Virus record (IMG/VR): IMGVR_UViG_3300037502_002424
Location: 1-37,259 of that record
Length of the DNA stretch: 37,259 nt
Direction: 5' to 3' (one strand)
Source: a virus
This document shows, in pieces, positions 1 to 37,259 of the stretch (positions are counted from its first letter, which is position 1; each line of letters opens with the position of its first letter). A program made the position numbers and the translations under genes. The notes below the pieces were generated by a model. It did not search any database and had not been told where the DNA came from. It saw only the letters and a program-made list of their open reading frames with translations.

Positions 1-168
1 CTCACGCGGGGATTTTTTTTTGGTGACGGGGATTTTGGGAGCGCTGGAGCGCGCAGCACAGCCAAGATGGCCGAGCAGAATCGGCAAGTGGCAGGCAAAT
101 CAAGGACTTGGCGCTGGTGAGCCAAGCCACGCGCGCTGTGCGCAACCTGAGCGAGGGATTTCTTTAAC
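1..168. other. left-edge region without a supportable complete gene
   Basis: No complete gene is supported here. Two plus-strand frames stay open. One runs from the edge (codons at 2, 5, 8...) to TGA 170-172 and overlaps the next start as GTGA; it is also the frame in which the right-edge HNH gene would continue if the ends join. The other runs from 27 to TAA 165-167 and reads somewhat more like ordinary protein. A run of nine T at 13-21 separates these frames, so a homopolymer error or a real frameshift could connect them. In phages of this type this interval lies between HNH and terminase, where a cos site could also sit, but I see no definite cos signal. Confidence 0.4.
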
Positions 169-774
169 GTGACGACGATCGACCTCACTCGCTGGCCCGC
201 GCAGCGGATCGAGATGCGTGCGCGCGCCAGCCTTCGCGCGTACGATCGCAACAGCCGGACGCACTCGCCGGAGCAGGTCGCGCAGATCGCGGCATCGATC
301 CGCGAGTGGGGCTGGACAATGCCGGTCCTAGTCACGCCGGAGGGCGAGGTGATCGCGGGTCATGGGCGTCTGATGGCAGCCGAGACGCTGGGGATCGACA
401 AGGTTCCTTGCATGGTCGCGGCGAACTGGTCGGAGGCGCAGAAGCGCGTTTACGTCATGGCGGACAACCAGATCGCGCTGAACGCCGGATGGGACGAGGA
501 AGTGCGGGCTGCCGAGATGGCGTTCCTGCGATCGGTCGAGTTTGACATCGACGTGATCGGGTTCTCCGACGACGAGCTGGCCAAGATGCTCAACGCGACG
601 TCGGAGCCCCTGACGGATCCGGACGACGTGCCAGACGTCATCGAGGACGCGCCAGCAGTGTCGCGGGAGGGCGATGTGTGGCTGCTCGGGGCGTACTTCG
701 AGTGCGAGAAGTGCCACAAGCAGTACAGCTACGACGAGGGGCTGCGGCTCAACGGCGATGATCGCCGCGGGTGA
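169..774 (+). CDS. ParB/Srx-fold protein, truncated relative to ParB-methyltransferase fusions
   Basis: A 201-residue protein starting at GTG 169, which overlaps an upstream TGA as GTGA. Residues about 20-130 form a ParB N-terminal domain: the NSRTHS and EQVAQIAASI segments, then the diagnostic VIAGHGRLMAA motif, then the AQKRVYVMADNQIALNAGW helix. In the common phage family this domain is followed by SREGDVWLLG and then a DNA methyltransferase. Here SREGDVWLLG is present (about 165-174), but the chain switches to a short tail with a CEKC zinc-type pair and stops. No methyltransferase motif (DPPY or FGG type) follows. It is probably a decayed or domain-swapped modification protein that may still bind nucleotide or DNA. 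It lies directly upstream of the terminase genes. Confidence 0.75.
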   Translation: MTTIDLTRWPAQRIEMRARASLRAYDRNSRTHSPEQVAQIAASIREWGWTMPVLVTPEGEVIAGHGRLMAAETLGIDKVPCMVAANWSEAQKRVYVMADNQIALNAGWDEEVRAAEMAFLRSVEFDIDVIGFSDDELAKMLNATSEPLTDPDDVPDVIEDAPAVSREGDVWLLGAYFECEKCHKQYSYDEGLRLNGDDRRG

Positions 775-899
775 GTCCAGTGTCGAGCGGAACGGCGCTG
801 CCAGCAACAACTCAAACATCTGATATTGTACGGGAAAAGGAGCACGAGCAGCATGCAGCAGCGGGCCGAGAGCGGTGCGCTGGCGAAGGACGGCACGCG
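775..899 (+). other. open in-frame continuation after the ParB-like stop
   Basis: After TGA 772-774 the same reading frame stays open for 42 codons and ends at TGA 901-903, overlapping the next gene's ATG (900-902) as ATGA. Phages place such overlaps between real adjacent genes, so the stop at 772 may be a nonsense mutation, a readthrough stop, or the end of an ancestral longer gene. A 16-codon ORF could start at ATG 853. No independent function can be assigned. Confidence 0.4.
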
Positions 900-1676
900 A
901 TGACCGTCGTCATTCCGCCCGCGCCGGCAAGTCTGCAGGGCGCCGCTGCGGTGGCGTGGGGTGCGATGGCCAGAACCATCGTGCAAGCGCGCCCTATCAC
1001 TGAGGCAGACCTGCTTACGCTTGAGGCTGCTGCGAAGGCCTGGGGCAGATGGCGCTCCATCGAGGACAAGCTGGCCGAGCTGGCCGCAGGAAATGTCCTC
1101 GGCGGCGAGATCACAAAGGGCAAGGACGGTTCGCTGCAGGTTGGCGTCATGCGCCAAGCGGCCTCGGCGGCTTTCGAGCAATACTACAGTCTCGCGAGGG
1201 GTCTGGGCGTCGAGGAACGCACCGACCTCACTGCGATCGATCTGTTCGGAAATCCGGAGCGCCCCGGGCGAGGCAAGAAGGGGCGCCCGCGGTTTATGGC
1301 TACGCCGCGCGATCGCAACCGCGTCCGGCTGCTTTTGGCTATGGGATGGGCGCCGCCACGGATTGCTTCGGCGATCGAGGTCTCGCTGCCCACCCTGCAC
1401 AAGTATTTCCGTAAGGAGCTGGCGGAGCGCGAAGCCATGCGCGACCGGCTCGACGCACGTCGTCTCGAGATCGCCATGGACGAGGCCAACAAGGGCAACG
1501 TGACGGCGCTGCGGGAACTGAACAGGCTGATCGAGCAACAGGAAGGCAAGCTGGCCGACGAGAAGATCCGCAACGGCCCTGTCAAGAAACCGGAGCAGCC
1601 GGTCGGCAAGAAAGAGCAACTGAACATCGAAGCCTCCAAGCCGCCTCCCTCGTGGGGCGATCTGCTGCCAAACTGA
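900..1676 (+). CDS. terS: terminase small subunit, P27-like domain plus helix-turn-helix domain
   Basis: A 258-residue protein starting at ATG 900 with GAAGGA 9 bases upstream; the frame is open further upstream but without a better start. Residues 1-120 resemble P27-type small terminases: a helix with DLLTLEAAAKAWGRWRSIED, a short variable loop, a second long helix (VMRQAASAAFEQYYSLARGLG), and the terminal ERTDLTAIDLFG. A basic linker (RPGRGKKGRPRF) leads to a helix-turn-helix, about 137-180, with MGWAPPRIASAIEVSLPTLHKYFRKEL, then a charged helical tail. Small terminases recognise the packaging site and load the large subunit. Having both a P27 body and a separate C-terminal HTH in one chain is unusual. 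The large terminase follows after one base. Confidence 0.75.
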   Translation: MTVVIPPAPASLQGAAAVAWGAMARTIVQARPITEADLLTLEAAAKAWGRWRSIEDKLAELAAGNVLGGEITKGKDGSLQVGVMRQAASAAFEQYYSLARGLGVEERTDLTAIDLFGNPERPGRGKKGRPRFMATPRDRNRVRLLLAMGWAPPRIASAIEVSLPTLHKYFRKELAEREAMRDRLDARRLEIAMDEANKGNVTALRELNRLIEQQEGKLADEKIRNGPVKKPEQPVGKKEQLNIEASKPPPSWGDLLPN

Positions 1677-1677
1677 C

Positions 1678-3396
1678 ATGCCGTTTGATTTCGCCTGCCT
1701 TGATTGGGCCGAAAAGCTCGCACGCGGCGAGACGCCGATCGCAGACCTGCCGCTCAATGAGGAAGAAGGCGAGCGCGCGGTCCAAATCTTCAACCGGCTG
1801 CGTCTGCCGGATGTCATCGGCCAACCAACCTTGGCCGAAGCCGCGGGCGAATGGATGCGGGACATCGTCCGGGCCGCCTTCGGCTCGATGGCGACCAGTG
1901 CCAGCGGGTACGAGTCCCGGCAGGTTGGCGAAGTCTTTGTCCTGGTGCCGAAGAAGAACGCCAAGACGACCAGCGCGGCGGCGATCGCGCTGACCTTCAT
2001 GCTGCTGAACAAACGGCGCAACGCGGACATGCTGATCATCGGCCCGACGCAGAAGATCAGCGAGACGGCCTTCGAGCAGGCCAAGGGCATGATCGAGGCG
2101 GACCCGGAAGGGTTCCTGCAGAAACGGTTCCACGTCCAGGACCACAAGAAGACGATCCGCTGCCGGGTGACCGGCGCGCGGCTCATGATCCGCACCTTCG
2201 GCATGGACGTGCTGACCGGCGCAAAACCGATCTTCGCGCTGATCGACGAGGTTCACATCCTCGGGTCGGTCCCCTACGCGGCCGACGTCATCCGGCAGAT
2301 CAGGGGCGGCATGCTGCCGTTCCCGGAATCGCTCCTGGTGATGATCACGACGCAGTCGGATCACCCGCCGCAGGGCGTGTTCCGGTCGGAACTGGACTAT
2401 GCCCGCGCCGTGCGGGACGGAAAGATCACCGAGCGGGTCCGGCTGCTGCCGGTCCTGTACGAGTTTCCGGAGGCGATCCAGCGCAGCAAGGGGCGCGACT
2501 GGACGAACCCGGACCTCTGGCACATGGTCACGCCGAACCTCGGGCGGTCGGTGTCGATCGACGCGCTGCTCGACGGGTTCGAGCGGGCCAAGGCGGACGG
2601 GCAGGCCGAGACGATCGCCTGGGCGACGCAGCACCTCAACATCGAGGTCGGCGTCGGCATCCGCGCGACGAGCTGGGTGGGCGCGCAGTTCTGGGAAGCC
2701 TCGGCGCTGCCCGCGATCTCCGACCTCGGCGCGCTGATGGAGCGATCCGAGGTCGCGGTGGTCGGTGTCGACGGCGGCGGCCTCGATGACCTGCTTGGGC
2801 TCGCGGTGATCGGGCGCGAGAAGGACACGCGGCGCTGGCTGCTCTGGACCCATGCCTGGGCGCATCCGGAGGTGTTGGAACAGCGCAAGGAAATCGCCGC
2901 GCTGCTGCGGCAGTTCGAGAAGGACGGGGATCTGACGATCCTCACCGAAGACGACAAGACAGGCGACGTCGTCGGCGTGGCGGACGTGGTCGAGCGGCTG
3001 CTCGTCGCGGGCCTGCTGCCAGAGGCCGGGGCGGTCGGCCTCGACCCCTACGGCGTCAGCGCCATCGTCGATGAGCTGGCCTTCCGGGGCCTGACCGACG
3101 AGCAGCTGGTCGCGATCGGCCAGGGCGCGCGGCTATCGCCCGCGATCTGGGGCATGGAGCGCAAGCTCAAGGATGGAACGCTCGTGCATGCAGGCCGCCC
3201 GATGATGGCCTGGGTGCTGGGCAATGCGAAAACCGAACAGCGGGGAAGCGCGGTCATGATCACCAAGGAGACGGCGGGCAAGGCCAAGATCGACCCGCTC
3301 GTCGCGGCGTTCGATGCCTTCATGCTCATGGCCCGGAATCCTGAAGGCGCTCATGCGTCGCCTTGGGATGATGAGACCTTCAAGTTGGCGGTGTGA
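1678..3396 (+). CDS. terL: terminase large subunit, HK97 type
   Basis: A 572-residue packaging ATPase-nuclease that drives DNA into the prohead and cuts the concatemer. The Walker A-like segment is VPKKNAKTT at about 90-98, the form typical of Terminase_1 proteins. Walker B is IFALIDEVH at about 185-193, followed by the coupling motif MITTQSD near 222. The C-terminal RNase H-like nuclease begins at VVGVDGGG (Asp about 365), and further acidic residues follow (LTEDDKTGD and GLDPYG segments). Length and motif order are normal for an intact enzyme. It starts one base after the small subunit stop, and its stop overlaps the possible GTG start of the portal gene. Confidence 0.95.
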   Translation: MPFDFACLDWAEKLARGETPIADLPLNEEEGERAVQIFNRLRLPDVIGQPTLAEAAGEWMRDIVRAAFGSMATSASGYESRQVGEVFVLVPKKNAKTTSAAAIALTFMLLNKRRNADMLIIGPTQKISETAFEQAKGMIEADPEGFLQKRFHVQDHKKTIRCRVTGARLMIRTFGMDVLTGAKPIFALIDEVHILGSVPYAADVIRQIRGGMLPFPESLLVMITTQSDHPPQGVFRSELDYARAVRDGKITERVRLLPVLYEFPEAIQRSKGRDWTNPDLWHMVTPNLGRSVSIDALLDGFERAKADGQAETIAWATQHLNIEVGVGIRATSWVGAQFWEASALPAISDLGALMERSEVAVVGVDGGGLDDLLGLAVIGREKDTRRWLLWTHAWAHPEVLEQRKEIAALLRQFEKDGDLTILTEDDKTGDVVGVADVVERLLVAGLLPEAGAVGLDPYGVSAIVDELAFRGLTDEQLVAIGQGARLSPAIWGMERKLKDGTLVHAGRPMMAWVLGNAKTEQRGSAVMITKETAGKAKIDPLVAAFDAFMLMARNPEGAHASPWDDETFKLAV

Positions 3397-3398
3397 CG

Positions 3399-4628
3399 AT
3401 GTTCGGACTGCGCCGCAAACCCAAGCCCGAGGAACGGGCTGTCACGGTCACCGCTGCAGATCCGCGGTTCCTCGAGGTTTTTGGCCTGACGACGCCAGCC
3501 ACGGTGTCGGAGGAACAGGCGATCGGCGTGCCGGCGGTCTGGCAGGCGATCAACTTCCTCGCAGGCACGATCGCGGGCCTGCCACTTCATGTCTATGACA
3601 AGACGAGGGACGGAAAGGTTAAGGTCGCGGCGACTAGATCCAATGCAGTCGTCGCAATGTTGCACGACGCCGTCAACGATGGCCTGACCTCATTCCAGTG
3701 GCGCTACAATCTCATGGTCGGAGTGCTGACCGAGGGCCGTTTCGTCACCTACATCGAGCGCGACGACGCTGGGCGACCGATCAACCTCTATCCGTTGCCG
3801 CGCGCCACGGTCGAGATGATGCCGACCGGACGCCGCCGCTACAAGCACACGGCTCAAGGCGTCGATCGTTACTACGACGAGGCGGATGTGCTCGATGTGG
3901 CATTCATGCTCCGAGCCGACCAAACCACTCACAGGTCGCCGCTGCGCCAGTGCGCAACTGCGCTGGGAAAGGCGGTCAATGCCAACGCCTACGGATCGAA
4001 GCTTTTTGCGAATGGCGGCTTGCCTGCATTCGCTTTGACCGGGCCCTTCAATTCGGCCGCTGCCGCGCAGCGCGCTTCGACGGACATTGCTACGGCGACG
4101 AAAGAGGCGGCGGCCAAGGGAAACAGCGTCCTTGCCATCCCGGCTGGGCACGATCTCAAGCCGCTCGGATCGGACCCGGAAAAGATGCAGCTGGTTGCGG
4201 TGCAGCGGTTCGCGGTCGAAGAGGTTGCCCGGATTTATGGCCTGCCGCCGACGTTCCTGCAGGACTTGTCCCGCGCGACCTTCTCGAATTCGGAGCAGCA
4301 GGATCTCCATCTGGTCAAGCACACTGTGAAGCGGTGGCTGGAACAACTCGAAGCGGAGATGAACCTCAAGCTGTTTGGGCGCGGCTCGCGCCGGATCGTC
4401 GAGTTCAACCTCGATGGCCTTCTGCGGGGCGATTACCGGACGCGGATGGAAGGCAACGCAACCGCCATCCAGACCGGCCAGCTCACGCCAAACGAGGCGC
4501 GGGCGCTTGACAACCGGGAACCGCTGGATGGCGGCGACCGCCTCTTCATCCAAGGCGCGACGGTGCCGTTGACCGACGGCGGTCAGAACGTGCCGCCGCT
4601 ACAGGGAGACACGACCAATGAACCGTGA
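3399..4628 (+). CDS. portal protein, HK97 family
   Basis: A 409-residue portal protein that would form the dodecameric ring through which DNA enters and leaves the capsid. Family hallmarks are the N-terminal VPAVWQAINFLAGTIAGLPL segment, the middle MLRADQTTHRSPL region, and the C-terminal EEVARIYGLPPTFLQDLSRATFSN block, followed by the helical SEQQDLHLVKHTVKRWLEQ clip/wing segment and LTPNEARALDNREPLDGGD. ATG 3399 was chosen; GTG 3393 is an in-frame alternative that overlaps the terminase stop. The end overlaps the protease gene by 11 bases. Length is normal for HK97-like portals. Confidence 0.95.
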   Translation: MFGLRRKPKPEERAVTVTAADPRFLEVFGLTTPATVSEEQAIGVPAVWQAINFLAGTIAGLPLHVYDKTRDGKVKVAATRSNAVVAMLHDAVNDGLTSFQWRYNLMVGVLTEGRFVTYIERDDAGRPINLYPLPRATVEMMPTGRRRYKHTAQGVDRYYDEADVLDVAFMLRADQTTHRSPLRQCATALGKAVNANAYGSKLFANGGLPAFALTGPFNSAAAAQRASTDIATATKEAAAKGNSVLAIPAGHDLKPLGSDPEKMQLVAVQRFAVEEVARIYGLPPTFLQDLSRATFSNSEQQDLHLVKHTVKRWLEQLEAEMNLKLFGRGSRRIVEFNLDGLLRGDYRTRMEGNATAIQTGQLTPNEARALDNREPLDGGDRLFIQGATVPLTDGGQNVPPLQGDTTNEP

Positions 4629-5181
4629 AATCCGTTCCGGCATTCCGGCGCAAGTCCGCGCTGATGAGACCGGCGTGCGCGTTGAGGGCTATGCAGCTGT
4701 TTTCGGGCAAGAGACGCGGATCGGCGACTCGTTCCGGGAGAAGATCGAGCCCGGGGCCTTTACCGAGGCCATCCGCCGCGATGACGTGGTGTTCCTGATC
4801 AACCACGAAGGCCTGCCGTTGGCCCGCACGCGGTCGGGGACGCTGAAGCTGTCGGAGGATGACAAGGGTCTCAAGATCGAGACCGACCTCGATGCGGAAG
4901 ACCCTGACGTGAAGTCGATTGTCGGCAAGATGCGCCGGGGCGACCTTGACAAGATGTCCTTCGCTTTCTGGCCGGAAGTTCAGGAATGGGACGAGACCGG
5001 TGACATGCCGCTGCGCGTGATCAAGAAGGCCGCCCTTTACGATGTCTCTATCGTCACGACCCCGGCCTACGAGGGGACCGAGATCGGCCTGCGCTCGGCG
5101 GCGGCGGCCTTTGCCGCGCGCCCGACGTTCGCCACGAAGCGAATGAAGCTGGCGCAGAAAGTGCGCGGCCTCGTGAAGTAA
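4618..5181 (+). CDS. HK97-type prohead maturation protease
   Basis: A 187-residue serine protease of the HK97 prohead protease family (peptidase S78) that cleaves the capsid delta domain during head maturation. The early VEGYAAVFG strand, the KIEPGAF motif, the catalytic-His segment FLINHEGLPLARTRSGTL (about 60-77), and the Ser segment DKMSFAFWP (about 107-115) are all visible, followed by the IVTTPAYEGTEIGLRS tail typical of the family. The start overlaps the portal C-terminus, implying coupled translation. A small CCGCG-CTCT-CGCGG hairpin lies directly after the stop (5182-5195), before the capsid gene. Confidence 0.95.
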   Translation: MNREIRSGIPAQVRADETGVRVEGYAAVFGQETRIGDSFREKIEPGAFTEAIRRDDVVFLINHEGLPLARTRSGTLKLSEDDKGLKIETDLDAEDPDVKSIVGKMRRGDLDKMSFAFWPEVQEWDETGDMPLRVIKKAALYDVSIVTTPAYEGTEIGLRSAAAAFAARPTFATKRMKLAQKVRGLVK

Positions 5182-5245
5182 CCGCGCTCTCGCGGTGCAG
5201 CCCATCACGCCCTTGGGCAAGGCATATCCGAAAGGAGGCTCGCCA

Positions 5246-6511
5246 ATGGCGACCATGAAGGAACTGCGGGAGCAGATGGCGAATGCCGCCACGGAAGCCC
5301 GCTCGCTGCTCGACCAGGCGTCGGGCGAGAAAGATCCCGCCCGTGCTGCCGATCTCGAAAAGCAGCATGACAAGGCCATGGCCGACTTTGATGCCATTGC
5401 GGCCAAGGTCGAGCGGCTGCAGAAGCTCGAGGACGCGGAACGCCGCACACACGAGGCCGCCGAAGCCGAGCGTCGTGCCCGGCGCCCCGGAGTCGATCCC
5501 GTTGTGGTGAACCCCGGCGGCGAGGCGACCTATCGCGATGCGTTCCTGGCCTATCTGCGGGCGCAGGGCAACGAGGGGGCGATGGAGCCGCAACTGCGCA
5601 GCATCCTGTCGCGCGGCAAAGGCGACATGGAACTGCGGGCGCAGACCACGACGACCACGGCGGGCGGCTACACTGTCCCGGTCGAGCTCGCGAACATCCT
5701 CGTGAAGTCGATGGCGGCCTGGGGGCCGATGTATGACCCCGGCGTCACCTCGGAGATCGTGACCTCCGGCGGGAACCAGATCACCATGCCGACAGTCAAC
5801 GACACGTCCGTCGCTGTGGTGAAGCATACCGAAGGCACCACGCTGACCGATGACGGCGGATCGGACGCGACTTTCGGCCAGAAGGTTCTGGACGCCTATC
5901 CCTTCAACACCGAATGGATTCGGGTGTCCAAAGAGCTGGTGGACGACAGCGCGTTCAACGTGGAGCAGATCCTTGGCGAGTTGCTGGGCGAGCGCCTTGG
6001 CCGCCGCGCCAACCTCGAACTGACCACCGGCGACGGCAACGGTGATCCCAACGGCGTCGTCACGGCCTCCACGCTCGGCAAGACTGCCGCCGCCGCGGCT
6101 GCCTTCACGGTCGACGAGCTTCTTGACCTCCTGCACGCTGTCGATCCGGCCTACCGCGCTTCCCCGCGCACCCGCTGGATGATGAACGACACGACCCTCG
6201 CCATGCTGCGCAAGCTGAAGTACGGAGACGGCCACTACATCTGGCAGATGGGCAACATCCAGAGCGGCGAGCCGAACACGATCCTCGGCTATGCCTACAG
6301 CGTCAACCAGGCGATGCCCGCCGCGACGACCGGCCTCAAGCCGATCGTCTTCGGCGATTTTGGCAAGTACTACGTCCGCAAGGTCGGCTCGCCCTTGATT
6401 GGCGCCATCCAGGACAAGGACTTCTGGCCGGGCTTCGGGATCGCGGGCTACATCCGCTTTGACGGCGAACTCGCCGACACGGCGGCGGTCAAGCACCTGA
6501 TCATGGCCTGA
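5246..6511 (+). CDS. major capsid protein, HK97 fold, with N-terminal delta domain
   Basis: A 421-residue capsid precursor. ATG 5246 is set by a near-perfect AAAGGAGG at 5231-5238. The frame is open upstream to 5195, but that start lacks a ribosome site. Residues 1-80 are a charged coiled coil rich in Ala, Glu, Lys and Arg, the scaffold-like delta domain that the upstream protease should remove. The mature shell domain starts near ELRAQTTTTTAGGYTVP (about 129-145) and shows the expected order of E-loop, P-domain (FNVEQILGELLGERLGRRANLEL spine helix) and A-domain, ending GFGIAGYIRFDGELADTAAV. The strong ribosome site and the downstream hairpin fit very high expression. Confidence 0.95.
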   Translation: MATMKELREQMANAATEARSLLDQASGEKDPARAADLEKQHDKAMADFDAIAAKVERLQKLEDAERRTHEAAEAERRARRPGVDPVVVNPGGEATYRDAFLAYLRAQGNEGAMEPQLRSILSRGKGDMELRAQTTTTTAGGYTVPVELANILVKSMAAWGPMYDPGVTSEIVTSGGNQITMPTVNDTSVAVVKHTEGTTLTDDGGSDATFGQKVLDAYPFNTEWIRVSKELVDDSAFNVEQILGELLGERLGRRANLELTTGDGNGDPNGVVTASTLGKTAAAAAAFTVDELLDLLHAVDPAYRASPRTRWMMNDTTLAMLRKLKYGDGHYIWQMGNIQSGEPNTILGYAYSVNQAMPAATTGLKPIVFGDFGKYYVRKVGSPLIGAIQDKDFWPGFGIAGYIRFDGELADTAAVKHLIMA

Positions 6512-6516
6512 TCCTT

Positions 6517-6540
6517 CGGGGGCGGTTGACGCCGCCCCCG
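6517..6540 (+). terminator. hairpin directly after the capsid gene
   Basis: A perfect 9-bp stem, CGGGGGCGG / CCGCCCCCG, with a 6-base loop starts six bases after the capsid stop. There is no T tract, so it may be a partial terminator or a 3' mRNA-stabilising structure that raises capsid mRNA over the downstream connector genes. Confidence 0.6.
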
Positions 6541-6566
6541 GCTCACCCTCTGGCGGGAGAAACCCC

Positions 6567-6767
6567 ATGTCCAACGTGAAAGTCGCGCTGCCTCAGGGCG
6601 GCGACAGCCTCGACATCAGCAACGGGGGCAGCGTGAAGCTCGGCGCGAATGTCACCCTCACGGTGTCCGGCACCAACGTCATCCTGAACGGCTTGCCGAC
6701 GACCAACCCCGGTGTTGCTGGTGCGCTCTGGACCAACTCCGGCGTGCTGACCCGGAGCACCGGCTGA
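6567..6767 (+). CDS. small head-region protein of unknown function
   Basis: A 66-residue protein that follows the capsid gene and its hairpin. It is rich in Gly, Asn, Val and Thr, with alternating beta-like strands (VKLGANVTLTVSG, NVILNGLP), and ends in a PGVAGALWTNSGVLTRSTG motif of a kind common in small phage structural proteins. Possible roles are capsid decoration or a tail/head accessory, but neither can be shown from sequence. GGCGGGAG lies upstream of its ATG. Its stop overlaps the next ATG as TGATG. Confidence 0.75.
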   Translation: MSNVKVALPQGGDSLDISNGGSVKLGANVTLTVSGTNVILNGLPTTNPGVAGALWTNSGVLTRSTG

Positions 6768-6952
6768 TGCGCATTCGGCTTCTCGTCGATCGCGCCATGG
6801 CGCTCGGCATCCAGAACGCGGGCGACTGCCTTGACGTCGAGGATGCCGAGGCGCTGCGGATGATCGACGCAGGACAGGCGGAGCCGGTGCGCGACGTCGC
6901 GCCGCAGCGCGCCACGCCACGCCGCAGAGCAGAACGCGCCACGAAAGGCTGA
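6767..6952 (+). CDS. small head-region protein of unknown function
   Basis: A 61-residue protein. The N-terminal half predicts a short strand-helix unit (MRIRLLVDRAMALGIQNAGD), and the segment DAEALRMIDAGQAEPV resembles the small phage proteins often found beside head-tail connector genes. The C-terminal 18 residues are very basic and arginine-rich (RRRAERATKG), suggesting nucleic-acid or capsid-interior contact. The start overlaps the preceding stop by one base, and the next gene begins three bases after its stop. Confidence 0.7.
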   Translation: MRIRLLVDRAMALGIQNAGDCLDVEDAEALRMIDAGQAEPVRDVAPQRATPRRRAERATKG

Positions 6953-6955
6953 CCG

Positions 6956-7540
6956 ATGATCACGCCCAGCTCGGCCTTGCGCCTCGTCACGGCTCCGGCT
7001 GTCACTCCAATCGACTTGGCAGAGGCGAAAGCCCATTGCCGCGTCTATTATAACGACGACGACAGCTATCTGACCACGCTCATCGCGGCGGCGGTCGGGC
7101 TGGTGGACGCGCAGGGCATGCTTGGCCGGTGCATGATTAATCAGACCTGGGCCGAGTACTTCCCGAACGCGCCGGGAGAAGTCCGGCTCTCCATGACGCC
7201 TTTCGCTTCGCTCACCTCGGTCAAGTTTTTGGACGATGCCGGAGTGTATCAGACAGCGACCTTGGCCAATTTCGAGACGTACCGGTCTGGCGAATTCGTC
7301 TATTTGCGACCGAAGGAAGGCAGCGAGTGGCCCGAGGCGGACATTCGCAAGGATGCCTACGAGATTACCTATGTCGCGGGCTTCGGCGCGACGGCGACAA
7401 GCGTCCCGGCCGGACTGCGGCATGCGATCAAGATGATCGTCGGTTACTGGTATGCGAACCGTGCCTCAGGTGGCGATGAGCTGCCGCTACCGGCGAAAGT
7501 CTTGATCGAGCAAGAGCGGGTGTCCTGGTATGGGGCCTGA
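6956..7540 (+). CDS. head-tail connector, phiE125 gp8 / HK97 gp6-like
   Basis: A 194-residue protein matching the phiE125 gp8-like adaptor family. These adaptors bind the portal ring and prepare the head for tail joining. The N-terminus has the typical VTPIDLAEAKAHCRV(YYNDDD)SYLTTLI pattern, in which helices begin at residue about 15. The central strands carry PFASLTSVKFLDDAGVYQT, and the C-terminal part has VPAGLRHAIKMIVGYWYANR. All elements of the family are present and length is normal. It overlaps the next gene by 11 bases. Confidence 0.9.
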   Translation: MITPSSALRLVTAPAVTPIDLAEAKAHCRVYYNDDDSYLTTLIAAAVGLVDAQGMLGRCMINQTWAEYFPNAPGEVRLSMTPFASLTSVKFLDDAGVYQTATLANFETYRSGEFVYLRPKEGSEWPEADIRKDAYEITYVAGFGATATSVPAGLRHAIKMIVGYWYANRASGGDELPLPAKVLIEQERVSWYGA

Positions 7541-7871
7541 CTTTGGCAAACTCGACGAGCGCATCGTCCTGCAGCGCCCGACTGCCACCGCGGACGGCAT
7601 GGGCGGCACCGAGGCGGGCTGGCAAGACGTCTTTGAGACCCGCGCGCATTTTCGGTACCTGCGCGGAGGCGAATCCGTGCTCGCTGGTCGTCTGCAGGGC
7701 CGTCTGACGGTCGTCGCGACGATTCCCTCGCATCACGCGGCGCGTCAAGTCACTGCCGACTGGCGCCTGCGCGACGCCCGAGCTGGCACGATCTACAACG
7801 TCCGCTCGATCATCCCATCTGACGACAAGGCCTTTCTGGAATTGACCTGCGAAAGTGGGGTGGCGACGTGA
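7530..7871 (+). CDS. head closure protein (head-tail adaptor, SPP1 gp16-like)
   Basis: A 113-residue protein of the phage head closure/adaptor family, a small beta-barrel that seals the connector. Diagnostic parts are the opening GKLDERIVLQRPTATADGMGG, the strand-turn-strand GWQDVFETRAHFRYLRGGES, and the late RDARAGTIYNVRSI strand. It lies in its expected position after the gp8-like adaptor and before the tail completion protein. The start overlaps the previous gene, and the stop overlaps the GTG start of the next as GTGA. Confidence 0.9.
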   Translation: MGPDFGKLDERIVLQRPTATADGMGGTEAGWQDVFETRAHFRYLRGGESVLAGRLQGRLTVVATIPSHHAARQVTADWRLRDARAGTIYNVRSIIPSDDKAFLELTCESGVAT

Positions 7872-8269
7872 GTGCCTCGGCCGACCTGCAGAAACTCATC
7901 TTCGATCGGCTGGTGGCAGACACCGGCGTGCATGCGATCGTCGCTGACCGGATCTTCGACAACCGGCCTGACGTCGCGACGTTTCCTTGCATCACTTTCG
8001 GCCCGTCCGATGTGGTCGAAGATGATGCCGAGTGCATCACCGGGCGGATCGAGACGATCCAGCTGGACTGCTGGGCGCGATCAAATGCGCGGGTCAACGC
8101 GGTGAAGCCGCTGGTGGATGCAGTCAAGACGGCTCTGCACCTGTTTCATGCCGAGCCGGAAAGCAGCGCGCTCGTCGAGCTACGGGTCATTGCGATGCGC
8201 ACCTTCATGGACCCGGACGGACTGACGGCGCACGGGGTCGTCACCGTCCAGGCGATCATGGAGGAATGA
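7868..8269 (+). CDS. DUF3168 tail completion protein
   Basis: A 133-residue protein of the DUF3168 family, located at the head-tail interface in siphophages (SPP1 gp17 type). It opens with the typical ADLQKLIFDRLVADTGVHAIVADRIFDN segment and the strand TFPCITFGPSDVVEDDAE, followed by IQLDCWARSNARVNAVKPLVDAVKTAL and a closing HGVVTVQAIMEE strand. The gene starts at GTG 7868 within a GTGA overlap. The stop overlaps the next gene's possible ATGs. Confidence 0.9.
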   Translation: MSASADLQKLIFDRLVADTGVHAIVADRIFDNRPDVATFPCITFGPSDVVEDDAECITGRIETIQLDCWARSNARVNAVKPLVDAVKTALHLFHAEPESSALVELRVIAMRTFMDPDGLTAHGVVTVQAIMEE

Positions 8270-8694
8270 TGGTCCAGGGTGCGGAACGGCTGCGCGCCCG
8301 ATTTAAGGCGGTGCCGCAGAAGGTCATCGACGAGGTGGCGAAAGTCATTGAGGCGCAGGCCGAGAAGATCGTGGCCGACATGAAGCGGCTGGTTCCGGTT
8401 GACACAGGCGCGTTGCGTGACAGCATCGGCTGGACTTGGGGCGATGCTCCCAAGGGTTCCATCAGCGTCGGCAAAGTGCGCGGCAAGTCGTTTGACCAGG
8501 CGGCGATCACGATCTACGCCGGCACGCGCGACAAGAGCCTCGGTTCCGCCGATGCCTTCTATGCGCGGTTTCAGGAATTCGGGACAGTAAAGATGCCAGC
8601 CAACCCGTTCTTCTATCCAGCCTGGCGGGCAAACAAGACCCGGGCTCGCAGTGCCATGAAGCGCGCAGTTAGCAGGGCGATCCGAAAAGCCTAA
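8269..8694 (+). CDS. HK97 gp10-like tail terminator / completion protein
   Basis: A 141-residue protein of the HK97 gp10 family. The diagnostic region is RLVPVDTGALRDSIGW (about 46-60), followed by a strand-rich middle and ARFQEFGTVKMPANPFFYPAWR, the classic second motif. ATG 8269 was chosen, with GGAGGA just upstream; ATG 8266 is an in-frame alternative. The next plus-strand structural gene is interrupted by an antisense gene whose TAG stop overlaps this gene's TAA end. Confidence 0.9.
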   Translation: MVQGAERLRARFKAVPQKVIDEVAKVIEAQAEKIVADMKRLVPVDTGALRDSIGWTWGDAPKGSISVGKVRGKSFDQAAITIYAGTRDKSLGSADAFYARFQEFGTVKMPANPFFYPAWRANKTRARSAMKRAVSRAIRKA

Positions 8695-8966
8695 GAGCAA
8701 AACGCCTGCGTCGCTGCCATGGCGCGCGTGAGCGCCTCGACGCCGGGGCTGAGTTTCTCAGCAAAAGTCGCGAGCGCCGTCAGTTGATCGGGCGATGTGG
8801 GCCCATCTGCAAAAGAAGAAAGTTCACTGCCGTCCACGGCTGTGACGGCATCAAAGATGGCCAAAAGCTCGACAGTAAGCTCTTGGCAAAAGGCTGCTTT
8901 GGCCGTTTCCGCCAAGCTCGCGATCGGGACAAGAGACATCAGCAACGCAAAGGCGACAGGTCTCAT
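8691..8966 (-). CDS. secreted small protein, antisense moron in the tail module
   Basis: A 91-residue protein on the opposite strand to all surrounding structural genes. It starts at ATG 8966; a TTG two codons upstream is an alternative. It has a credible Sec signal peptide: basic start, hydrophobic core VAFALLMSLVPI, and an A-S-L-A cleavage site before ETAKAAFC. The remainder (about 70 residues) is helical and acidic with two cysteines, one near each end, which could form a disulfide in the periplasm. No known family is recognised. Gene orientation, export signal and tail-to-tail overlap of stops with the gp10-like gene fit a lysogenic-conversion moron, possibly affecting the envelope or superinfection. 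Confidence 0.65.
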   Translation of the reverse strand: MRPVAFALLMSLVPIASLAETAKAAFCQELTVELLAIFDAVTAVDGSELSSFADGPTSPDQLTALATFAEKLSPGVEALTRAMAATQAFCS

Positions 8967-9183
8967 GGTCAAGGCTCTCTTTCACAGAGAGTTCAACTGG
9001 CGTCGACCCAACAGTCCTATCGGGTTCTGCGTCAAGCCCCTCGATCAACCCCAGACATTGCCGCGCGACGTAATCGAGGCGGCAGTCGCCAAAGGCGCGG
9101 CCACCATCGTCGCGCCGCGCCGCACCTTCCCCGGCCCGTCGCCGGACCCATCGGGCGATGAGCCCCATCATCGGAGAAACTGA
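8965..9183 (+). CDS. small tail-region protein of unknown function
   Basis: A 72-residue protein starting at ATG 8965; the frame is open upstream only because it lies opposite the antisense gene. It reads FNWRRPNSPIGFCVKP, then LPRDVIEAAVAKGAATIV, a pattern like small proteins found next to connector genes in related phages. The tail is Pro- and His-rich. The start codon overlaps the antisense gene's start in the palindrome CATG (8964-8967). The ribosome site is weak (AAAGGCG or ACAGG). It ends two bases before the tail tube gene. Confidence 0.7.
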   Translation: MVKALFHREFNWRRPNSPIGFCVKPLDQPQTLPRDVIEAAVAKGAATIVAPRRTFPGPSPDPSGDEPHHRRN

Positions 9184-9185
9184 TC

Positions 9186-9629
9186 ATGGCGAAGGCCACC
9201 ACCCAACGCTTCGACGAACTGATCCTTCAGGTCGAAACGTCGACGCCCGGCACGTTCACCAAAATCTGCGGGCTGGTCGATGTGACCATCACGCGGACTG
9301 CCGCAATCGCGACGGCAGAGGTGCCGGACTGCGACGACGAAAGCTTGCCGCACCACATCGAGAAAGAGGTCACGTCGCTTGATGTCTCGGTCAGCGGGAC
9401 CGGAGTCTGGGCGCAACAGTCGTGGGGCCTTATGTCCGACTGGTTCTACAGCGCTGCAACCAAGAACGTGCGGGTGTCAAACGCCAAGGCATCGGTCGGG
9501 GACATCGAGATCGAGAGTGGCCCCGCGCTGCTTGAGACGCTGACGAACACCCGCACCAAGGGGCAGAAGGTCAGCGCCGAAATCAGCCTGCAGTTCGTTG
9601 GTATCCCGAGCCGCACGGACCAGACCTGA
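9186..9629 (+). CDS. major tail protein (tail tube)
   Basis: A 147-residue tail tube subunit of the TP901-1/GTA type. It opens with QRFDELILQVETSTPGTFTKICG, followed by a beta-rich body with VTITRTAAIATAEVPDCDD, the DVSVSGTGVWAQQSW strand pair, and a closing GQKVSAEISLQFVGIP strand. These strands build the hexameric tube. Position before the tail assembly chaperone and tape measure confirms the role. Its stop overlaps the next start (TGATG). Confidence 0.9.
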   Translation: MAKATTQRFDELILQVETSTPGTFTKICGLVDVTITRTAAIATAEVPDCDDESLPHHIEKEVTSLDVSVSGTGVWAQQSWGLMSDWFYSAATKNVRVSNAKASVGDIEIESGPALLETLTNTRTKGQKVSAEISLQFVGIPSRTDQT

Positions 9630-10012
9630 TGAAGGTCCGCCTGACCTGGCCCGGTGGCGAGCACGATTTCCTGCTCGACATCGGCAAGCTCCGGGCGCTG
9701 CAGGCCGCCTGCGAAGCTGGTCCGGAACAGATCTTTAAGCGCCTCGGCGATGGGACTTGGCGCGTCGACGACAGTTTTCAGACCGTCCGTCTCGGTCTGA
9801 TCGGCGGGGGAATGGCAGATGAGGAAGCGCGCAAGGTGACCACCCTCGCCTTTGACAGCCATCCGCTGCGTTCGTTCTGCCCGGTCGCCAGGTTGATCCT
9901 TCTCGCGGCACTGGTCGGCGACAAGGACGATCAGGTGGGGGAGGACGCGGGGGAAACCGCCCCCCCGGCAAATGGCGGTTCTCCGACATCTACGGAACCG
10001 GGGCAGTCATAG
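9629..10012 (+). CDS. tail assembly chaperone, short form (GTA gp10-like)
   Basis: A 127-residue protein of the GTA tail assembly chaperone type (Phage_TAC_11): MKVRLTWPGGEHDFLLDIGKLRALQAAC, then GPEQIFKRLGDGTW and DSFQTVRLGLIGGGM. It would coat the tape measure during tail building. The last 20 residues after GEDAGETAPP are low complexity and end at TAG 10010-10012. This looks like the zero-frame exit of a frameshift gene, since a conserved C-terminal domain is open in the -1 frame right at the C run. Confidence 0.85.
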   Translation: MKVRLTWPGGEHDFLLDIGKLRALQAACEAGPEQIFKRLGDGTWRVDDSFQTVRLGLIGGGMADEEARKVTTLAFDSHPLRSFCPVARLILLAALVGDKDDQVGEDAGETAPPANGGSPTSTEPGQS

Positions 10013-10161
10013 GTTACAGCCCGATTACGGTTGACCAGATGACGATGTGGCAATTCAGCGCCGCCGTCGCTGGTTGGATGCGGGCGCACGGGCAGAAGAC
10101 GAAACGGTCGGATGATCTGTCCGATGATGATCTTCGCGACATGGGCATTGTGGGATTCTGA
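9629..10161 (+). CDS. tail assembly chaperone, long form made by -1 frameshift
   Basis: If ribosomes slip -1 at the heptamer C_CCC_CCG (9961-9967), translation continues to TGA 10159-10161, giving about 177 residues. The extension reads GKWRFSDIYGTGAVIGYSP, then VDQMTMWQFSAAVAGWMRAHG, the pattern of the second chaperone domain seen as a separate small protein in gene transfer agents (Phage_TAC_6 type: WRxxxxxG...MTxWxxxAxxxGW). No suitable start for this domain alone precedes the conserved Trp; ATG 10039 would remove half of it. It ends overlapping the tape measure ATG as TGATG. The long/short pair is the rule in tailed phages, so the mechanism is likely though not shown. Confidence 0.75.
9960..9967 (+). 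promoter_or_regulatory. -1 ribosomal slippery site
   Basis: Seven consecutive C bases followed by G, read in the zero frame as gC CCC CCG. After a -1 slip, both tRNAs can re-pair on CCC CCC, and the next codon (9967-9969, GGC) enters the conserved chaperone extension. Confidence 0.7.
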
Positions 10162-12257
10162 TGGCAGAGAACACCGAAGCCGATCTGCTGGTGCAGCTCG
10201 GAATGACCATGACCAAGATGAACCGGCAGCTGGCGCAGGCCGAGGCGCGTTTCACCCGCACGGCGCAGAAGATCGAGCGGGATTTCAATGCCGCAAACCA
10301 GCGGTCGGTCGAGCGGACAGTCGGCGCGGCAACCACGATGGAGGGCGCGTTTACCAAGCTCGGCCGTGTCGCCGGTGCGGTGCTGGGTGTCGTCATCGGC
10401 CAAGGCATCCTGCAAATCAGCGCGAATGCGGGCAAGGCCATCAAATCCCTCGCGGACCTGGCAGACCAAGCCGATCGCGTTGGCGCCAATCTTGAGCAAT
10501 ACCAGGCCTTGCAGTTCGGGTTTCAGCTGGCGGGCGTGGATAATGCGGCGTTCGTGCAGGGCATGGAAATGTTCACCCAGCGCATCGGTGAAGCAGCCGA
10601 AGGCAGCGGCGAACTCTATGACCTCCTTCGCGAGAACGGCATTGCGCTTCGCGGCGTCGACGGGGAACTTCGCCCGGTCAACGATCTGCTGCGCGACTTC
10701 GCTGATCTGATCCAGCAGGCGGGCAGTGAGTCTGAACAGATGGCCATGCTCAACGATGCGTTCGGGCGCAGCGGTCGTGGTCTGGTTCTCGCGCTGAGAG
10801 ACGGGTCGGCGGGCCTCGATGCCATGTCCGTTGCGGCCGAGGAGGCAGGCGTTGTTCTCGACGAGGGTCTGGTGAGGCGCGCTGCAGAACTCGATGACCG
10901 CCTGGACGTTGTCAAAGCGCAGGCGCAGGCGCTCATGAACATTTTTGCGGTCTATGGTGGAGAGTCGGTTCTCGGTCTGGCTGCAATCATCGAGGACATT
11001 CGGTCGATCGGCGACGAGGTCACGAACCTCGACACGATCCTGCAGGGTAATCCCAACGCAGCGCAGCTTCTGGGCCTTAACGTCATCGGTGCCATGGAAA
11101 CGGCAGGCGATGCGACCGAAGCACAGGCGGCTGCGGCACAACAACTGATCAGCCTCTACAACCAGCTCGACGGAACGGTCGAGGAAACCGTGACCCAGCT
11201 CGATCGCATGGCATCTGAGGCCATGGCACTCGGCGAAGAACTCGCGTCGCTGACGCTGACGCGGCTTGCCCGCGACCTTGATGCCGCACGCGAAGGGCTC
11301 GATGCAGGCACGATCAGCACAGAGGAATTCGAGGCCCGGCTGACCGATGTCAGCGCCGAAGCCGTCAACGTGCTGATGCAGCTCGACGCAATTGAGGACA
11401 TCACATTCGATGGGGCTATTGCGCAGGCTGGCAGGCTAGCGTTGGCGCTTTATGACGTCGCAATGCAGGCGGCCACCGTGCGTGCCAATCTGCCAACCTA
11501 CAATCCCACGATGCCGGAAGGGGGACCTGGAACCTTCCCTGTCGGTGACAACATAGGCGGAACGCTCAACGGCAACTCGCCGCTGGCACCGACGAGCGTG
11601 ACAATCCCTCCCAACCGACCGGGCTTTGACTGGTACTTTCCGTCGACCGGAGGCGGCCGTTCCGGAGGAGGTTCGCCAGGCGGCGGTGGGTCGGCCATCG
11701 CTCAGGCCCCGGAATACTGGGACGAGCTGATCGACAAAGTCCGCGAGGGCGAACAGGCGTGGGCCGAGTATAACCAGACCGTCGAGGACGGCGCGGCGCG
11801 GATGGCCGACTTCTTCATGTCGATCTTGGACGGGTCGATGAGCGCCAAGGAAGCTGTCTCAGCGCTTCTGATGGAATTGGCCCGCGCTCAGATGATGAAA
11901 GCGTTCCTTGGCCTGAGCGAAGGTGGGGGCGTTGCTGCCTCGGTTTTTGGTGCGCTGGGTGACGCCTTGAGCTTTGACGGCGGCGGCTACACGGGCGCGG
12001 GCGCGCGCACTGGCGGCATCGATGGCAAGGGCGGCTTTCCCGCGATCCTGCACCCGAATGAAACCGTCATCGACCACACCAAGAACGGCGGCACGGGCGG
12101 CGGGCAGGTCTCTGTCGTTGTGCGGATGGAAGGCGGCAACCTGGTGCCTGTGATCGAAAGCGTCAGCGGTAGTGTCACGGCCAGAGCGCTGCAGGGCTAT
12201 GACCGCCAGCTGCCCGGCCGCGTTCGCAACATCAACAGTGACCGGCGGAAACTCTGA
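10161..12257 (+). CDS. tail length tape measure protein
   Basis: A 698-residue protein that sets tail length and is threaded through the tube. The start MAENTEADLLVQLGMTMTKM with the following long helices (QAEARFTRTAQKIERDF) is typical. The middle (about 100-440) is alanine-rich and helical. A Gly/Ser-rich linker lies near 500-520 (GGGRSGGGSPGGGGS). The C-terminal 180 residues contain SAKEAVSALLMELARAQMMKAFLGL and GGGYTGAGARTGGIDGKGGFPAILHPNE, a common tape measure ending. About 0.15 nm per residue would predict a tail near 105 nm. No lysozyme or peptidase domain is visible. Confidence 0.9.
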   Translation: MAENTEADLLVQLGMTMTKMNRQLAQAEARFTRTAQKIERDFNAANQRSVERTVGAATTMEGAFTKLGRVAGAVLGVVIGQGILQISANAGKAIKSLADLADQADRVGANLEQYQALQFGFQLAGVDNAAFVQGMEMFTQRIGEAAEGSGELYDLLRENGIALRGVDGELRPVNDLLRDFADLIQQAGSESEQMAMLNDAFGRSGRGLVLALRDGSAGLDAMSVAAEEAGVVLDEGLVRRAAELDDRLDVVKAQAQALMNIFAVYGGESVLGLAAIIEDIRSIGDEVTNLDTILQGNPNAAQLLGLNVIGAMETAGDATEAQAAAAQQLISLYNQLDGTVEETVTQLDRMASEAMALGEELASLTLTRLARDLDAAREGLDAGTISTEEFEARLTDVSAEAVNVLMQLDAIEDITFDGAIAQAGRLALALYDVAMQAATVRANLPTYNPTMPEGGPGTFPVGDNIGGTLNGNSPLAPTSVTIPPNRPGFDWYFPSTGGGRSGGGSPGGGGSAIAQAPEYWDELIDKVREGEQAWAEYNQTVEDGAARMADFFMSILDGSMSAKEAVSALLMELARAQMMKAFLGLSEGGGVAASVFGALGDALSFDGGGYTGAGARTGGIDGKGGFPAILHPNETVIDHTKNGGTGGGQVSVVVRMEGGNLVPVIESVSGSVTARALQGYDRQLPGRVRNINSDRRKL

Positions 12258-12907
12258 TGGCCCTTTCTTTCCCGCTCGACCTCGCCGGGTTCTTCGAGGC
12301 GATCTGTCCGATCACGACGACCTTCGCTCTTGGCGAAGCCGTGCAGATAAACGAGACCGGCGGCGGCGAGGTCATCCGGTCCGACTTTGGCACGCGGCTC
12401 TGGGGCGGCAGCGTCACGCTCGCCCCTGCAAAGCCGATCCTGATCGAAGACGTGATGGCGCTGTTGCGGGTGCTGCAGGATTCGCGCGCGTCGTTTCTGA
12501 TCTACCCGCGCCACCGGCCCAAGGCGCGGGCCATGACGACGGTCGCCACGCCGACGGGACAGATCAACAGCCTGCCGACCGACAACCGCCTGATCACGCT
12601 CAAGGCGCTGTCGGCTGGGTTCGTGATCACGCGCGGCGATTTCCTGTCGTTCACCTACAGTTCCTCGCCCGTCCGCTACGCGCTGCACCAAGCCGTCGAG
12701 AGCATCACCGCCAACGGGTCGGGCGTGACCGGGCAGTTCGAGGTGATCCCGCCCATTCGGCCCGGCGCTGCCGTCGATGCAAACGTCCGGATGAACAAGC
12801 CTTGGTGCAAGGCGGTCATGGTGCCGGGCTCGCTGCAGATCGCAGAGCTGCCGCGCCGCGGCTTCTGCTCGGGCGTGTCCTTTGAGTGGCGGCAGACCCT
12901 GCGATGA
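12257..12907 (+). CDS. distal tail-like protein
   Basis: A 216-residue protein immediately after the tape measure, in the slot of the GTA gp12 / distal tail (Dit) protein that starts the baseplate hub. It opens MALSFPLDLAGFFE and has a strand-rich body (ITTTFALGEAVQINETGGGEV; TRLWGGSVTLAP), ending SGVSFEWRQTLR. I infer the Dit-like role from position and size, since the sequence is not one I recognise as DUF2460. Its start overlaps the tape measure stop, and its stop overlaps the next ATG as ATGA. Confidence 0.7.
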   Translation: MALSFPLDLAGFFEAICPITTTFALGEAVQINETGGGEVIRSDFGTRLWGGSVTLAPAKPILIEDVMALLRVLQDSRASFLIYPRHRPKARAMTTVATPTGQINSLPTDNRLITLKALSAGFVITRGDFLSFTYSSSPVRYALHQAVESITANGSGVTGQFEVIPPIRPGAAVDANVRMNKPWCKAVMVPGSLQIAELPRRGFCSGVSFEWRQTLR

Positions 12908-13500
12908 GCTGGTCCGTCACTGCCCAAAACCGGCTGCTGGCCCGCTCTGCCGTCATGCCGCGCTGGCTCTTGTGGGTCGCGGCCAAGGAGTTCGGCACGC
13001 TGGCCGCCGCGCCGCTCGGGCTCTGGAACGGCGACGACGATCTGTCCTTTACAATCGCGGGCAGCCCGCGCACCTACCTCGGCGCGCTGTCGCGGTTCGA
13101 GGTCGAGCCCATCACCTATGCCACCGGCCTCGATGTCCGGACGCTCTCGATCACGCTCGCCGCGAACGCGCCCGAAACCGAGGACCTGGTGCGGGGCTTC
13201 ATCATCCGCCTCGCGGCGGTCGAGCTGCACCTCGCGCTGCTAGATCCTCAGACCACCGACCTGATCGACGTGCAGCCCATGTTCCGGGGCTTTGTCAACC
13301 GTGCGCCGCTCTCGACGCCGGCGCAGGGTGGCGGCGACAGCGTCACCATCGAACTCGTCAGCCGGATGCGCACCATGGCCCTGCCCGGCCCTGCGCTGAA
13401 GAAAACCAACCAGTCTCAGATTCTGCGCGATGCGACCGACGACTTCCGCCAGTACGGCGCGACGGCGGGCGAGATCGTCACCGAATGGGTGAAGAAGTGA
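12904..13500 (+). CDS. baseplate hub protein, DUF2163-like
   Basis: A 198-residue protein starting at ATG 12904 in an ATGA overlap. The region VTAQNRLLARSAVMPRWLLWVAAK followed by TYLGALSRFEVEPITYATGLDVRTLSITL matches the style of DUF2163/GTA gp13 hub proteins (beta-rich N-terminal domain), as does MFRGFVNRAPLSTPAQ... with VTIELVSRMRTMA. The large C-terminal domain and Cys pairs found in GTA gp13 are not present, so this is a short version. Position between the Dit-like and DUF6950-like genes agrees. Confidence 0.65.
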   Translation: MSWSVTAQNRLLARSAVMPRWLLWVAAKEFGTLAAAPLGLWNGDDDLSFTIAGSPRTYLGALSRFEVEPITYATGLDVRTLSITLAANAPETEDLVRGFIIRLAAVELHLALLDPQTTDLIDVQPMFRGFVNRAPLSTPAQGGGDSVTIELVSRMRTMALPGPALKKTNQSQILRDATDDFRQYGATAGEIVTEWVKK

Positions 13501-13910
13501 CCGACACCAATCCCCTTGGCAAGAAGCTGCCCGGTTGGCAGGTGCGCCTTGCGGACTTTCTGCGCGCCAACCATCGCCGCGCCTTCGAGCCCGGCCGGTG
13601 GGACTGCGCGATCTGGGCGGCTGGTGCGGTCGAGGCCATGACGGGCGAGGATCACCTGCGCGGGTTCCGGGGCTACCGCTCGATCGCAGAAGGCAAGCGG
13701 TTTCTGCAGGCAAAAGGGTTCGAGGATCATGTCGCCTATGTCGCAAGCCTGCTGCCCGAGATCGCGCCTTCCTTTGCGCAGCCTGGCGACGTGGCCGTGA
13801 TCGACGGCCAGTCCCTCGGTATCGTGCAGGGCGCGCAGGTTTACATGTTCGGCGTCAACGGGTTCGGCATGGCTCCCTTCGACATCATCGGGCGGGCGTT
13901 CCGGGTATGA
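13497..13910 (+). CDS. DUF6950-like protein (NlpC/P60 position in the tail tip)
   Basis: A 137-residue protein starting at GTG 13497 (GTGA overlap). It has FEPGRWDCAIWAAGAVEAMTG at about 24-45, with a cysteine in the WDCA motif that occupies the place of the catalytic Cys in NlpC/P60 tail peptidases, then FRGYRSIAEGKRFLQAKGF, and FAQPGDVAVIDGQSLGIVQG, which resembles the strand around the usual His. The clear catalytic His is missing (Leu-Gly-Ile at that strand), so it may be structural rather than a working peptidase. In GTA-like tails this gene precedes the large tip protein, as here. Confidence 0.7.
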   Translation: MTDTNPLGKKLPGWQVRLADFLRANHRRAFEPGRWDCAIWAAGAVEAMTGEDHLRGFRGYRSIAEGKRFLQAKGFEDHVAYVASLLPEIAPSFAQPGDVAVIDGQSLGIVQGAQVYMFGVNGFGMAPFDIIGRAFRV

Positions 13911-16900
13911 CGCGCCTCGATCGCATCCTTCTGACGCTGGCCCTGATGGGCGCGGCGGGACCGGCGCTGGCCGATCCTGCGACGCTCACCATCGCGGCCC
14001 TGACCGCGTCGGGCGTGTCCGTCTCGGCCACCGCCGCTTTTGCCATCCGCGTGGGCTTTGCCATCGCTATGACGGCCCTGTCACAGGCGCTGACCAAGGG
14101 CGCGGCCAATGCCAACGGCGCGCCCAAAGGCATCACGCTGCGCTCGACCACAGGAGGCGAGCAGACACCGCAAAGCTTCATCCTTGGCCGCTACATCACT
14201 GCGGGCAACCTCACGGCCCCGGAGATGAGCCACGGGGCGGATGGCGACACGCGCTACCTCACCCGCGTTATCGACCTGTCCGACGTGCAAGTGACGGCAC
14301 TGGAAGCGCTGATCATCGATGGCGTGCGTGCGGAACTGGCGACTGGCACGCCAGCCACGCTGAACATGTCGAACGGCGACGGAACCACGCCTGCGATTCA
14401 CCCGGACTATGGGCCCACCGTCAATCGGGGCGACTTCATCGGCTTTGCCTGGTGCCGCTTCAAGGATGGCTCGCAGACAAGCGCCGATGCCATGCTTCTG
14501 GACAAGTACGGGACGCACCCAGCGCGGCCGTGGGAATCGACCATGGTCGGCCGGGGCGTCGCCTATGCGGTGCTGACCTTCCTGTGGCGCGACAGTCCGC
14601 AAGTCTGGCAGGGATCGCCGGATGTGCGTTTCATCGTGCAGGGCATCCGGCTCTATGACCCGCGCAAGGACACGACTGCGGGCGGCTCTGGTGCGCATCG
14701 CTACGGCACGACGTCCACCCATGAGTGGTCCGACAACCCGGTCGTGATGATCTACAACCTGCTCCGCGGCATCCAGATCAGGGGCGGCGCGATCTTCGGC
14801 GGCGGCTTTGCGGCGGCCGACCTGCCCTATGCGACCTGGGCGGCGGCAATGAACGCCTGCGACGTGCTGATCGGCGACCGGAAGACCTATACCGCCGGGT
14901 ATGAGGTCTTCATGGGCGGATCGGACGCGGGCGGGCAGTCGCCTGCGGACGTGGTCGAGGAACTGCTCAAGGCCTGCTCCGGCCAGATCGCGGACGTGGG
15001 CGGCACGCTCTACATCCGCGTCGGTGCGCCCGGCCTGCCCGTGAAGTTCATCACCGACGATGACATCCTCGTCACGCAAGGTCAGGAGCTGGACCCGTTC
15101 CCGGGCGCCGAGGACAGCTACAACATCGTCCACGCGACCTGGGTCAACCCGTCCCAGCTCTGGACGGTGAAGGAAGCGACGCCCGTCCGCGATCAGACTG
15201 CGATCAACGCTGACGGGCAGGAGCTCGTCGCGGACATCGCCCTGCCCGCCGTCACGGTGGGCCAGCAGGTGCAGCAGCTGATGAGCGCCTGGCTCAAGGA
15301 CGCGCAGCGGCACCGGCGGCAGACGATCACGCTGCCGCCCGAGGGCATTCTCCTCAAGCCCCTGGACGTGATCGACTGGACCAGCGAGCGCAACGGGTAC
15401 AGCGGCAAGGCCTTCGAGATCGGGCAGGTCGGCATCGATCCGCAGACGCTCTGCACGACCTTGTCGATGCGCGAGATCGATCCTTCCGACTATGACTGGA
15501 GCACCGGACAGGAAATCGTCATCGATGCGCCGTCCATCGATCCCGTCATCAATGCCGCGCAGACCGTCCCGGGATTTGCAGCGACGGCCACCACCATCAA
15601 GGACGAGAGCGGTGTTGACCGCCTGCCCGCTATCCGGCTCGAATGGTTGTCTCTGCTTCCGGGCGTCACATCGATCCGGTTCCAGATCAGGGTCAATGGC
15701 ACCAACACGGTGGCGGTCGAGGGTTCCACAGCCAACGTCGACGTGGGCTATCATGTCGTGTCTGCAGGCATCGTCGCCGGTGTCGCCTATCAGGCGCGTG
15801 CCCGACTTGTCGGACCGAAGTCGACGGTCTGGACATCTTGGGTTGCGGTTACAGCCCCCGACGTGCGGATCAAGGAAATTGACCTTGCCGACGAGGTGCA
15901 GACGCTTCTGGCCGAGGCAGAGATCGTGCGGCAGGAGGGCCAGCAGCTGGTCGCGGACCTGCGGGCCGAAGTCGACACCGAGTTTGCGATCGAGATTCCG
16001 CGCGTGGCCGATGTCGAGCAGGCGATCTCGACCATCGCCACACAGGTGACATGGCTGACTGCGCTGGCTGCGCAGACGGAGAAGAACGTCGCGGATGCGG
16101 GCCTCTACATCGACCCTCTGACAGGCAAGGCCCGGCTGGAGGGCGTCGCGAGCGTCGAGGACAAGGTCAACGCTGTCTCAGTCACGCTCGACGCGCAGGC
16201 CGCCCAGATCGCGCTGCGCGTGACGCAGGCCGATGTCGACCTCGCAATCGCTGCGGCCCAACTTGACCCGACCGAGTTGCCCATCATCACGGGGCTGGAA
16301 GGCCGCGTCACCGATCTGGAGGTATCGCTTGATGCGGCCGAGGCCGCTATCCTGCAGCGCGCCACGGTGGTGGATTTCGATGCGCTCGGGACAGAAGTCT
16401 CAGAGGCGACGATCCGCATCGATGCGCTCGAGGCCGAGATCGTCCAGAAGGTCGAGACAAGCGACTTCTCCGCGCTCGAAAGCCGGGTGACGACGGCCGA
16501 GGTCACGCTGTCCGCGCTGGACGGGGCGGGGCTCACAATCCAGGTCGCTGACATCCGGCAGGACTTGCGGCTCGTCGACGGGCTGGCCGACATGACGCTC
16601 GAACAGATCGCCAACCTGCACCAGGAGCAGCTGGGGCGGCTCGCGGACACCGCGCTCGTGCGTCAGGAGTATAGCGCCCTCGTCACTGACGAGCGCGAGG
16701 CTCGGGCGAGCCTTCGGACCGAGCTGGCTGCGGCCATTGACGCGAACCTTGCGACGGCGCTGCAGGAGATCGCCGTTGTCGCTTCGGAGACGGATGCGCA
16801 GGCCACGCTGATCACGCAGCTCACGGCCACGGTCAACGCCAACACCGCCGCCATCACGAGCGAAGCAATTGCCCGTGCGACGGAAGATGAAGCGCTGGCG

Positions 16901-18367
16901 GGGCAGTTGGATTCCATCGAAGTGACGGTTGCAGAAAACACCTCTGCGATCACGATAGAGCAAGCGGTTCGCGCCAGTGCCGACAGCGCGCAGGCCACGC
17001 TGATCACGCAGCTCACGGCCACGGTGATCTCCAACACCGCAGCCATCACAAGCGAGGCCGCCGCGCGTGCCAGCGCGGACAGCGCGCTTTCCACCACGCT
17101 TTCGACTGTCCAGGCCACGACCAATGCCAACACTGCCGCAATCACGAATGAGGCGGCGGCGCGGACCAACGCGGACAGCGCACTTGCGACGCAGATCAAC
17201 AGCGTCAGCGCCACAGCCAACGCGACAGCGGCCACGGTCTCGATTCAGCAGTCAGCGATCGCGACGCTGGAAGGCAACGCTGAGGCAAGCCTGGTGCTGC
17301 GCTCCCGCGCCGGTGGCGCCAGCGGCGAGATCGAAATCGTCGCGGCGGATGACCCAGTGTCGGGGCCATCATCGGTCGTGAAGATCAAGTCCGACCGGTT
17401 CCAGTTCATAGGAGACCTGGCCGAGTTCTTGGGCTCGGTGAAAATCACCGGCGACCTCGTCTTGGCCGGCAGCCTGACACGCTCGTTGTTCGCAAACGGC
17501 CAGTTGCAGGCCGCTCTCTACCCTGCTCGGATCGAGTTTGTGACATCTTCGGATGCCACATGGAGCCCAAAACTCAGTGGCTTGATGCAGGTCTGGGTGT
17601 TTGGCGCTGGTGGTGGCGGCGGTGCTGCGGGTGACAATGGCTCTGAGTGTCAAGCGGCTGGTGGTGGAGCAGGCGGACTTTCCATCGGTTTTGTCCCTAA
17701 TGCTCTGACGTCACAAACCTACACGCTTGCGGTTGGTGCTGGTGGTGCCGGTGGTAACCCCGGTGACAACGATGGAGCGGATGCCGGAAACAACGGCGGC
17801 CTTTCTCGGTTCACGGGCAACGGCGTCACGTTCACAGGCAACGGTGGCTCTGGTGGTAGGGCGAACCGCAACTCGACCGACGTCCTCGCTGGCGGCGCGG
17901 GCGGCACGGCCAGCGGTGGATCATACAATTACACCGGCGGTGACGGCGGAGACGTAAACTTGACCGCGACCGGGCATCGGGCCCTCGCGAGTCCGGGCGG
18001 CGCTCCCTTCGCTGCCACGGGAAGCAGCGGCGCCGGCCCAAATCAAGCCTCTGGAGGAGTTTCAACCCTTGGCGGCCTCCTGACGCCAACTGGTGGCAGA
18101 ACAGTGCCTTCTGGTTTTGGCGCCGATCTAGAGGTATCGGGCTTTCCGATGCGTGGGTACGACACCTGGATCGGCGGATCTGCCCGATCCGAATCCCCCA
18201 CCAACGCAGCCAGCGGAAACGTGGTGGGGGGCGCAGGAGCCATCGGCTGCGGTGGTGGCGGTGGAGCCTGTCGTCGCGTGGCGCCAAATTCCAACTGGGC
18301 GCGCGGCGGAGCGGGCGGCGACGGTCTTATCGTCGTAGTCTATTACCGCGTGGGGAACTTTGTCTGA
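13907..18367 (+). CDS. tail tip / host specificity protein (megatron-like) with glycine-rich tip
   Basis: A 1486-residue tip protein starting at ATG 13907 (ATGA overlap). Residues 1-22 look like a signal peptide (ILLTLALMGAAGPALA), followed by a second hydrophobic stretch to about 60. Residues about 70-650 form the J-like hub/baseplate body (GGEQTPQSFILGRYITAG; VVEELLKACSGQIADVGG). About 670-780 looks like a fibronectin-type domain. About 780-1250 is a coiled-coil stalk with near-repeats of ATLITQLTATV-NTAAITSEA. The last 165 residues are glycine-rich (GAGGGGGAAGDNGS; VGAGGAGG), ending GGDGLIVVVYY, like glycine-rich receptor-binding tips. It probably sets host range. Confidence 0.85.
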   Translation: MTRLDRILLTLALMGAAGPALADPATLTIAALTASGVSVSATAAFAIRVGFAIAMTALSQALTKGAANANGAPKGITLRSTTGGEQTPQSFILGRYITAGNLTAPEMSHGADGDTRYLTRVIDLSDVQVTALEALIIDGVRAELATGTPATLNMSNGDGTTPAIHPDYGPTVNRGDFIGFAWCRFKDGSQTSADAMLLDKYGTHPARPWESTMVGRGVAYAVLTFLWRDSPQVWQGSPDVRFIVQGIRLYDPRKDTTAGGSGAHRYGTTSTHEWSDNPVVMIYNLLRGIQIRGGAIFGGGFAAADLPYATWAAAMNACDVLIGDRKTYTAGYEVFMGGSDAGGQSPADVVEELLKACSGQIADVGGTLYIRVGAPGLPVKFITDDDILVTQGQELDPFPGAEDSYNIVHATWVNPSQLWTVKEATPVRDQTAINADGQELVADIALPAVTVGQQVQQLMSAWLKDAQRHRRQTITLPPEGILLKPLDVIDWTSERNGYSGKAFEIGQVGIDPQTLCTTLSMREIDPSDYDWSTGQEIVIDAPSIDPVINAAQTVPGFAATATTIKDESGVDRLPAIRLEWLSLLPGVTSIRFQIRVNGTNTVAVEGSTANVDVGYHVVSAGIVAGVAYQARARLVGPKSTVWTSWVAVTAPDVRIKEIDLADEVQTLLAEAEIVRQEGQQLVADLRAEVDTEFAIEIPRVADVEQAISTIATQVTWLTALAAQTEKNVADAGLYIDPLTGKARLEGVASVEDKVNAVSVTLDAQAAQIALRVTQADVDLAIAAAQLDPTELPIITGLEGRVTDLEVSLDAAEAAILQRATVVDFDALGTEVSEATIRIDALEAEIVQKVETSDFSALESRVTTAEVTLSALDGAGLTIQVADIRQDLRLVDGLADMTLEQIANLHQEQLGRLADTALVRQEYSALVTDEREARASLRTELAAAIDANLATALQEIAVVASETDAQATLITQLTATVNANTAAITSEAIARATEDEALAGQLDSIEVTVAENTSAITIEQAVRASADSAQATLITQLTATVISNTAAITSEAAARASADSALSTTLSTVQATTNANTAAITNEAAARTNADSALATQINSVSATANATAATVSIQQSAIATLEGNAEASLVLRSRAGGASGEIEIVAADDPVSGPSSVVKIKSDRFQFIGDLAEFLGSVKITGDLVLAGSLTRSLFANGQLQAALYPARIEFVTSSDATWSPKLSGLMQVWVFGAGGGGGAAGDNGSECQAAGGGAGGLSIGFVPNALTSQTYTLAVGAGGAGGNPGDNDGADAGNNGGLSRFTGNGVTFTGNGGSGGRANRNSTDVLAGGAGGTASGGSYNYTGGDGGDVNLTATGHRALASPGGAPFAATGSSGAGPNQASGGVSTLGGLLTPTGGRTVPSGFGADLEVSGFPMRGYDTWIGGSARSESPTNAASGNVVGGAGAIGCGGGGGACRRVAPNSNWARGGAGGDGLIVVVYYRVGNFV
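16796..17025 (+). repeat. exact 38-nt direct repeat in the fibre stalk
   Basis: The segment 16796-16833 recurs without a mismatch at 16988-17025, in frame and 192 bases (64 codons) apart. It encodes the AQATLITQLTATV unit of the coiled-coil stalk. Weaker copies of the SEA-ARA-ADSAL unit follow to about 17220. Recombination between the copies would shorten the stalk in multiples of 64 residues without breaking the frame. Confidence 0.85.
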
Positions 18368-18645
18368 TGCCACGGTACATCATCCGCGACGCCTCTGGAG
18401 TCGAGATTGGCCGCCTAATCGCTCCCACCGACCAGATCGCGGCGTTCTGCGGTCCCGACGAGACCTTTGAAATGGAGTCCGAAGCGGATTTCACAGAGGA
18501 GCGCGCCGGACGTTTTGCAGCGGCAGATGCGCGACGGCATCTGGCCGAAACAGACTGGTATGTCACGCGCCTTATCGAGACCGGTGCGCCGATCCCAGAA
18601 GAGATACGCGCAGCCCGCGCGATGTGGCGCCTTCAGGCGCAGTGA
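18367..18645 (+). CDS. tail fibre assembly-like small protein
   Basis: A 92-residue protein whose ATG overlaps the preceding stop (TGATG). The C-terminal half, LAETDWYVTRLIETGAPIPEEIRAAR, is the sequence signature of phage tail fibre assembly chaperone C-termini (Caudo_TAP/DUF4376-like: DWYxxRxxExGxPxPxxxxxxR). The N-terminal half has a DASGVEIGRLIAPTDQIAAF strand pair. Its place between the tip protein and the next fibre protein suits a chaperone that helps fold or trimerise one of them. Confidence 0.7.
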   Translation: MPRYIIRDASGVEIGRLIAPTDQIAAFCGPDETFEMESEADFTEERAGRFAAADARRHLAETDWYVTRLIETGAPIPEEIRAARAMWRLQAQ

Positions 18646-18665
18646 GCAGCCAAAAGGAGTCGCAC

Positions 18666-19850
18666 ATGGCATGGTATCGAACGGGGACGGTCAGCGTCAC
18701 GAACGGGTCGGCGACCGTCACCGGCTCGGGCACGCTCTGGGTCGCCAACGCAGTCGCGGGCTACGGTATCGTGCTGCCAGACGGGCGCCTTTACGAGATC
18801 GCATCTGTCAACAGCGACACCTCGCTCACGCTGGCGGTCGCCTATCTCGGCTCGACCGCATCCGGCCAAGCCTATGCCATCGCCCCCTTGCGCGGGCCGG
18901 AAGTGAAGCTGGCGCAGGACATCGCCGCGCTGATCAACGACTATGGCGCAGCGTTCGTCGCCGCCGGGCAAGGCAAGTTCACGACGGGCACGGTTGCAGC
19001 GCCATCCGTCCGCAATGCCGCCGACGAAAACACCGGCCTCAACCTGCTCGGCTCTGATCAGCTGCAACTGGTCACCAATGGTGTTGCGCGGCTCCTGATG
19101 ACCACGTCAGCGGCAACGCTCAATGTGCCGCTCGGCGGCACGGCAGTGACGCAGAGCGCCACAGACACCACGGCCGGGCGGCTGCTCAAGGTCGGGGATT
19201 TCGGACTCGGTGCCGATGCCCCGGGTGTCATCACAAACCTTGACGACTTCGATCTGCGGGCGGGGTGGTACACGACGAGTTCTACTACAACTGGCACGTT
19301 CCCGACGCACTCTGGCAGCACGCCGGCTTCGGCGTTCGGCTATCTGCTCGTTCTGCGCCGCAACCTGAACAACACGGTTCAGATTTACGCGCCGGTGGGG
19401 AACGGCAGCGGCGGGGGCCGGATCTTCTACAGGACCGCCACTCTTGGCCCTGCATGGTTGCCGTGGCGCGAACTGTTCAGCAGTTTGAACGTCCTTGGAA
19501 CCGTATTGCAAACAGCGGGCGTGCCCACCGGCGCGCTGCTGCAAGGCAATGCTTCGACGGCCTCACCGACCGGCGGTTGGACCGAGCGCGATGCAGCGGG
19601 CTTCCAGCTTGTCCATCACGCGATCACCAGCAGCGACTCGGCTGACTCGACGTGGACCTATAACAGCGCCTTCCTGACCGGGTCGACGCCGGTCATCAGC
19701 GCGCAGCCCGTGGGCGACGCAGACTACTATGTCCGGATCGTCTCCCGAACGAACACCGCCTGCGTCTTCTCAATCCGCAACTCGAGCGGAGCTCGCGTGG
19801 CCGTGCCTGTCGACCTGATCGCCCGTGGCCGTTGGAGCAACATGACATGA
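18666..19850 (+). CDS. tail fibre protein with pyocin-knob-like domain
   Basis: A 394-residue protein. ATG 18666 has AAAAGGAG at 18652-18659; the frame is open upstream to 18624 without a better start. The N-terminus (about 1-90) is a small beta domain with WYRTGTVSVTNGSATVTGSGT, a motif common to phage particle-attachment regions. A linker of collagen-free strands follows, with the common trimer motif TTAGRLLKVGDFGLG. The region about 205-290 (WYTTSSTTTGTFPTHS..., ending WLPWRELF) resembles the pyocin knob. The remaining 100 residues are a beta-rich tip, ending in RGRWSNMT. Second receptor-binding candidate of the phage. Confidence 0.8.
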   Translation: MAWYRTGTVSVTNGSATVTGSGTLWVANAVAGYGIVLPDGRLYEIASVNSDTSLTLAVAYLGSTASGQAYAIAPLRGPEVKLAQDIAALINDYGAAFVAAGQGKFTTGTVAAPSVRNAADENTGLNLLGSDQLQLVTNGVARLLMTTSAATLNVPLGGTAVTQSATDTTAGRLLKVGDFGLGADAPGVITNLDDFDLRAGWYTTSSTTTGTFPTHSGSTPASAFGYLLVLRRNLNNTVQIYAPVGNGSGGGRIFYRTATLGPAWLPWRELFSSLNVLGTVLQTAGVPTGALLQGNASTASPTGGWTERDAAGFQLVHHAITSSDSADSTWTYNSAFLTGSTPVISAQPVGDADYYVRIVSRTNTACVFSIRNSSGARVAVPVDLIARGRWSNMT

Positions 19851-20194
19851 TGACACTCACCCTCATTCCGCAACTCGGCGCTGACGGCGACCCTGAAATC
19901 GACATCGTCGTCGATGGCGATGTCGTCACGATCGATGGCACTCCCTACGATCTGTCAGAAGTCGCGGAAGGCCAGGATTACCTGCCGGATCTGACCGCGC
20001 CGTTCGTTCGCCCGATCCGGCGCGTCGATGGCATCATTCACGCCACCATCATCGCCCGTCTTGGTGCTGATGCGGCACTTGAGCAAGACGGGCCCTGGTT
20101 GGTGACTGCTGCCTCCGGCCAAGTGGCGATCCCGGCGCTGCGGCAGCCGAGCATGTCTGAAGATCCGGAAAATCTCGCGGACGGGGGAGAGTGA
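19847..20194 (+). CDS. small fibre-associated protein of unknown function
   Basis: A 115-residue acidic protein. ATG 19847 overlaps the fibre stop as ATGA; ATG 19850 is a second choice. The sequence is mostly short strands (MMTLTLIPQLGADGDPEIDIVVDGDVVTIDGTPYDLSEV), similar in style to small phage proteins placed after tail fibres and before lysis genes. A possible role is a fibre tip or chaperone. No catalytic motif or membrane segment is seen. Confidence 0.7.
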   Translation: MMTLTLIPQLGADGDPEIDIVVDGDVVTIDGTPYDLSEVAEGQDYLPDLTAPFVRPIRRVDGIIHATIIARLGADAALEQDGPWLVTAASGQVAIPALRQPSMSEDPENLADGGE

Positions 20195-20195
20195 G

Positions 20196-20531
20196 ATGTC
20201 GCATCACGACCCCTATACCTTCAAAGAGATATTCACACCTCTGGGGGCGGCGCTTGCCCTCTTCGGGGGCCTGGGCGGCCTCGTCCGCGCGCTGGTTGTG
20301 CGCGCGTCCTGGCGCGAAAGCTGTCGCGTGATGATAGTTGGCGCGGCGACGGCCTTTGGGCTGGGCTCGCTTTCGCCCTACGCCTTGACCTTCCTTGTCG
20401 GCGACTTGCCGCAGGGCGTGGGTGGCGCGCTGGGGACGCTCTGCGCGGCGGCTTTCATCGTCGGCGTTGTGGCGGTGGCGCTGGTCGAGCGTTTCATCGT
20501 CAAATCGGACTCGGAGCGCCCAGATGCGTGA
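20196..20531 (+). CDS. holin-like membrane protein, three predicted helices
   Basis: A 111-residue membrane protein. Hydrophobic stretches lie at about 14-33 (PLGAALALFGGLGGLVRALV), 45-68 (VMIVGAATAFGLGSLSPYALTFLV) and 76-100 (VGGALGTLCAAAFIVGVVAVALV), with charged ends. It is the first gene of the lysis cassette and would permeabilise the inner membrane so the lysozyme can pass. No family is assigned from sequence alone. The stop region overlaps the next start (20524). Confidence 0.7.
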   Translation: MSHHDPYTFKEIFTPLGAALALFGGLGGLVRALVVRASWRESCRVMIVGAATAFGLGSLSPYALTFLVGDLPQGVGGALGTLCAAAFIVGVVAVALVERFIVKSDSERPDA

Positions 20532-20670
20532 TCGGCGGAAAGCCTTTCCAGTGCGTCGTGAGGATCGCGAACCATCTCGCGACTTCTGGGCCATGATCCG
20601 ATGGGGATCGATGCTCGCCCTCGCCATATGGCTGATCATCTCGGTCATGGGCCGGATCGTGATCATCTGA
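20524..20670 (+). CDS. small single-pass membrane protein in the lysis cassette
   Basis: A 48-residue protein with start ATG 20524, which overlaps the previous gene by 8 bases. The N-terminal half is very basic (RDRRKAFPVRREDREPSRDF), followed by one transmembrane segment (MIRWGSMLALAIWLIISVMGRIVII, residues about 24-48). This resembles small holin-like or antiholin partners. A longer in-frame ORF upstream is out-of-frame shadow. Role is inferred from position only. Confidence 0.6.
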   Translation: MRDRRKAFPVRREDREPSRDFWAMIRWGSMLALAIWLIISVMGRIVII

Positions 20671-20754
20671 AATCCGGCGCAGTTGCCGGTTGGCGCGACC
20701 GCTGCGGCGGCGCGTCGCAACATCGCCGGACTTCCGGCCGCTGTTGCTTTTCCA

Positions 20755-20787
20755 GCCCCGGTCCCTGTCCCAACTCTGGACCGGGGC
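20755..20787. terminator. GC hairpin in the lysis cassette
   Basis: A perfect 10-bp stem, GCCCCGGTCC / GGACCGGGGC, with a 13-base pyrimidine-rich loop. There is no T tract. It lies 27 bases upstream of the lysozyme start. A very similar hairpin occurs at 28927-28963. It may be a terminator-like or mRNA-processing element. Confidence 0.5.
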
Positions 20788-20814
20788 ACACCCCACACAC
20801 ATGAGGCGACAGAC

Positions 20815-21495
20815 ATGCAAGTCTCTGACCGAGGCCTTCTGGAAATCTGCGAACACGAAGGCATTGTGCCCGCGCCCTATCTCGACAGCGTCGGCGTCTG
20901 GACCTGGGGCATTGGCCATACTGCGGCCGCCGGTGACCCAGACCCCGCCAAAATGAACCGCGCAATGCCGCAGAACGTCGACGCCGCCGTCATCGCCGCA
21001 ATCCGTCAGTTCAAGCTCGACGTCGTGCGCTATGCCGACCGGGTCAACGATGCGGTCAAGGTGCCGCTTGAGCAGCACGAGTTCGACGCGCTGGTGTCCT
21101 TCGATTTCAACACCGGCGGGATCTACCGCGCCAAGCTCACCGGCGCCATCAACGCGGGCGACCCGGATGCGGCGCGGCATTTCATGGGCTGGCTGCAGCC
21201 ACCGGAGATCAAGGGCCGCCGCACCGCCGAGATGAACCTTTTCCGGACCGGCAACTATGCCGCCAACGGCGACAGCATTCCGATCTGGCGCACGGACGGG
21301 AACGGCCGGCTGCGCGGCATCATGGAAACGATGACCGGGGCGGAGCTGTTGCAATGGATCGCCGGGACCCCGTTGCCGGCGGTCGTTGAACCCATGCCGG
21401 ACCTTGCCGAGGCGAAGGCTGCCACCGCGCGCCTGAGAGCCGCGCAGGACGCTGCGGCGCTGGCACTGGCCGACCTCGAACGAACCCTCGCCTGA
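20815..21495 (+). CDS. endolysin, GH24-type lysozyme
   Basis: A 226-residue peptidoglycan hydrolase. ATG 20815 has GAGG 8 bases upstream. The catalytic segment is CEHEGIVPAPYLDSVGVWTWGIGHT, residues about 12-36, with the Glu of HEG, the Asp of YLD and the Thr of WT in the family spacing (E...D...T triad). The middle has LEQHEFDALVSFDFNTGG and the end a GRR-TAE-NLF segment, as in T4-like lysozymes. The C-terminal about 50 residues form an Ala-rich helical extension (AEAKAATARLRAAQDAAAL...). No signal peptide is seen, so it depends on the holin. Confidence 0.9.
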   Translation: MQVSDRGLLEICEHEGIVPAPYLDSVGVWTWGIGHTAAAGDPDPAKMNRAMPQNVDAAVIAAIRQFKLDVVRYADRVNDAVKVPLEQHEFDALVSFDFNTGGIYRAKLTGAINAGDPDAARHFMGWLQPPEIKGRRTAEMNLFRTGNYAANGDSIPIWRTDGNGRLRGIMETMTGAELLQWIAGTPLPAVVEPMPDLAEAKAATARLRAAQDAAALALADLERTLA

Positions 21496-21519
21496 CAATT
21501 TCATCACCGGAGAACCCCG

Positions 21520-21723
21520 ATGCACGTCGACCCCGTCTACATCCGCCTCGTCGCCTACGTCCTGTCCACCCTGCTCGCCATGATTCCAGCCTCGTGGGCT
21601 GGCTGGGTCAGCTATGACGCCGCCACCCAGATGCTGCAGGTGAGCGTGCCCGGCCTCGCCACGGCCATCACTGGCGGCCTTGCCTCGGCCCTCGCCGTCT
21701 TCCGGGTCTGGGGCACCAAGTAA
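21520..21723 (+). CDS. second small holin-like membrane protein
   Basis: A 67-residue protein with GGAGAACCCCG before its ATG. Two hydrophobic segments are seen: about 8-32 (RLVAYVLSTLLAMIPASWAGWV) and 45-64 (LATAITGGLASALAVFRVW). This resembles small two-helix phage holins, placed after the lysozyme. The 3' end is overrun on the other strand by the C-terminal readthrough of a broken transposase gene, which suggests the insertion ended just after this gene. Confidence 0.65.
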   Translation: MHVDPVYIRLVAYVLSTLLAMIPASWAGWVSYDAATQMLQVSVPGLATAITGGLASALAVFRVWGTK

Positions 21724-21734
21724 CCGCCCCCGCC

Positions 21735-22169
21735 CGCGCCCTCTTTGCCGCCGACATAGGTTTCGTCACACTCGACAATCCCGGCCAGTTTGGTCGGATC
21801 ATTACCGCAAGCTTCCCGGAGGCGTTGCAGCATAAACCACGCGGTTTTTTGGGTGACGCCGATCTGCTTGGCCAGTTGCAGGCTGCTAATACCCTTTCGG
21901 GCCGTGACCAGCAGATACATGGCGTAAAGCCATTTGTGCAGCGGCACTTTGGACCGCTCAAAGATCGTGCCCGTGCGGACCGTGAAATCGGTCAGGCAGG
22001 CGTTGCAACGGTAAAAGCCGTCCTTGCGGGCATGGATGCGCTTAACCTCGTTGCAGGCCGGGCAGATGATCCCATTGGGCCACCGCTTTTGCTCAAAGTA
22101 GGTCCGGGCGCTTTCGGCGTCCGGGAACATCTGGAACAACTCAAACGTGCTGATCGTGGATTTGGACAT
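21735..22169 (-). pseudogene. IS1595-family transposase, C-terminally truncated
   Basis: The N-terminal half of an IS1595-type transposase: MSKSTISTFELFQMFPDAES, then a zinc ribbon with CPACNEVKRIHARKDGFYRCNAC, the conserved TGTIFERSKVPLHKWLYAMYL block, and the first catalytic acidic motif ECDETYVGGKE. Right after GGKE the reading continues into phage DNA (GAGGGG and beyond), so the remaining catalytic residues (second Asp and H/N) are absent. Only about 140 of roughly 300 residues remain. The left break is near 21735. The start (22169) lies three bases after a co-directional ParB-like gene, suggesting they travelled together. Not functional as a transposase. Confidence 0.8.
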
Positions 22170-22172
22170 GGA

Positions 22173-22496
22173 TCAAAACCGATAGTCAACGGCTTGGCGG
22201 GGCGAAAACAGTTCGCCAGCCACTTCGCCAGCCGCGTAAACGGTGCCACCCCAGTTTTGGGCCTCAAACCAATCGTAGCCGCTGATGTCGATTTCTTCAT
22301 TCTGCTCAATGATTTCAAAAACCGGGGTCAGTTCCAAGGCGGCGGCGGCGGCGAGGCGGTGCGAACCCTCCAAAGCCATCAGGTGATCGCCGCAGTCGAT
22401 GGCGCGGATCGTCGGTGCGCCCAGAACACGCATTTCGGCAATCACGGCTTCCAGTTTGGCTTCTTCCGGGGCGTGGATCGCGTAGATCGTGGTCAT
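22173..22496 (-). CDS. ParB/Srx-like small protein next to the transposase
   Basis: A 107-residue protein starting at ATG 22496 with GGAGA 7 bases upstream. It contains PTIRAIDCGDHLMALEGSHRLAAAAALEL, in which ALEGSHRLAAAAAL has the form of the ParB/sulfiredoxin nucleotide-binding motif (xxxGxHRxxAAxxx). The rest is short and acidic (EIIEQNEEIDISGYDWFEA). It might be a passenger gene of the IS1595-type element or a small DNA-binding regulator. It lies downstream of its own promoter and palindromes, and its stop is three bases before the transposase start, so the pair forms one leftward unit. Confidence 0.65.
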   Translation of the reverse strand: MTTIYAIHAPEEAKLEAVIAEMRVLGAPTIRAIDCGDHLMALEGSHRLAAAAALELTPVFEIIEQNEEIDISGYDWFEAQNWGGTVYAAGEVAGELFSPRQAVDYRF

Positions 22497-22515
22497 CTTA
22501 GTTTCTCCTATTCTT

Positions 22516-22549
22516 GGCAGGCCCATCCTGCCTGTGGTAGATATCTACC
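22516..22549. promoter_or_regulatory. two palindromes in the leader of the leftward pair
   Basis: A perfect 14-bp palindrome GGTAGATATCTACC (22536-22549) and a GGCAGG-CCCAT-CCTGCC hairpin (22516-22532) sit between the promoter at 22572-22601 and the ParB-like start at 22496. This suits an operator for an autoregulator, or a leader structure. The binding protein is unknown. Confidence 0.5.
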
Positions 22550-22571
22550 TTATCTGCAATCGGGAGTCATC

Positions 22572-22601
22572 TATATAATTCCCAAATTTTCCGCCTGTCA
22601 A
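22572..22601 (-). promoter_or_regulatory. leftward promoter of the ParB-like/transposase unit
   Basis: On the minus strand there is a consensus TTGACA (22601-22596), an 18-base spacer, and TATATA (22577-22572). Transcription would begin near 22565 and run through the palindromes into the ParB-like gene. The -35 lies at the right end of the AT-rich stretch, near the presumed insertion border. Confidence 0.65.
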
Positions 22602-22641
22602 CACTCATGTCGCCTTGCCCGGCACGCGCCCGTTCCCCTGG

Positions 22642-22779
22642 ATGACGTGGACTTATCCTGCGGACAATGGACGGGCCGCGACTTTCGACCAGGCGTCAAA
22701 CGCGCTGCGTGAGGCCATCCGCGGGCGATGGTCCGATGATGTCGACGTGATCCCGATGGCTGGGTTTCGCGGGCGGTGA
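22642..22779 (+). pseudogene. C-terminal remnant of a rightward gene at the insertion border
   Basis: A 45-codon stretch from ATG 22642 to TGA 22777-22779, open from 22579. It reads MTWTYPADNGRAATFDQASN, then a helix ALREAIRGRWSDDVDVIPMAGFRGR. Codon use and composition look coding. The frame is also open upstream (VALPGTRPFPW) but has no start with a ribosome site, so this is likely the tail end of a gene cut by the IS1595-type insertion. The family is not recognised. Confidence 0.45.
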
Positions 22780-22920
22780 GAGTTGGAAGGCGGCTCCTAA
22801 CCCGTTGACTCTTCTGGGGCGAAAAGTTGGAGGTTTCGCGCGGTCAGGCGTTGATTTTCCACGGATTCACGATGTCCTCCCGGGATCGCCAATCCCCTAT
22901 TTTATCACGCTTTTCCTGTT
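22780..22920. other. intergenic region between insertion remnant and integrase
   Basis: About 140 bases with no gene. It is where an attP core is expected, next to the integrase stop, but I see no tRNA-like 3' end that would identify the core. A short hairpin, GGGAT-CGCCA-ATCCC (22882-22896), followed by CTATTTTATC could terminate rightward transcription before it reaches the antisense integrase gene. Confidence 0.4.
22882..22905 (+). terminator. possible rightward terminator before the integrase
   Basis: A 5-bp stem GGGAT/ATCCC with a CGCCA loop, followed by a T-rich stretch (CTATTTTATC). It would end late rightward transcription between the two convergent units. The stem is short, so support is limited. 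Confidence 0.35.
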
Positions 22921-24012
22921 CTAATTCAAAGACTTGCTTTCCTGAGTTGGAAATGAGTTGGAAATATCTGTTCCTGATACGGTCTTCACGAGGTCTGCGC
23001 TGGCCGAGTAGCGGCGCGCCTCGCTGGCCGTTTCATGTCCCAGAATCGCCATCCGTTTATCGGCAGCGGCGCCATTCTCCTGGAACACAGCCGCACGATG
23101 TTTGCGCAGCCCGTGGGCAGTCTTTCCCTTCAACCCTGCCTCGCGGCATGCGGCGGCAAACCATTGGCTCGCGGCCTTCACGGACCGGGGCGCCCCATCC
23201 GCGGTGACGAGATAGGTCATGTGGCGCGGTTGCGCGGACACGCACATGGCAAGGTGGTCATCATGCTCGAACCATGCCGGCGACGTTGCTGCGGTCATCG
23301 GGCAGACGGCCGCGCTTCCTGACTTCTGCCGCGTGTAGCGAAGCCATCCGTCTCTCACCATGCCCGGGCCGACATTGCAGGCGTCAACGATCGACGCGGC
23401 CGTCCGGTGGATCAGCTCGAAGGCCATGCGCTGGGGCGTGTCATGCGGCCACCGATCGCGGAATGCCGCGACATCCTCACGGGTCCACGGGGTATGTCCC
23501 GTGCTCTTCGCGCCCACCCGCTTGACGATCGGTGCGGCAGGGTCGAACTCCAAAAGGGCCGCTTCCTGAAACCCCCACCGGCAGAGGGCCTTCCATGCGC
23601 GCAGCCTGTTGTTCGCCGGGTGAGGCTTGAGCTTCGACAGGTCGGCCATGATTACCCGGGTGTCGAGCGTGTTCGCCCTGCCTTCCCCCCAGACCAGCCG
23701 GATGTGCTCAAGCCCGCGCCGCATGTAACCTCGCGTCGACGGGGCGAGGTTCTGGTAGGCGGCTGAGGCAAGGAAGGCCACGACAAGGGCACCGACAGTG
23801 CCGGCGGTGGGGCGGCGGTCGAGGGGCTTTGTCGCTCCCGTCGCGGCGATCCATGCGGCCAGAAACTCAGGGTGACCCTTCGGCCTGTCGGGCATGGGCA
23901 AGGGCTTCTTCCCCGGCAGACGCAGGTAGAAGCGCGGGTTACCCGAGGGCCACCGCCCCGATTGGGACAGGCCCTTCAATCTGACTCCATTCGCCGGAGA
24001 ATTTCTTGGCAT
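22921..24012 (-). CDS. int: tyrosine-type phage integrase, last gene of the leftward operon
   Basis: A 363-residue tyrosine recombinase that would join phage attP to the host attB. The N-terminal part (about 20-60: GRWPSGNPRFYLRLPGKKPLPMP) is the typical alphaproteobacterial-phage start; the core-binding domain lies at about 70-160 and the catalytic domain at about 170-345. Visible catalytic residues are Lys230 (YTRQKSG), His300 and Arg303 (HGLRKHR), His326 (ILGHE) and Tyr335 (ARRYS). The first Arg of the usual TGxR box is not there: the region reads RTAASIVDACNVGPG, with Ser207 at the expected place. Activity may be reduced, or Arg203 may substitute. Overlaps the upstream gene by 37 bases. 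Confidence 0.85.
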   Translation of the reverse strand: MPRNSPANGVRLKGLSQSGRWPSGNPRFYLRLPGKKPLPMPDRPKGHPEFLAAWIAATGATKPLDRRPTAGTVGALVVAFLASAAYQNLAPSTRGYMRRGLEHIRLVWGEGRANTLDTRVIMADLSKLKPHPANNRLRAWKALCRWGFQEAALLEFDPAAPIVKRVGAKSTGHTPWTREDVAAFRDRWPHDTPQRMAFELIHRTAASIVDACNVGPGMVRDGWLRYTRQKSGSAAVCPMTAATSPAWFEHDDHLAMCVSAQPRHMTYLVTADGAPRSVKAASQWFAAACREAGLKGKTAHGLRKHRAAVFQENGAAADKRMAILGHETASEARRYSASADLVKTVSGTDISNSFPTQESKSLN

Positions 24013-24194
24013 GAGATTCCCCCATCGGAAGACCCTAATCCGGCATCATCCTGCGCGTCCACCGGCTTTGCGACATTGGACGGTTCGACGGTGATCGTCA
24101 TGTCGCCGATCCGTACGGTCACGCGCAGCCTGTCGTCGCGGGCCATTTCCCGTGCCTCGCGCATGATGATCGTTTCAGGTCGGGGAGCGCCCAT
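23976..24194 (-). CDS. small protein upstream of the integrase, possible excision or regulatory factor
   Basis: A 72-residue protein starting at ATG 24194. It is basic near the start (MGAPRPETIIMREAREMARDDRLRV), with a central strand VTVRIGDMTITVEPSN and an acidic end with SCQEILRRMESD. Its 3' end overlaps the integrase start, so the two are translated together. Position suggests an excisionase-like partner, but no winged-helix motif is obvious. Function unknown. Confidence 0.6.
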   Translation of the reverse strand: MGAPRPETIIMREAREMARDDRLRVTVRIGDMTITVEPSNVAKPVDAQDDAGLGSSDGGISCQEILRRMESD

Positions 24195-24196
24195 AG

Positions 24197-24448
24197 CTAT
24201 TTCTTCGCTGGTGGCGCGGTTGTGGTTTCGGGGATGCCGGGACGAAGTCCACCAGGGCCCCACTCCGCGTCTTTGCGTTCGTTGAAGGGCGATGCCCTCC
24301 TGCTCTCAGGTGCAAGCCGCCACGGCCCGCAGCGGCCGCAGAGGCATTCGGTGCGCCATAGACGGCGGAACAACCCACGTCGTGTCCAGCGGAGCGTGCC
24401 ACCGCATTCGCACGGGTAATCGACGAGAACCATCGGTCCGGCACCCAT
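24197..24448 (-). CDS. small zinc-ribbon-like protein
   Basis: An 83-residue protein with GGGAG upstream of ATG 24448. Two Cys pairs are seen: PCECGG near residue 12 and ECLCGRCG near residue 35, suggesting one zinc site. The middle is very basic (LRWTRRGLFRRLWRTE), consistent with nucleic-acid binding. The tail is Pro- and Lys-rich. It lies in the leftward operon between a membrane peptide and the integrase partner. Function unknown. Confidence 0.55.
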   Translation of the reverse strand: MGAGPMVLVDYPCECGGTLRWTRRGLFRRLWRTECLCGRCGPWRLAPESRRASPFNERKDAEWGPGGLRPGIPETTTAPPAKK

Positions 24449-24461
24449 GGTAATTTACTCC

Positions 24462-24638
24462 CTAAATCGTCATCGCCATGAAGACGATAATCGTTGCCAT
24501 CCATGATCCGACGATCACGCCAATCCAGAAACGCGGATCGCGATAAAGGTCAGGATTGTATTGGGAGTGCAGTCGGCGAAGTTCTTTTCCGACGAAACCT
24601 GCATCACCTTCGATCGTCAGCTTGATTTGCCAACTCAT
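24462..24638 (-). CDS. 58-residue single-pass membrane protein
   Basis: A short protein with a strong GGAGGA 8 bases before its ATG 24638. Sequence: MSWQIKLTIEGDAGFVGKEL, then a soluble RRLHSQYNPDLYRDPRFW segment and one hydrophobic helix, IGVIVGSWMATIIVFMAMTI, at the very end (C-terminal anchor). It starts in a 4-base overlap with the zinc-finger gene upstream. A membrane-anchored peptide expressed early could act in superinfection exclusion or membrane signalling. Function unknown. Confidence 0.7.
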   Translation of the reverse strand: MSWQIKLTIEGDAGFVGKELRRLHSQYNPDLYRDPRFWIGVIVGSWMATIIVFMAMTI

Positions 24639-24859
24639 GCCGAGATCCTCCGTTCAAACTCTGGCCAGTAGATCCTGCGCGCCTCTTCGCATGTCCGCCG
24701 GACGATCTCGGCCTCGGACAGCGGCAACCAGCCTTCGCCGCTGCAGACGTTGCAGGGGATGGTTTCGCGGTTGATCGGCGTCATGTCGGCATGCTCGCGC
24801 CGCATTTCGCAGGCCGGGCAGGGGTAGGACTGGTGCCAGGTGAGGAGGGGAGCGATCAC
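24635..24859 (-). CDS. small DnaJ-type zinc-finger protein
   Basis: A 74-residue protein with two CxxC pairs, CPACEM (about 14-19) and CNVCSGEGW (about 36-44). These resemble half of a DnaJ-type zinc finger (CxxCxGxG). The C-terminal helix SEAEIVRRTCEEARRIYWPEFERR is charged. It overlaps neighbours by 4 bases on both sides. Such proteins are common in phage early operons and may bind host protein or DNA. Function unknown. Confidence 0.7.
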   Translation of the reverse strand: MIAPLLTWHQSYPCPACEMRREHADMTPINRETIPCNVCSGEGWLPLSEAEIVRRTCEEARRIYWPEFERRISA

Positions 24860-25515
24860 AGCGCGCCTGCCACTATACGTCGGTCGTGATCAGCCTGCGT
24901 CGTGCCAAACTTGGCCTGATCGTATTGTTTAATCCCCCAGACGATTGCCCGCATGCACCAGACAAGACGATAGGAGCATCGCGTCAGGTGGTTTTCATAG
25001 AAGTCTTCAAAGGGGTAACGATCAGTGACGGGGCAGCGAAACCGCATAGCCTGATCAATAGCCGCGCTATGGTCGTCTGGCGGTTCAATGAGGCTTTCGC
25101 ATTTGGCCTCCCGAACCACGTCTTTAGCTTGCGACAGCGCAAGGTTTTCGTCTTGGATGTGGCGTAGCAAGCCCGCTCTGATGGCATCATTGTAGGCTTC
25201 TTCATCCAGTTCATCCCTGCCGCCGTGCCGATCAACAGCCTGCAACTTCTCGGACCAGTAGCCCTCATTGATGCGGTTCTGTCCGCTGTCGTCGCGGAAG
25301 AACTGAAACATATCCCTTAGTCGCGCGAAGGTGTAGCTGCCGCAGTCGCCAGATATGGCGAGGTAGCCTGGCCATGTCGTGATGTGAAAGCGGTAAGCGC
25401 CTGAACCGGGCCGACCAAGCGTAATGTGCCGATGTAGCCCTTGGTCGAGCACGATTGTCAGTTCATGGTCACGGACGTCGTGCAGGAAGACGTGAGCAGG
25501 ACATGAAGTGGTCAT
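24856..25515 (-). CDS. phage protein of unknown function, conserved-looking 219-residue
   Basis: The largest uncharacterised gene of the leftward operon, starting at ATG 25515; the frame is open further upstream but this start matches the 4-base overlap. The N-terminal part (about 40-85) carries GAYRFHITTWPGYLAISGDCGSYTFARLRDMFQFFR, a pattern I associate with a recurrent phage protein family of unknown role. The rest is helical and acidic, then FRCPVTDRYPFEDFYENHL and CSYRLVWCMRAIVWGIKQYD. Might be a host-takeover or replication-related protein; no catalytic motif is recognised. Confidence 0.75.
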   Translation of the reverse strand: MTTSCPAHVFLHDVRDHELTIVLDQGLHRHITLGRPGSGAYRFHITTWPGYLAISGDCGSYTFARLRDMFQFFRDDSGQNRINEGYWSEKLQAVDRHGGRDELDEEAYNDAIRAGLLRHIQDENLALSQAKDVVREAKCESLIEPPDDHSAAIDQAMRFRCPVTDRYPFEDFYENHLTRCSYRLVWCMRAIVWGIKQYDQAKFGTTQADHDRRIVAGAL

Positions 25516-25709
25516 CGCTGCCCCCTCATCATCAGCGCCTCGACCACGTCGGGCAGCACGACGCCATAGGTCAGCGCCTCGATTTCGTCGCGGCCGCGGC
25601 GGCGCTCGTGGTGGTAGGCGGCACGGGCGGCCGGATCGAGCCGCTGCAACAGCGCGCCGAAGGGGATGGCGCCCGGCGCAGGGGCGATGTCGCGGACGGG
25701 GGCGGTCAT
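25512..25709 (-). CDS. small protein of unknown function
   Basis: A 65-residue protein in the leftward operon, overlapping both neighbours by 4 bases. The C-terminal two thirds is one or two helices (LLQRLDPAARAAYHHERRRGRDEIEALTYGV), with a highly basic HHERRRGRDE stretch. It ends VVEALMMRGQR. No family recognised. Confidence 0.65.
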   Translation of the reverse strand: MTAPVRDIAPAPGAIPFGALLQRLDPAARAAYHHERRRGRDEIEALTYGVVLPDVVEALMMRGQR

Positions 25710-25843
25710 TCAAACCACTCCGGTTGCCAGCCGCAGGCCGAGCAGACGCAGGCGGTGGCGATTGCGACGATCAGGATCAACGCGCCGCCAGCCATCATGC
25801 CGGCGCCAAACCAGATCGCGAGGGTGAGGATGTTGGCCAGCAT
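25706..25843 (-). CDS. 45-residue membrane protein
   Basis: A short protein starting at ATG 25843 in a TGATG overlap with the gene before it. It is nearly all one hydrophobic segment (LTLAIWFGAGMMAGGALILIVAIATA) followed by CVCSACGWQPEWFE, which holds three Cys. It looks like a single-pass inner-membrane peptide with a cysteine-containing tail. Function unknown. Confidence 0.6.
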   Translation of the reverse strand: MLANILTLAIWFGAGMMAGGALILIVAIATACVCSACGWQPEWFE

Positions 25844-26151
25844 CAGGCGCCCTCCCCTTCGGTGCGCACTGTCTGGCCGAGCAGCTGGTCGCGGCGCGCG
25901 TGAATGCGGGGCAGGACGCGGGCCCGGGCCGCAGCAAGGACCTCCACAAGGCCCACCTGGCGTTGCGCGAGCGGCAGGACGCGATGGATCAGATCCAGCC
26001 GTGCAAGGTCGACACTCTGGCCGCGTGCCTCCTTGAGAAAGCACCACGCAGACTCGCGGATGGCACGGTGGCCGCGATGCGCTGCCGGGTCGGTCAGCGT
26101 CCGCATCGCGTCGGCCATGTCATAGGGCGCGGGGGCGAGGAGCCGGGTCAT
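25843..26151 (-). CDS. small helical protein of unknown function
   Basis: A 102-residue protein with ATG 26151. Sequence is helical throughout: DMADAMRTLTDPAAHRGHRAIRESAWCFLKEARGQ, then LDLIHRVLPLAQRQVGLVEVLAAARARVLPRIHARR. The 4-base overlaps on both sides show it is within one operon. No motif points to an activity. Confidence 0.6.
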   Translation of the reverse strand: MTRLLAPAPYDMADAMRTLTDPAAHRGHRAIRESAWCFLKEARGQSVDLARLDLIHRVLPLAQRQVGLVEVLAAARARVLPRIHARRDQLLGQTVRTEGEGA

Positions 26152-26378
26152 GCCACGGCCCTCGCCAGATCGCTGTGGTCGGTGATCGCCGTCGCCGCCC
26201 AAGTCTCGTGCAGACGCAGCGCAAGGTTCGGCGGCACATGGACGTTGACCTGGTTGCCGCGATCGTCCCGGAGAATGAGCCACGAAAAGCCGAGCGCACC
26301 CGCGACGCTGCACTCGGTCAGATTGTCGATGTTGACGGTTGCCCGCCCTTCGTCGTCGGTATTGAAACCAATGGCCAT
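26148..26378 (-). CDS. small protein of unknown function
   Basis: A 76-residue protein with GAGGTGAT upstream of ATG 26378. Mixed strand and helix: VNIDNLTECSVAGALGFSWLILRDDRGNQVNVHVPPNLALRL. The GNQVNVHVPP segment resembles a small beta-sheet. It overlaps the downstream gene by 4 bases. No family recognised. Confidence 0.6.
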   Translation of the reverse strand: MAIGFNTDDEGRATVNIDNLTECSVAGALGFSWLILRDDRGNQVNVHVPPNLALRLHETWAATAITDHSDLARAVA

Positions 26379-26387
26379 GGGATCACC

Positions 26388-26531
26388 TCAGAAGTTCGGC
26401 TCGCCGTCAGCGTCGAGCGTGACCGGCGGCAGTGGCGGGATGGGTTCACGGGGCTTGGCCGGGGCCGGTAGCGCGACGCCGATGTCGCGCAGGTGCCGGG
26501 CCAGCTCGGGCGGGATCGGGGCGGGTGCCAT
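26388..26531 (-). CDS. 47-residue proline-rich protein
   Basis: A short protein starting at ATG 26531 in overlap with the stop of the gene upstream. It has an amphipathic helix (IPPELARHLRDIGVAL) followed by a proline-rich tail (PAPAKPREPIPPLPPVTL) ending DADGEPNF. Coupled to its neighbour by a 1-base overlap. Could be an adaptor peptide; no function can be assigned. Confidence 0.5.
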   Translation of the reverse strand: MAPAPIPPELARHLRDIGVALPAPAKPREPIPPLPPVTLDADGEPNF

Positions 26532-26815
26532 CAGGTGTCGCCGCCCACGGTGTCTGGCGCTTCGTCTTCCGGGCTTGCTTCATCCGCAGCGTCGGGCAGC
26601 TGGAAGACCAGAAACTGTGCGTCCGGCTGGTCGAAGGTCTCGAGCGTCTTGCCAAGATCGGCCCAGCTGACCGGGTCGCCTTCCAGGATCAGCATCGCGC
26701 GCAGCAGATCGACGCATTTGTCGAACTGGCCGTGCATCGCGTAGAAGTCGAGCGCCTGCTCCATATACTGCAGGACCAGGTATTTCCGGGCATTGTGGCC
26801 CATGAGAGCGTCCAT
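26531..26815 (-). CDS. TPR-like small acidic protein
   Basis: A 94-residue protein. The first 60 residues look like two helical repeats (HNARKYLVLQYMEQALDFYAMHGQFDKCVDLLRAMLILEG), reminiscent of a TPR pair, which usually mediates protein-protein contacts. The last 25 residues are very acidic (DAADEASPEDEAPDTVGGD), a feature of proteins that mimic DNA or bind basic partners. It is the second gene of the leftward operon. Function unknown. Confidence 0.6.
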   Translation of the reverse strand: MDALMGHNARKYLVLQYMEQALDFYAMHGQFDKCVDLLRAMLILEGDPVSWADLGKTLETFDQPDAQFLVFQLPDAADEASPEDEAPDTVGGDT

Positions 26816-26818
26816 CGA

Positions 26819-27172
26819 TCAGCACCCGCGTGCGGCGGCGGCGGACTGGATGGCATCGGCCTCGCCGCGCAGGCGGGCGAGTTCGGCGCTCTGGTCGCCG
26901 CCGGGGACGGCCAGCAAGGCAGGCCAGAGGATCAGCAGCCCGATCCCCATCAGGGCGGCATCGGCGTCGGCGTGGGCCTGCTGCTGGCCCGTGACCTCGG
27001 TCAGACGGGCGGTGAGGCGCGAGGCTTCGGCAGCGAGCGCGCGGCAGTCGAGCGACTGATACGCGACCGGGCTCACATAGGCGGGGGCGATGCTGGCGGG
27101 ATCGGCGGCGCAACCGGCAAGGGTAAGCGCGGCGACGGTGGCGAGGGCGGTGGCCCTGGCGAGGGTCTTCAT
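26819..27172 (-). CDS. phage-encoded lipoprotein, first gene of the leftward operon
   Basis: A 117-residue protein with a clear lipobox: MKTLARATALATVAALTLAGC, so Cys21 would be lipidated. The mature part has a helix with SLDCRALAAEASRLTARLTEVTGQQ, a hydrophobic segment (ALMGIGLLILWPALLAV), then a second helix SAELARLRGEADAIQSAAAARGC. I associate this pattern with small alphaproteobacterial lipoproteins. As the first gene behind the leftward promoter it is likely made early and possibly in lysogens. A role in superinfection exclusion or envelope change is inferred. Confidence 0.7.
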   Translation of the reverse strand: MKTLARATALATVAALTLAGCAADPASIAPAYVSPVAYQSLDCRALAAEASRLTARLTEVTGQQQAHADADAALMGIGLLILWPALLAVPGGDQSAELARLRGEADAIQSAAAARGC

Positions 27173-27214
27173 GGGGTCTGGCTCCAGGCGGCGGGATGCC
27201 GCTCTGGGCGTCAG

Positions 27215-27243
27215 AAGTAAATGGAGATAAGTTCCACTGTCAA
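27215..27243 (-). promoter_or_regulatory. leftward early promoter (PL)
   Basis: On the minus strand TTGACA (27243-27238), 17-base spacer, then TTACTT (27220-27215) as a weak -10. It points to the lipoprotein gene and the leftward operon. An operator copy (27222-27236) fills the spacer, and a second lies just upstream of the -35. Confidence 0.6.
27222..27236. promoter_or_regulatory. operator O1 in PL
   Basis: TGGAGATAAGTTCCA, a dyad with TGGA/TCCA arms (7-base centre). It sits in the spacer of the leftward promoter, so binding would block RNA polymerase. Matches three further sites (27253, 27719, 27759). Confidence 0.7.
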
Positions 27244-27252
27244 TCCAGAAAG

Positions 27253-27267
27253 TGGAGAAAACTTCAA
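27253..27267. promoter_or_regulatory. operator O2 upstream of PL
   Basis: TGGAGAAAACTTCAA, one base from the consensus right arm. Its centre is 31 bp from O1, close to three helical turns, which would allow two repressor dimers on the same face. Confidence 0.65.
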
Positions 27268-27315
27268 TTGCCAGAACGAAGATAGAACGGCAGCCTTAAC
27301 CAAAATGGAGGGGCG

Positions 27316-27471
27316 ATGCCGTACAAATTTCGCGATATGATTGTTCTTACGCTTGCACGCATCACCGGCGCGCGCATTCGGACGGTCTACGACCTGGTCG
27401 AAAAGCTCGCCAAGTTAACTATGACCTTCTGGCGAAGCTCCAAGGGGAGGTCCGACAAGTCCCCTCGATAG
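27316..27471 (+). CDS. possible 51-residue protein opposing the repressor
   Basis: A plus-strand ORF from ATG 27316 with a good GGAGG site six bases upstream, running into the antisense 3' end of the repressor gene. The first 35 residues look natural (MPYKFRDMIVLTLARITGAR, then a helix IRTVYDLVEKLAKL), while the end is shadow-like. If translated it would be made from a rightward transcript between the two operator pairs. Support is limited. Confidence 0.35.
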   Translation: MPYKFRDMIVLTLARITGARIRTVYDLVEKLAKLTMTFWRSSKGRSDKSPR

Positions 27472-27698
27472 GTAAAGTCCAGTCCGACGCCGTAGAGTGT
27501 CGCAATAGCGATGGCTTTGGATATATCGAGACCTTCTTTCCCGGCCTCAACCTTGGTCTGTGTGCTTCGATTCAGTTCGATTGAGTCGGCAAACTGCGCC
27601 TTCGACAGCCCCAAGGCCTCACGCAGCGCAGTGATCCGAGGGCCAACCTTCTCGGGCCGCGACTCGACTGGGATTAAAGCTAAGAGCACCTTCGCCAT
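27387..27698 (-). CDS. XRE-family CI-type repressor
   Basis: A 103-residue helix-turn-helix protein. ATG 27698 is preferred since family members begin near MAKVLLALIP; ATG 27749 and 27734 are upstream alternatives that would place operator O3 inside the coding region. The HTH is PRITALREALGLSKAQFADSIELNRSTQTKVEAGKEGLDISKAIAIATLYGVGL, followed by the family-typical DFTYRGDLSDLPLELRQKV tail. No peptidase (LexA-like) domain, so induction is not by self-cleavage. It lies between the divergent promoters, as cI does. Probably binds O1-O4 and represses both directions and its own gene. Confidence 0.75.
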   Translation of the reverse strand: MAKVLLALIPVESRPEKVGPRITALREALGLSKAQFADSIELNRSTQTKVEAGKEGLDISKAIAIATLYGVGLDFTYRGDLSDLPLELRQKVIVNLASFSTRS

Positions 27699-27718
27699 AC
27701 CGCTGGAATGGCAGTCGT

Positions 27719-27733
27719 GGGAGAAAAGTTCCA
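27719..27733. promoter_or_regulatory. operator O3 upstream of the repressor start
   Basis: GGGAGAAAAGTTCCA, one base from the TGGA left arm. It lies 21 bases upstream of the repressor ATG 27698, so binding would control the repressor's own transcription. Confidence 0.65.
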
Positions 27734-27750
27734 TCGAAGTGAAATCCATC

Positions 27751-27780
27751 TTGACCAGTTGAGAAAACTTCCACTATCGG
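27751..27780 (+). promoter_or_regulatory. rightward early promoter (PR)
   Basis: Plus strand: TTGACC (27751-27756), 18-base spacer, TATCGG (27775-27780) as a weak -10. It lies nine bases before the Cro-like ATG 27789, so the transcript may be nearly leaderless. Operator O4 fills the spacer, mirroring PL. Confidence 0.5.
27759..27773. promoter_or_regulatory. operator O4 in PR
   Basis: TTGAGAAAACTTCCA, one base from consensus. Located in the spacer of the rightward promoter; centre-to-centre distance to O3 is 40 bp. Same architecture as O1/O2. Confidence 0.65.
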
Positions 27781-27788
27781 TACGGGTC

Positions 27789-28019
27789 ATGACCGAACCG
27801 AACACCATCACCGCGCTCATCGACCTTTGGCCCGCCCGCCGCGACCTTGCGGCGGACATCGGCGTGATGACCGATCGCGTGCATAAGTGGGCCAAGAGCA
27901 ACGCTATCCCCGCGCGGTTCCACCTGCGCGTGGTCAAGGCCGCCGAAGAGCGCGGTTTTCCCGTTACGGCAGAACTCATGGTCCGGCTGCATGACGCGCC
28001 GGGGGAGGAGGCGGCATGA
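27789..28019 (+). CDS. Cro-like helix-turn-helix protein
   Basis: A 76-residue protein directly downstream of PR, beginning almost at the promoter and without a clear ribosome site. NTITALIDLWPARRDLAADIGVMTDRVHKWAKSNAIPARFHLRVVKAAEERG is a small HTH of the carph-isopro/YdaS-like type found in phages at the cro position. It would bind the same or overlapping operators and favour lytic growth. First gene of the rightward operon. Confidence 0.75.
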   Translation: MTEPNTITALIDLWPARRDLAADIGVMTDRVHKWAKSNAIPARFHLRVVKAAEERGFPVTAELMVRLHDAPGEEAA

Positions 28020-28029
28020 CTGCGCGCCG

Positions 28030-28263
28030 TCAAAGTTTCTGCGACAAGTCCTGCAGTTCCGCCGCCAGGTCTTTGTCCGCGCGCGTAGCTTGCCTTGCAA
28101 GGTCCATGACCGAGCGCTTGATCATGTCTCTCGCGCCCGGGTTGAACCTCTCCATGGCGCCGACAATGACACGCAGCACTTGCTCTTGGGCAGCGATCCG
28201 AGACTGCATGTCCGCATATAACGAAGCGGCAAGTGCGCTGTCGAAGTCGTCGTCGTCGTCCAT
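28030..28263 (-). CDS. antisense coiled-coil protein in the early rightward region
   Basis: A 77-residue protein on the minus strand starting at ATG 28263, with GAGAGGAAA about nine bases upstream. It begins with five Asp (MDDDDDFDSALAASLYADMQ) and then a long helix (RIAAQEQVLRVIVGAMERFN; ARDMIKRSVMDLARQATRADKDLAAELQDLSQKL). The plus-strand ORF in the same place is Ser/Arg-rich shadow. The gene lies opposite to the early transcript, between the Cro-like gene and the next, suggesting separate expression, maybe in the lysogen. Function unknown. Confidence 0.6.
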   Translation of the reverse strand: MDDDDDFDSALAASLYADMQSRIAAQEQVLRVIVGAMERFNPGARDMIKRSVMDLARQATRADKDLAAELQDLSQKL

Positions 28264-28335
28264 CGTCGGTTTCCTCTCGCGTTCGGTGTCTGTGATTCGC
28301 ACCCCCAGAGTAACCGAACATGAACGGGGGGCGGC

Positions 28336-28668
28336 ATGACCGCAGCCCCCCGTCATCCTTTCCCGTTCGCTTCATCAGTCCCTGCACAGGACATAGATGG
28401 AGCGATTATCGTGAAAAATCCTGCACATTCTGCAGACGACCACGCCGTGAAATCCCGCCGCTGGTTTGCGGCGATGCTGTGGAGTGCCTTCCCCTCGCGC
28501 TCGGAGCGCGACCTGGCTCAGAAAGCCTCCCGCGCGCTCGGCGTATCGGCCCGGCAGGTGACGCACTGGCTGCGCTGCGAGAATGACGCCTCGCTGCGCT
28601 ACGTCACTGCGGTCATGGCGATCGCCGGGGCCGAAATTGTCTTCGGTCTCGTGGAGGGCGCACGGTGA
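28336..28668 (+). CDS. early regulator with C-terminal helix-turn-helix
   Basis: A 110-residue protein starting at ATG 28336 after a G-rich AACGGGGGGCGGC leader. The C-terminal half reads RSERDLAQKASRALGVSARQVTHWLRCENDASLRYVTAVMAIAGAE, a clear HTH in which ALGVSARQVTHWLR is the recognition unit. The N-terminal 45 residues are disordered-looking. It may be a second regulator or a DNA-binding early protein, in the place of a CII-like activator. Ends GTGA with the next gene. Confidence 0.65.
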   Translation: MTAAPRHPFPFASSVPAQDIDGAIIVKNPAHSADDHAVKSRRWFAAMLWSAFPSRSERDLAQKASRALGVSARQVTHWLRCENDASLRYVTAVMAIAGAEIVFGLVEGAR

Positions 28669-28793
28669 GGGTCGTCGTCTACCTCTGTGCCCGGTTCTGT
28701 GAGGCCCGCGCCGCCCGCGCGCTGCAGGCCTATTTCGCGCTGACGGAGAGGGCGGAAAAATTTTACCGCCGTCTCGACGGGGGGGCCGACTGA
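28665..28793 (+). CDS. 42-residue basic protein
   Basis: A short gene starting at GTG 28665 in a GTGA overlap and ending in TGATG with the next. It has a helix of CARFCEARAARALQAYFALTERAEKFYRRLDGG, amphipathic with two Cys in the first turn. Overlaps on both sides support translation. Function unknown. Confidence 0.6.
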   Translation: MRVVVYLCARFCEARAARALQAYFALTERAEKFYRRLDGGAD

Positions 28794-28972
28794 TGGCCCG
28801 CCGTCTCAAGGTTACTGCCAGCCACGACCTCCCCGTGGCCAACTCCCCGGCGGCGGGCGCGCATGCTGCCGCCGGGGCTCTCTCTTCGCATACCGCCGCG
28901 CGACTACTCCCTGCGATGGCGGCCACCGCCCCGGCCCGAGTCCTCCCGATCTGGGCCGGGGCGCACTTCTGA
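28793..28972 (+). CDS. possible 59-residue protein containing a GC hairpin at its 3' end
   Basis: ATG 28793 overlaps the previous stop. Sequence is Ala-rich (MARRLKVTASHDLPVANSPA then AAAGALSSHTAARLLPAMAATAPARVLPIWAGAHF). The last third of the gene is the perfect hairpin at 28927-28963, which is unusual for a coding region and could mean that the ORF is fortuitous. Confidence 0.4.
   Translation: MARRLKVTASHDLPVANSPAAGAHAAAGALSSHTAARLLPAMAATAPARVLPIWAGAHF
28927..28963. terminator. GC hairpin in the early region
   Basis: A perfect 11-bp stem, CGCCCCGGCCC / GGGCCGGGGCG, with a 15-base loop. The stem core and pyrimidine-rich loop resemble those of 20755-20787. No T tract. It lies 37 bases before the start at 29001 and might limit early transcription until antitermination. 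Confidence 0.5.
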
Positions 28973-29000
28973 CATCAACCGCAACGCCGGAGGCGCGGTC

Positions 29001-29222
29001 ATGACGAAACCTCTGACGACGTTGCCCGTGGTGGCGTCGCTCCCCTTCGCGCATCTCGTGATGCGGCTCTGTGCGGTGCCCGGTGGCGGGGTAAGCTGTG
29101 GCCTGCAGTCGCAGGTCGAGGCGGCGGCAGGCAAGCCGGTCGAGTTCTGCGGGTTCGCGGATGCCGGGACGGCGCGCGAGCTGCGCGCGATCGCCGCCGC
29201 GATCGAGGGGGCCGCGCAATGA
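29001..29222 (+). CDS. small protein of unknown function
   Basis: A 73-residue protein with GGAGG seven bases before ATG 29001. It contains TTLPVVASLPFAHLVMRLCAVPGG and a helix GTARELRAIAAAIEGAAQ. Cys residues are at about 23, 32 and 50. No motif is recognised. The stop overlaps the next start as ATGA. Confidence 0.65.
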   Translation: MTKPLTTLPVVASLPFAHLVMRLCAVPGGGVSCGLQSQVEAAAGKPVEFCGFADAGTARELRAIAAAIEGAAQ

Positions 29223-29446
29223 CCGGGGCCGTCGGCGTGCGCAAGGGCTGGCCTGACGAGGAGATCCTGCATGCGCTCGACCTGCGCGATCACGAGGGCC
29301 TGACCTACGGCCAGATCGACAAGCGGATCGACCGCACGCGCAATTCCGTCATCGCCACCCTGCGCGGTGTCGACGCGACGACGGACAAGCATGACCCGGA
29401 CGGATTTCAGAACGGCACGATGCCGCGGGGATGGTGGCGCAGATGA
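29219..29446 (+). CDS. GcrA-like / sigma-like small HTH protein
   Basis: A 75-residue protein. WPDEEILHALDLRDHEGLTYGQIDKRIDRTRNSVIATLRGVD is a homeodomain-like HTH of the type found in GcrA and in RNA polymerase sigma region 4 (LTYGQIDKRIDRTRNSVI recognition helix). The end is Trp-rich (GWWRR). A transcription regulator of the early operon is likely. The ATGA overlap follows. Confidence 0.65.
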   Translation: MTGAVGVRKGWPDEEILHALDLRDHEGLTYGQIDKRIDRTRNSVIATLRGVDATTDKHDPDGFQNGTMPRGWWRR

Positions 29447-30279
29447 CGCTTCGCATGATCGACATCGGTGACCGCGAGGTCATGCCGGCAGAAGTTTCCC
29501 GGCGCCCCGAACTTGTCTGGCTGCGGATCGCCGACCTGCTGGTCGACGACCGCTATCAGCGCGAGCTGACCGACCGCAGCTGGCGGCAGATCGAGCGGAT
29601 CGCCAAGGCTTTCACTTGGTCGCACTTCTCGCCGGTGCTGGTGGCGCCGGTGGGCGACAAGTTCTCGATCATCGACGGCCAGCACCGGACGCATGCGGCG
29701 AAGCTCGTCGGTCTGACCGATGTTCCGGCCATGCTGCTCGACCTCGATGACGCCGGTCAGGCGCGGGCCTTCGCAGCCGTCAACGGGATGGCGACGGCCG
29801 TCTCGGCCGCGCAGGTCTATCGCGCGGCACTCCTCGCGGGGGAGCCTTGGGCGGTTGAGGCCGAGAAGTCGGTCGAGCGGGCCGGGGCGCAGCTCATGGC
29901 CTACAACGCATCGGCGGCCAACAAGAAGCCGGGCGAGGTTTATTGCGTCGGCTGGGTGCGCGAGCAGATCGAGGCCGGTCGCGGTGCGCTGCTGACCCGT
30001 GCGCTGGCGGCGATCACCGGGTCAGGCCAGCGCAATGACCTCTTCATCTGGTCCTACCCGTTCCTGAAGGCGTGGCTTCTGGCCCTGCGCAACGTGCCCA
30101 AGGCAAAGGGTGCGGACCTGTCGGCCTTCCTCGACGCCTACCCGCCCGCGCGTCTCGACAAGGCCGTCTACCTGCTCAAGCGGGGCGACGATCCGGAATT
30201 CAGGCTGCAGTCGCACGCGGCGCTGCTCGCCGATGCCCTGCAGGCAAGGCTCGAGGATTGGGTCGGAGGCCGGTCATGA
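29443..30279 (+). CDS. ParB/Srx-fold protein
   Basis: A 278-residue protein starting at ATG 29443 in an ATGA overlap; ATG 29431 is an alternative. The N-terminal 120 residues are a ParB-type domain: LVWLRIADLLVDDRYQRELT, then HFSPVLVAPVGDKFSIIDGQHRTHAAKLVGL, which holds the GQHRxxAA motif. The middle and C-terminal parts (about 120-278) are helical (AVNGMATAVSAAQVYRAALLAG; LFIWSYPFLKAWLLALRNV). There is no ParA in the window, so plasmid-type partition is unlikely. Probably DNA-binding or replication-linked, since it starts the block that ends in primase and helicase. Confidence 0.8.
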   Translation: MTLRMIDIGDREVMPAEVSRRPELVWLRIADLLVDDRYQRELTDRSWRQIERIAKAFTWSHFSPVLVAPVGDKFSIIDGQHRTHAAKLVGLTDVPAMLLDLDDAGQARAFAAVNGMATAVSAAQVYRAALLAGEPWAVEAEKSVERAGAQLMAYNASAANKKPGEVYCVGWVREQIEAGRGALLTRALAAITGSGQRNDLFIWSYPFLKAWLLALRNVPKAKGADLSAFLDAYPPARLDKAVYLLKRGDDPEFRLQSHAALLADALQARLEDWVGGRS

Positions 30280-30959
30280 AGGACATCCTGCAAGCTCTGG
30301 ATCGCGCACTCGAACGGGGCGAGGTCAAGCCCGCCCGGGCTCTGGACATCCGGGTCGCGCTGGAACGCGCCGCAGCCGAGGCTCTGCCCAAGCCTGTCAG
30401 TCTCTCCACGCCGCGGTTGCCGCGCATCGTCAGGCAAGAGGCCGCACCTGTCCGCGTCGCGGTGCGATCAAAACCCGCTCCTGCTGACCAGCCCGACGAG
30501 CGTCCGCTTCGCGGTCTGGCGCTGCGCGATGAAATGAACAAGCTGCGCGCGGCCGAGCCGGATCGCGAGCCGTGGCCCGATTCATGGTTCACCCATACCG
30601 ACGCGGGCGATGGCCATCGGTGCCTGCAGATGTGGGCGGAATGCCTGCGCATCTGTCTGGTCGAGGCGGCAGACCAGACCTGCAAGGATTACGAGGCGCA
30701 GGCCGCATGGGATGCCAAGCCCGAGAAGCTCCGCAAGGGCCCGCGCCCCATCGTGCGCAGCTCGTGGATCCGGACCAGCGACTTCATGCAGGTCTGTGCG
30801 CTGGCCGGGCTCGATGGTCAGGCCGTGCTCGACCGGGTCGCGCCGAAACTCGCAACGCACCTGGGAGCGGCCGAACTCGGCATGGCCCTCTCTGGCGCGG
30901 CGCGGCGCGGCTTCGCGAACACGCGCAGCAGCTTCGGTCATGCGGAGGATGCGGCATGA
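30276..30959 (+). CDS. early protein of unknown function
   Basis: A 228-residue protein starting at ATG 30276, overlapping the ParB-like stop. The first 90 residues are basic and Ala/Pro-rich. The second half has a helical region, CLQMWAECLRICLVEAADQTCKDYEAQAAWDAKPEKL, followed by SSWIRTSDFMQVCALAGLDGQAVLDRVAPKLATH, which resembles an HTH-like unit. Several Cys are spaced irregularly. Next to primase genes; a role in replication is possible but not shown. Confidence 0.65.
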   Translation: MKDILQALDRALERGEVKPARALDIRVALERAAAEALPKPVSLSTPRLPRIVRQEAAPVRVAVRSKPAPADQPDERPLRGLALRDEMNKLRAAEPDREPWPDSWFTHTDAGDGHRCLQMWAECLRICLVEAADQTCKDYEAQAAWDAKPEKLRKGPRPIVRSSWIRTSDFMQVCALAGLDGQAVLDRVAPKLATHLGAAELGMALSGAARRGFANTRSSFGHAEDAA

Positions 30960-31285
30960 GCGACCGGGGCGCATCCATCGACCGGGCGATCCTTGCGACG
31001 GCGACGGCCTATGTTCTGTCGCCCCATGGCACCGGCGCGCGACCAATCCTGAGCGAGCGGCTTGTGCAGCTCTGCAGCCTTCGCGCCCAGCAAAACAGGT
31101 TCGATGACATTGCCGAGCCGACCGACCTCGGCGCGGTGATCACCGCCGCGGCGCGGACCTGCGGCATGATGGGCAGCGCCGCCTCGCTCGGCGATCCTGA
31201 ATTCTACCTGCGCACCGCCCTGCAGCGTTATTTTGCCGGGCAGTCGCAGCGCCTCGCTGAAACCCTCGGTCTTGTGGGGGCGTGA
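30956..31285 (+). CDS. early protein of unknown function
   Basis: A 109-residue protein in an ATGA overlap with the gene before. Mostly helical (IDRAILATATAYVLSPHGTG; LSERLVQLCSLRAQQNRF; FYLRTALQRYFAGQSQRLAETLGL), with AARTCGMMGSAASLG between. No motif is recognised. Its stop overlaps the start of the next gene. Confidence 0.6.
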   Translation: MSDRGASIDRAILATATAYVLSPHGTGARPILSERLVQLCSLRAQQNRFDDIAEPTDLGAVITAAARTCGMMGSAASLGDPEFYLRTALQRYFAGQSQRLAETLGLVGA

Positions 31286-31647
31286 TGAAGGACGTCTCAG
31301 AATTCAGCAATGTTTGCACTTACATCCGCGCCCTTGCTTGGCTCAGCCACCCGATGGCTGCCGAGTTGCGACCGAGATTGGCCGATCTTCAGAACGGGCC
31401 GACTGAAATCTACTGGTCAAAGCTTAAGCAGGTTTGCGCCCGTCTTGATGGTGGTGACTTTGAGGGGGTGCTGACAGACGACATCGCGACCGCAGGCGAA
31501 ATTGTTCATCTTGTCCGATCAAGCACAGCACCGGACTGGCAGGTGGCTTCTCACTGCGCGAGACTCGCCCGCCGGTACCAACAGAAAGCGGCCGAGAATG
31601 TAGTTTGTGAATTCTCACTGCGATCTTTGGCGCGGTTCAGATCATGA
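31285..31647 (+). CDS. lower-GC early protein of unknown function
   Basis: A 120-residue protein starting at ATG 31285 (TGATG overlap; GTG 31282 possible). Helical: NVCTYIRALAWLSHPMAAELRPRLADL; IYWSKLKQVCARLDGG; VASHCARLARRYQQKAAENVVCEFSLRSLARF. Codon use is visibly more AT-rich than in its neighbours (for example AAT GTT TGC ACT TAC), which suggests recent acquisition. Function unknown. Confidence 0.65.
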   Translation: MKDVSEFSNVCTYIRALAWLSHPMAAELRPRLADLQNGPTEIYWSKLKQVCARLDGGDFEGVLTDDIATAGEIVHLVRSSTAPDWQVASHCARLARRYQQKAAENVVCEFSLRSLARFRS

Positions 31648-31826
31648 AACACTGGTCCGATGAAACCCGCTGGCAGTCGCTGACCGAGATCGTCGCCGGT
31701 CTCAAGGCCAAGGCCGAAGCCGCCTATCGCGAAGGGCGCGACGCGGATGCGGATGCCGCGCATGACGAACTGACCTCGGTCGAGCATCGGCTACGCATGG
31801 CAGAGCGGAGGGCGCGCCGTGCGTGA
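31644..31826 (+). CDS. 60-residue charged helical protein
   Basis: A short, highly charged protein: MKHWSDETRWQSLTEIVAGL, then KAKAEAAYREGRDADADAAHDELTSVEHRLRMAERRARRA. It reads as a single long helix, with acidic and basic residues alternating. It ends inside the primase start (8-base overlap). A possible primase partner, by position only. Confidence 0.55.
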   Translation: MKHWSDETRWQSLTEIVAGLKAKAEAAYREGRDADADAAHDELTSVEHRLRMAERRARRA

Positions 31827-32952
31827 CGATGCCCGCCTCGCTGAGGCCAAGCTCATTCCGATTATGGAGATTGCCGCGCGGCTGGACATCGCTGACCTCA
31901 AGCGTGGCGGCCGGGAATGGGTCGGGCCCTGCCCGGTCTGTGGCGGGCGGGATCGGTTCGGCATCAACCCCGACAAGGGCGTCTGGAACTGCCGCCACTG
32001 CGGCGCGGGCGATGGCATCAAGCTCGTCAGCCATGTCCTCGGCTGCGATTTCAAGGGCGCGCTGTCCTGGCTGATGGGCGAGGCGGGCGTCGATCTGGAC
32101 CCTGTAGAGGCAGCGCGCCGGAAAGCCGAGGCCGCCAAGAAGGACGCGGCGCGGCAGGCGGCGGCCGAGAAGGCGCGGGCCCGTGCCATCGCGCAGGCGC
32201 GCGACATCTGGAACGGATGCAGGCCCGCCGCCGGGACGCCGGTTTCGGCCTATCTGCGGTTGCGCGGCCTGCCCGCGTGGCTGGCCGATGCACCGCCGCC
32301 TGCGCTGCGGTTTCACCCGGCGCTGCCCTACATGGTGCCGGGCCCCGACGGGCGGTCCTATGTCGAAATTCACCGCGGGCCTGCGATGGTCGCCGGATGC
32401 CTTGCCCGCGACGGGCGGCTGAGTGCCGTGCATCGGACCTGGCTGGACCTGACCCGCGCGAAGGGCAAAGCCAAGATCCGGCACAATGGCGAAGAGATGC
32501 CGGCCAAGAAGATATGGGGGTCGAAAAAGGGCGCCGCGATCCGCCTGACCCATGCGCGCGGCGACGGCTTTGACACGCTGGTCATGGGCGAGGGGATCGA
32601 GACGACGCTCACCGCCTGCGCCGCCGACAGCTATCCGGGCGCCGCCTATTGGGCCGGGGTCGACCTCGGCAACATGAGCGGGCAGCGGATCATCCGCGGC
32701 GACGGCATGAAGTTCGCCGGAATCCCCGACCTCGAGGACAAGGACGCCTTCCTGCCGCCGCCCTGGGTCGAGTGGCTGGTCTTTATACAGGACGGCGATT
32801 CCGATCCGCAGCTGACCCGCGCGAAGCTCTTGGCCGGGCTGCGGCGAGCCAAGGCGCATTCGCGTCGGCTGCAGCGCATCTCGATCGTGCACGCGGGCGA
32901 GGGGCGCGACCTCAATGATCTAGTGATGGAGGAGGTGGCCGATGCCGCATGA
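31819..32952 (+). CDS. P4-type primase: zinc ribbon plus Toprim
   Basis: A 377-residue primase starting at GTG 31819. Residues 35-70 hold a zinc ribbon of the Prim_Zn_Ribbon type (CPVCGGRDRFGINPDKGVWNCRHCGAGDG), which reads template DNA. A helical linker (about 90-135, VEAARRKAEAAKKDAARQAAAEKARARA) follows. The Toprim domain includes VMGEGIETTLTA (catalytic Glu, about 255-266), GVDLGNM, and FIQDGDSDPQ (about 315-324), the acidic metal-binding motif. It would synthesise RNA primers at the phage origin. The helicase part is not fused but lies downstream as a separate gene, with three small genes between. Confidence 0.85.
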   Translation: MRDDARLAEAKLIPIMEIAARLDIADLKRGGREWVGPCPVCGGRDRFGINPDKGVWNCRHCGAGDGIKLVSHVLGCDFKGALSWLMGEAGVDLDPVEAARRKAEAAKKDAARQAAAEKARARAIAQARDIWNGCRPAAGTPVSAYLRLRGLPAWLADAPPPALRFHPALPYMVPGPDGRSYVEIHRGPAMVAGCLARDGRLSAVHRTWLDLTRAKGKAKIRHNGEEMPAKKIWGSKKGAAIRLTHARGDGFDTLVMGEGIETTLTACAADSYPGAAYWAGVDLGNMSGQRIIRGDGMKFAGIPDLEDKDAFLPPPWVEWLVFIQDGDSDPQLTRAKLLAGLRRAKAHSRRLQRISIVHAGEGRDLNDLVMEEVADAA

Positions 32953-33115
32953 TCGCGATCCGTTTCGAAGGCTGTCTGCCCGGGAGGTGCCGGACTCGGC
33001 GCGCTATTCGAATTCCGAACGGCGGATGGATGACGACGCGGCCCTGCGCGCGCAGCGCAAGGCGCAGGAGGCAGCGCTGCAGCGGGCGCAGCAAAAGGGG
33101 AAGTCCAGCCGATGA
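32942..33115 (+). CDS. 57-residue basic/charged protein
   Basis: A short gene from ATG 32942 overlapping the primase stop by 11 bases and the next ATG as ATGA. It is highly charged: PHDRDPFRRLSAREVPDSAR, then ERRMDDDAALRAQRKAQEAALQRAQQKGKSSR. A single helix of Ala, Gln and Arg suggests a nucleic-acid or protein-binding peptide. Function unknown. Confidence 0.6.
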   Translation: MPHDRDPFRRLSAREVPDSARYSNSERRMDDDAALRAQRKAQEAALQRAQQKGKSSR

Positions 33116-33597
33116 GCATCATCACAGCATGGGAGGCCACGTTCACCCGTCGCTGGCATCGACATGCCCATCTGGCCGACACGGTCGACCCGATCGCGGC
33201 GCATCAGGGCCGGGTGGCGCTGCTGGCGCTGATGCTTTTCCCGCGCGAGCACGCGCTGCACCGGGCGGCGATCATGCACGACATGGGCGAGGCGGCGGTC
33301 GGCGATGTGCCTAACCCGGTCAAGAATGCCAATCCGGACCTAAAGGCGGCGCTTGACAGGATCGAGGGCGAGGCCATGCAGAAGATGGGCCTGCCTGCGG
33401 TGTCGATGGATGACCGGGATCGCGACATGCTGCGCCTTTGCGACAAGCTCGACGCGATCCTCTGGGCGCGCCATCACAAGCCCGAGCTGATGGATGAGCC
33501 CGGCTGGAAGGGCGATCTGGCGGAGGTGCGCGGGCTAATGTGGCGCCTCGGCGTCGGCGACCGGATCAGCGGCATTCTCGGGTGGGCGCCACGATGA
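33112..33597 (+). CDS. HD-domain phosphohydrolase, YfbR-like
   Basis: A 161-residue HD-domain protein similar to E. coli YfbR (dNMP 5'-nucleotidase). Visible residues: RHAHLADTVDPIAAHQGRVALLALML (His of helix 2), MHDMGEAAVGDVPNPVK (the His-Asp pair and the E-GD-P-K motif, about 55-71), and LCDKLDAILWA (second Asp, about 108-118). The metal-binding set is complete, so it is probably active, hydrolysing a deoxynucleotide. In phages such enzymes shift nucleotide pools, for example by removing competing dNTPs. Lies between primase and helicase. Confidence 0.8.
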   Translation: MSIITAWEATFTRRWHRHAHLADTVDPIAAHQGRVALLALMLFPREHALHRAAIMHDMGEAAVGDVPNPVKNANPDLKAALDRIEGEAMQKMGLPAVSMDDRDRDMLRLCDKLDAILWARHHKPELMDEPGWKGDLAEVRGLMWRLGVGDRISGILGWAPR

Positions 33598-33848
33598 GCG
33601 GCCCGATCGTCAGCTATCGCGGTGTCAGTGTCCGGGCGGCGCCTTGGGAGACGCCGGTCAAGCGTGCGGTCGACCCGGTTTCGTCGGTGATTGCCCCCGT
33701 CTCAGTCCCGCCAGCGCCCGGTCACTGCCGCTTTCCGGGCTGCGGCCAGGCCATCCGGCGCGACAATTATCAGGGGCTTTGCCGGTCTCACTCTCATGCG
33801 AGGGGCTACTGCGCCTGCGTCCAATGTCAGCGGAAAGGGCACAAATGA
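33594..33848 (+). CDS. small zinc-binding protein
   Basis: An 84-residue protein with a C-terminal cluster of Cys and His: HCRFPGCGQAI, LCRSHSHARGYC, then ACVQCQRKGHK. The spacing suggests a zinc fold, of the type found in small phage DNA-binding proteins. The N-terminal 35 residues are Pro- and Val-rich. It overlaps the HD gene and helicase by 4 bases each. Possible helper in replication. Confidence 0.65.
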   Translation: MSGPIVSYRGVSVRAAPWETPVKRAVDPVSSVIAPVSVPPAPGHCRFPGCGQAIRRDNYQGLCRSHSHARGYCACVQCQRKGHK

Positions 33849-35707
33849 CCGACCCACTCGATCCAGTCCGGCGCGTGATGGCAGAGCCTGAGGATGTCGA
33901 CATGGGCGGCGTGCCATCGGCCGATGAGTTTCCCGACGACGATCCCGGGCCAGAGATGGGCGACGGGTGGGAGCCGGATTTCGACGGGCCCGATGGTCCG
34001 CCGCCAGAACCGCCCGAGGATGGCGATCGCGAGCGACACGTCGCGGCGGCGGCCTTCCCTCTGAACGACATCGGCAATGGCAAGCGATTTGCGACCTACT
34101 TCGGTGAGGACGTGATGTCAGTGCCGCGCGTCGGCTGGTTTTCATGGGATTCGACCCGGTGGGCCAAGGACGTCGACAAGATCGCCGTCCGCACGCGGGC
34201 GCAGAAAGTCAGCGATCTTATGTTGCGCGAGATCGAGCACATGGCCGTCGAGCCATGGGAAAAGAAGCGGTTGGACGAGCTGCCTGCGGCGATCGCGGCG
34301 GCCAAGGGCCTCGAGGCTCAGAGTCGGACGCCGGAGCAGGATGCAGAGCTGGACAAGCTTTGGGCGAAGGTTCGCGCGGGCGAGGCGCTGAAGAAGGAGG
34401 TATCGCGCCGCAAGGGTGAATATCGGCGCTTTGCCAAATCGACAGGCAACACGGGCAAGATCGAGGCGATGCTGACCGAGGCGTCGATCGGTCTGAGCAG
34501 ACCGCTCGAGGCGCTCGATTCCGACCCGATCGCAGTCAACACGCTTTCGGGCACCCTGAAGTTCTGCGTCAGTGGCCCGAGCGAGCACGGGGACACGCCC
34601 GTTGCATCGGTTGTCCTGGCTCCCCACGATCGCGCCGATCTGCTGACAAAGTGCATGGCGGTCCATTACGACCCCGAGGCCAAAGCACCGCTATTCGACA
34701 GCTTCCTGCAGCGGATCATGCCTGACCCGGAAATGCGGAGATTCCTGCAGCGGTCTTTCGGCCTGTCCATGACAGCCCGCCTCGAGCAGCGGATCTGGTT
34801 CTTCTACGGCCACGGTGCCAACGGCAAGTCCGTGCTGGTCGACCTGATGGCGCGCATGCTCGGCGACTATGCGGCAACCGCCAAGATCGAGACGCTGACG
34901 GGCCAGACGAAGCGCAGCGGGGCTGATGCCACTCCGGACCTCATCCCGCTCATGGGCGCGCGCATGGTGCGGGCCTCGGAGCCTGAACAGGGCGAGCGGC
35001 TGAAGGAGGGCATCATCAAGGAGCTGACCGGCGGCGAACCGATCCTGGTGCGCGCGCTGCATTCTGACTTCATCGAGGTGCATCCGGTCTTCAAGCTCTT
35101 TATCTCGGGCAACCACAAGCCTGAGATCCGCGGCACCGACGACGGGATCTGGCGCCGCGTGCTGATGGTGCTCTTCGACGTCCAGATACCGGAGCGAGAG
35201 CGGGATCCGGACCTGGGCAAGAAGCTCTACCTTGAAGCGCCCGGGATCCTGAACTGGATGATCGAGGGCCTGCTGTCCTATCTCGAGGTCGGGCTGCAGG
35301 TGCCGCAACAGGTGCAGGATGCCACGCAGGCTTATCGCGAGGAAAACGACCCGATCGGGATGTTCCTCGACGCCTGCTGCGAGGTGACGGGCGATGCGGG
35401 CACGTTCACCCGCTCGGCCGAGCTGACAGACGCGTTCAACTTCTGGACCGCCGCAGAGCAGGGCAGCACGCAATGGTCGGGTCGACAGTTCCAGATGAAG
35501 CTGAAGGACAAGGCCGAGCGATGGCGGGATCCGCGCACCGGCCTTTCGTTCATCTGCTCCAAGCGATCGGTCTCCGGCTATCAGGGGCTCGCACTCACTG
35601 CAATGTTCCGGCAGCGGATGGCCAACGCGATCGCTGAGGGGAAGTGGAAGCGCGCGCCTGGCACAGGTTCCAGCGGTGAAGAGGTGCCCGATGCGGCCGA
35701 CTTCTGA
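33845..35707 (+). CDS. D5/P4-type replicative helicase
   Basis: A 620-residue superfamily 3-type helicase of the phage/plasmid primase P4 C-terminal family. The first 75 residues are acidic and disordered (DDDPGPEMGDGWEPDFDGPD). The D5 N-terminal domain, about 80-300, follows. Walker A is FYGHGANGKSVL at about 320-331, then LMGARMVRASEPEQGERLKEG (Walker B-type region) and FKLFISGNHKPEIRGTDDGIWRRV, in which the Asn is sensor 1 and the Arg an arginine finger. It would unwind phage DNA at the origin. The next 420 bp hold the iteron region. Confidence 0.9.
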   Translation: MTDPLDPVRRVMAEPEDVDMGGVPSADEFPDDDPGPEMGDGWEPDFDGPDGPPPEPPEDGDRERHVAAAAFPLNDIGNGKRFATYFGEDVMSVPRVGWFSWDSTRWAKDVDKIAVRTRAQKVSDLMLREIEHMAVEPWEKKRLDELPAAIAAAKGLEAQSRTPEQDAELDKLWAKVRAGEALKKEVSRRKGEYRRFAKSTGNTGKIEAMLTEASIGLSRPLEALDSDPIAVNTLSGTLKFCVSGPSEHGDTPVASVVLAPHDRADLLTKCMAVHYDPEAKAPLFDSFLQRIMPDPEMRRFLQRSFGLSMTARLEQRIWFFYGHGANGKSVLVDLMARMLGDYAATAKIETLTGQTKRSGADATPDLIPLMGARMVRASEPEQGERLKEGIIKELTGGEPILVRALHSDFIEVHPVFKLFISGNHKPEIRGTDDGIWRRVLMVLFDVQIPERERDPDLGKKLYLEAPGILNWMIEGLLSYLEVGLQVPQQVQDATQAYREENDPIGMFLDACCEVTGDAGTFTRSAELTDAFNFWTAAEQGSTQWSGRQFQMKLKDKAERWRDPRTGLSFICSKRSVSGYQGLALTAMFRQRMANAIAEGKWKRAPGTGSSGEEVPDAADF

Positions 35708-35891
35708 CCGTCAGTCCCGGTCCCCCACCTTTGATCTTGCGGGAGGAATGGGAGCTTCTCCCGCTGGCAGGGAGGATGATGGGAGGTTCGGGGTGTGGGG
35801 ATTGTGTTTCAGGATCAGGGCCTTAGGGCTGCTATGGCAGCATAGGGAGGAAGTTTGGCAGGTAATGCGCGCGCGCGATGTTGGACGGTGA
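35691..35891 (+). CDS. possible small protein overlapping the origin region
   Basis: A 66-residue ORF overlapping the helicase 3' end by 17 bases (ATG 35691). MRPTSDRQSRSPTFDLAGGM looks natural, but the middle codes for parts of the repeats (GGASPAGREDDGRFGVWG), and the end falls in the inverted repeat. It may be real with a cis-acting role overlapped, or fortuitous. No family recognised. Confidence 0.3.
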   Translation: MRPTSDRQSRSPTFDLAGGMGASPAGREDDGRFGVWGLCFRIRALGLLWQHREEVWQVMRARDVGR

Positions 35892-35943
35892 TCTGCAGGA
35901 CAATCACTCTCTACGCATTACCCCTGAAACTTCCTCCCTATGC
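35840..35943. repeat. 30-bp inverted repeat around a 44-bp loop
   Basis: The arm 35840-35869 matches the reverse complement of 35914-35943 at 26 of 30 bases. The outer 17 bases (35840-35856 against 35927-35943) are perfect, and the inner nine (GGTAATGCG) also match. Each arm contains one GGGAGGAAGT iteron. In single-stranded DNA or RNA this would form a long hairpin. Confidence 0.8.
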
Positions 35944-36007
35944 TCCCTATGCTCCCTTCTCAAAAAAAGAACATCGACAATTCAAAAGGTTAGAGAGAGG
36001 CCGATAT

Positions 36008-36058
36008 GGGAGGAAGTGGGAGGAACATGGGAGGAAGTCTGGCTCAATGGGAGGAAGT
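36008..36058 (+). repeat. four phased iterons
   Basis: GGGAGGAAGT at 36008, 36029 and 36049 and GGGAGGAACA at 36018, each preceded by T. Start-to-start distances are 10, 11 and 20 bp, about one, one and two helical turns, so a bound protein would line up on one face of the DNA. The spacing is not that of a coding repeat (not a multiple of three). Confidence 0.8.
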
Positions 36059-36127
36059 CAAAAGCGGAGAATCAAGGACGTGTGGACGGGCGCGAAAGTG
36101 GCACAACATATAGGATGGGAAGAGACG

Positions 36128-36814
36128 ATGGGCGCGAGACGGCAAGGATCAACGGTCAGGGACTGGCTGGCAGCCGAGGATGCGGCGGTCGAGGCGGCCA
36201 AGCGGGCGGCGAAACCGCCCGAGACGGCGAGCCCCAACATCATCGCTGCACCCGCGCGCGGGCCGCAGCTGGTGACGCCGCAGTTCGAAACCGTGCAGAC
36301 CCCGTCAGGGCCGCGCACACGCCGCGCCACGCAGGACGGGTTCCACCCTGTGCGTCAGGCAGACGCCTTCGACGTCATGGCGCTCCAGCACAAGCGGGCG
36401 GGCGGCAAGGGCGCGCTGTTCACCGTGGCGCAGGTGGAGGCGGGGCGCGCCTATGCTGCGCTGGCAGAGCGGTGTGCATCGGAGGGGCTGCGCTGCACGT
36501 CGCCTGAGGCGCGTGTGCAGGGCCAATGCCAGCACGTCGACTGGATAGAGGGCGTGATTGCCAGGTCGCGCAGGCTGGCGCAGATGCGCGCGGCGATCGG
36601 CGACGACGTGGCCATGGAGCCTGAGTGGGTCGGCGGCAAGCGCAGGGCCGTCCGCGTGCGTGCGCTGGTCGATGGCGTCTGTATCGAGGGGAAGACCCTG
36701 GGCCGCGTGCTGCAGGCGCACGGGTGGCACCCGAGGGGCTCAGGCGTGGCGATGCTGCAGCAAGAGCTGAATCGGGCGCTCGATCGGCTGCACGACGTGA
36801 CCGGCAACCTCTAG
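36128..36814 (+). CDS. phage protein of unknown function before the packaging genes
   Basis: A 228-residue protein. ATG 36128 with GGAAGAG upstream is chosen, since the ORF upstream is made of iteron sequence. N-terminal 85 residues are Ala- and Pro-rich. The middle has VAQVEAGRAYAALAERCASEGLRC and VIARSRRLAQMRAAIGDD, and the end LVDGVCIEGKTLGRVLQAHGWHPRGSGVAMLQQELNRALDRLHDV. The last segment resembles a small DNA-binding helix set. Its place just before a promoter and the HNH-terminase block suits a late regulator, but that is inference. Confidence 0.65.
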   Translation: MGARRQGSTVRDWLAAEDAAVEAAKRAAKPPETASPNIIAAPARGPQLVTPQFETVQTPSGPRTRRATQDGFHPVRQADAFDVMALQHKRAGGKGALFTVAQVEAGRAYAALAERCASEGLRCTSPEARVQGQCQHVDWIEGVIARSRRLAQMRAAIGDDVAMEPEWVGGKRRAVRVRALVDGVCIEGKTLGRVLQAHGWHPRGSGVAMLQQELNRALDRLHDVTGNL

Positions 36815-36826
36815 CTAGAAAGGGTA

Positions 36827-36855
36827 TTGACAAACGGACGCGCCGAACTAGTAAA
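36827..36855 (+). promoter_or_regulatory. candidate late promoter
   Basis: TTGACA at 36827-36832, and 16-17 bases later TAGTAA (36849-36854) or AGTAAA (36850-36855). It would drive HNH, terminase and the structural genes across the joined ends. A strong hairpin follows in the leader. Confidence 0.5.
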
Positions 36856-36875
36856 CAAAGACATGATCCAGAGAT

Positions 36876-36904
36876 GCGCCCGGCGGGACCACCCGACCGG
36901 GCGC
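36876..36904 (+). terminator. leader hairpin before HNH
   Basis: GCGCCCGG / CCGGGCGC, 8-bp stem enclosing 13 bases that hold an inner GGG/CCC pair. No T tract. It sits about 20 bases downstream of the expected start of the late transcript, the place of a leader terminator used by antitermination in lambdoid phages. Confidence 0.5.
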
Positions 36905-36921
36905 TGTCATTCCGGAGACCT

Positions 36922-37259
36922 ATGGCAAAGCTCAAGCGACTCACCACATCGCTGCAGCCGATGGCACAGCGCGTGCGCTACCTCGACACGAACAACGAAC
37001 GTGAACGCGCCAGCCGCAACGCTGGCAGGGAACTCTACAAGACCGCTCGCTGGCGGCGGCTGCGCTGGTCAATCCTCGAGCGTGACCTCTTCACCTGCCA
37101 GTGGCCAGGCTGCGGTCGCATCGAAGCCAACACAGCGCGTCTCGTGGCGGATCACATTCAGCCGCATCGTGGCGACGACCGGCTGTTCTGGGATCCGAAG
37201 AACCTGCAATGTCTCTGCGCGAACTGCCACTCGAGGCACAAGCAGCGAGCCGAGGCGAG
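36922..37259 (+). CDS. HNH endonuclease, partial at the right edge
   Basis: 112 codons of an open gene that runs off the window without a stop. ATG 36922 has GGAG eight bases upstream. The HNH fold is clear: ARWRRLRWSILERDLFTCQWPGCG, then LVADHIQPHRGDDRLFWDPKNLQCLCANCHSRHKQ. The conserved D-H (ADH), N (NLQ) and H (CHSRH) with two CxxC-like zinc pairs are all present. In phages HNH beside terminase takes part in packaging. If the ends join, the frame continues into the left edge to TGA 170-172 and overlaps the ParB-like start. Confidence 0.9.
   Translation, partial: MAKLKRLTTSLQPMAQRVRYLDTNNERERASRNAGRELYKTARWRRLRWSILERDLFTCQWPGCGRIEANTARLVADHIQPHRGDDRLFWDPKNLQCLCANCHSRHKQRAEA

Follow-up and report, generated by a model that had tools for sequence, protein, structure and literature searches.

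Organization of the immunity region

The window, i.e. the whole stretch of DNA analyzed here, is an entire IMG/VR virus record of 37,259 bases in which an integrase, a terminase and a primase/D5 replication block are present. We read it as the record of a temperate phage and the region around its repressor gene as the immunity region of a temperate alphaproteobacterial phage, both as parts of an overall explanation that we consider fairly likely. The repressor gene is located on the minus strand (27387..27698; coding 27390-27698, stop codon to 27387) and encodes a protein of 103 aa. The first gene of the leftward (PL) operon (26819..27172, minus strand) encodes a lipoprotein-like protein assigned to phrog_13472, a group of unknown function. 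From here genes run leftward towards a tyrosine integrase (22921..24012, minus strand, PF00589), which is located downstream in this direction. The rightward operon starts with a gene for a small YdaS-like protein (27789..28019, plus strand), whose match to PF15943 (E=0.0025) is below the curated cut-off and which, judged from its sequence, is the probable Cro of this operon. ORFs resembling it and likewise divergent from the repressor gene were found in two related loci (L008, L010), and a comparable ORF in a third (L004). The rightward operon also contains a second ORF with weak resemblance to YdaS (28336-28668, plus strand, E=0.02), possibly a further early regulator.

Two further genes were noticed during annotation. 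A partial IS1595-type transposase (21612-22169, minus strand), consisting of the zinc ribbon and the start of the DDE domain, appears truncated and sits between the morphogenesis/lysis-side genes and the integrase. An HD-domain protein matching YfbR-like 5'-deoxynucleotidase (33112-33594, plus strand) adjoins the primase and D5-type helicase genes.

The sequence-only reading of this DNA had described a repressor without cleavage domain. Pfam agrees, assigning helix-turn-helix families alone (HTH_3/HTH_31) and no Peptidase_S24. If this phage is induced by DNA damage, the damage must therefore work by another route. The AlphaFold model of the repressor, built from 23 homologues, has a pLDDT of 93. 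Its sequence profile matches the 434 and P22 repressors, PezA, antitoxins of the HipB/HigA type and controllers of the C.AhdI type, and a fold search returned generic XRE proteins only (434/lambda, HigA, SinR-like).

Operators and promoters

The four matching 15-mers that had been pointed out earlier are all present: TGGAGATAAGTTCCA at 27222, TGGAGAAAACTTCAA at 27253, GGGAGAAAAGTTCCA at 27719 and TTGAGAAAACTTCCA at 27759, with the repressor gene between the two pairs, as claimed. They are near-palindromic, of the type TGGA-N7-TCCA, and no other matches occur in the 37,259 bases of the window: 4 were found where 0.29 are expected, and none of 100 shuffled sequences reached 4. We built a position weight matrix (PWM) from the four 15-mers and their reverse complements and scanned the window. 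The four sites scored 16.8–20.8 bits, the next best place 11.8 bits. Dispersed stoperators of the type known from mycobacteriophage L5 were ruled out, as nothing beyond the immunity region comes close to the four sites in score.

On the left side OL1 (27222..27236, minus strand) lies in the spacer of the leftward promoter PL, and OL2 (27253..27267, minus strand) follows at a distance of 31 bp, just upstream of the PL -35 box. On the right side OR1 (27759..27773, plus strand) makes up the last 15 bp of the 17-bp spacer of the rightward promoter PR, and OR3 (27719..27733, minus strand) is located about 20 bp before the start of the repressor gene. Between them we found a degenerate site OR2, TGGATTTCACTTCGA (27734..27748, minus strand), 25 bp from OR1 and abutting OR3. 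It scores 7.1 bits, compared with a 99.9th-percentile threshold of 5.1. The count of two sites per side given in the sequence-only reading thus holds at OL only: OR has three positions with a spacing of 25 and 15 bp, and since the middle one has decayed in this phage only two had been counted. Stronger OR2 sites are present at the matching offset of 25–26 bp in related loci (L008, L049, L052, L055, L063, L065-L068). Taken by their sequence, the four sites are very probably binding sites for the small phage repressor, in the layout of the lambda switch.

Two of the operators had been placed inside the spacers of TTGAC-type promoters, and we arrive at such a placement for the sites at 27759 (PR) and 27222 (PL), judged from the -35 boxes and their spacing only. 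For PR the -35 box TTGACC (27751..27756, plus strand) is followed by a 17-bp spacer that ends in the operator and by a weak candidate -10 element, CTATCG at 27774-27779. For PL the box TTGACA (27238..27243, minus strand, read from 27243 to 27238) is followed by a spacer of 16–17 bp containing the operator and by the likewise weak candidate TTTACT at 27216-27221. Compared with E. coli -10 elements both hexamers are poor. A strict sigma-70 scan called neither PL nor PR, and no intrinsic terminators or strict sigma-70 promoters were called across the region.

Conservation of the layout in related phages and prophages

Single-sequence searches with the repressor against viral and genome collections gave no match, so seeds were taken from annotated phages. 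Annotated phages, IMG/VR, GTDB contigs and whole genomes supplied the homologous repressors; broad sampling of 385 genomes belonging to the class added no other strong match to the repressor. Each locus was searched for a motif of its own, defined as a 15-mer occurring twice on the upstream side of the gene and twice on its downstream side, with a weak prior for palindromy and a free spacing of 16–80 bp. The upstream region was narrowed, an earlier version of the search having been swamped by GC-rich coding repeats.

In 32 of 40 related loci the motif found in this way beat all 30 dinucleotide shuffles. The downstream pair was 29–32 bp apart in 28 of the 32 positive loci, compared with 7% in shuffles, and after collapsing at 70% identity this spacing was found in 24 of 27. 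A later locus set from another genome draw gave the same picture: 18 of the 25 loci analyzed were positive and 15 of these 18 had a spacing of 30 or 31 bp. Altogether, about 50 relatives with diverged operators carry sites on both sides of the repressor gene and an OL pair at a distance of about 30–31 bp, often beside a TTGAC box. Of 32 loci, 17 have TTGAC directly before the outer OL site and 11, as scored, have GTCAA directly after the outer site upstream. Operators of the types TGGA, GGGA, TCGA, TTCAC, TCCAC, CTCACA, CCGACA and TACGCA were observed among these relatives. Given this wide range of types at constant layout, the geometry outlives the sequence. The lambda-like plan proposed earlier, OL, repressor and OR with operators in divergent TTGAC promoters, is supported for the window, and its layout is kept in relatives whose operator sequences differ.

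When each locus was scanned with its own PWM, many loci had an OR1 at a position of about -75 relative to the start of the repressor gene. OR2 lies 25–26 bp inward of it, and OR3 often abuts OR2 (15 bp) or follows a further 25 bp on. The distance from the repressor stop to OL ranges from about 6 to 885 bp.

Half-sites were further compared with the recognition helix of the respective repressor. Helices with [ST]K[VI]E go mostly with TGGA or GGGA, GRIE goes with TCGA, and helices with N-N/Q-aromatic-E go mostly with nnCAC. A partial Mantel test in which the rest of the protein was removed gave a modest correlation over 32 loci with phylogeny partly controlled (r=0.23, p=0.001). This co-variation suggests that the repressor, and not a third party, is the reader of the sites.

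A convergent micro-ORF overlapping the 3' end of the repressor gene

The earlier description had overlooked a small convergent gene and a LexA box, both located between OL and the repressor gene. The gene is a micro-ORF of 51 aa (27316..27471, plus strand) lying between OL2 and the repressor gene, with an antisense overlap of 85 bp with the repressor 3' end. It is preceded by the Shine-Dalgarno sequence GGAGGGG (27307..27313, plus strand), and a purine-rich stretch is found before the start in the compared loci. As to its promoter, TTGCCA is present at 27268 without a good -10 element at 17 bp, and none was assigned.

A conserved ORF of 45–60 aa was found between OL and the repressor gene in relatives, running antisense into the repressor 3' end. 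Within the closer family 13 further loci have it at the matching place, in most cases overlapping the last 76–85 bp of the repressor gene, and further families have an ORF of related or other sequence there. Over the approximately 21 codons outside the repressor gene, the closer family shows a mean BLOSUM score per site of 1.14 in frame vs. -0.66 and -0.89 in the other frames, at a DNA identity of 43%. Identities at the three codon positions are 0.40, 0.58 and 0.30, i.e. third positions vary most. In a second family the corresponding values are 3.07 in frame vs. 0.25 and 0.67, with codon-position identities of 0.68, 0.79 and 0.38. We also formulated a rule according to which the ORF starts 60–110 bp past the repressor stop, has a Shine-Dalgarno sequence and stops inside the repressor gene. 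It was satisfied in 23 of 35 loci compared with 2.2 (maximum 6) in shuffled versions, a count that is not fully independent because the first loci had been picked by ORF similarity and the rule was fixed after viewing them. The same micro-ORFs appeared in the later locus set. By its in-frame conservation and the ORF rule the micro-ORF is coding.

No homologue, and no match to a known antirepressor, was found among the families of Pfam, PHROG and PADLOC. The structure model of the micro-protein is poor (pLDDT 66), with two helices at low confidence.

In a further repressor family (L084, L086, L090 and L091) convergent ORFs of a third type were observed (SGLPLD[FL]W...GRS...PKY); operators of the TACGCA type are present in L084, L086 and L091, and LexA boxes in L086, L090 and L091. 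Two Bradyrhizobium phages carry a longer convergent gene overlapping the repressor 3' end (L005 4212-4799 and L006 4176-4811, both minus strand). It is annotated as DUF4118 in L006, and a LexA box was not found at this gene in either phage.

LexA boxes between OL and the repressor gene

Published LexA sites of alphaproteobacteria include GTTC-N7-GTTC and GAAC-N7-GAAC (PMC3091678). An exact LexA (SOS) box of the form GAAC-N7-GAAC, GAACGAAGATAGAAC (27274..27288, plus strand), begins six bases after OL2 and precedes the micro-ORF. In the window alone exact boxes are not significantly enriched (4 vs. 1.05 expected), and the case therefore rests on the position of the box and on the relatives. In the compared loci 11 boxes fall into the 8.0 kb between the repressor stop and OL2, compared with 8 in the other 280 kb. 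The later locus set contained 8 boxes vs. 0.15 expected (P=5e-12). In the pooled data a box was found in 19 of 48 loci, compared with 0.33 (maximum 3) in shuffles of the same regions. Control motifs with gap lengths of 4–6 and 8–10 gave 0–1 boxes. Of eleven permuted tetramers used as a further control AACG scored 5 and the remaining ten 0–1.

Wherever both occur, the box is located upstream of the micro-ORF, at a distance of 13–95 bp by automatic choice of the start; some of the longer distances arise because that start was placed too far inside the ORF. An exact box is missing from more than half of the relatives. In one locus (L024) a box located 60–74 bp past the repressor stop precedes not the micro-ORF but an outward-facing gene for a probably exported protein of 159 aa. 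Judged by sequence, the box at 27274-27288 in front of the conserved convergent micro-ORF is probably the candidate trigger for induction of a phage whose repressor cannot be cut.

Comparison with known systems

In lambda, operators are located in divergent early promoters with the repressor gene between them, Cro is encoded first under PR, and OR has three positions. The window shares the operator arrangement, the central repressor gene and the three OR positions, and the gene first under its PR would be Cro-like, judged from the weak match to YdaS. It differs in its small repressor without cleavage domain, in the OR spacing of 25 and 15 bp, in the OL-OR distance of about 0.5 kb and in the convergent micro-ORF between OL and the repressor gene.

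A close likeness in plan was found in Rhizobium phage 16-3 (DQ500118), a phage of an alphaproteobacterium for which four operators are annotated, two on each side of the C gene. As in the window they lie in or against PL and PR and follow the order OL2/OL1, C, OR1/OR2, so the operator plan is already known in this bacterial class. In contrast to the 103-aa repressor without S24 found here, the C repressor has 263 aa and a Peptidase_S24 domain. The OL operators of 16-3 are 17 bp apart (30–31 bp here), 12–14 bp long and of another sequence type, and the window has an extra weak OR site. No match to the micro-ORF was recognised in the 16-3 immunity region. An annotated ORF of 77 aa, p068 (L069 1204-1437), runs antisense inside c near OL; it was rejected as a counterpart, with no clear similarity by eye.

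In Gifsy phages small LexA-controlled antirepressors inactivate small non-cleavable repressors, in the same way as Tum inactivates the repressor of phage 186 (PMC3121763). The window resembles 186 Tum, N15 AntC and Gifsy GfoA/GfhA/GftA (PMC3121763) in combining a repressor without cleavage with a small phage gene behind a LexA site, which is predicted here. The Gifsy antirepressor genes, however, are located outside the immunity region, whereas the gene described here is inside it and nested antisense in the repressor 3' end. In the Rac prophage the gene for YdaS is divergent from that of the RacR repressor, and YdaS has been argued to be Cro (PMC5917428). The arrangement resembles RacR-YdaS/YdaT in that a YdaS gene diverges from a repressor gene, the YdaS match in the window being weak.

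Our literature search, covering few subscription journals, found no description of a convergent LexA-controlled gene of this kind. Set against the plan of 16-3, the window differs in its minimal repressor, its near-fixed OL spacing of 30–31 bp and its third OR site, and most of all in the nested micro-ORF with its LexA box.

A possible mechanism of induction

Statistical analysis of the sequences supports the sites with their conserved geometry, the link between them and the repressor, the coding nature of the micro-ORF and the enrichment of LexA boxes. Beyond this we infer that the repressor binds the sites, that LexA represses the micro-ORF, that the micro-protein acts as an antirepressor, that the repressor controls its own gene and that the YdaS-like protein works as Cro, and combine these points as follows. 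The non-cleavable XRE repressor of 103 residues would occupy the near-palindromic 15-bp operators and shut PL via OL1 in the spacer and OL2 above the -35 box, and PR via OR1 in the spacer. It would probably control its own gene from OR2/OR3. The YdaS-type Cro would be expressed as the first gene under PR. LexA would sit on the GAAC-N7-GAAC box between OL2 and the 51-residue micro-ORF. Upon DNA damage LexA would be removed, so that the micro-ORF could be transcribed towards and into the repressor 3' end. Its product would most likely bind and inactivate the repressor, with the antisense transcript possibly helping. With no domain for RecA-dependent cleavage in the repressor, induction would be left to the SOS system of the host. 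We regard this explanation as a whole, an operator switch with a LexA-controlled micro-ORF antirepressor (possibly antisense) as its trigger, as reasonably probable.

Alternatively, the micro-ORF could be SOS-induced cargo, e.g. a damage-response protein, with another phage factor inactivating the repressor. The same spot does hold other cargo in relatives, namely the longer convergent protein of the Bradyrhizobium phages and the probably exported protein of L024. However, the micro-ORF stays beside small repressors in very diverged phages and is nested in the repressor gene, which makes a role as cargo rather unlikely.

Another possibility is that the SOS-controlled convergent transcript itself affects the repressor 3' end, either as RNA or through colliding transcription, and that the micro-protein is secondary. 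The lambda OOP RNA has a convergent position at a 3' end. It acts antisense on cII mRNA (PMC2327240), and a comparable effect of a transcript that covers the last 76–85 bp of the repressor gene in most closer-family relatives could add to that of an antirepressor. OOP differs in that it targets cII and not the repressor; the locus described here also encodes a conserved protein. The non-overlapping part of the micro-ORF is conserved as protein and has its own Shine-Dalgarno sequence, both needless for an antisense RNA, and we consider an effect mainly through the transcript unlikely.

The sequence-only reading had counted two sites per side and suggested that the repressor could loop the DNA between the OL and OR pairs, which are separated by about 500 bp. 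Looping as the main mode of action would agree with the presence of sites to either side of the gene and with the precedent of lambda. The three OR positions argue against it, as does the repressor-to-OL distance among relatives, which varies so widely that no fixed loop size is kept. In addition, a protein of 103 aa leaves little room for a separate domain for higher-order contacts. A switch working mainly in this way thus appears doubtful. That the sites serve the YdaS-like Cro or a host regulator instead of the 103-aa repressor is very improbable: a Cro would be expected to share operators with the repressor, but over 32 loci the operator co-varies with the recognition helix of the repressor, and in those relatives the sites flank its gene on both sides.

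Returning to the LexA-controlled micro-ORF as antirepressor, we lean, with somewhat more reserve than for the single phage, towards a widespread class of LexA-controlled micro-antirepressors of 45–60 aa in alphaproteobacterial prophages. They would be convergent with, and antisense within, the 3' ends of genes for small non-cleavable repressors, sharing DNA with them, and the SOS input would be wired between OL and the repressor gene. The near-fixed OL spacing of 30–31 bp could serve as a simple signature by which operators, and so immunity groups, are recognized in alphaproteobacterial prophages that have not been annotated. Phage repressors that are small and lack a cleavage domain are common; here sequence comparison points to a trigger by which such repressors may be switched off and which dozens of prophages in Rhodobacterales and relatives seem to share. 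If true, this would be a clear example of antagonistic phage genes located on opposite strands of one stretch of DNA.

Follow-up and report, generated by a model that had tools for sequence, protein, structure and literature searches.

A probable phage replication origin built of phased 9-bp iterons directly downstream of a D5-type helicase gene

The described origins closest to the element reported here lie directly 3' of an initiator gene and are known from P4, phage A2, and the SaPI/PICI satellites. P4, whose alpha protein is a fused primase-helicase, has two separate cis regions (ori1 and crr); crr is found directly 3' of alpha and holds 8-bp repeats, 9 and 18 bp apart, on both strands, and the origin-binding domain of alpha (1KA8) is a C-terminal winged helix. 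In Lactobacillus phage A2 (NC_004112), the annotated rep_origin (32208–32717) directly follows the gene of a homologous D5-type primase-helicase and contains GGGAGGAT / ACGGGAGGAT iterons in two opposed sets with an AT-rich core between them; opposed repeats are also present at the equivalent place in PSA and a Staphylococcus phage. SaPI and E. coli PICI origins consist of two iteron sets directly 3' of rep and drive plasmid replication (PMC6092414), and the PICI layout was stated to occur in no other replicon (PMC6092414). SaPI/PICI initiators read the iterons through their C-terminal domain, SaPI Rep apparently as two hexamers, and in the SCCmec Cch2 module the C-terminal domain of a D5-type helicase binds repeats directly downstream of its own gene (PMC7581432).

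The window, i.e., the whole 37,259-bp stretch of viral DNA analyzed here, carries terminase, portal, lysozyme, and integrase genes and probably derives from a temperate tailed phage. Its intergenic element at 35708–36127 is probably a form of the P4/SaPI/PICI kind of origin: it lies 3' of a D5-type helicase gene, its short iterons are arranged in opposed sets (with the right outer set of the window flipped), and the helicase has a predicted C-terminal winged helix. We infer, with a probability of about 0.85, that this element is the phage replication origin and that the winged helix reads its iterons, a reading of function that draws on the position after the primase-helicase module, on the known relatives (A2, PSA, and P4), and on the SaPI/PICI literature. 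The sequence-only reading had also called an origin at this place, and the call gains from the conserved position and architecture described below and from the equal placement of the annotated A2 origin and P4 crr.

The element is nonetheless distinct from each of these systems. Where P4 has two cis regions and a fused alpha, the window has one element of a mirror-symmetric type and a primase encoded by a separate gene. Phage A2 shares the two opposed sets but has few iterons (three on the plus and four on the minus strand), irregular spacing of 8, 12, and 64 bp, and a strongly AT-rich centre. The SaPI/PICI origins share the position directly 3' of the initiator gene and the two sets of short iterons; unlike these satellites, the window family resides in complete temperate phages, has a 9-bp phased geometry with inner triplets, and places its AT-rich stretch beside the inner sets instead of between them. 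In the window, this stretch does have iterons on both sides, but these are the right inner and right outer sets, and the stretch is not in the centre. Cch2 likewise pairs a D5-type helicase with repeats directly downstream, but there are only three 5-nt iterons in a 23-bp region and the primase is of the polymerase type. An iteron plasmid origin of the Rep_3/RepA type, with 17–22-bp iterons and a Rep_3-type initiator, was rejected because the unit here is 9 bp long and the adjacent initiator candidate is a D5-type helicase. The relevant features of the window are as follows.

169–774 and 29431–30279: ParB_N-domain proteins
31819–32952, plus strand: TOPRIM/zinc-ribbon primase (DUF7146, Zn_Ribbon_Prim, Zn_ribbon_DnaG), a separate gene of the same replication module
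33845–35707, plus strand: D5-type helicase (Pfam D5_N, 7.8e-21; DUF5906, 2e-8), probable initiator
35708–36127, no strand: whole probable origin element, intergenic, from the helicase stop (35707) to an ATG (36128)
35741, 35770, 35781, 35845, 36008, 36018, 36029, and 36049, plus strand, and 35933, minus strand: the nine GGGAGG copies
35741–35758, plus strand: left outer iteron pair GGGAGGAAT, GGGAGCTTC, 9-bp spacing
35770–35778, plus strand: left outer iteron GGGAGGATG
35781–35789, plus strand: left outer iteron GGGAGGTTC
35836–35853, plus strand: left inner tandem GGCAGCATA, GGGAGGAAG, 9-bp spacing
35836–35869 / 35914–35947: 34-nt inverted repeat, 85% complementary, enclosing the 17-bp core
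35840–35856 / 35927–35943: 17-bp perfect inverted repeat
35861–35877, plus strand: GGTAATGCGCGCGCGCG, where the centre begins, with a CGCGCG run (35867–35877)
35914–35922, minus strand: CGCATTACC, inverted partner of GGTAATGCG at 35861–35869
35930–35956, minus strand: right inner array of three tandem iterons, GGGAGGAAG, GGGAGCATA, GGGAGCATA in minus-strand reading (units 35930–35938, 35939–35947, and 35948–35956)
35960–35999, no strand: AT-rich stretch, probable unwinding element (70% and 65% AT per 20-bp bin)
36008–36057, plus strand: right outer set of four iterons (36008, 36018, 36029, 36049)
36128–36814, plus strand: conserved gene right after the element, with a homologue in 69 of 128 loci

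The nine GGGAGG-type repeats noticed in the sequence-only reading are indeed there, eight on the plus and one on the minus strand, against at most two per 420 bp elsewhere when the whole 37,259-bp record was scanned and at most four in 2000 dinucleotide shuffles of the element. Five of the nine copies are exact GGGAGGAAGT, which occurs nowhere else in the record, and the last four plus-strand copies have the phasing of 10, 11, and 20 bp that had been described. The perfect inverted repeat of 17 bp, the mostly noncoding character of the ~420 bp, and the AT-rich stretch (~68% AT versus 35% for the record) were likewise borne out. Once GGGAGC/GGCAGC variants are allowed, 9-bp tandems emerge that had escaped the earlier description (starts 35741/35750 and 35836/35845, plus the minus-strand triplet at 35930–35956), and a 9-bp iteron with the core GGNNNG describes the repeat unit better than GGGAGGAAGT does. 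The window copy counts 6+7 iterons including variants; exact 6+6 symmetry fails in this copy because the right outer set is flipped to the plus strand and the left inner array has two units, one of them degenerate. A pattern scan of the element found no sigma-70 promoter or terminator, and an Rfam search returned only sub-threshold miRNA noise. A G-quadruplex was also considered for the GGG runs but dropped, since several units (CGGCCCGAA and GGACAGCAA) do not have the G runs that it needs. The GC skew of the record says little on the origin, since it keeps one sign over most of the record and almost all genes lie on the plus strand.

We compared 160 loci obtained from two collection scans, together with named phages; 128 loci are non-redundant. 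In prophages of Rhodobacterales, in cyanophages, and in phages of other alphaproteobacteria, the element immediately follows the gene of a homologous D5-type helicase, and it is found at the same place in about 90–115 of the 128 non-redundant relatives. A 6-mer repeated at a lag of 9 is present in 114 of the 128 regions downstream of the helicase versus 31 same-length upstream coding controls. After phase alignment, the iterons share the common form GGNNNG, with positions 3–5 and 7–9 variable: the core is GGGAGG in 37 loci, GGCTTG in 9, GGGACG in 8, GGGAAG in 7, GGCCCG in 6, GGGCAG in 6, and GGCCTG in 5, in addition to rarer forms, and units unlike those of the window include GGGACGCAA, CGGCCCGAA, and GGGCCTGAA. 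Even three loci with a helicase 78% identical to that of the window (L006–L008) carry GGGAGGTA units at equivalent places and no exact GGGAGGAAGT, while L009–L012 mix GGGAGGAAGT with GGGAGGATA. Thus, the expectation that the same repeat would recur at the same place in relatives holds for position and architecture but not for the exact sequence, and taking the absence of the repeats from close relatives as evidence against an origin would be wrong, because it is the architecture that is conserved.

The geometry is fixed, whereas the iteron sequence varies from phage to phage. Two tandem arrays, one on the plus and one on the minus strand, face each other in 86 loci, mostly 72–90 bp apart, and in both halves the iterons lie, as mirror images, at offsets of 0, -9, -18, about -85, -106, and -115 from the innermost copy. 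Six iterons per half and twelve per element are the commonest counts, the full set being seen, for example, in L170, L057, L065, and L161. The clade of the window is shifted, with left iterons at about -104, -95, -75, -64, -9, and 0 (-105, -96, -75, -64, -9, and 0 in L115), and the right outer set, which is on the minus strand in most relatives, is on the plus strand in the window, L115, and L019. Across loci, the part of the right half that separates its inner from its outer set is AT-rich (0.54–0.61), and 35960–35999 occupies this place in the window; the centre averages 44% AT. Of 81 loci, 72% have a CGCGCG run just inside the left inner array and 1% have one on the right side. This asymmetric run and the flipped outer set indicate that strict symmetry is not required.

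Searches for the sequence itself recovered little of this family. Whole-region blastn against phages gave only 26-bp matches, which fall within the homologous elements of two cyanophages. When viral contigs were scanned for a pair of exact GGGAGGAAGT copies, 13 loci came up. The five with the helicase (L009–L012 and L019) are true relatives; the other loci are without helicase and look like chance or protein-coding repeats. Three genomes contain two or more such prophages (L040/L045, L053/L056, and L068/L079), with iterons that differ in two genomes and are the same in one; no iteron exclusion rule among prophages sharing a genome was seen in these three.

Several lines of analysis point to the helicase as the protein that reads the iterons. 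Its AlphaFold2 model (pLDDT 85.5) has the winged-helix order of elements at residues 503–597, a predicted winged-helix origin-binding domain, and its profile matches the primase-helicase structure 7ola ('DNA primase') over residues 285–561. Predicted alone (pLDDT 76.5), the C-terminal domain matches the P4 origin-binding domain 1ka8 over 87 of 100 residues at 2.9 Å, with a supportive Z of 8.1 that is near the level reachable by unrelated folds; the match ranks beside the equivalent domain of AsfvPrimPol and the RFX DNA-binding domain. Foldseek alone ranks 1ka8 low (E 1.3), so the likeness to P4 is support and not proof. A sliding-window identity correlation was weak and pointed to residues 341–380; column covariation under a tree control was used in its place. 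The best 40-residue helicase window for covariation with iteron positions 3–5 is 542–581, which comprises the recognition helix and wing. Of 60 label sets simulated along the helicase tree, 1 reaches the excess of this modest signal, a figure that is optimistic because attention turned to the recognition-helix region once the leading columns had been seen; covariation of the whole winged helix was not significant (10 of 60 simulations).

The candidate readers named in the sequence-only reading (i.e., a ParB-like protein, an HD-adjacent zinc protein, or the helicase) narrow to the last. Among 67 array-bearing loci with long flanks, ParB-like proteins are present in 14, HD proteins in 6, and zinc proteins in 4, so none of these can be the general reader; the probable reader of the origin is the helicase, by way of its C-terminal winged helix. 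The primase (57 of the 67 loci) and the protein encoded at 36128–36814 (39 of 67), which has no Pfam or PHROGs match, are more widespread, and either could instead read the origin and load the helicase. The iteron label needs 16 changes on each of their trees, as good a fit as on the tree of the whole helicase, but the tree of the helicase C-terminal domain fits best (14 changes), though by little. Given also the P4-like domain of the helicase, the covariation in its recognition surface, and the many members in which the downstream gene was not found, we regard reading by either of these proteins as unlikely.

If the helicase is the reader, initiation may be envisaged as follows. One iteron would be bound by the C-terminal winged helix of each subunit, so that the six iterons of a half would collect one helicase hexamer, and the two opposed halves would place two hexamers face to face across the 72–90-bp centre. 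The helicases would then melt the adjoining AT-rich stretch, load themselves, and thread; the separate TOPRIM primase would lay primers for the forks and leave with the helicases. Each phage lineage would keep an iteron code of its own, with corresponding changes in the recognition helix and wing. The count of six per half fits hexamers, without being proof of them. A broader reading, which we hold tentatively and at somewhat less than even odds, is that these loci define a large, previously undescribed class of phage origins. In this class, two helicase hexamers facing each other would be templated by twelve 9-bp iterons, six in each mirror half; the iteron and the winged helix of the helicase would have changed in concert on many occasions, giving a readable protein-DNA code and mutually orthogonal origins.

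A literature search that covered few subscription journals found no description of the 9-bp phased mirror form in complete temperate phages, or of sequence turnover under a fixed geometry. The family bears on the statement that the PICI layout is found in no other replicon (PMC6092414), as a close form occurs in temperate phages of Rhodobacterales, other alphaproteobacteria, and cyanobacteria. With the geometry fixed and the sequence changing, two questions become directly testable: the way in which self-loading D5 helicases position two hexamers at an origin, and the way in which the specificities of initiator and origin change together. The relatives may provide a natural set of matched origin-and-initiator pairs, which could serve as orthogonal replicons for alphaproteobacteria.

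A cos or pac site, in which the repeats would be binding sites of the terminase small subunit and the DNA would be cut in the AT-rich stretch, is a serious rival because terminase genes follow the element and because the record of phage RcapNL puts a 26-nt overhang inside it. Many members have HNH and terminase genes in the next few kb downstream, and the RcapNL record (NC_020489) annotates the 26-nt '3' cohesive overhang' (L189:1–26 and L026:4948–4973) within the right AT-rich stretch of the homologous element. However, RcapNL is listed as circularly permuted (PMC8601537), for which reason the annotation may reflect an assembly overlap, and the 26 nt are identical at both record ends, as such an overlap would give. 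In RcCronus, which has defined cos ends, the 9-bp iterons after the helicase are 1.3–1.6 kb from the genome end, and of the 73 array loci that have 4.8 kb of downstream sequence, only 39 yielded a terL-like gene there. The iteron label requires 22 changes on the terL tree (shuffled mean 25.3, minimum 23) versus 16–18 on the helicase trees of the same 46 loci; judged by these trees, the label appears to follow the helicase and not to be inherited with the terminase, as packaging-site specificity would be. We therefore consider a packaging site quite improbable. The repeats of RcCronus (NC_042049, L190:34332–34625) are of the GGGGACTTA type, with one gene between them and the helicase; the phage also carries RepA and ParA genes, and no origin is annotated at these coordinates.

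Least probable of all, and in our view very remote, is a parS-like partition site or operator cluster, at which the binding of a ParB-like protein or another small protein of the phage would control the gene downstream: two ParB_N-domain proteins are encoded in the window and a conserved gene begins directly after the element, but most array loci are without ParB-like, zinc, or HD proteins, the array persists where the downstream gene was not found, and the element scan gave no promoter or terminator pattern. The ParB_N open reading frame near the record start (169–774) encodes 201 aa with zinc-ribbon-like cysteines at its end and may be a remnant of a longer ParB-methyltransferase gene.
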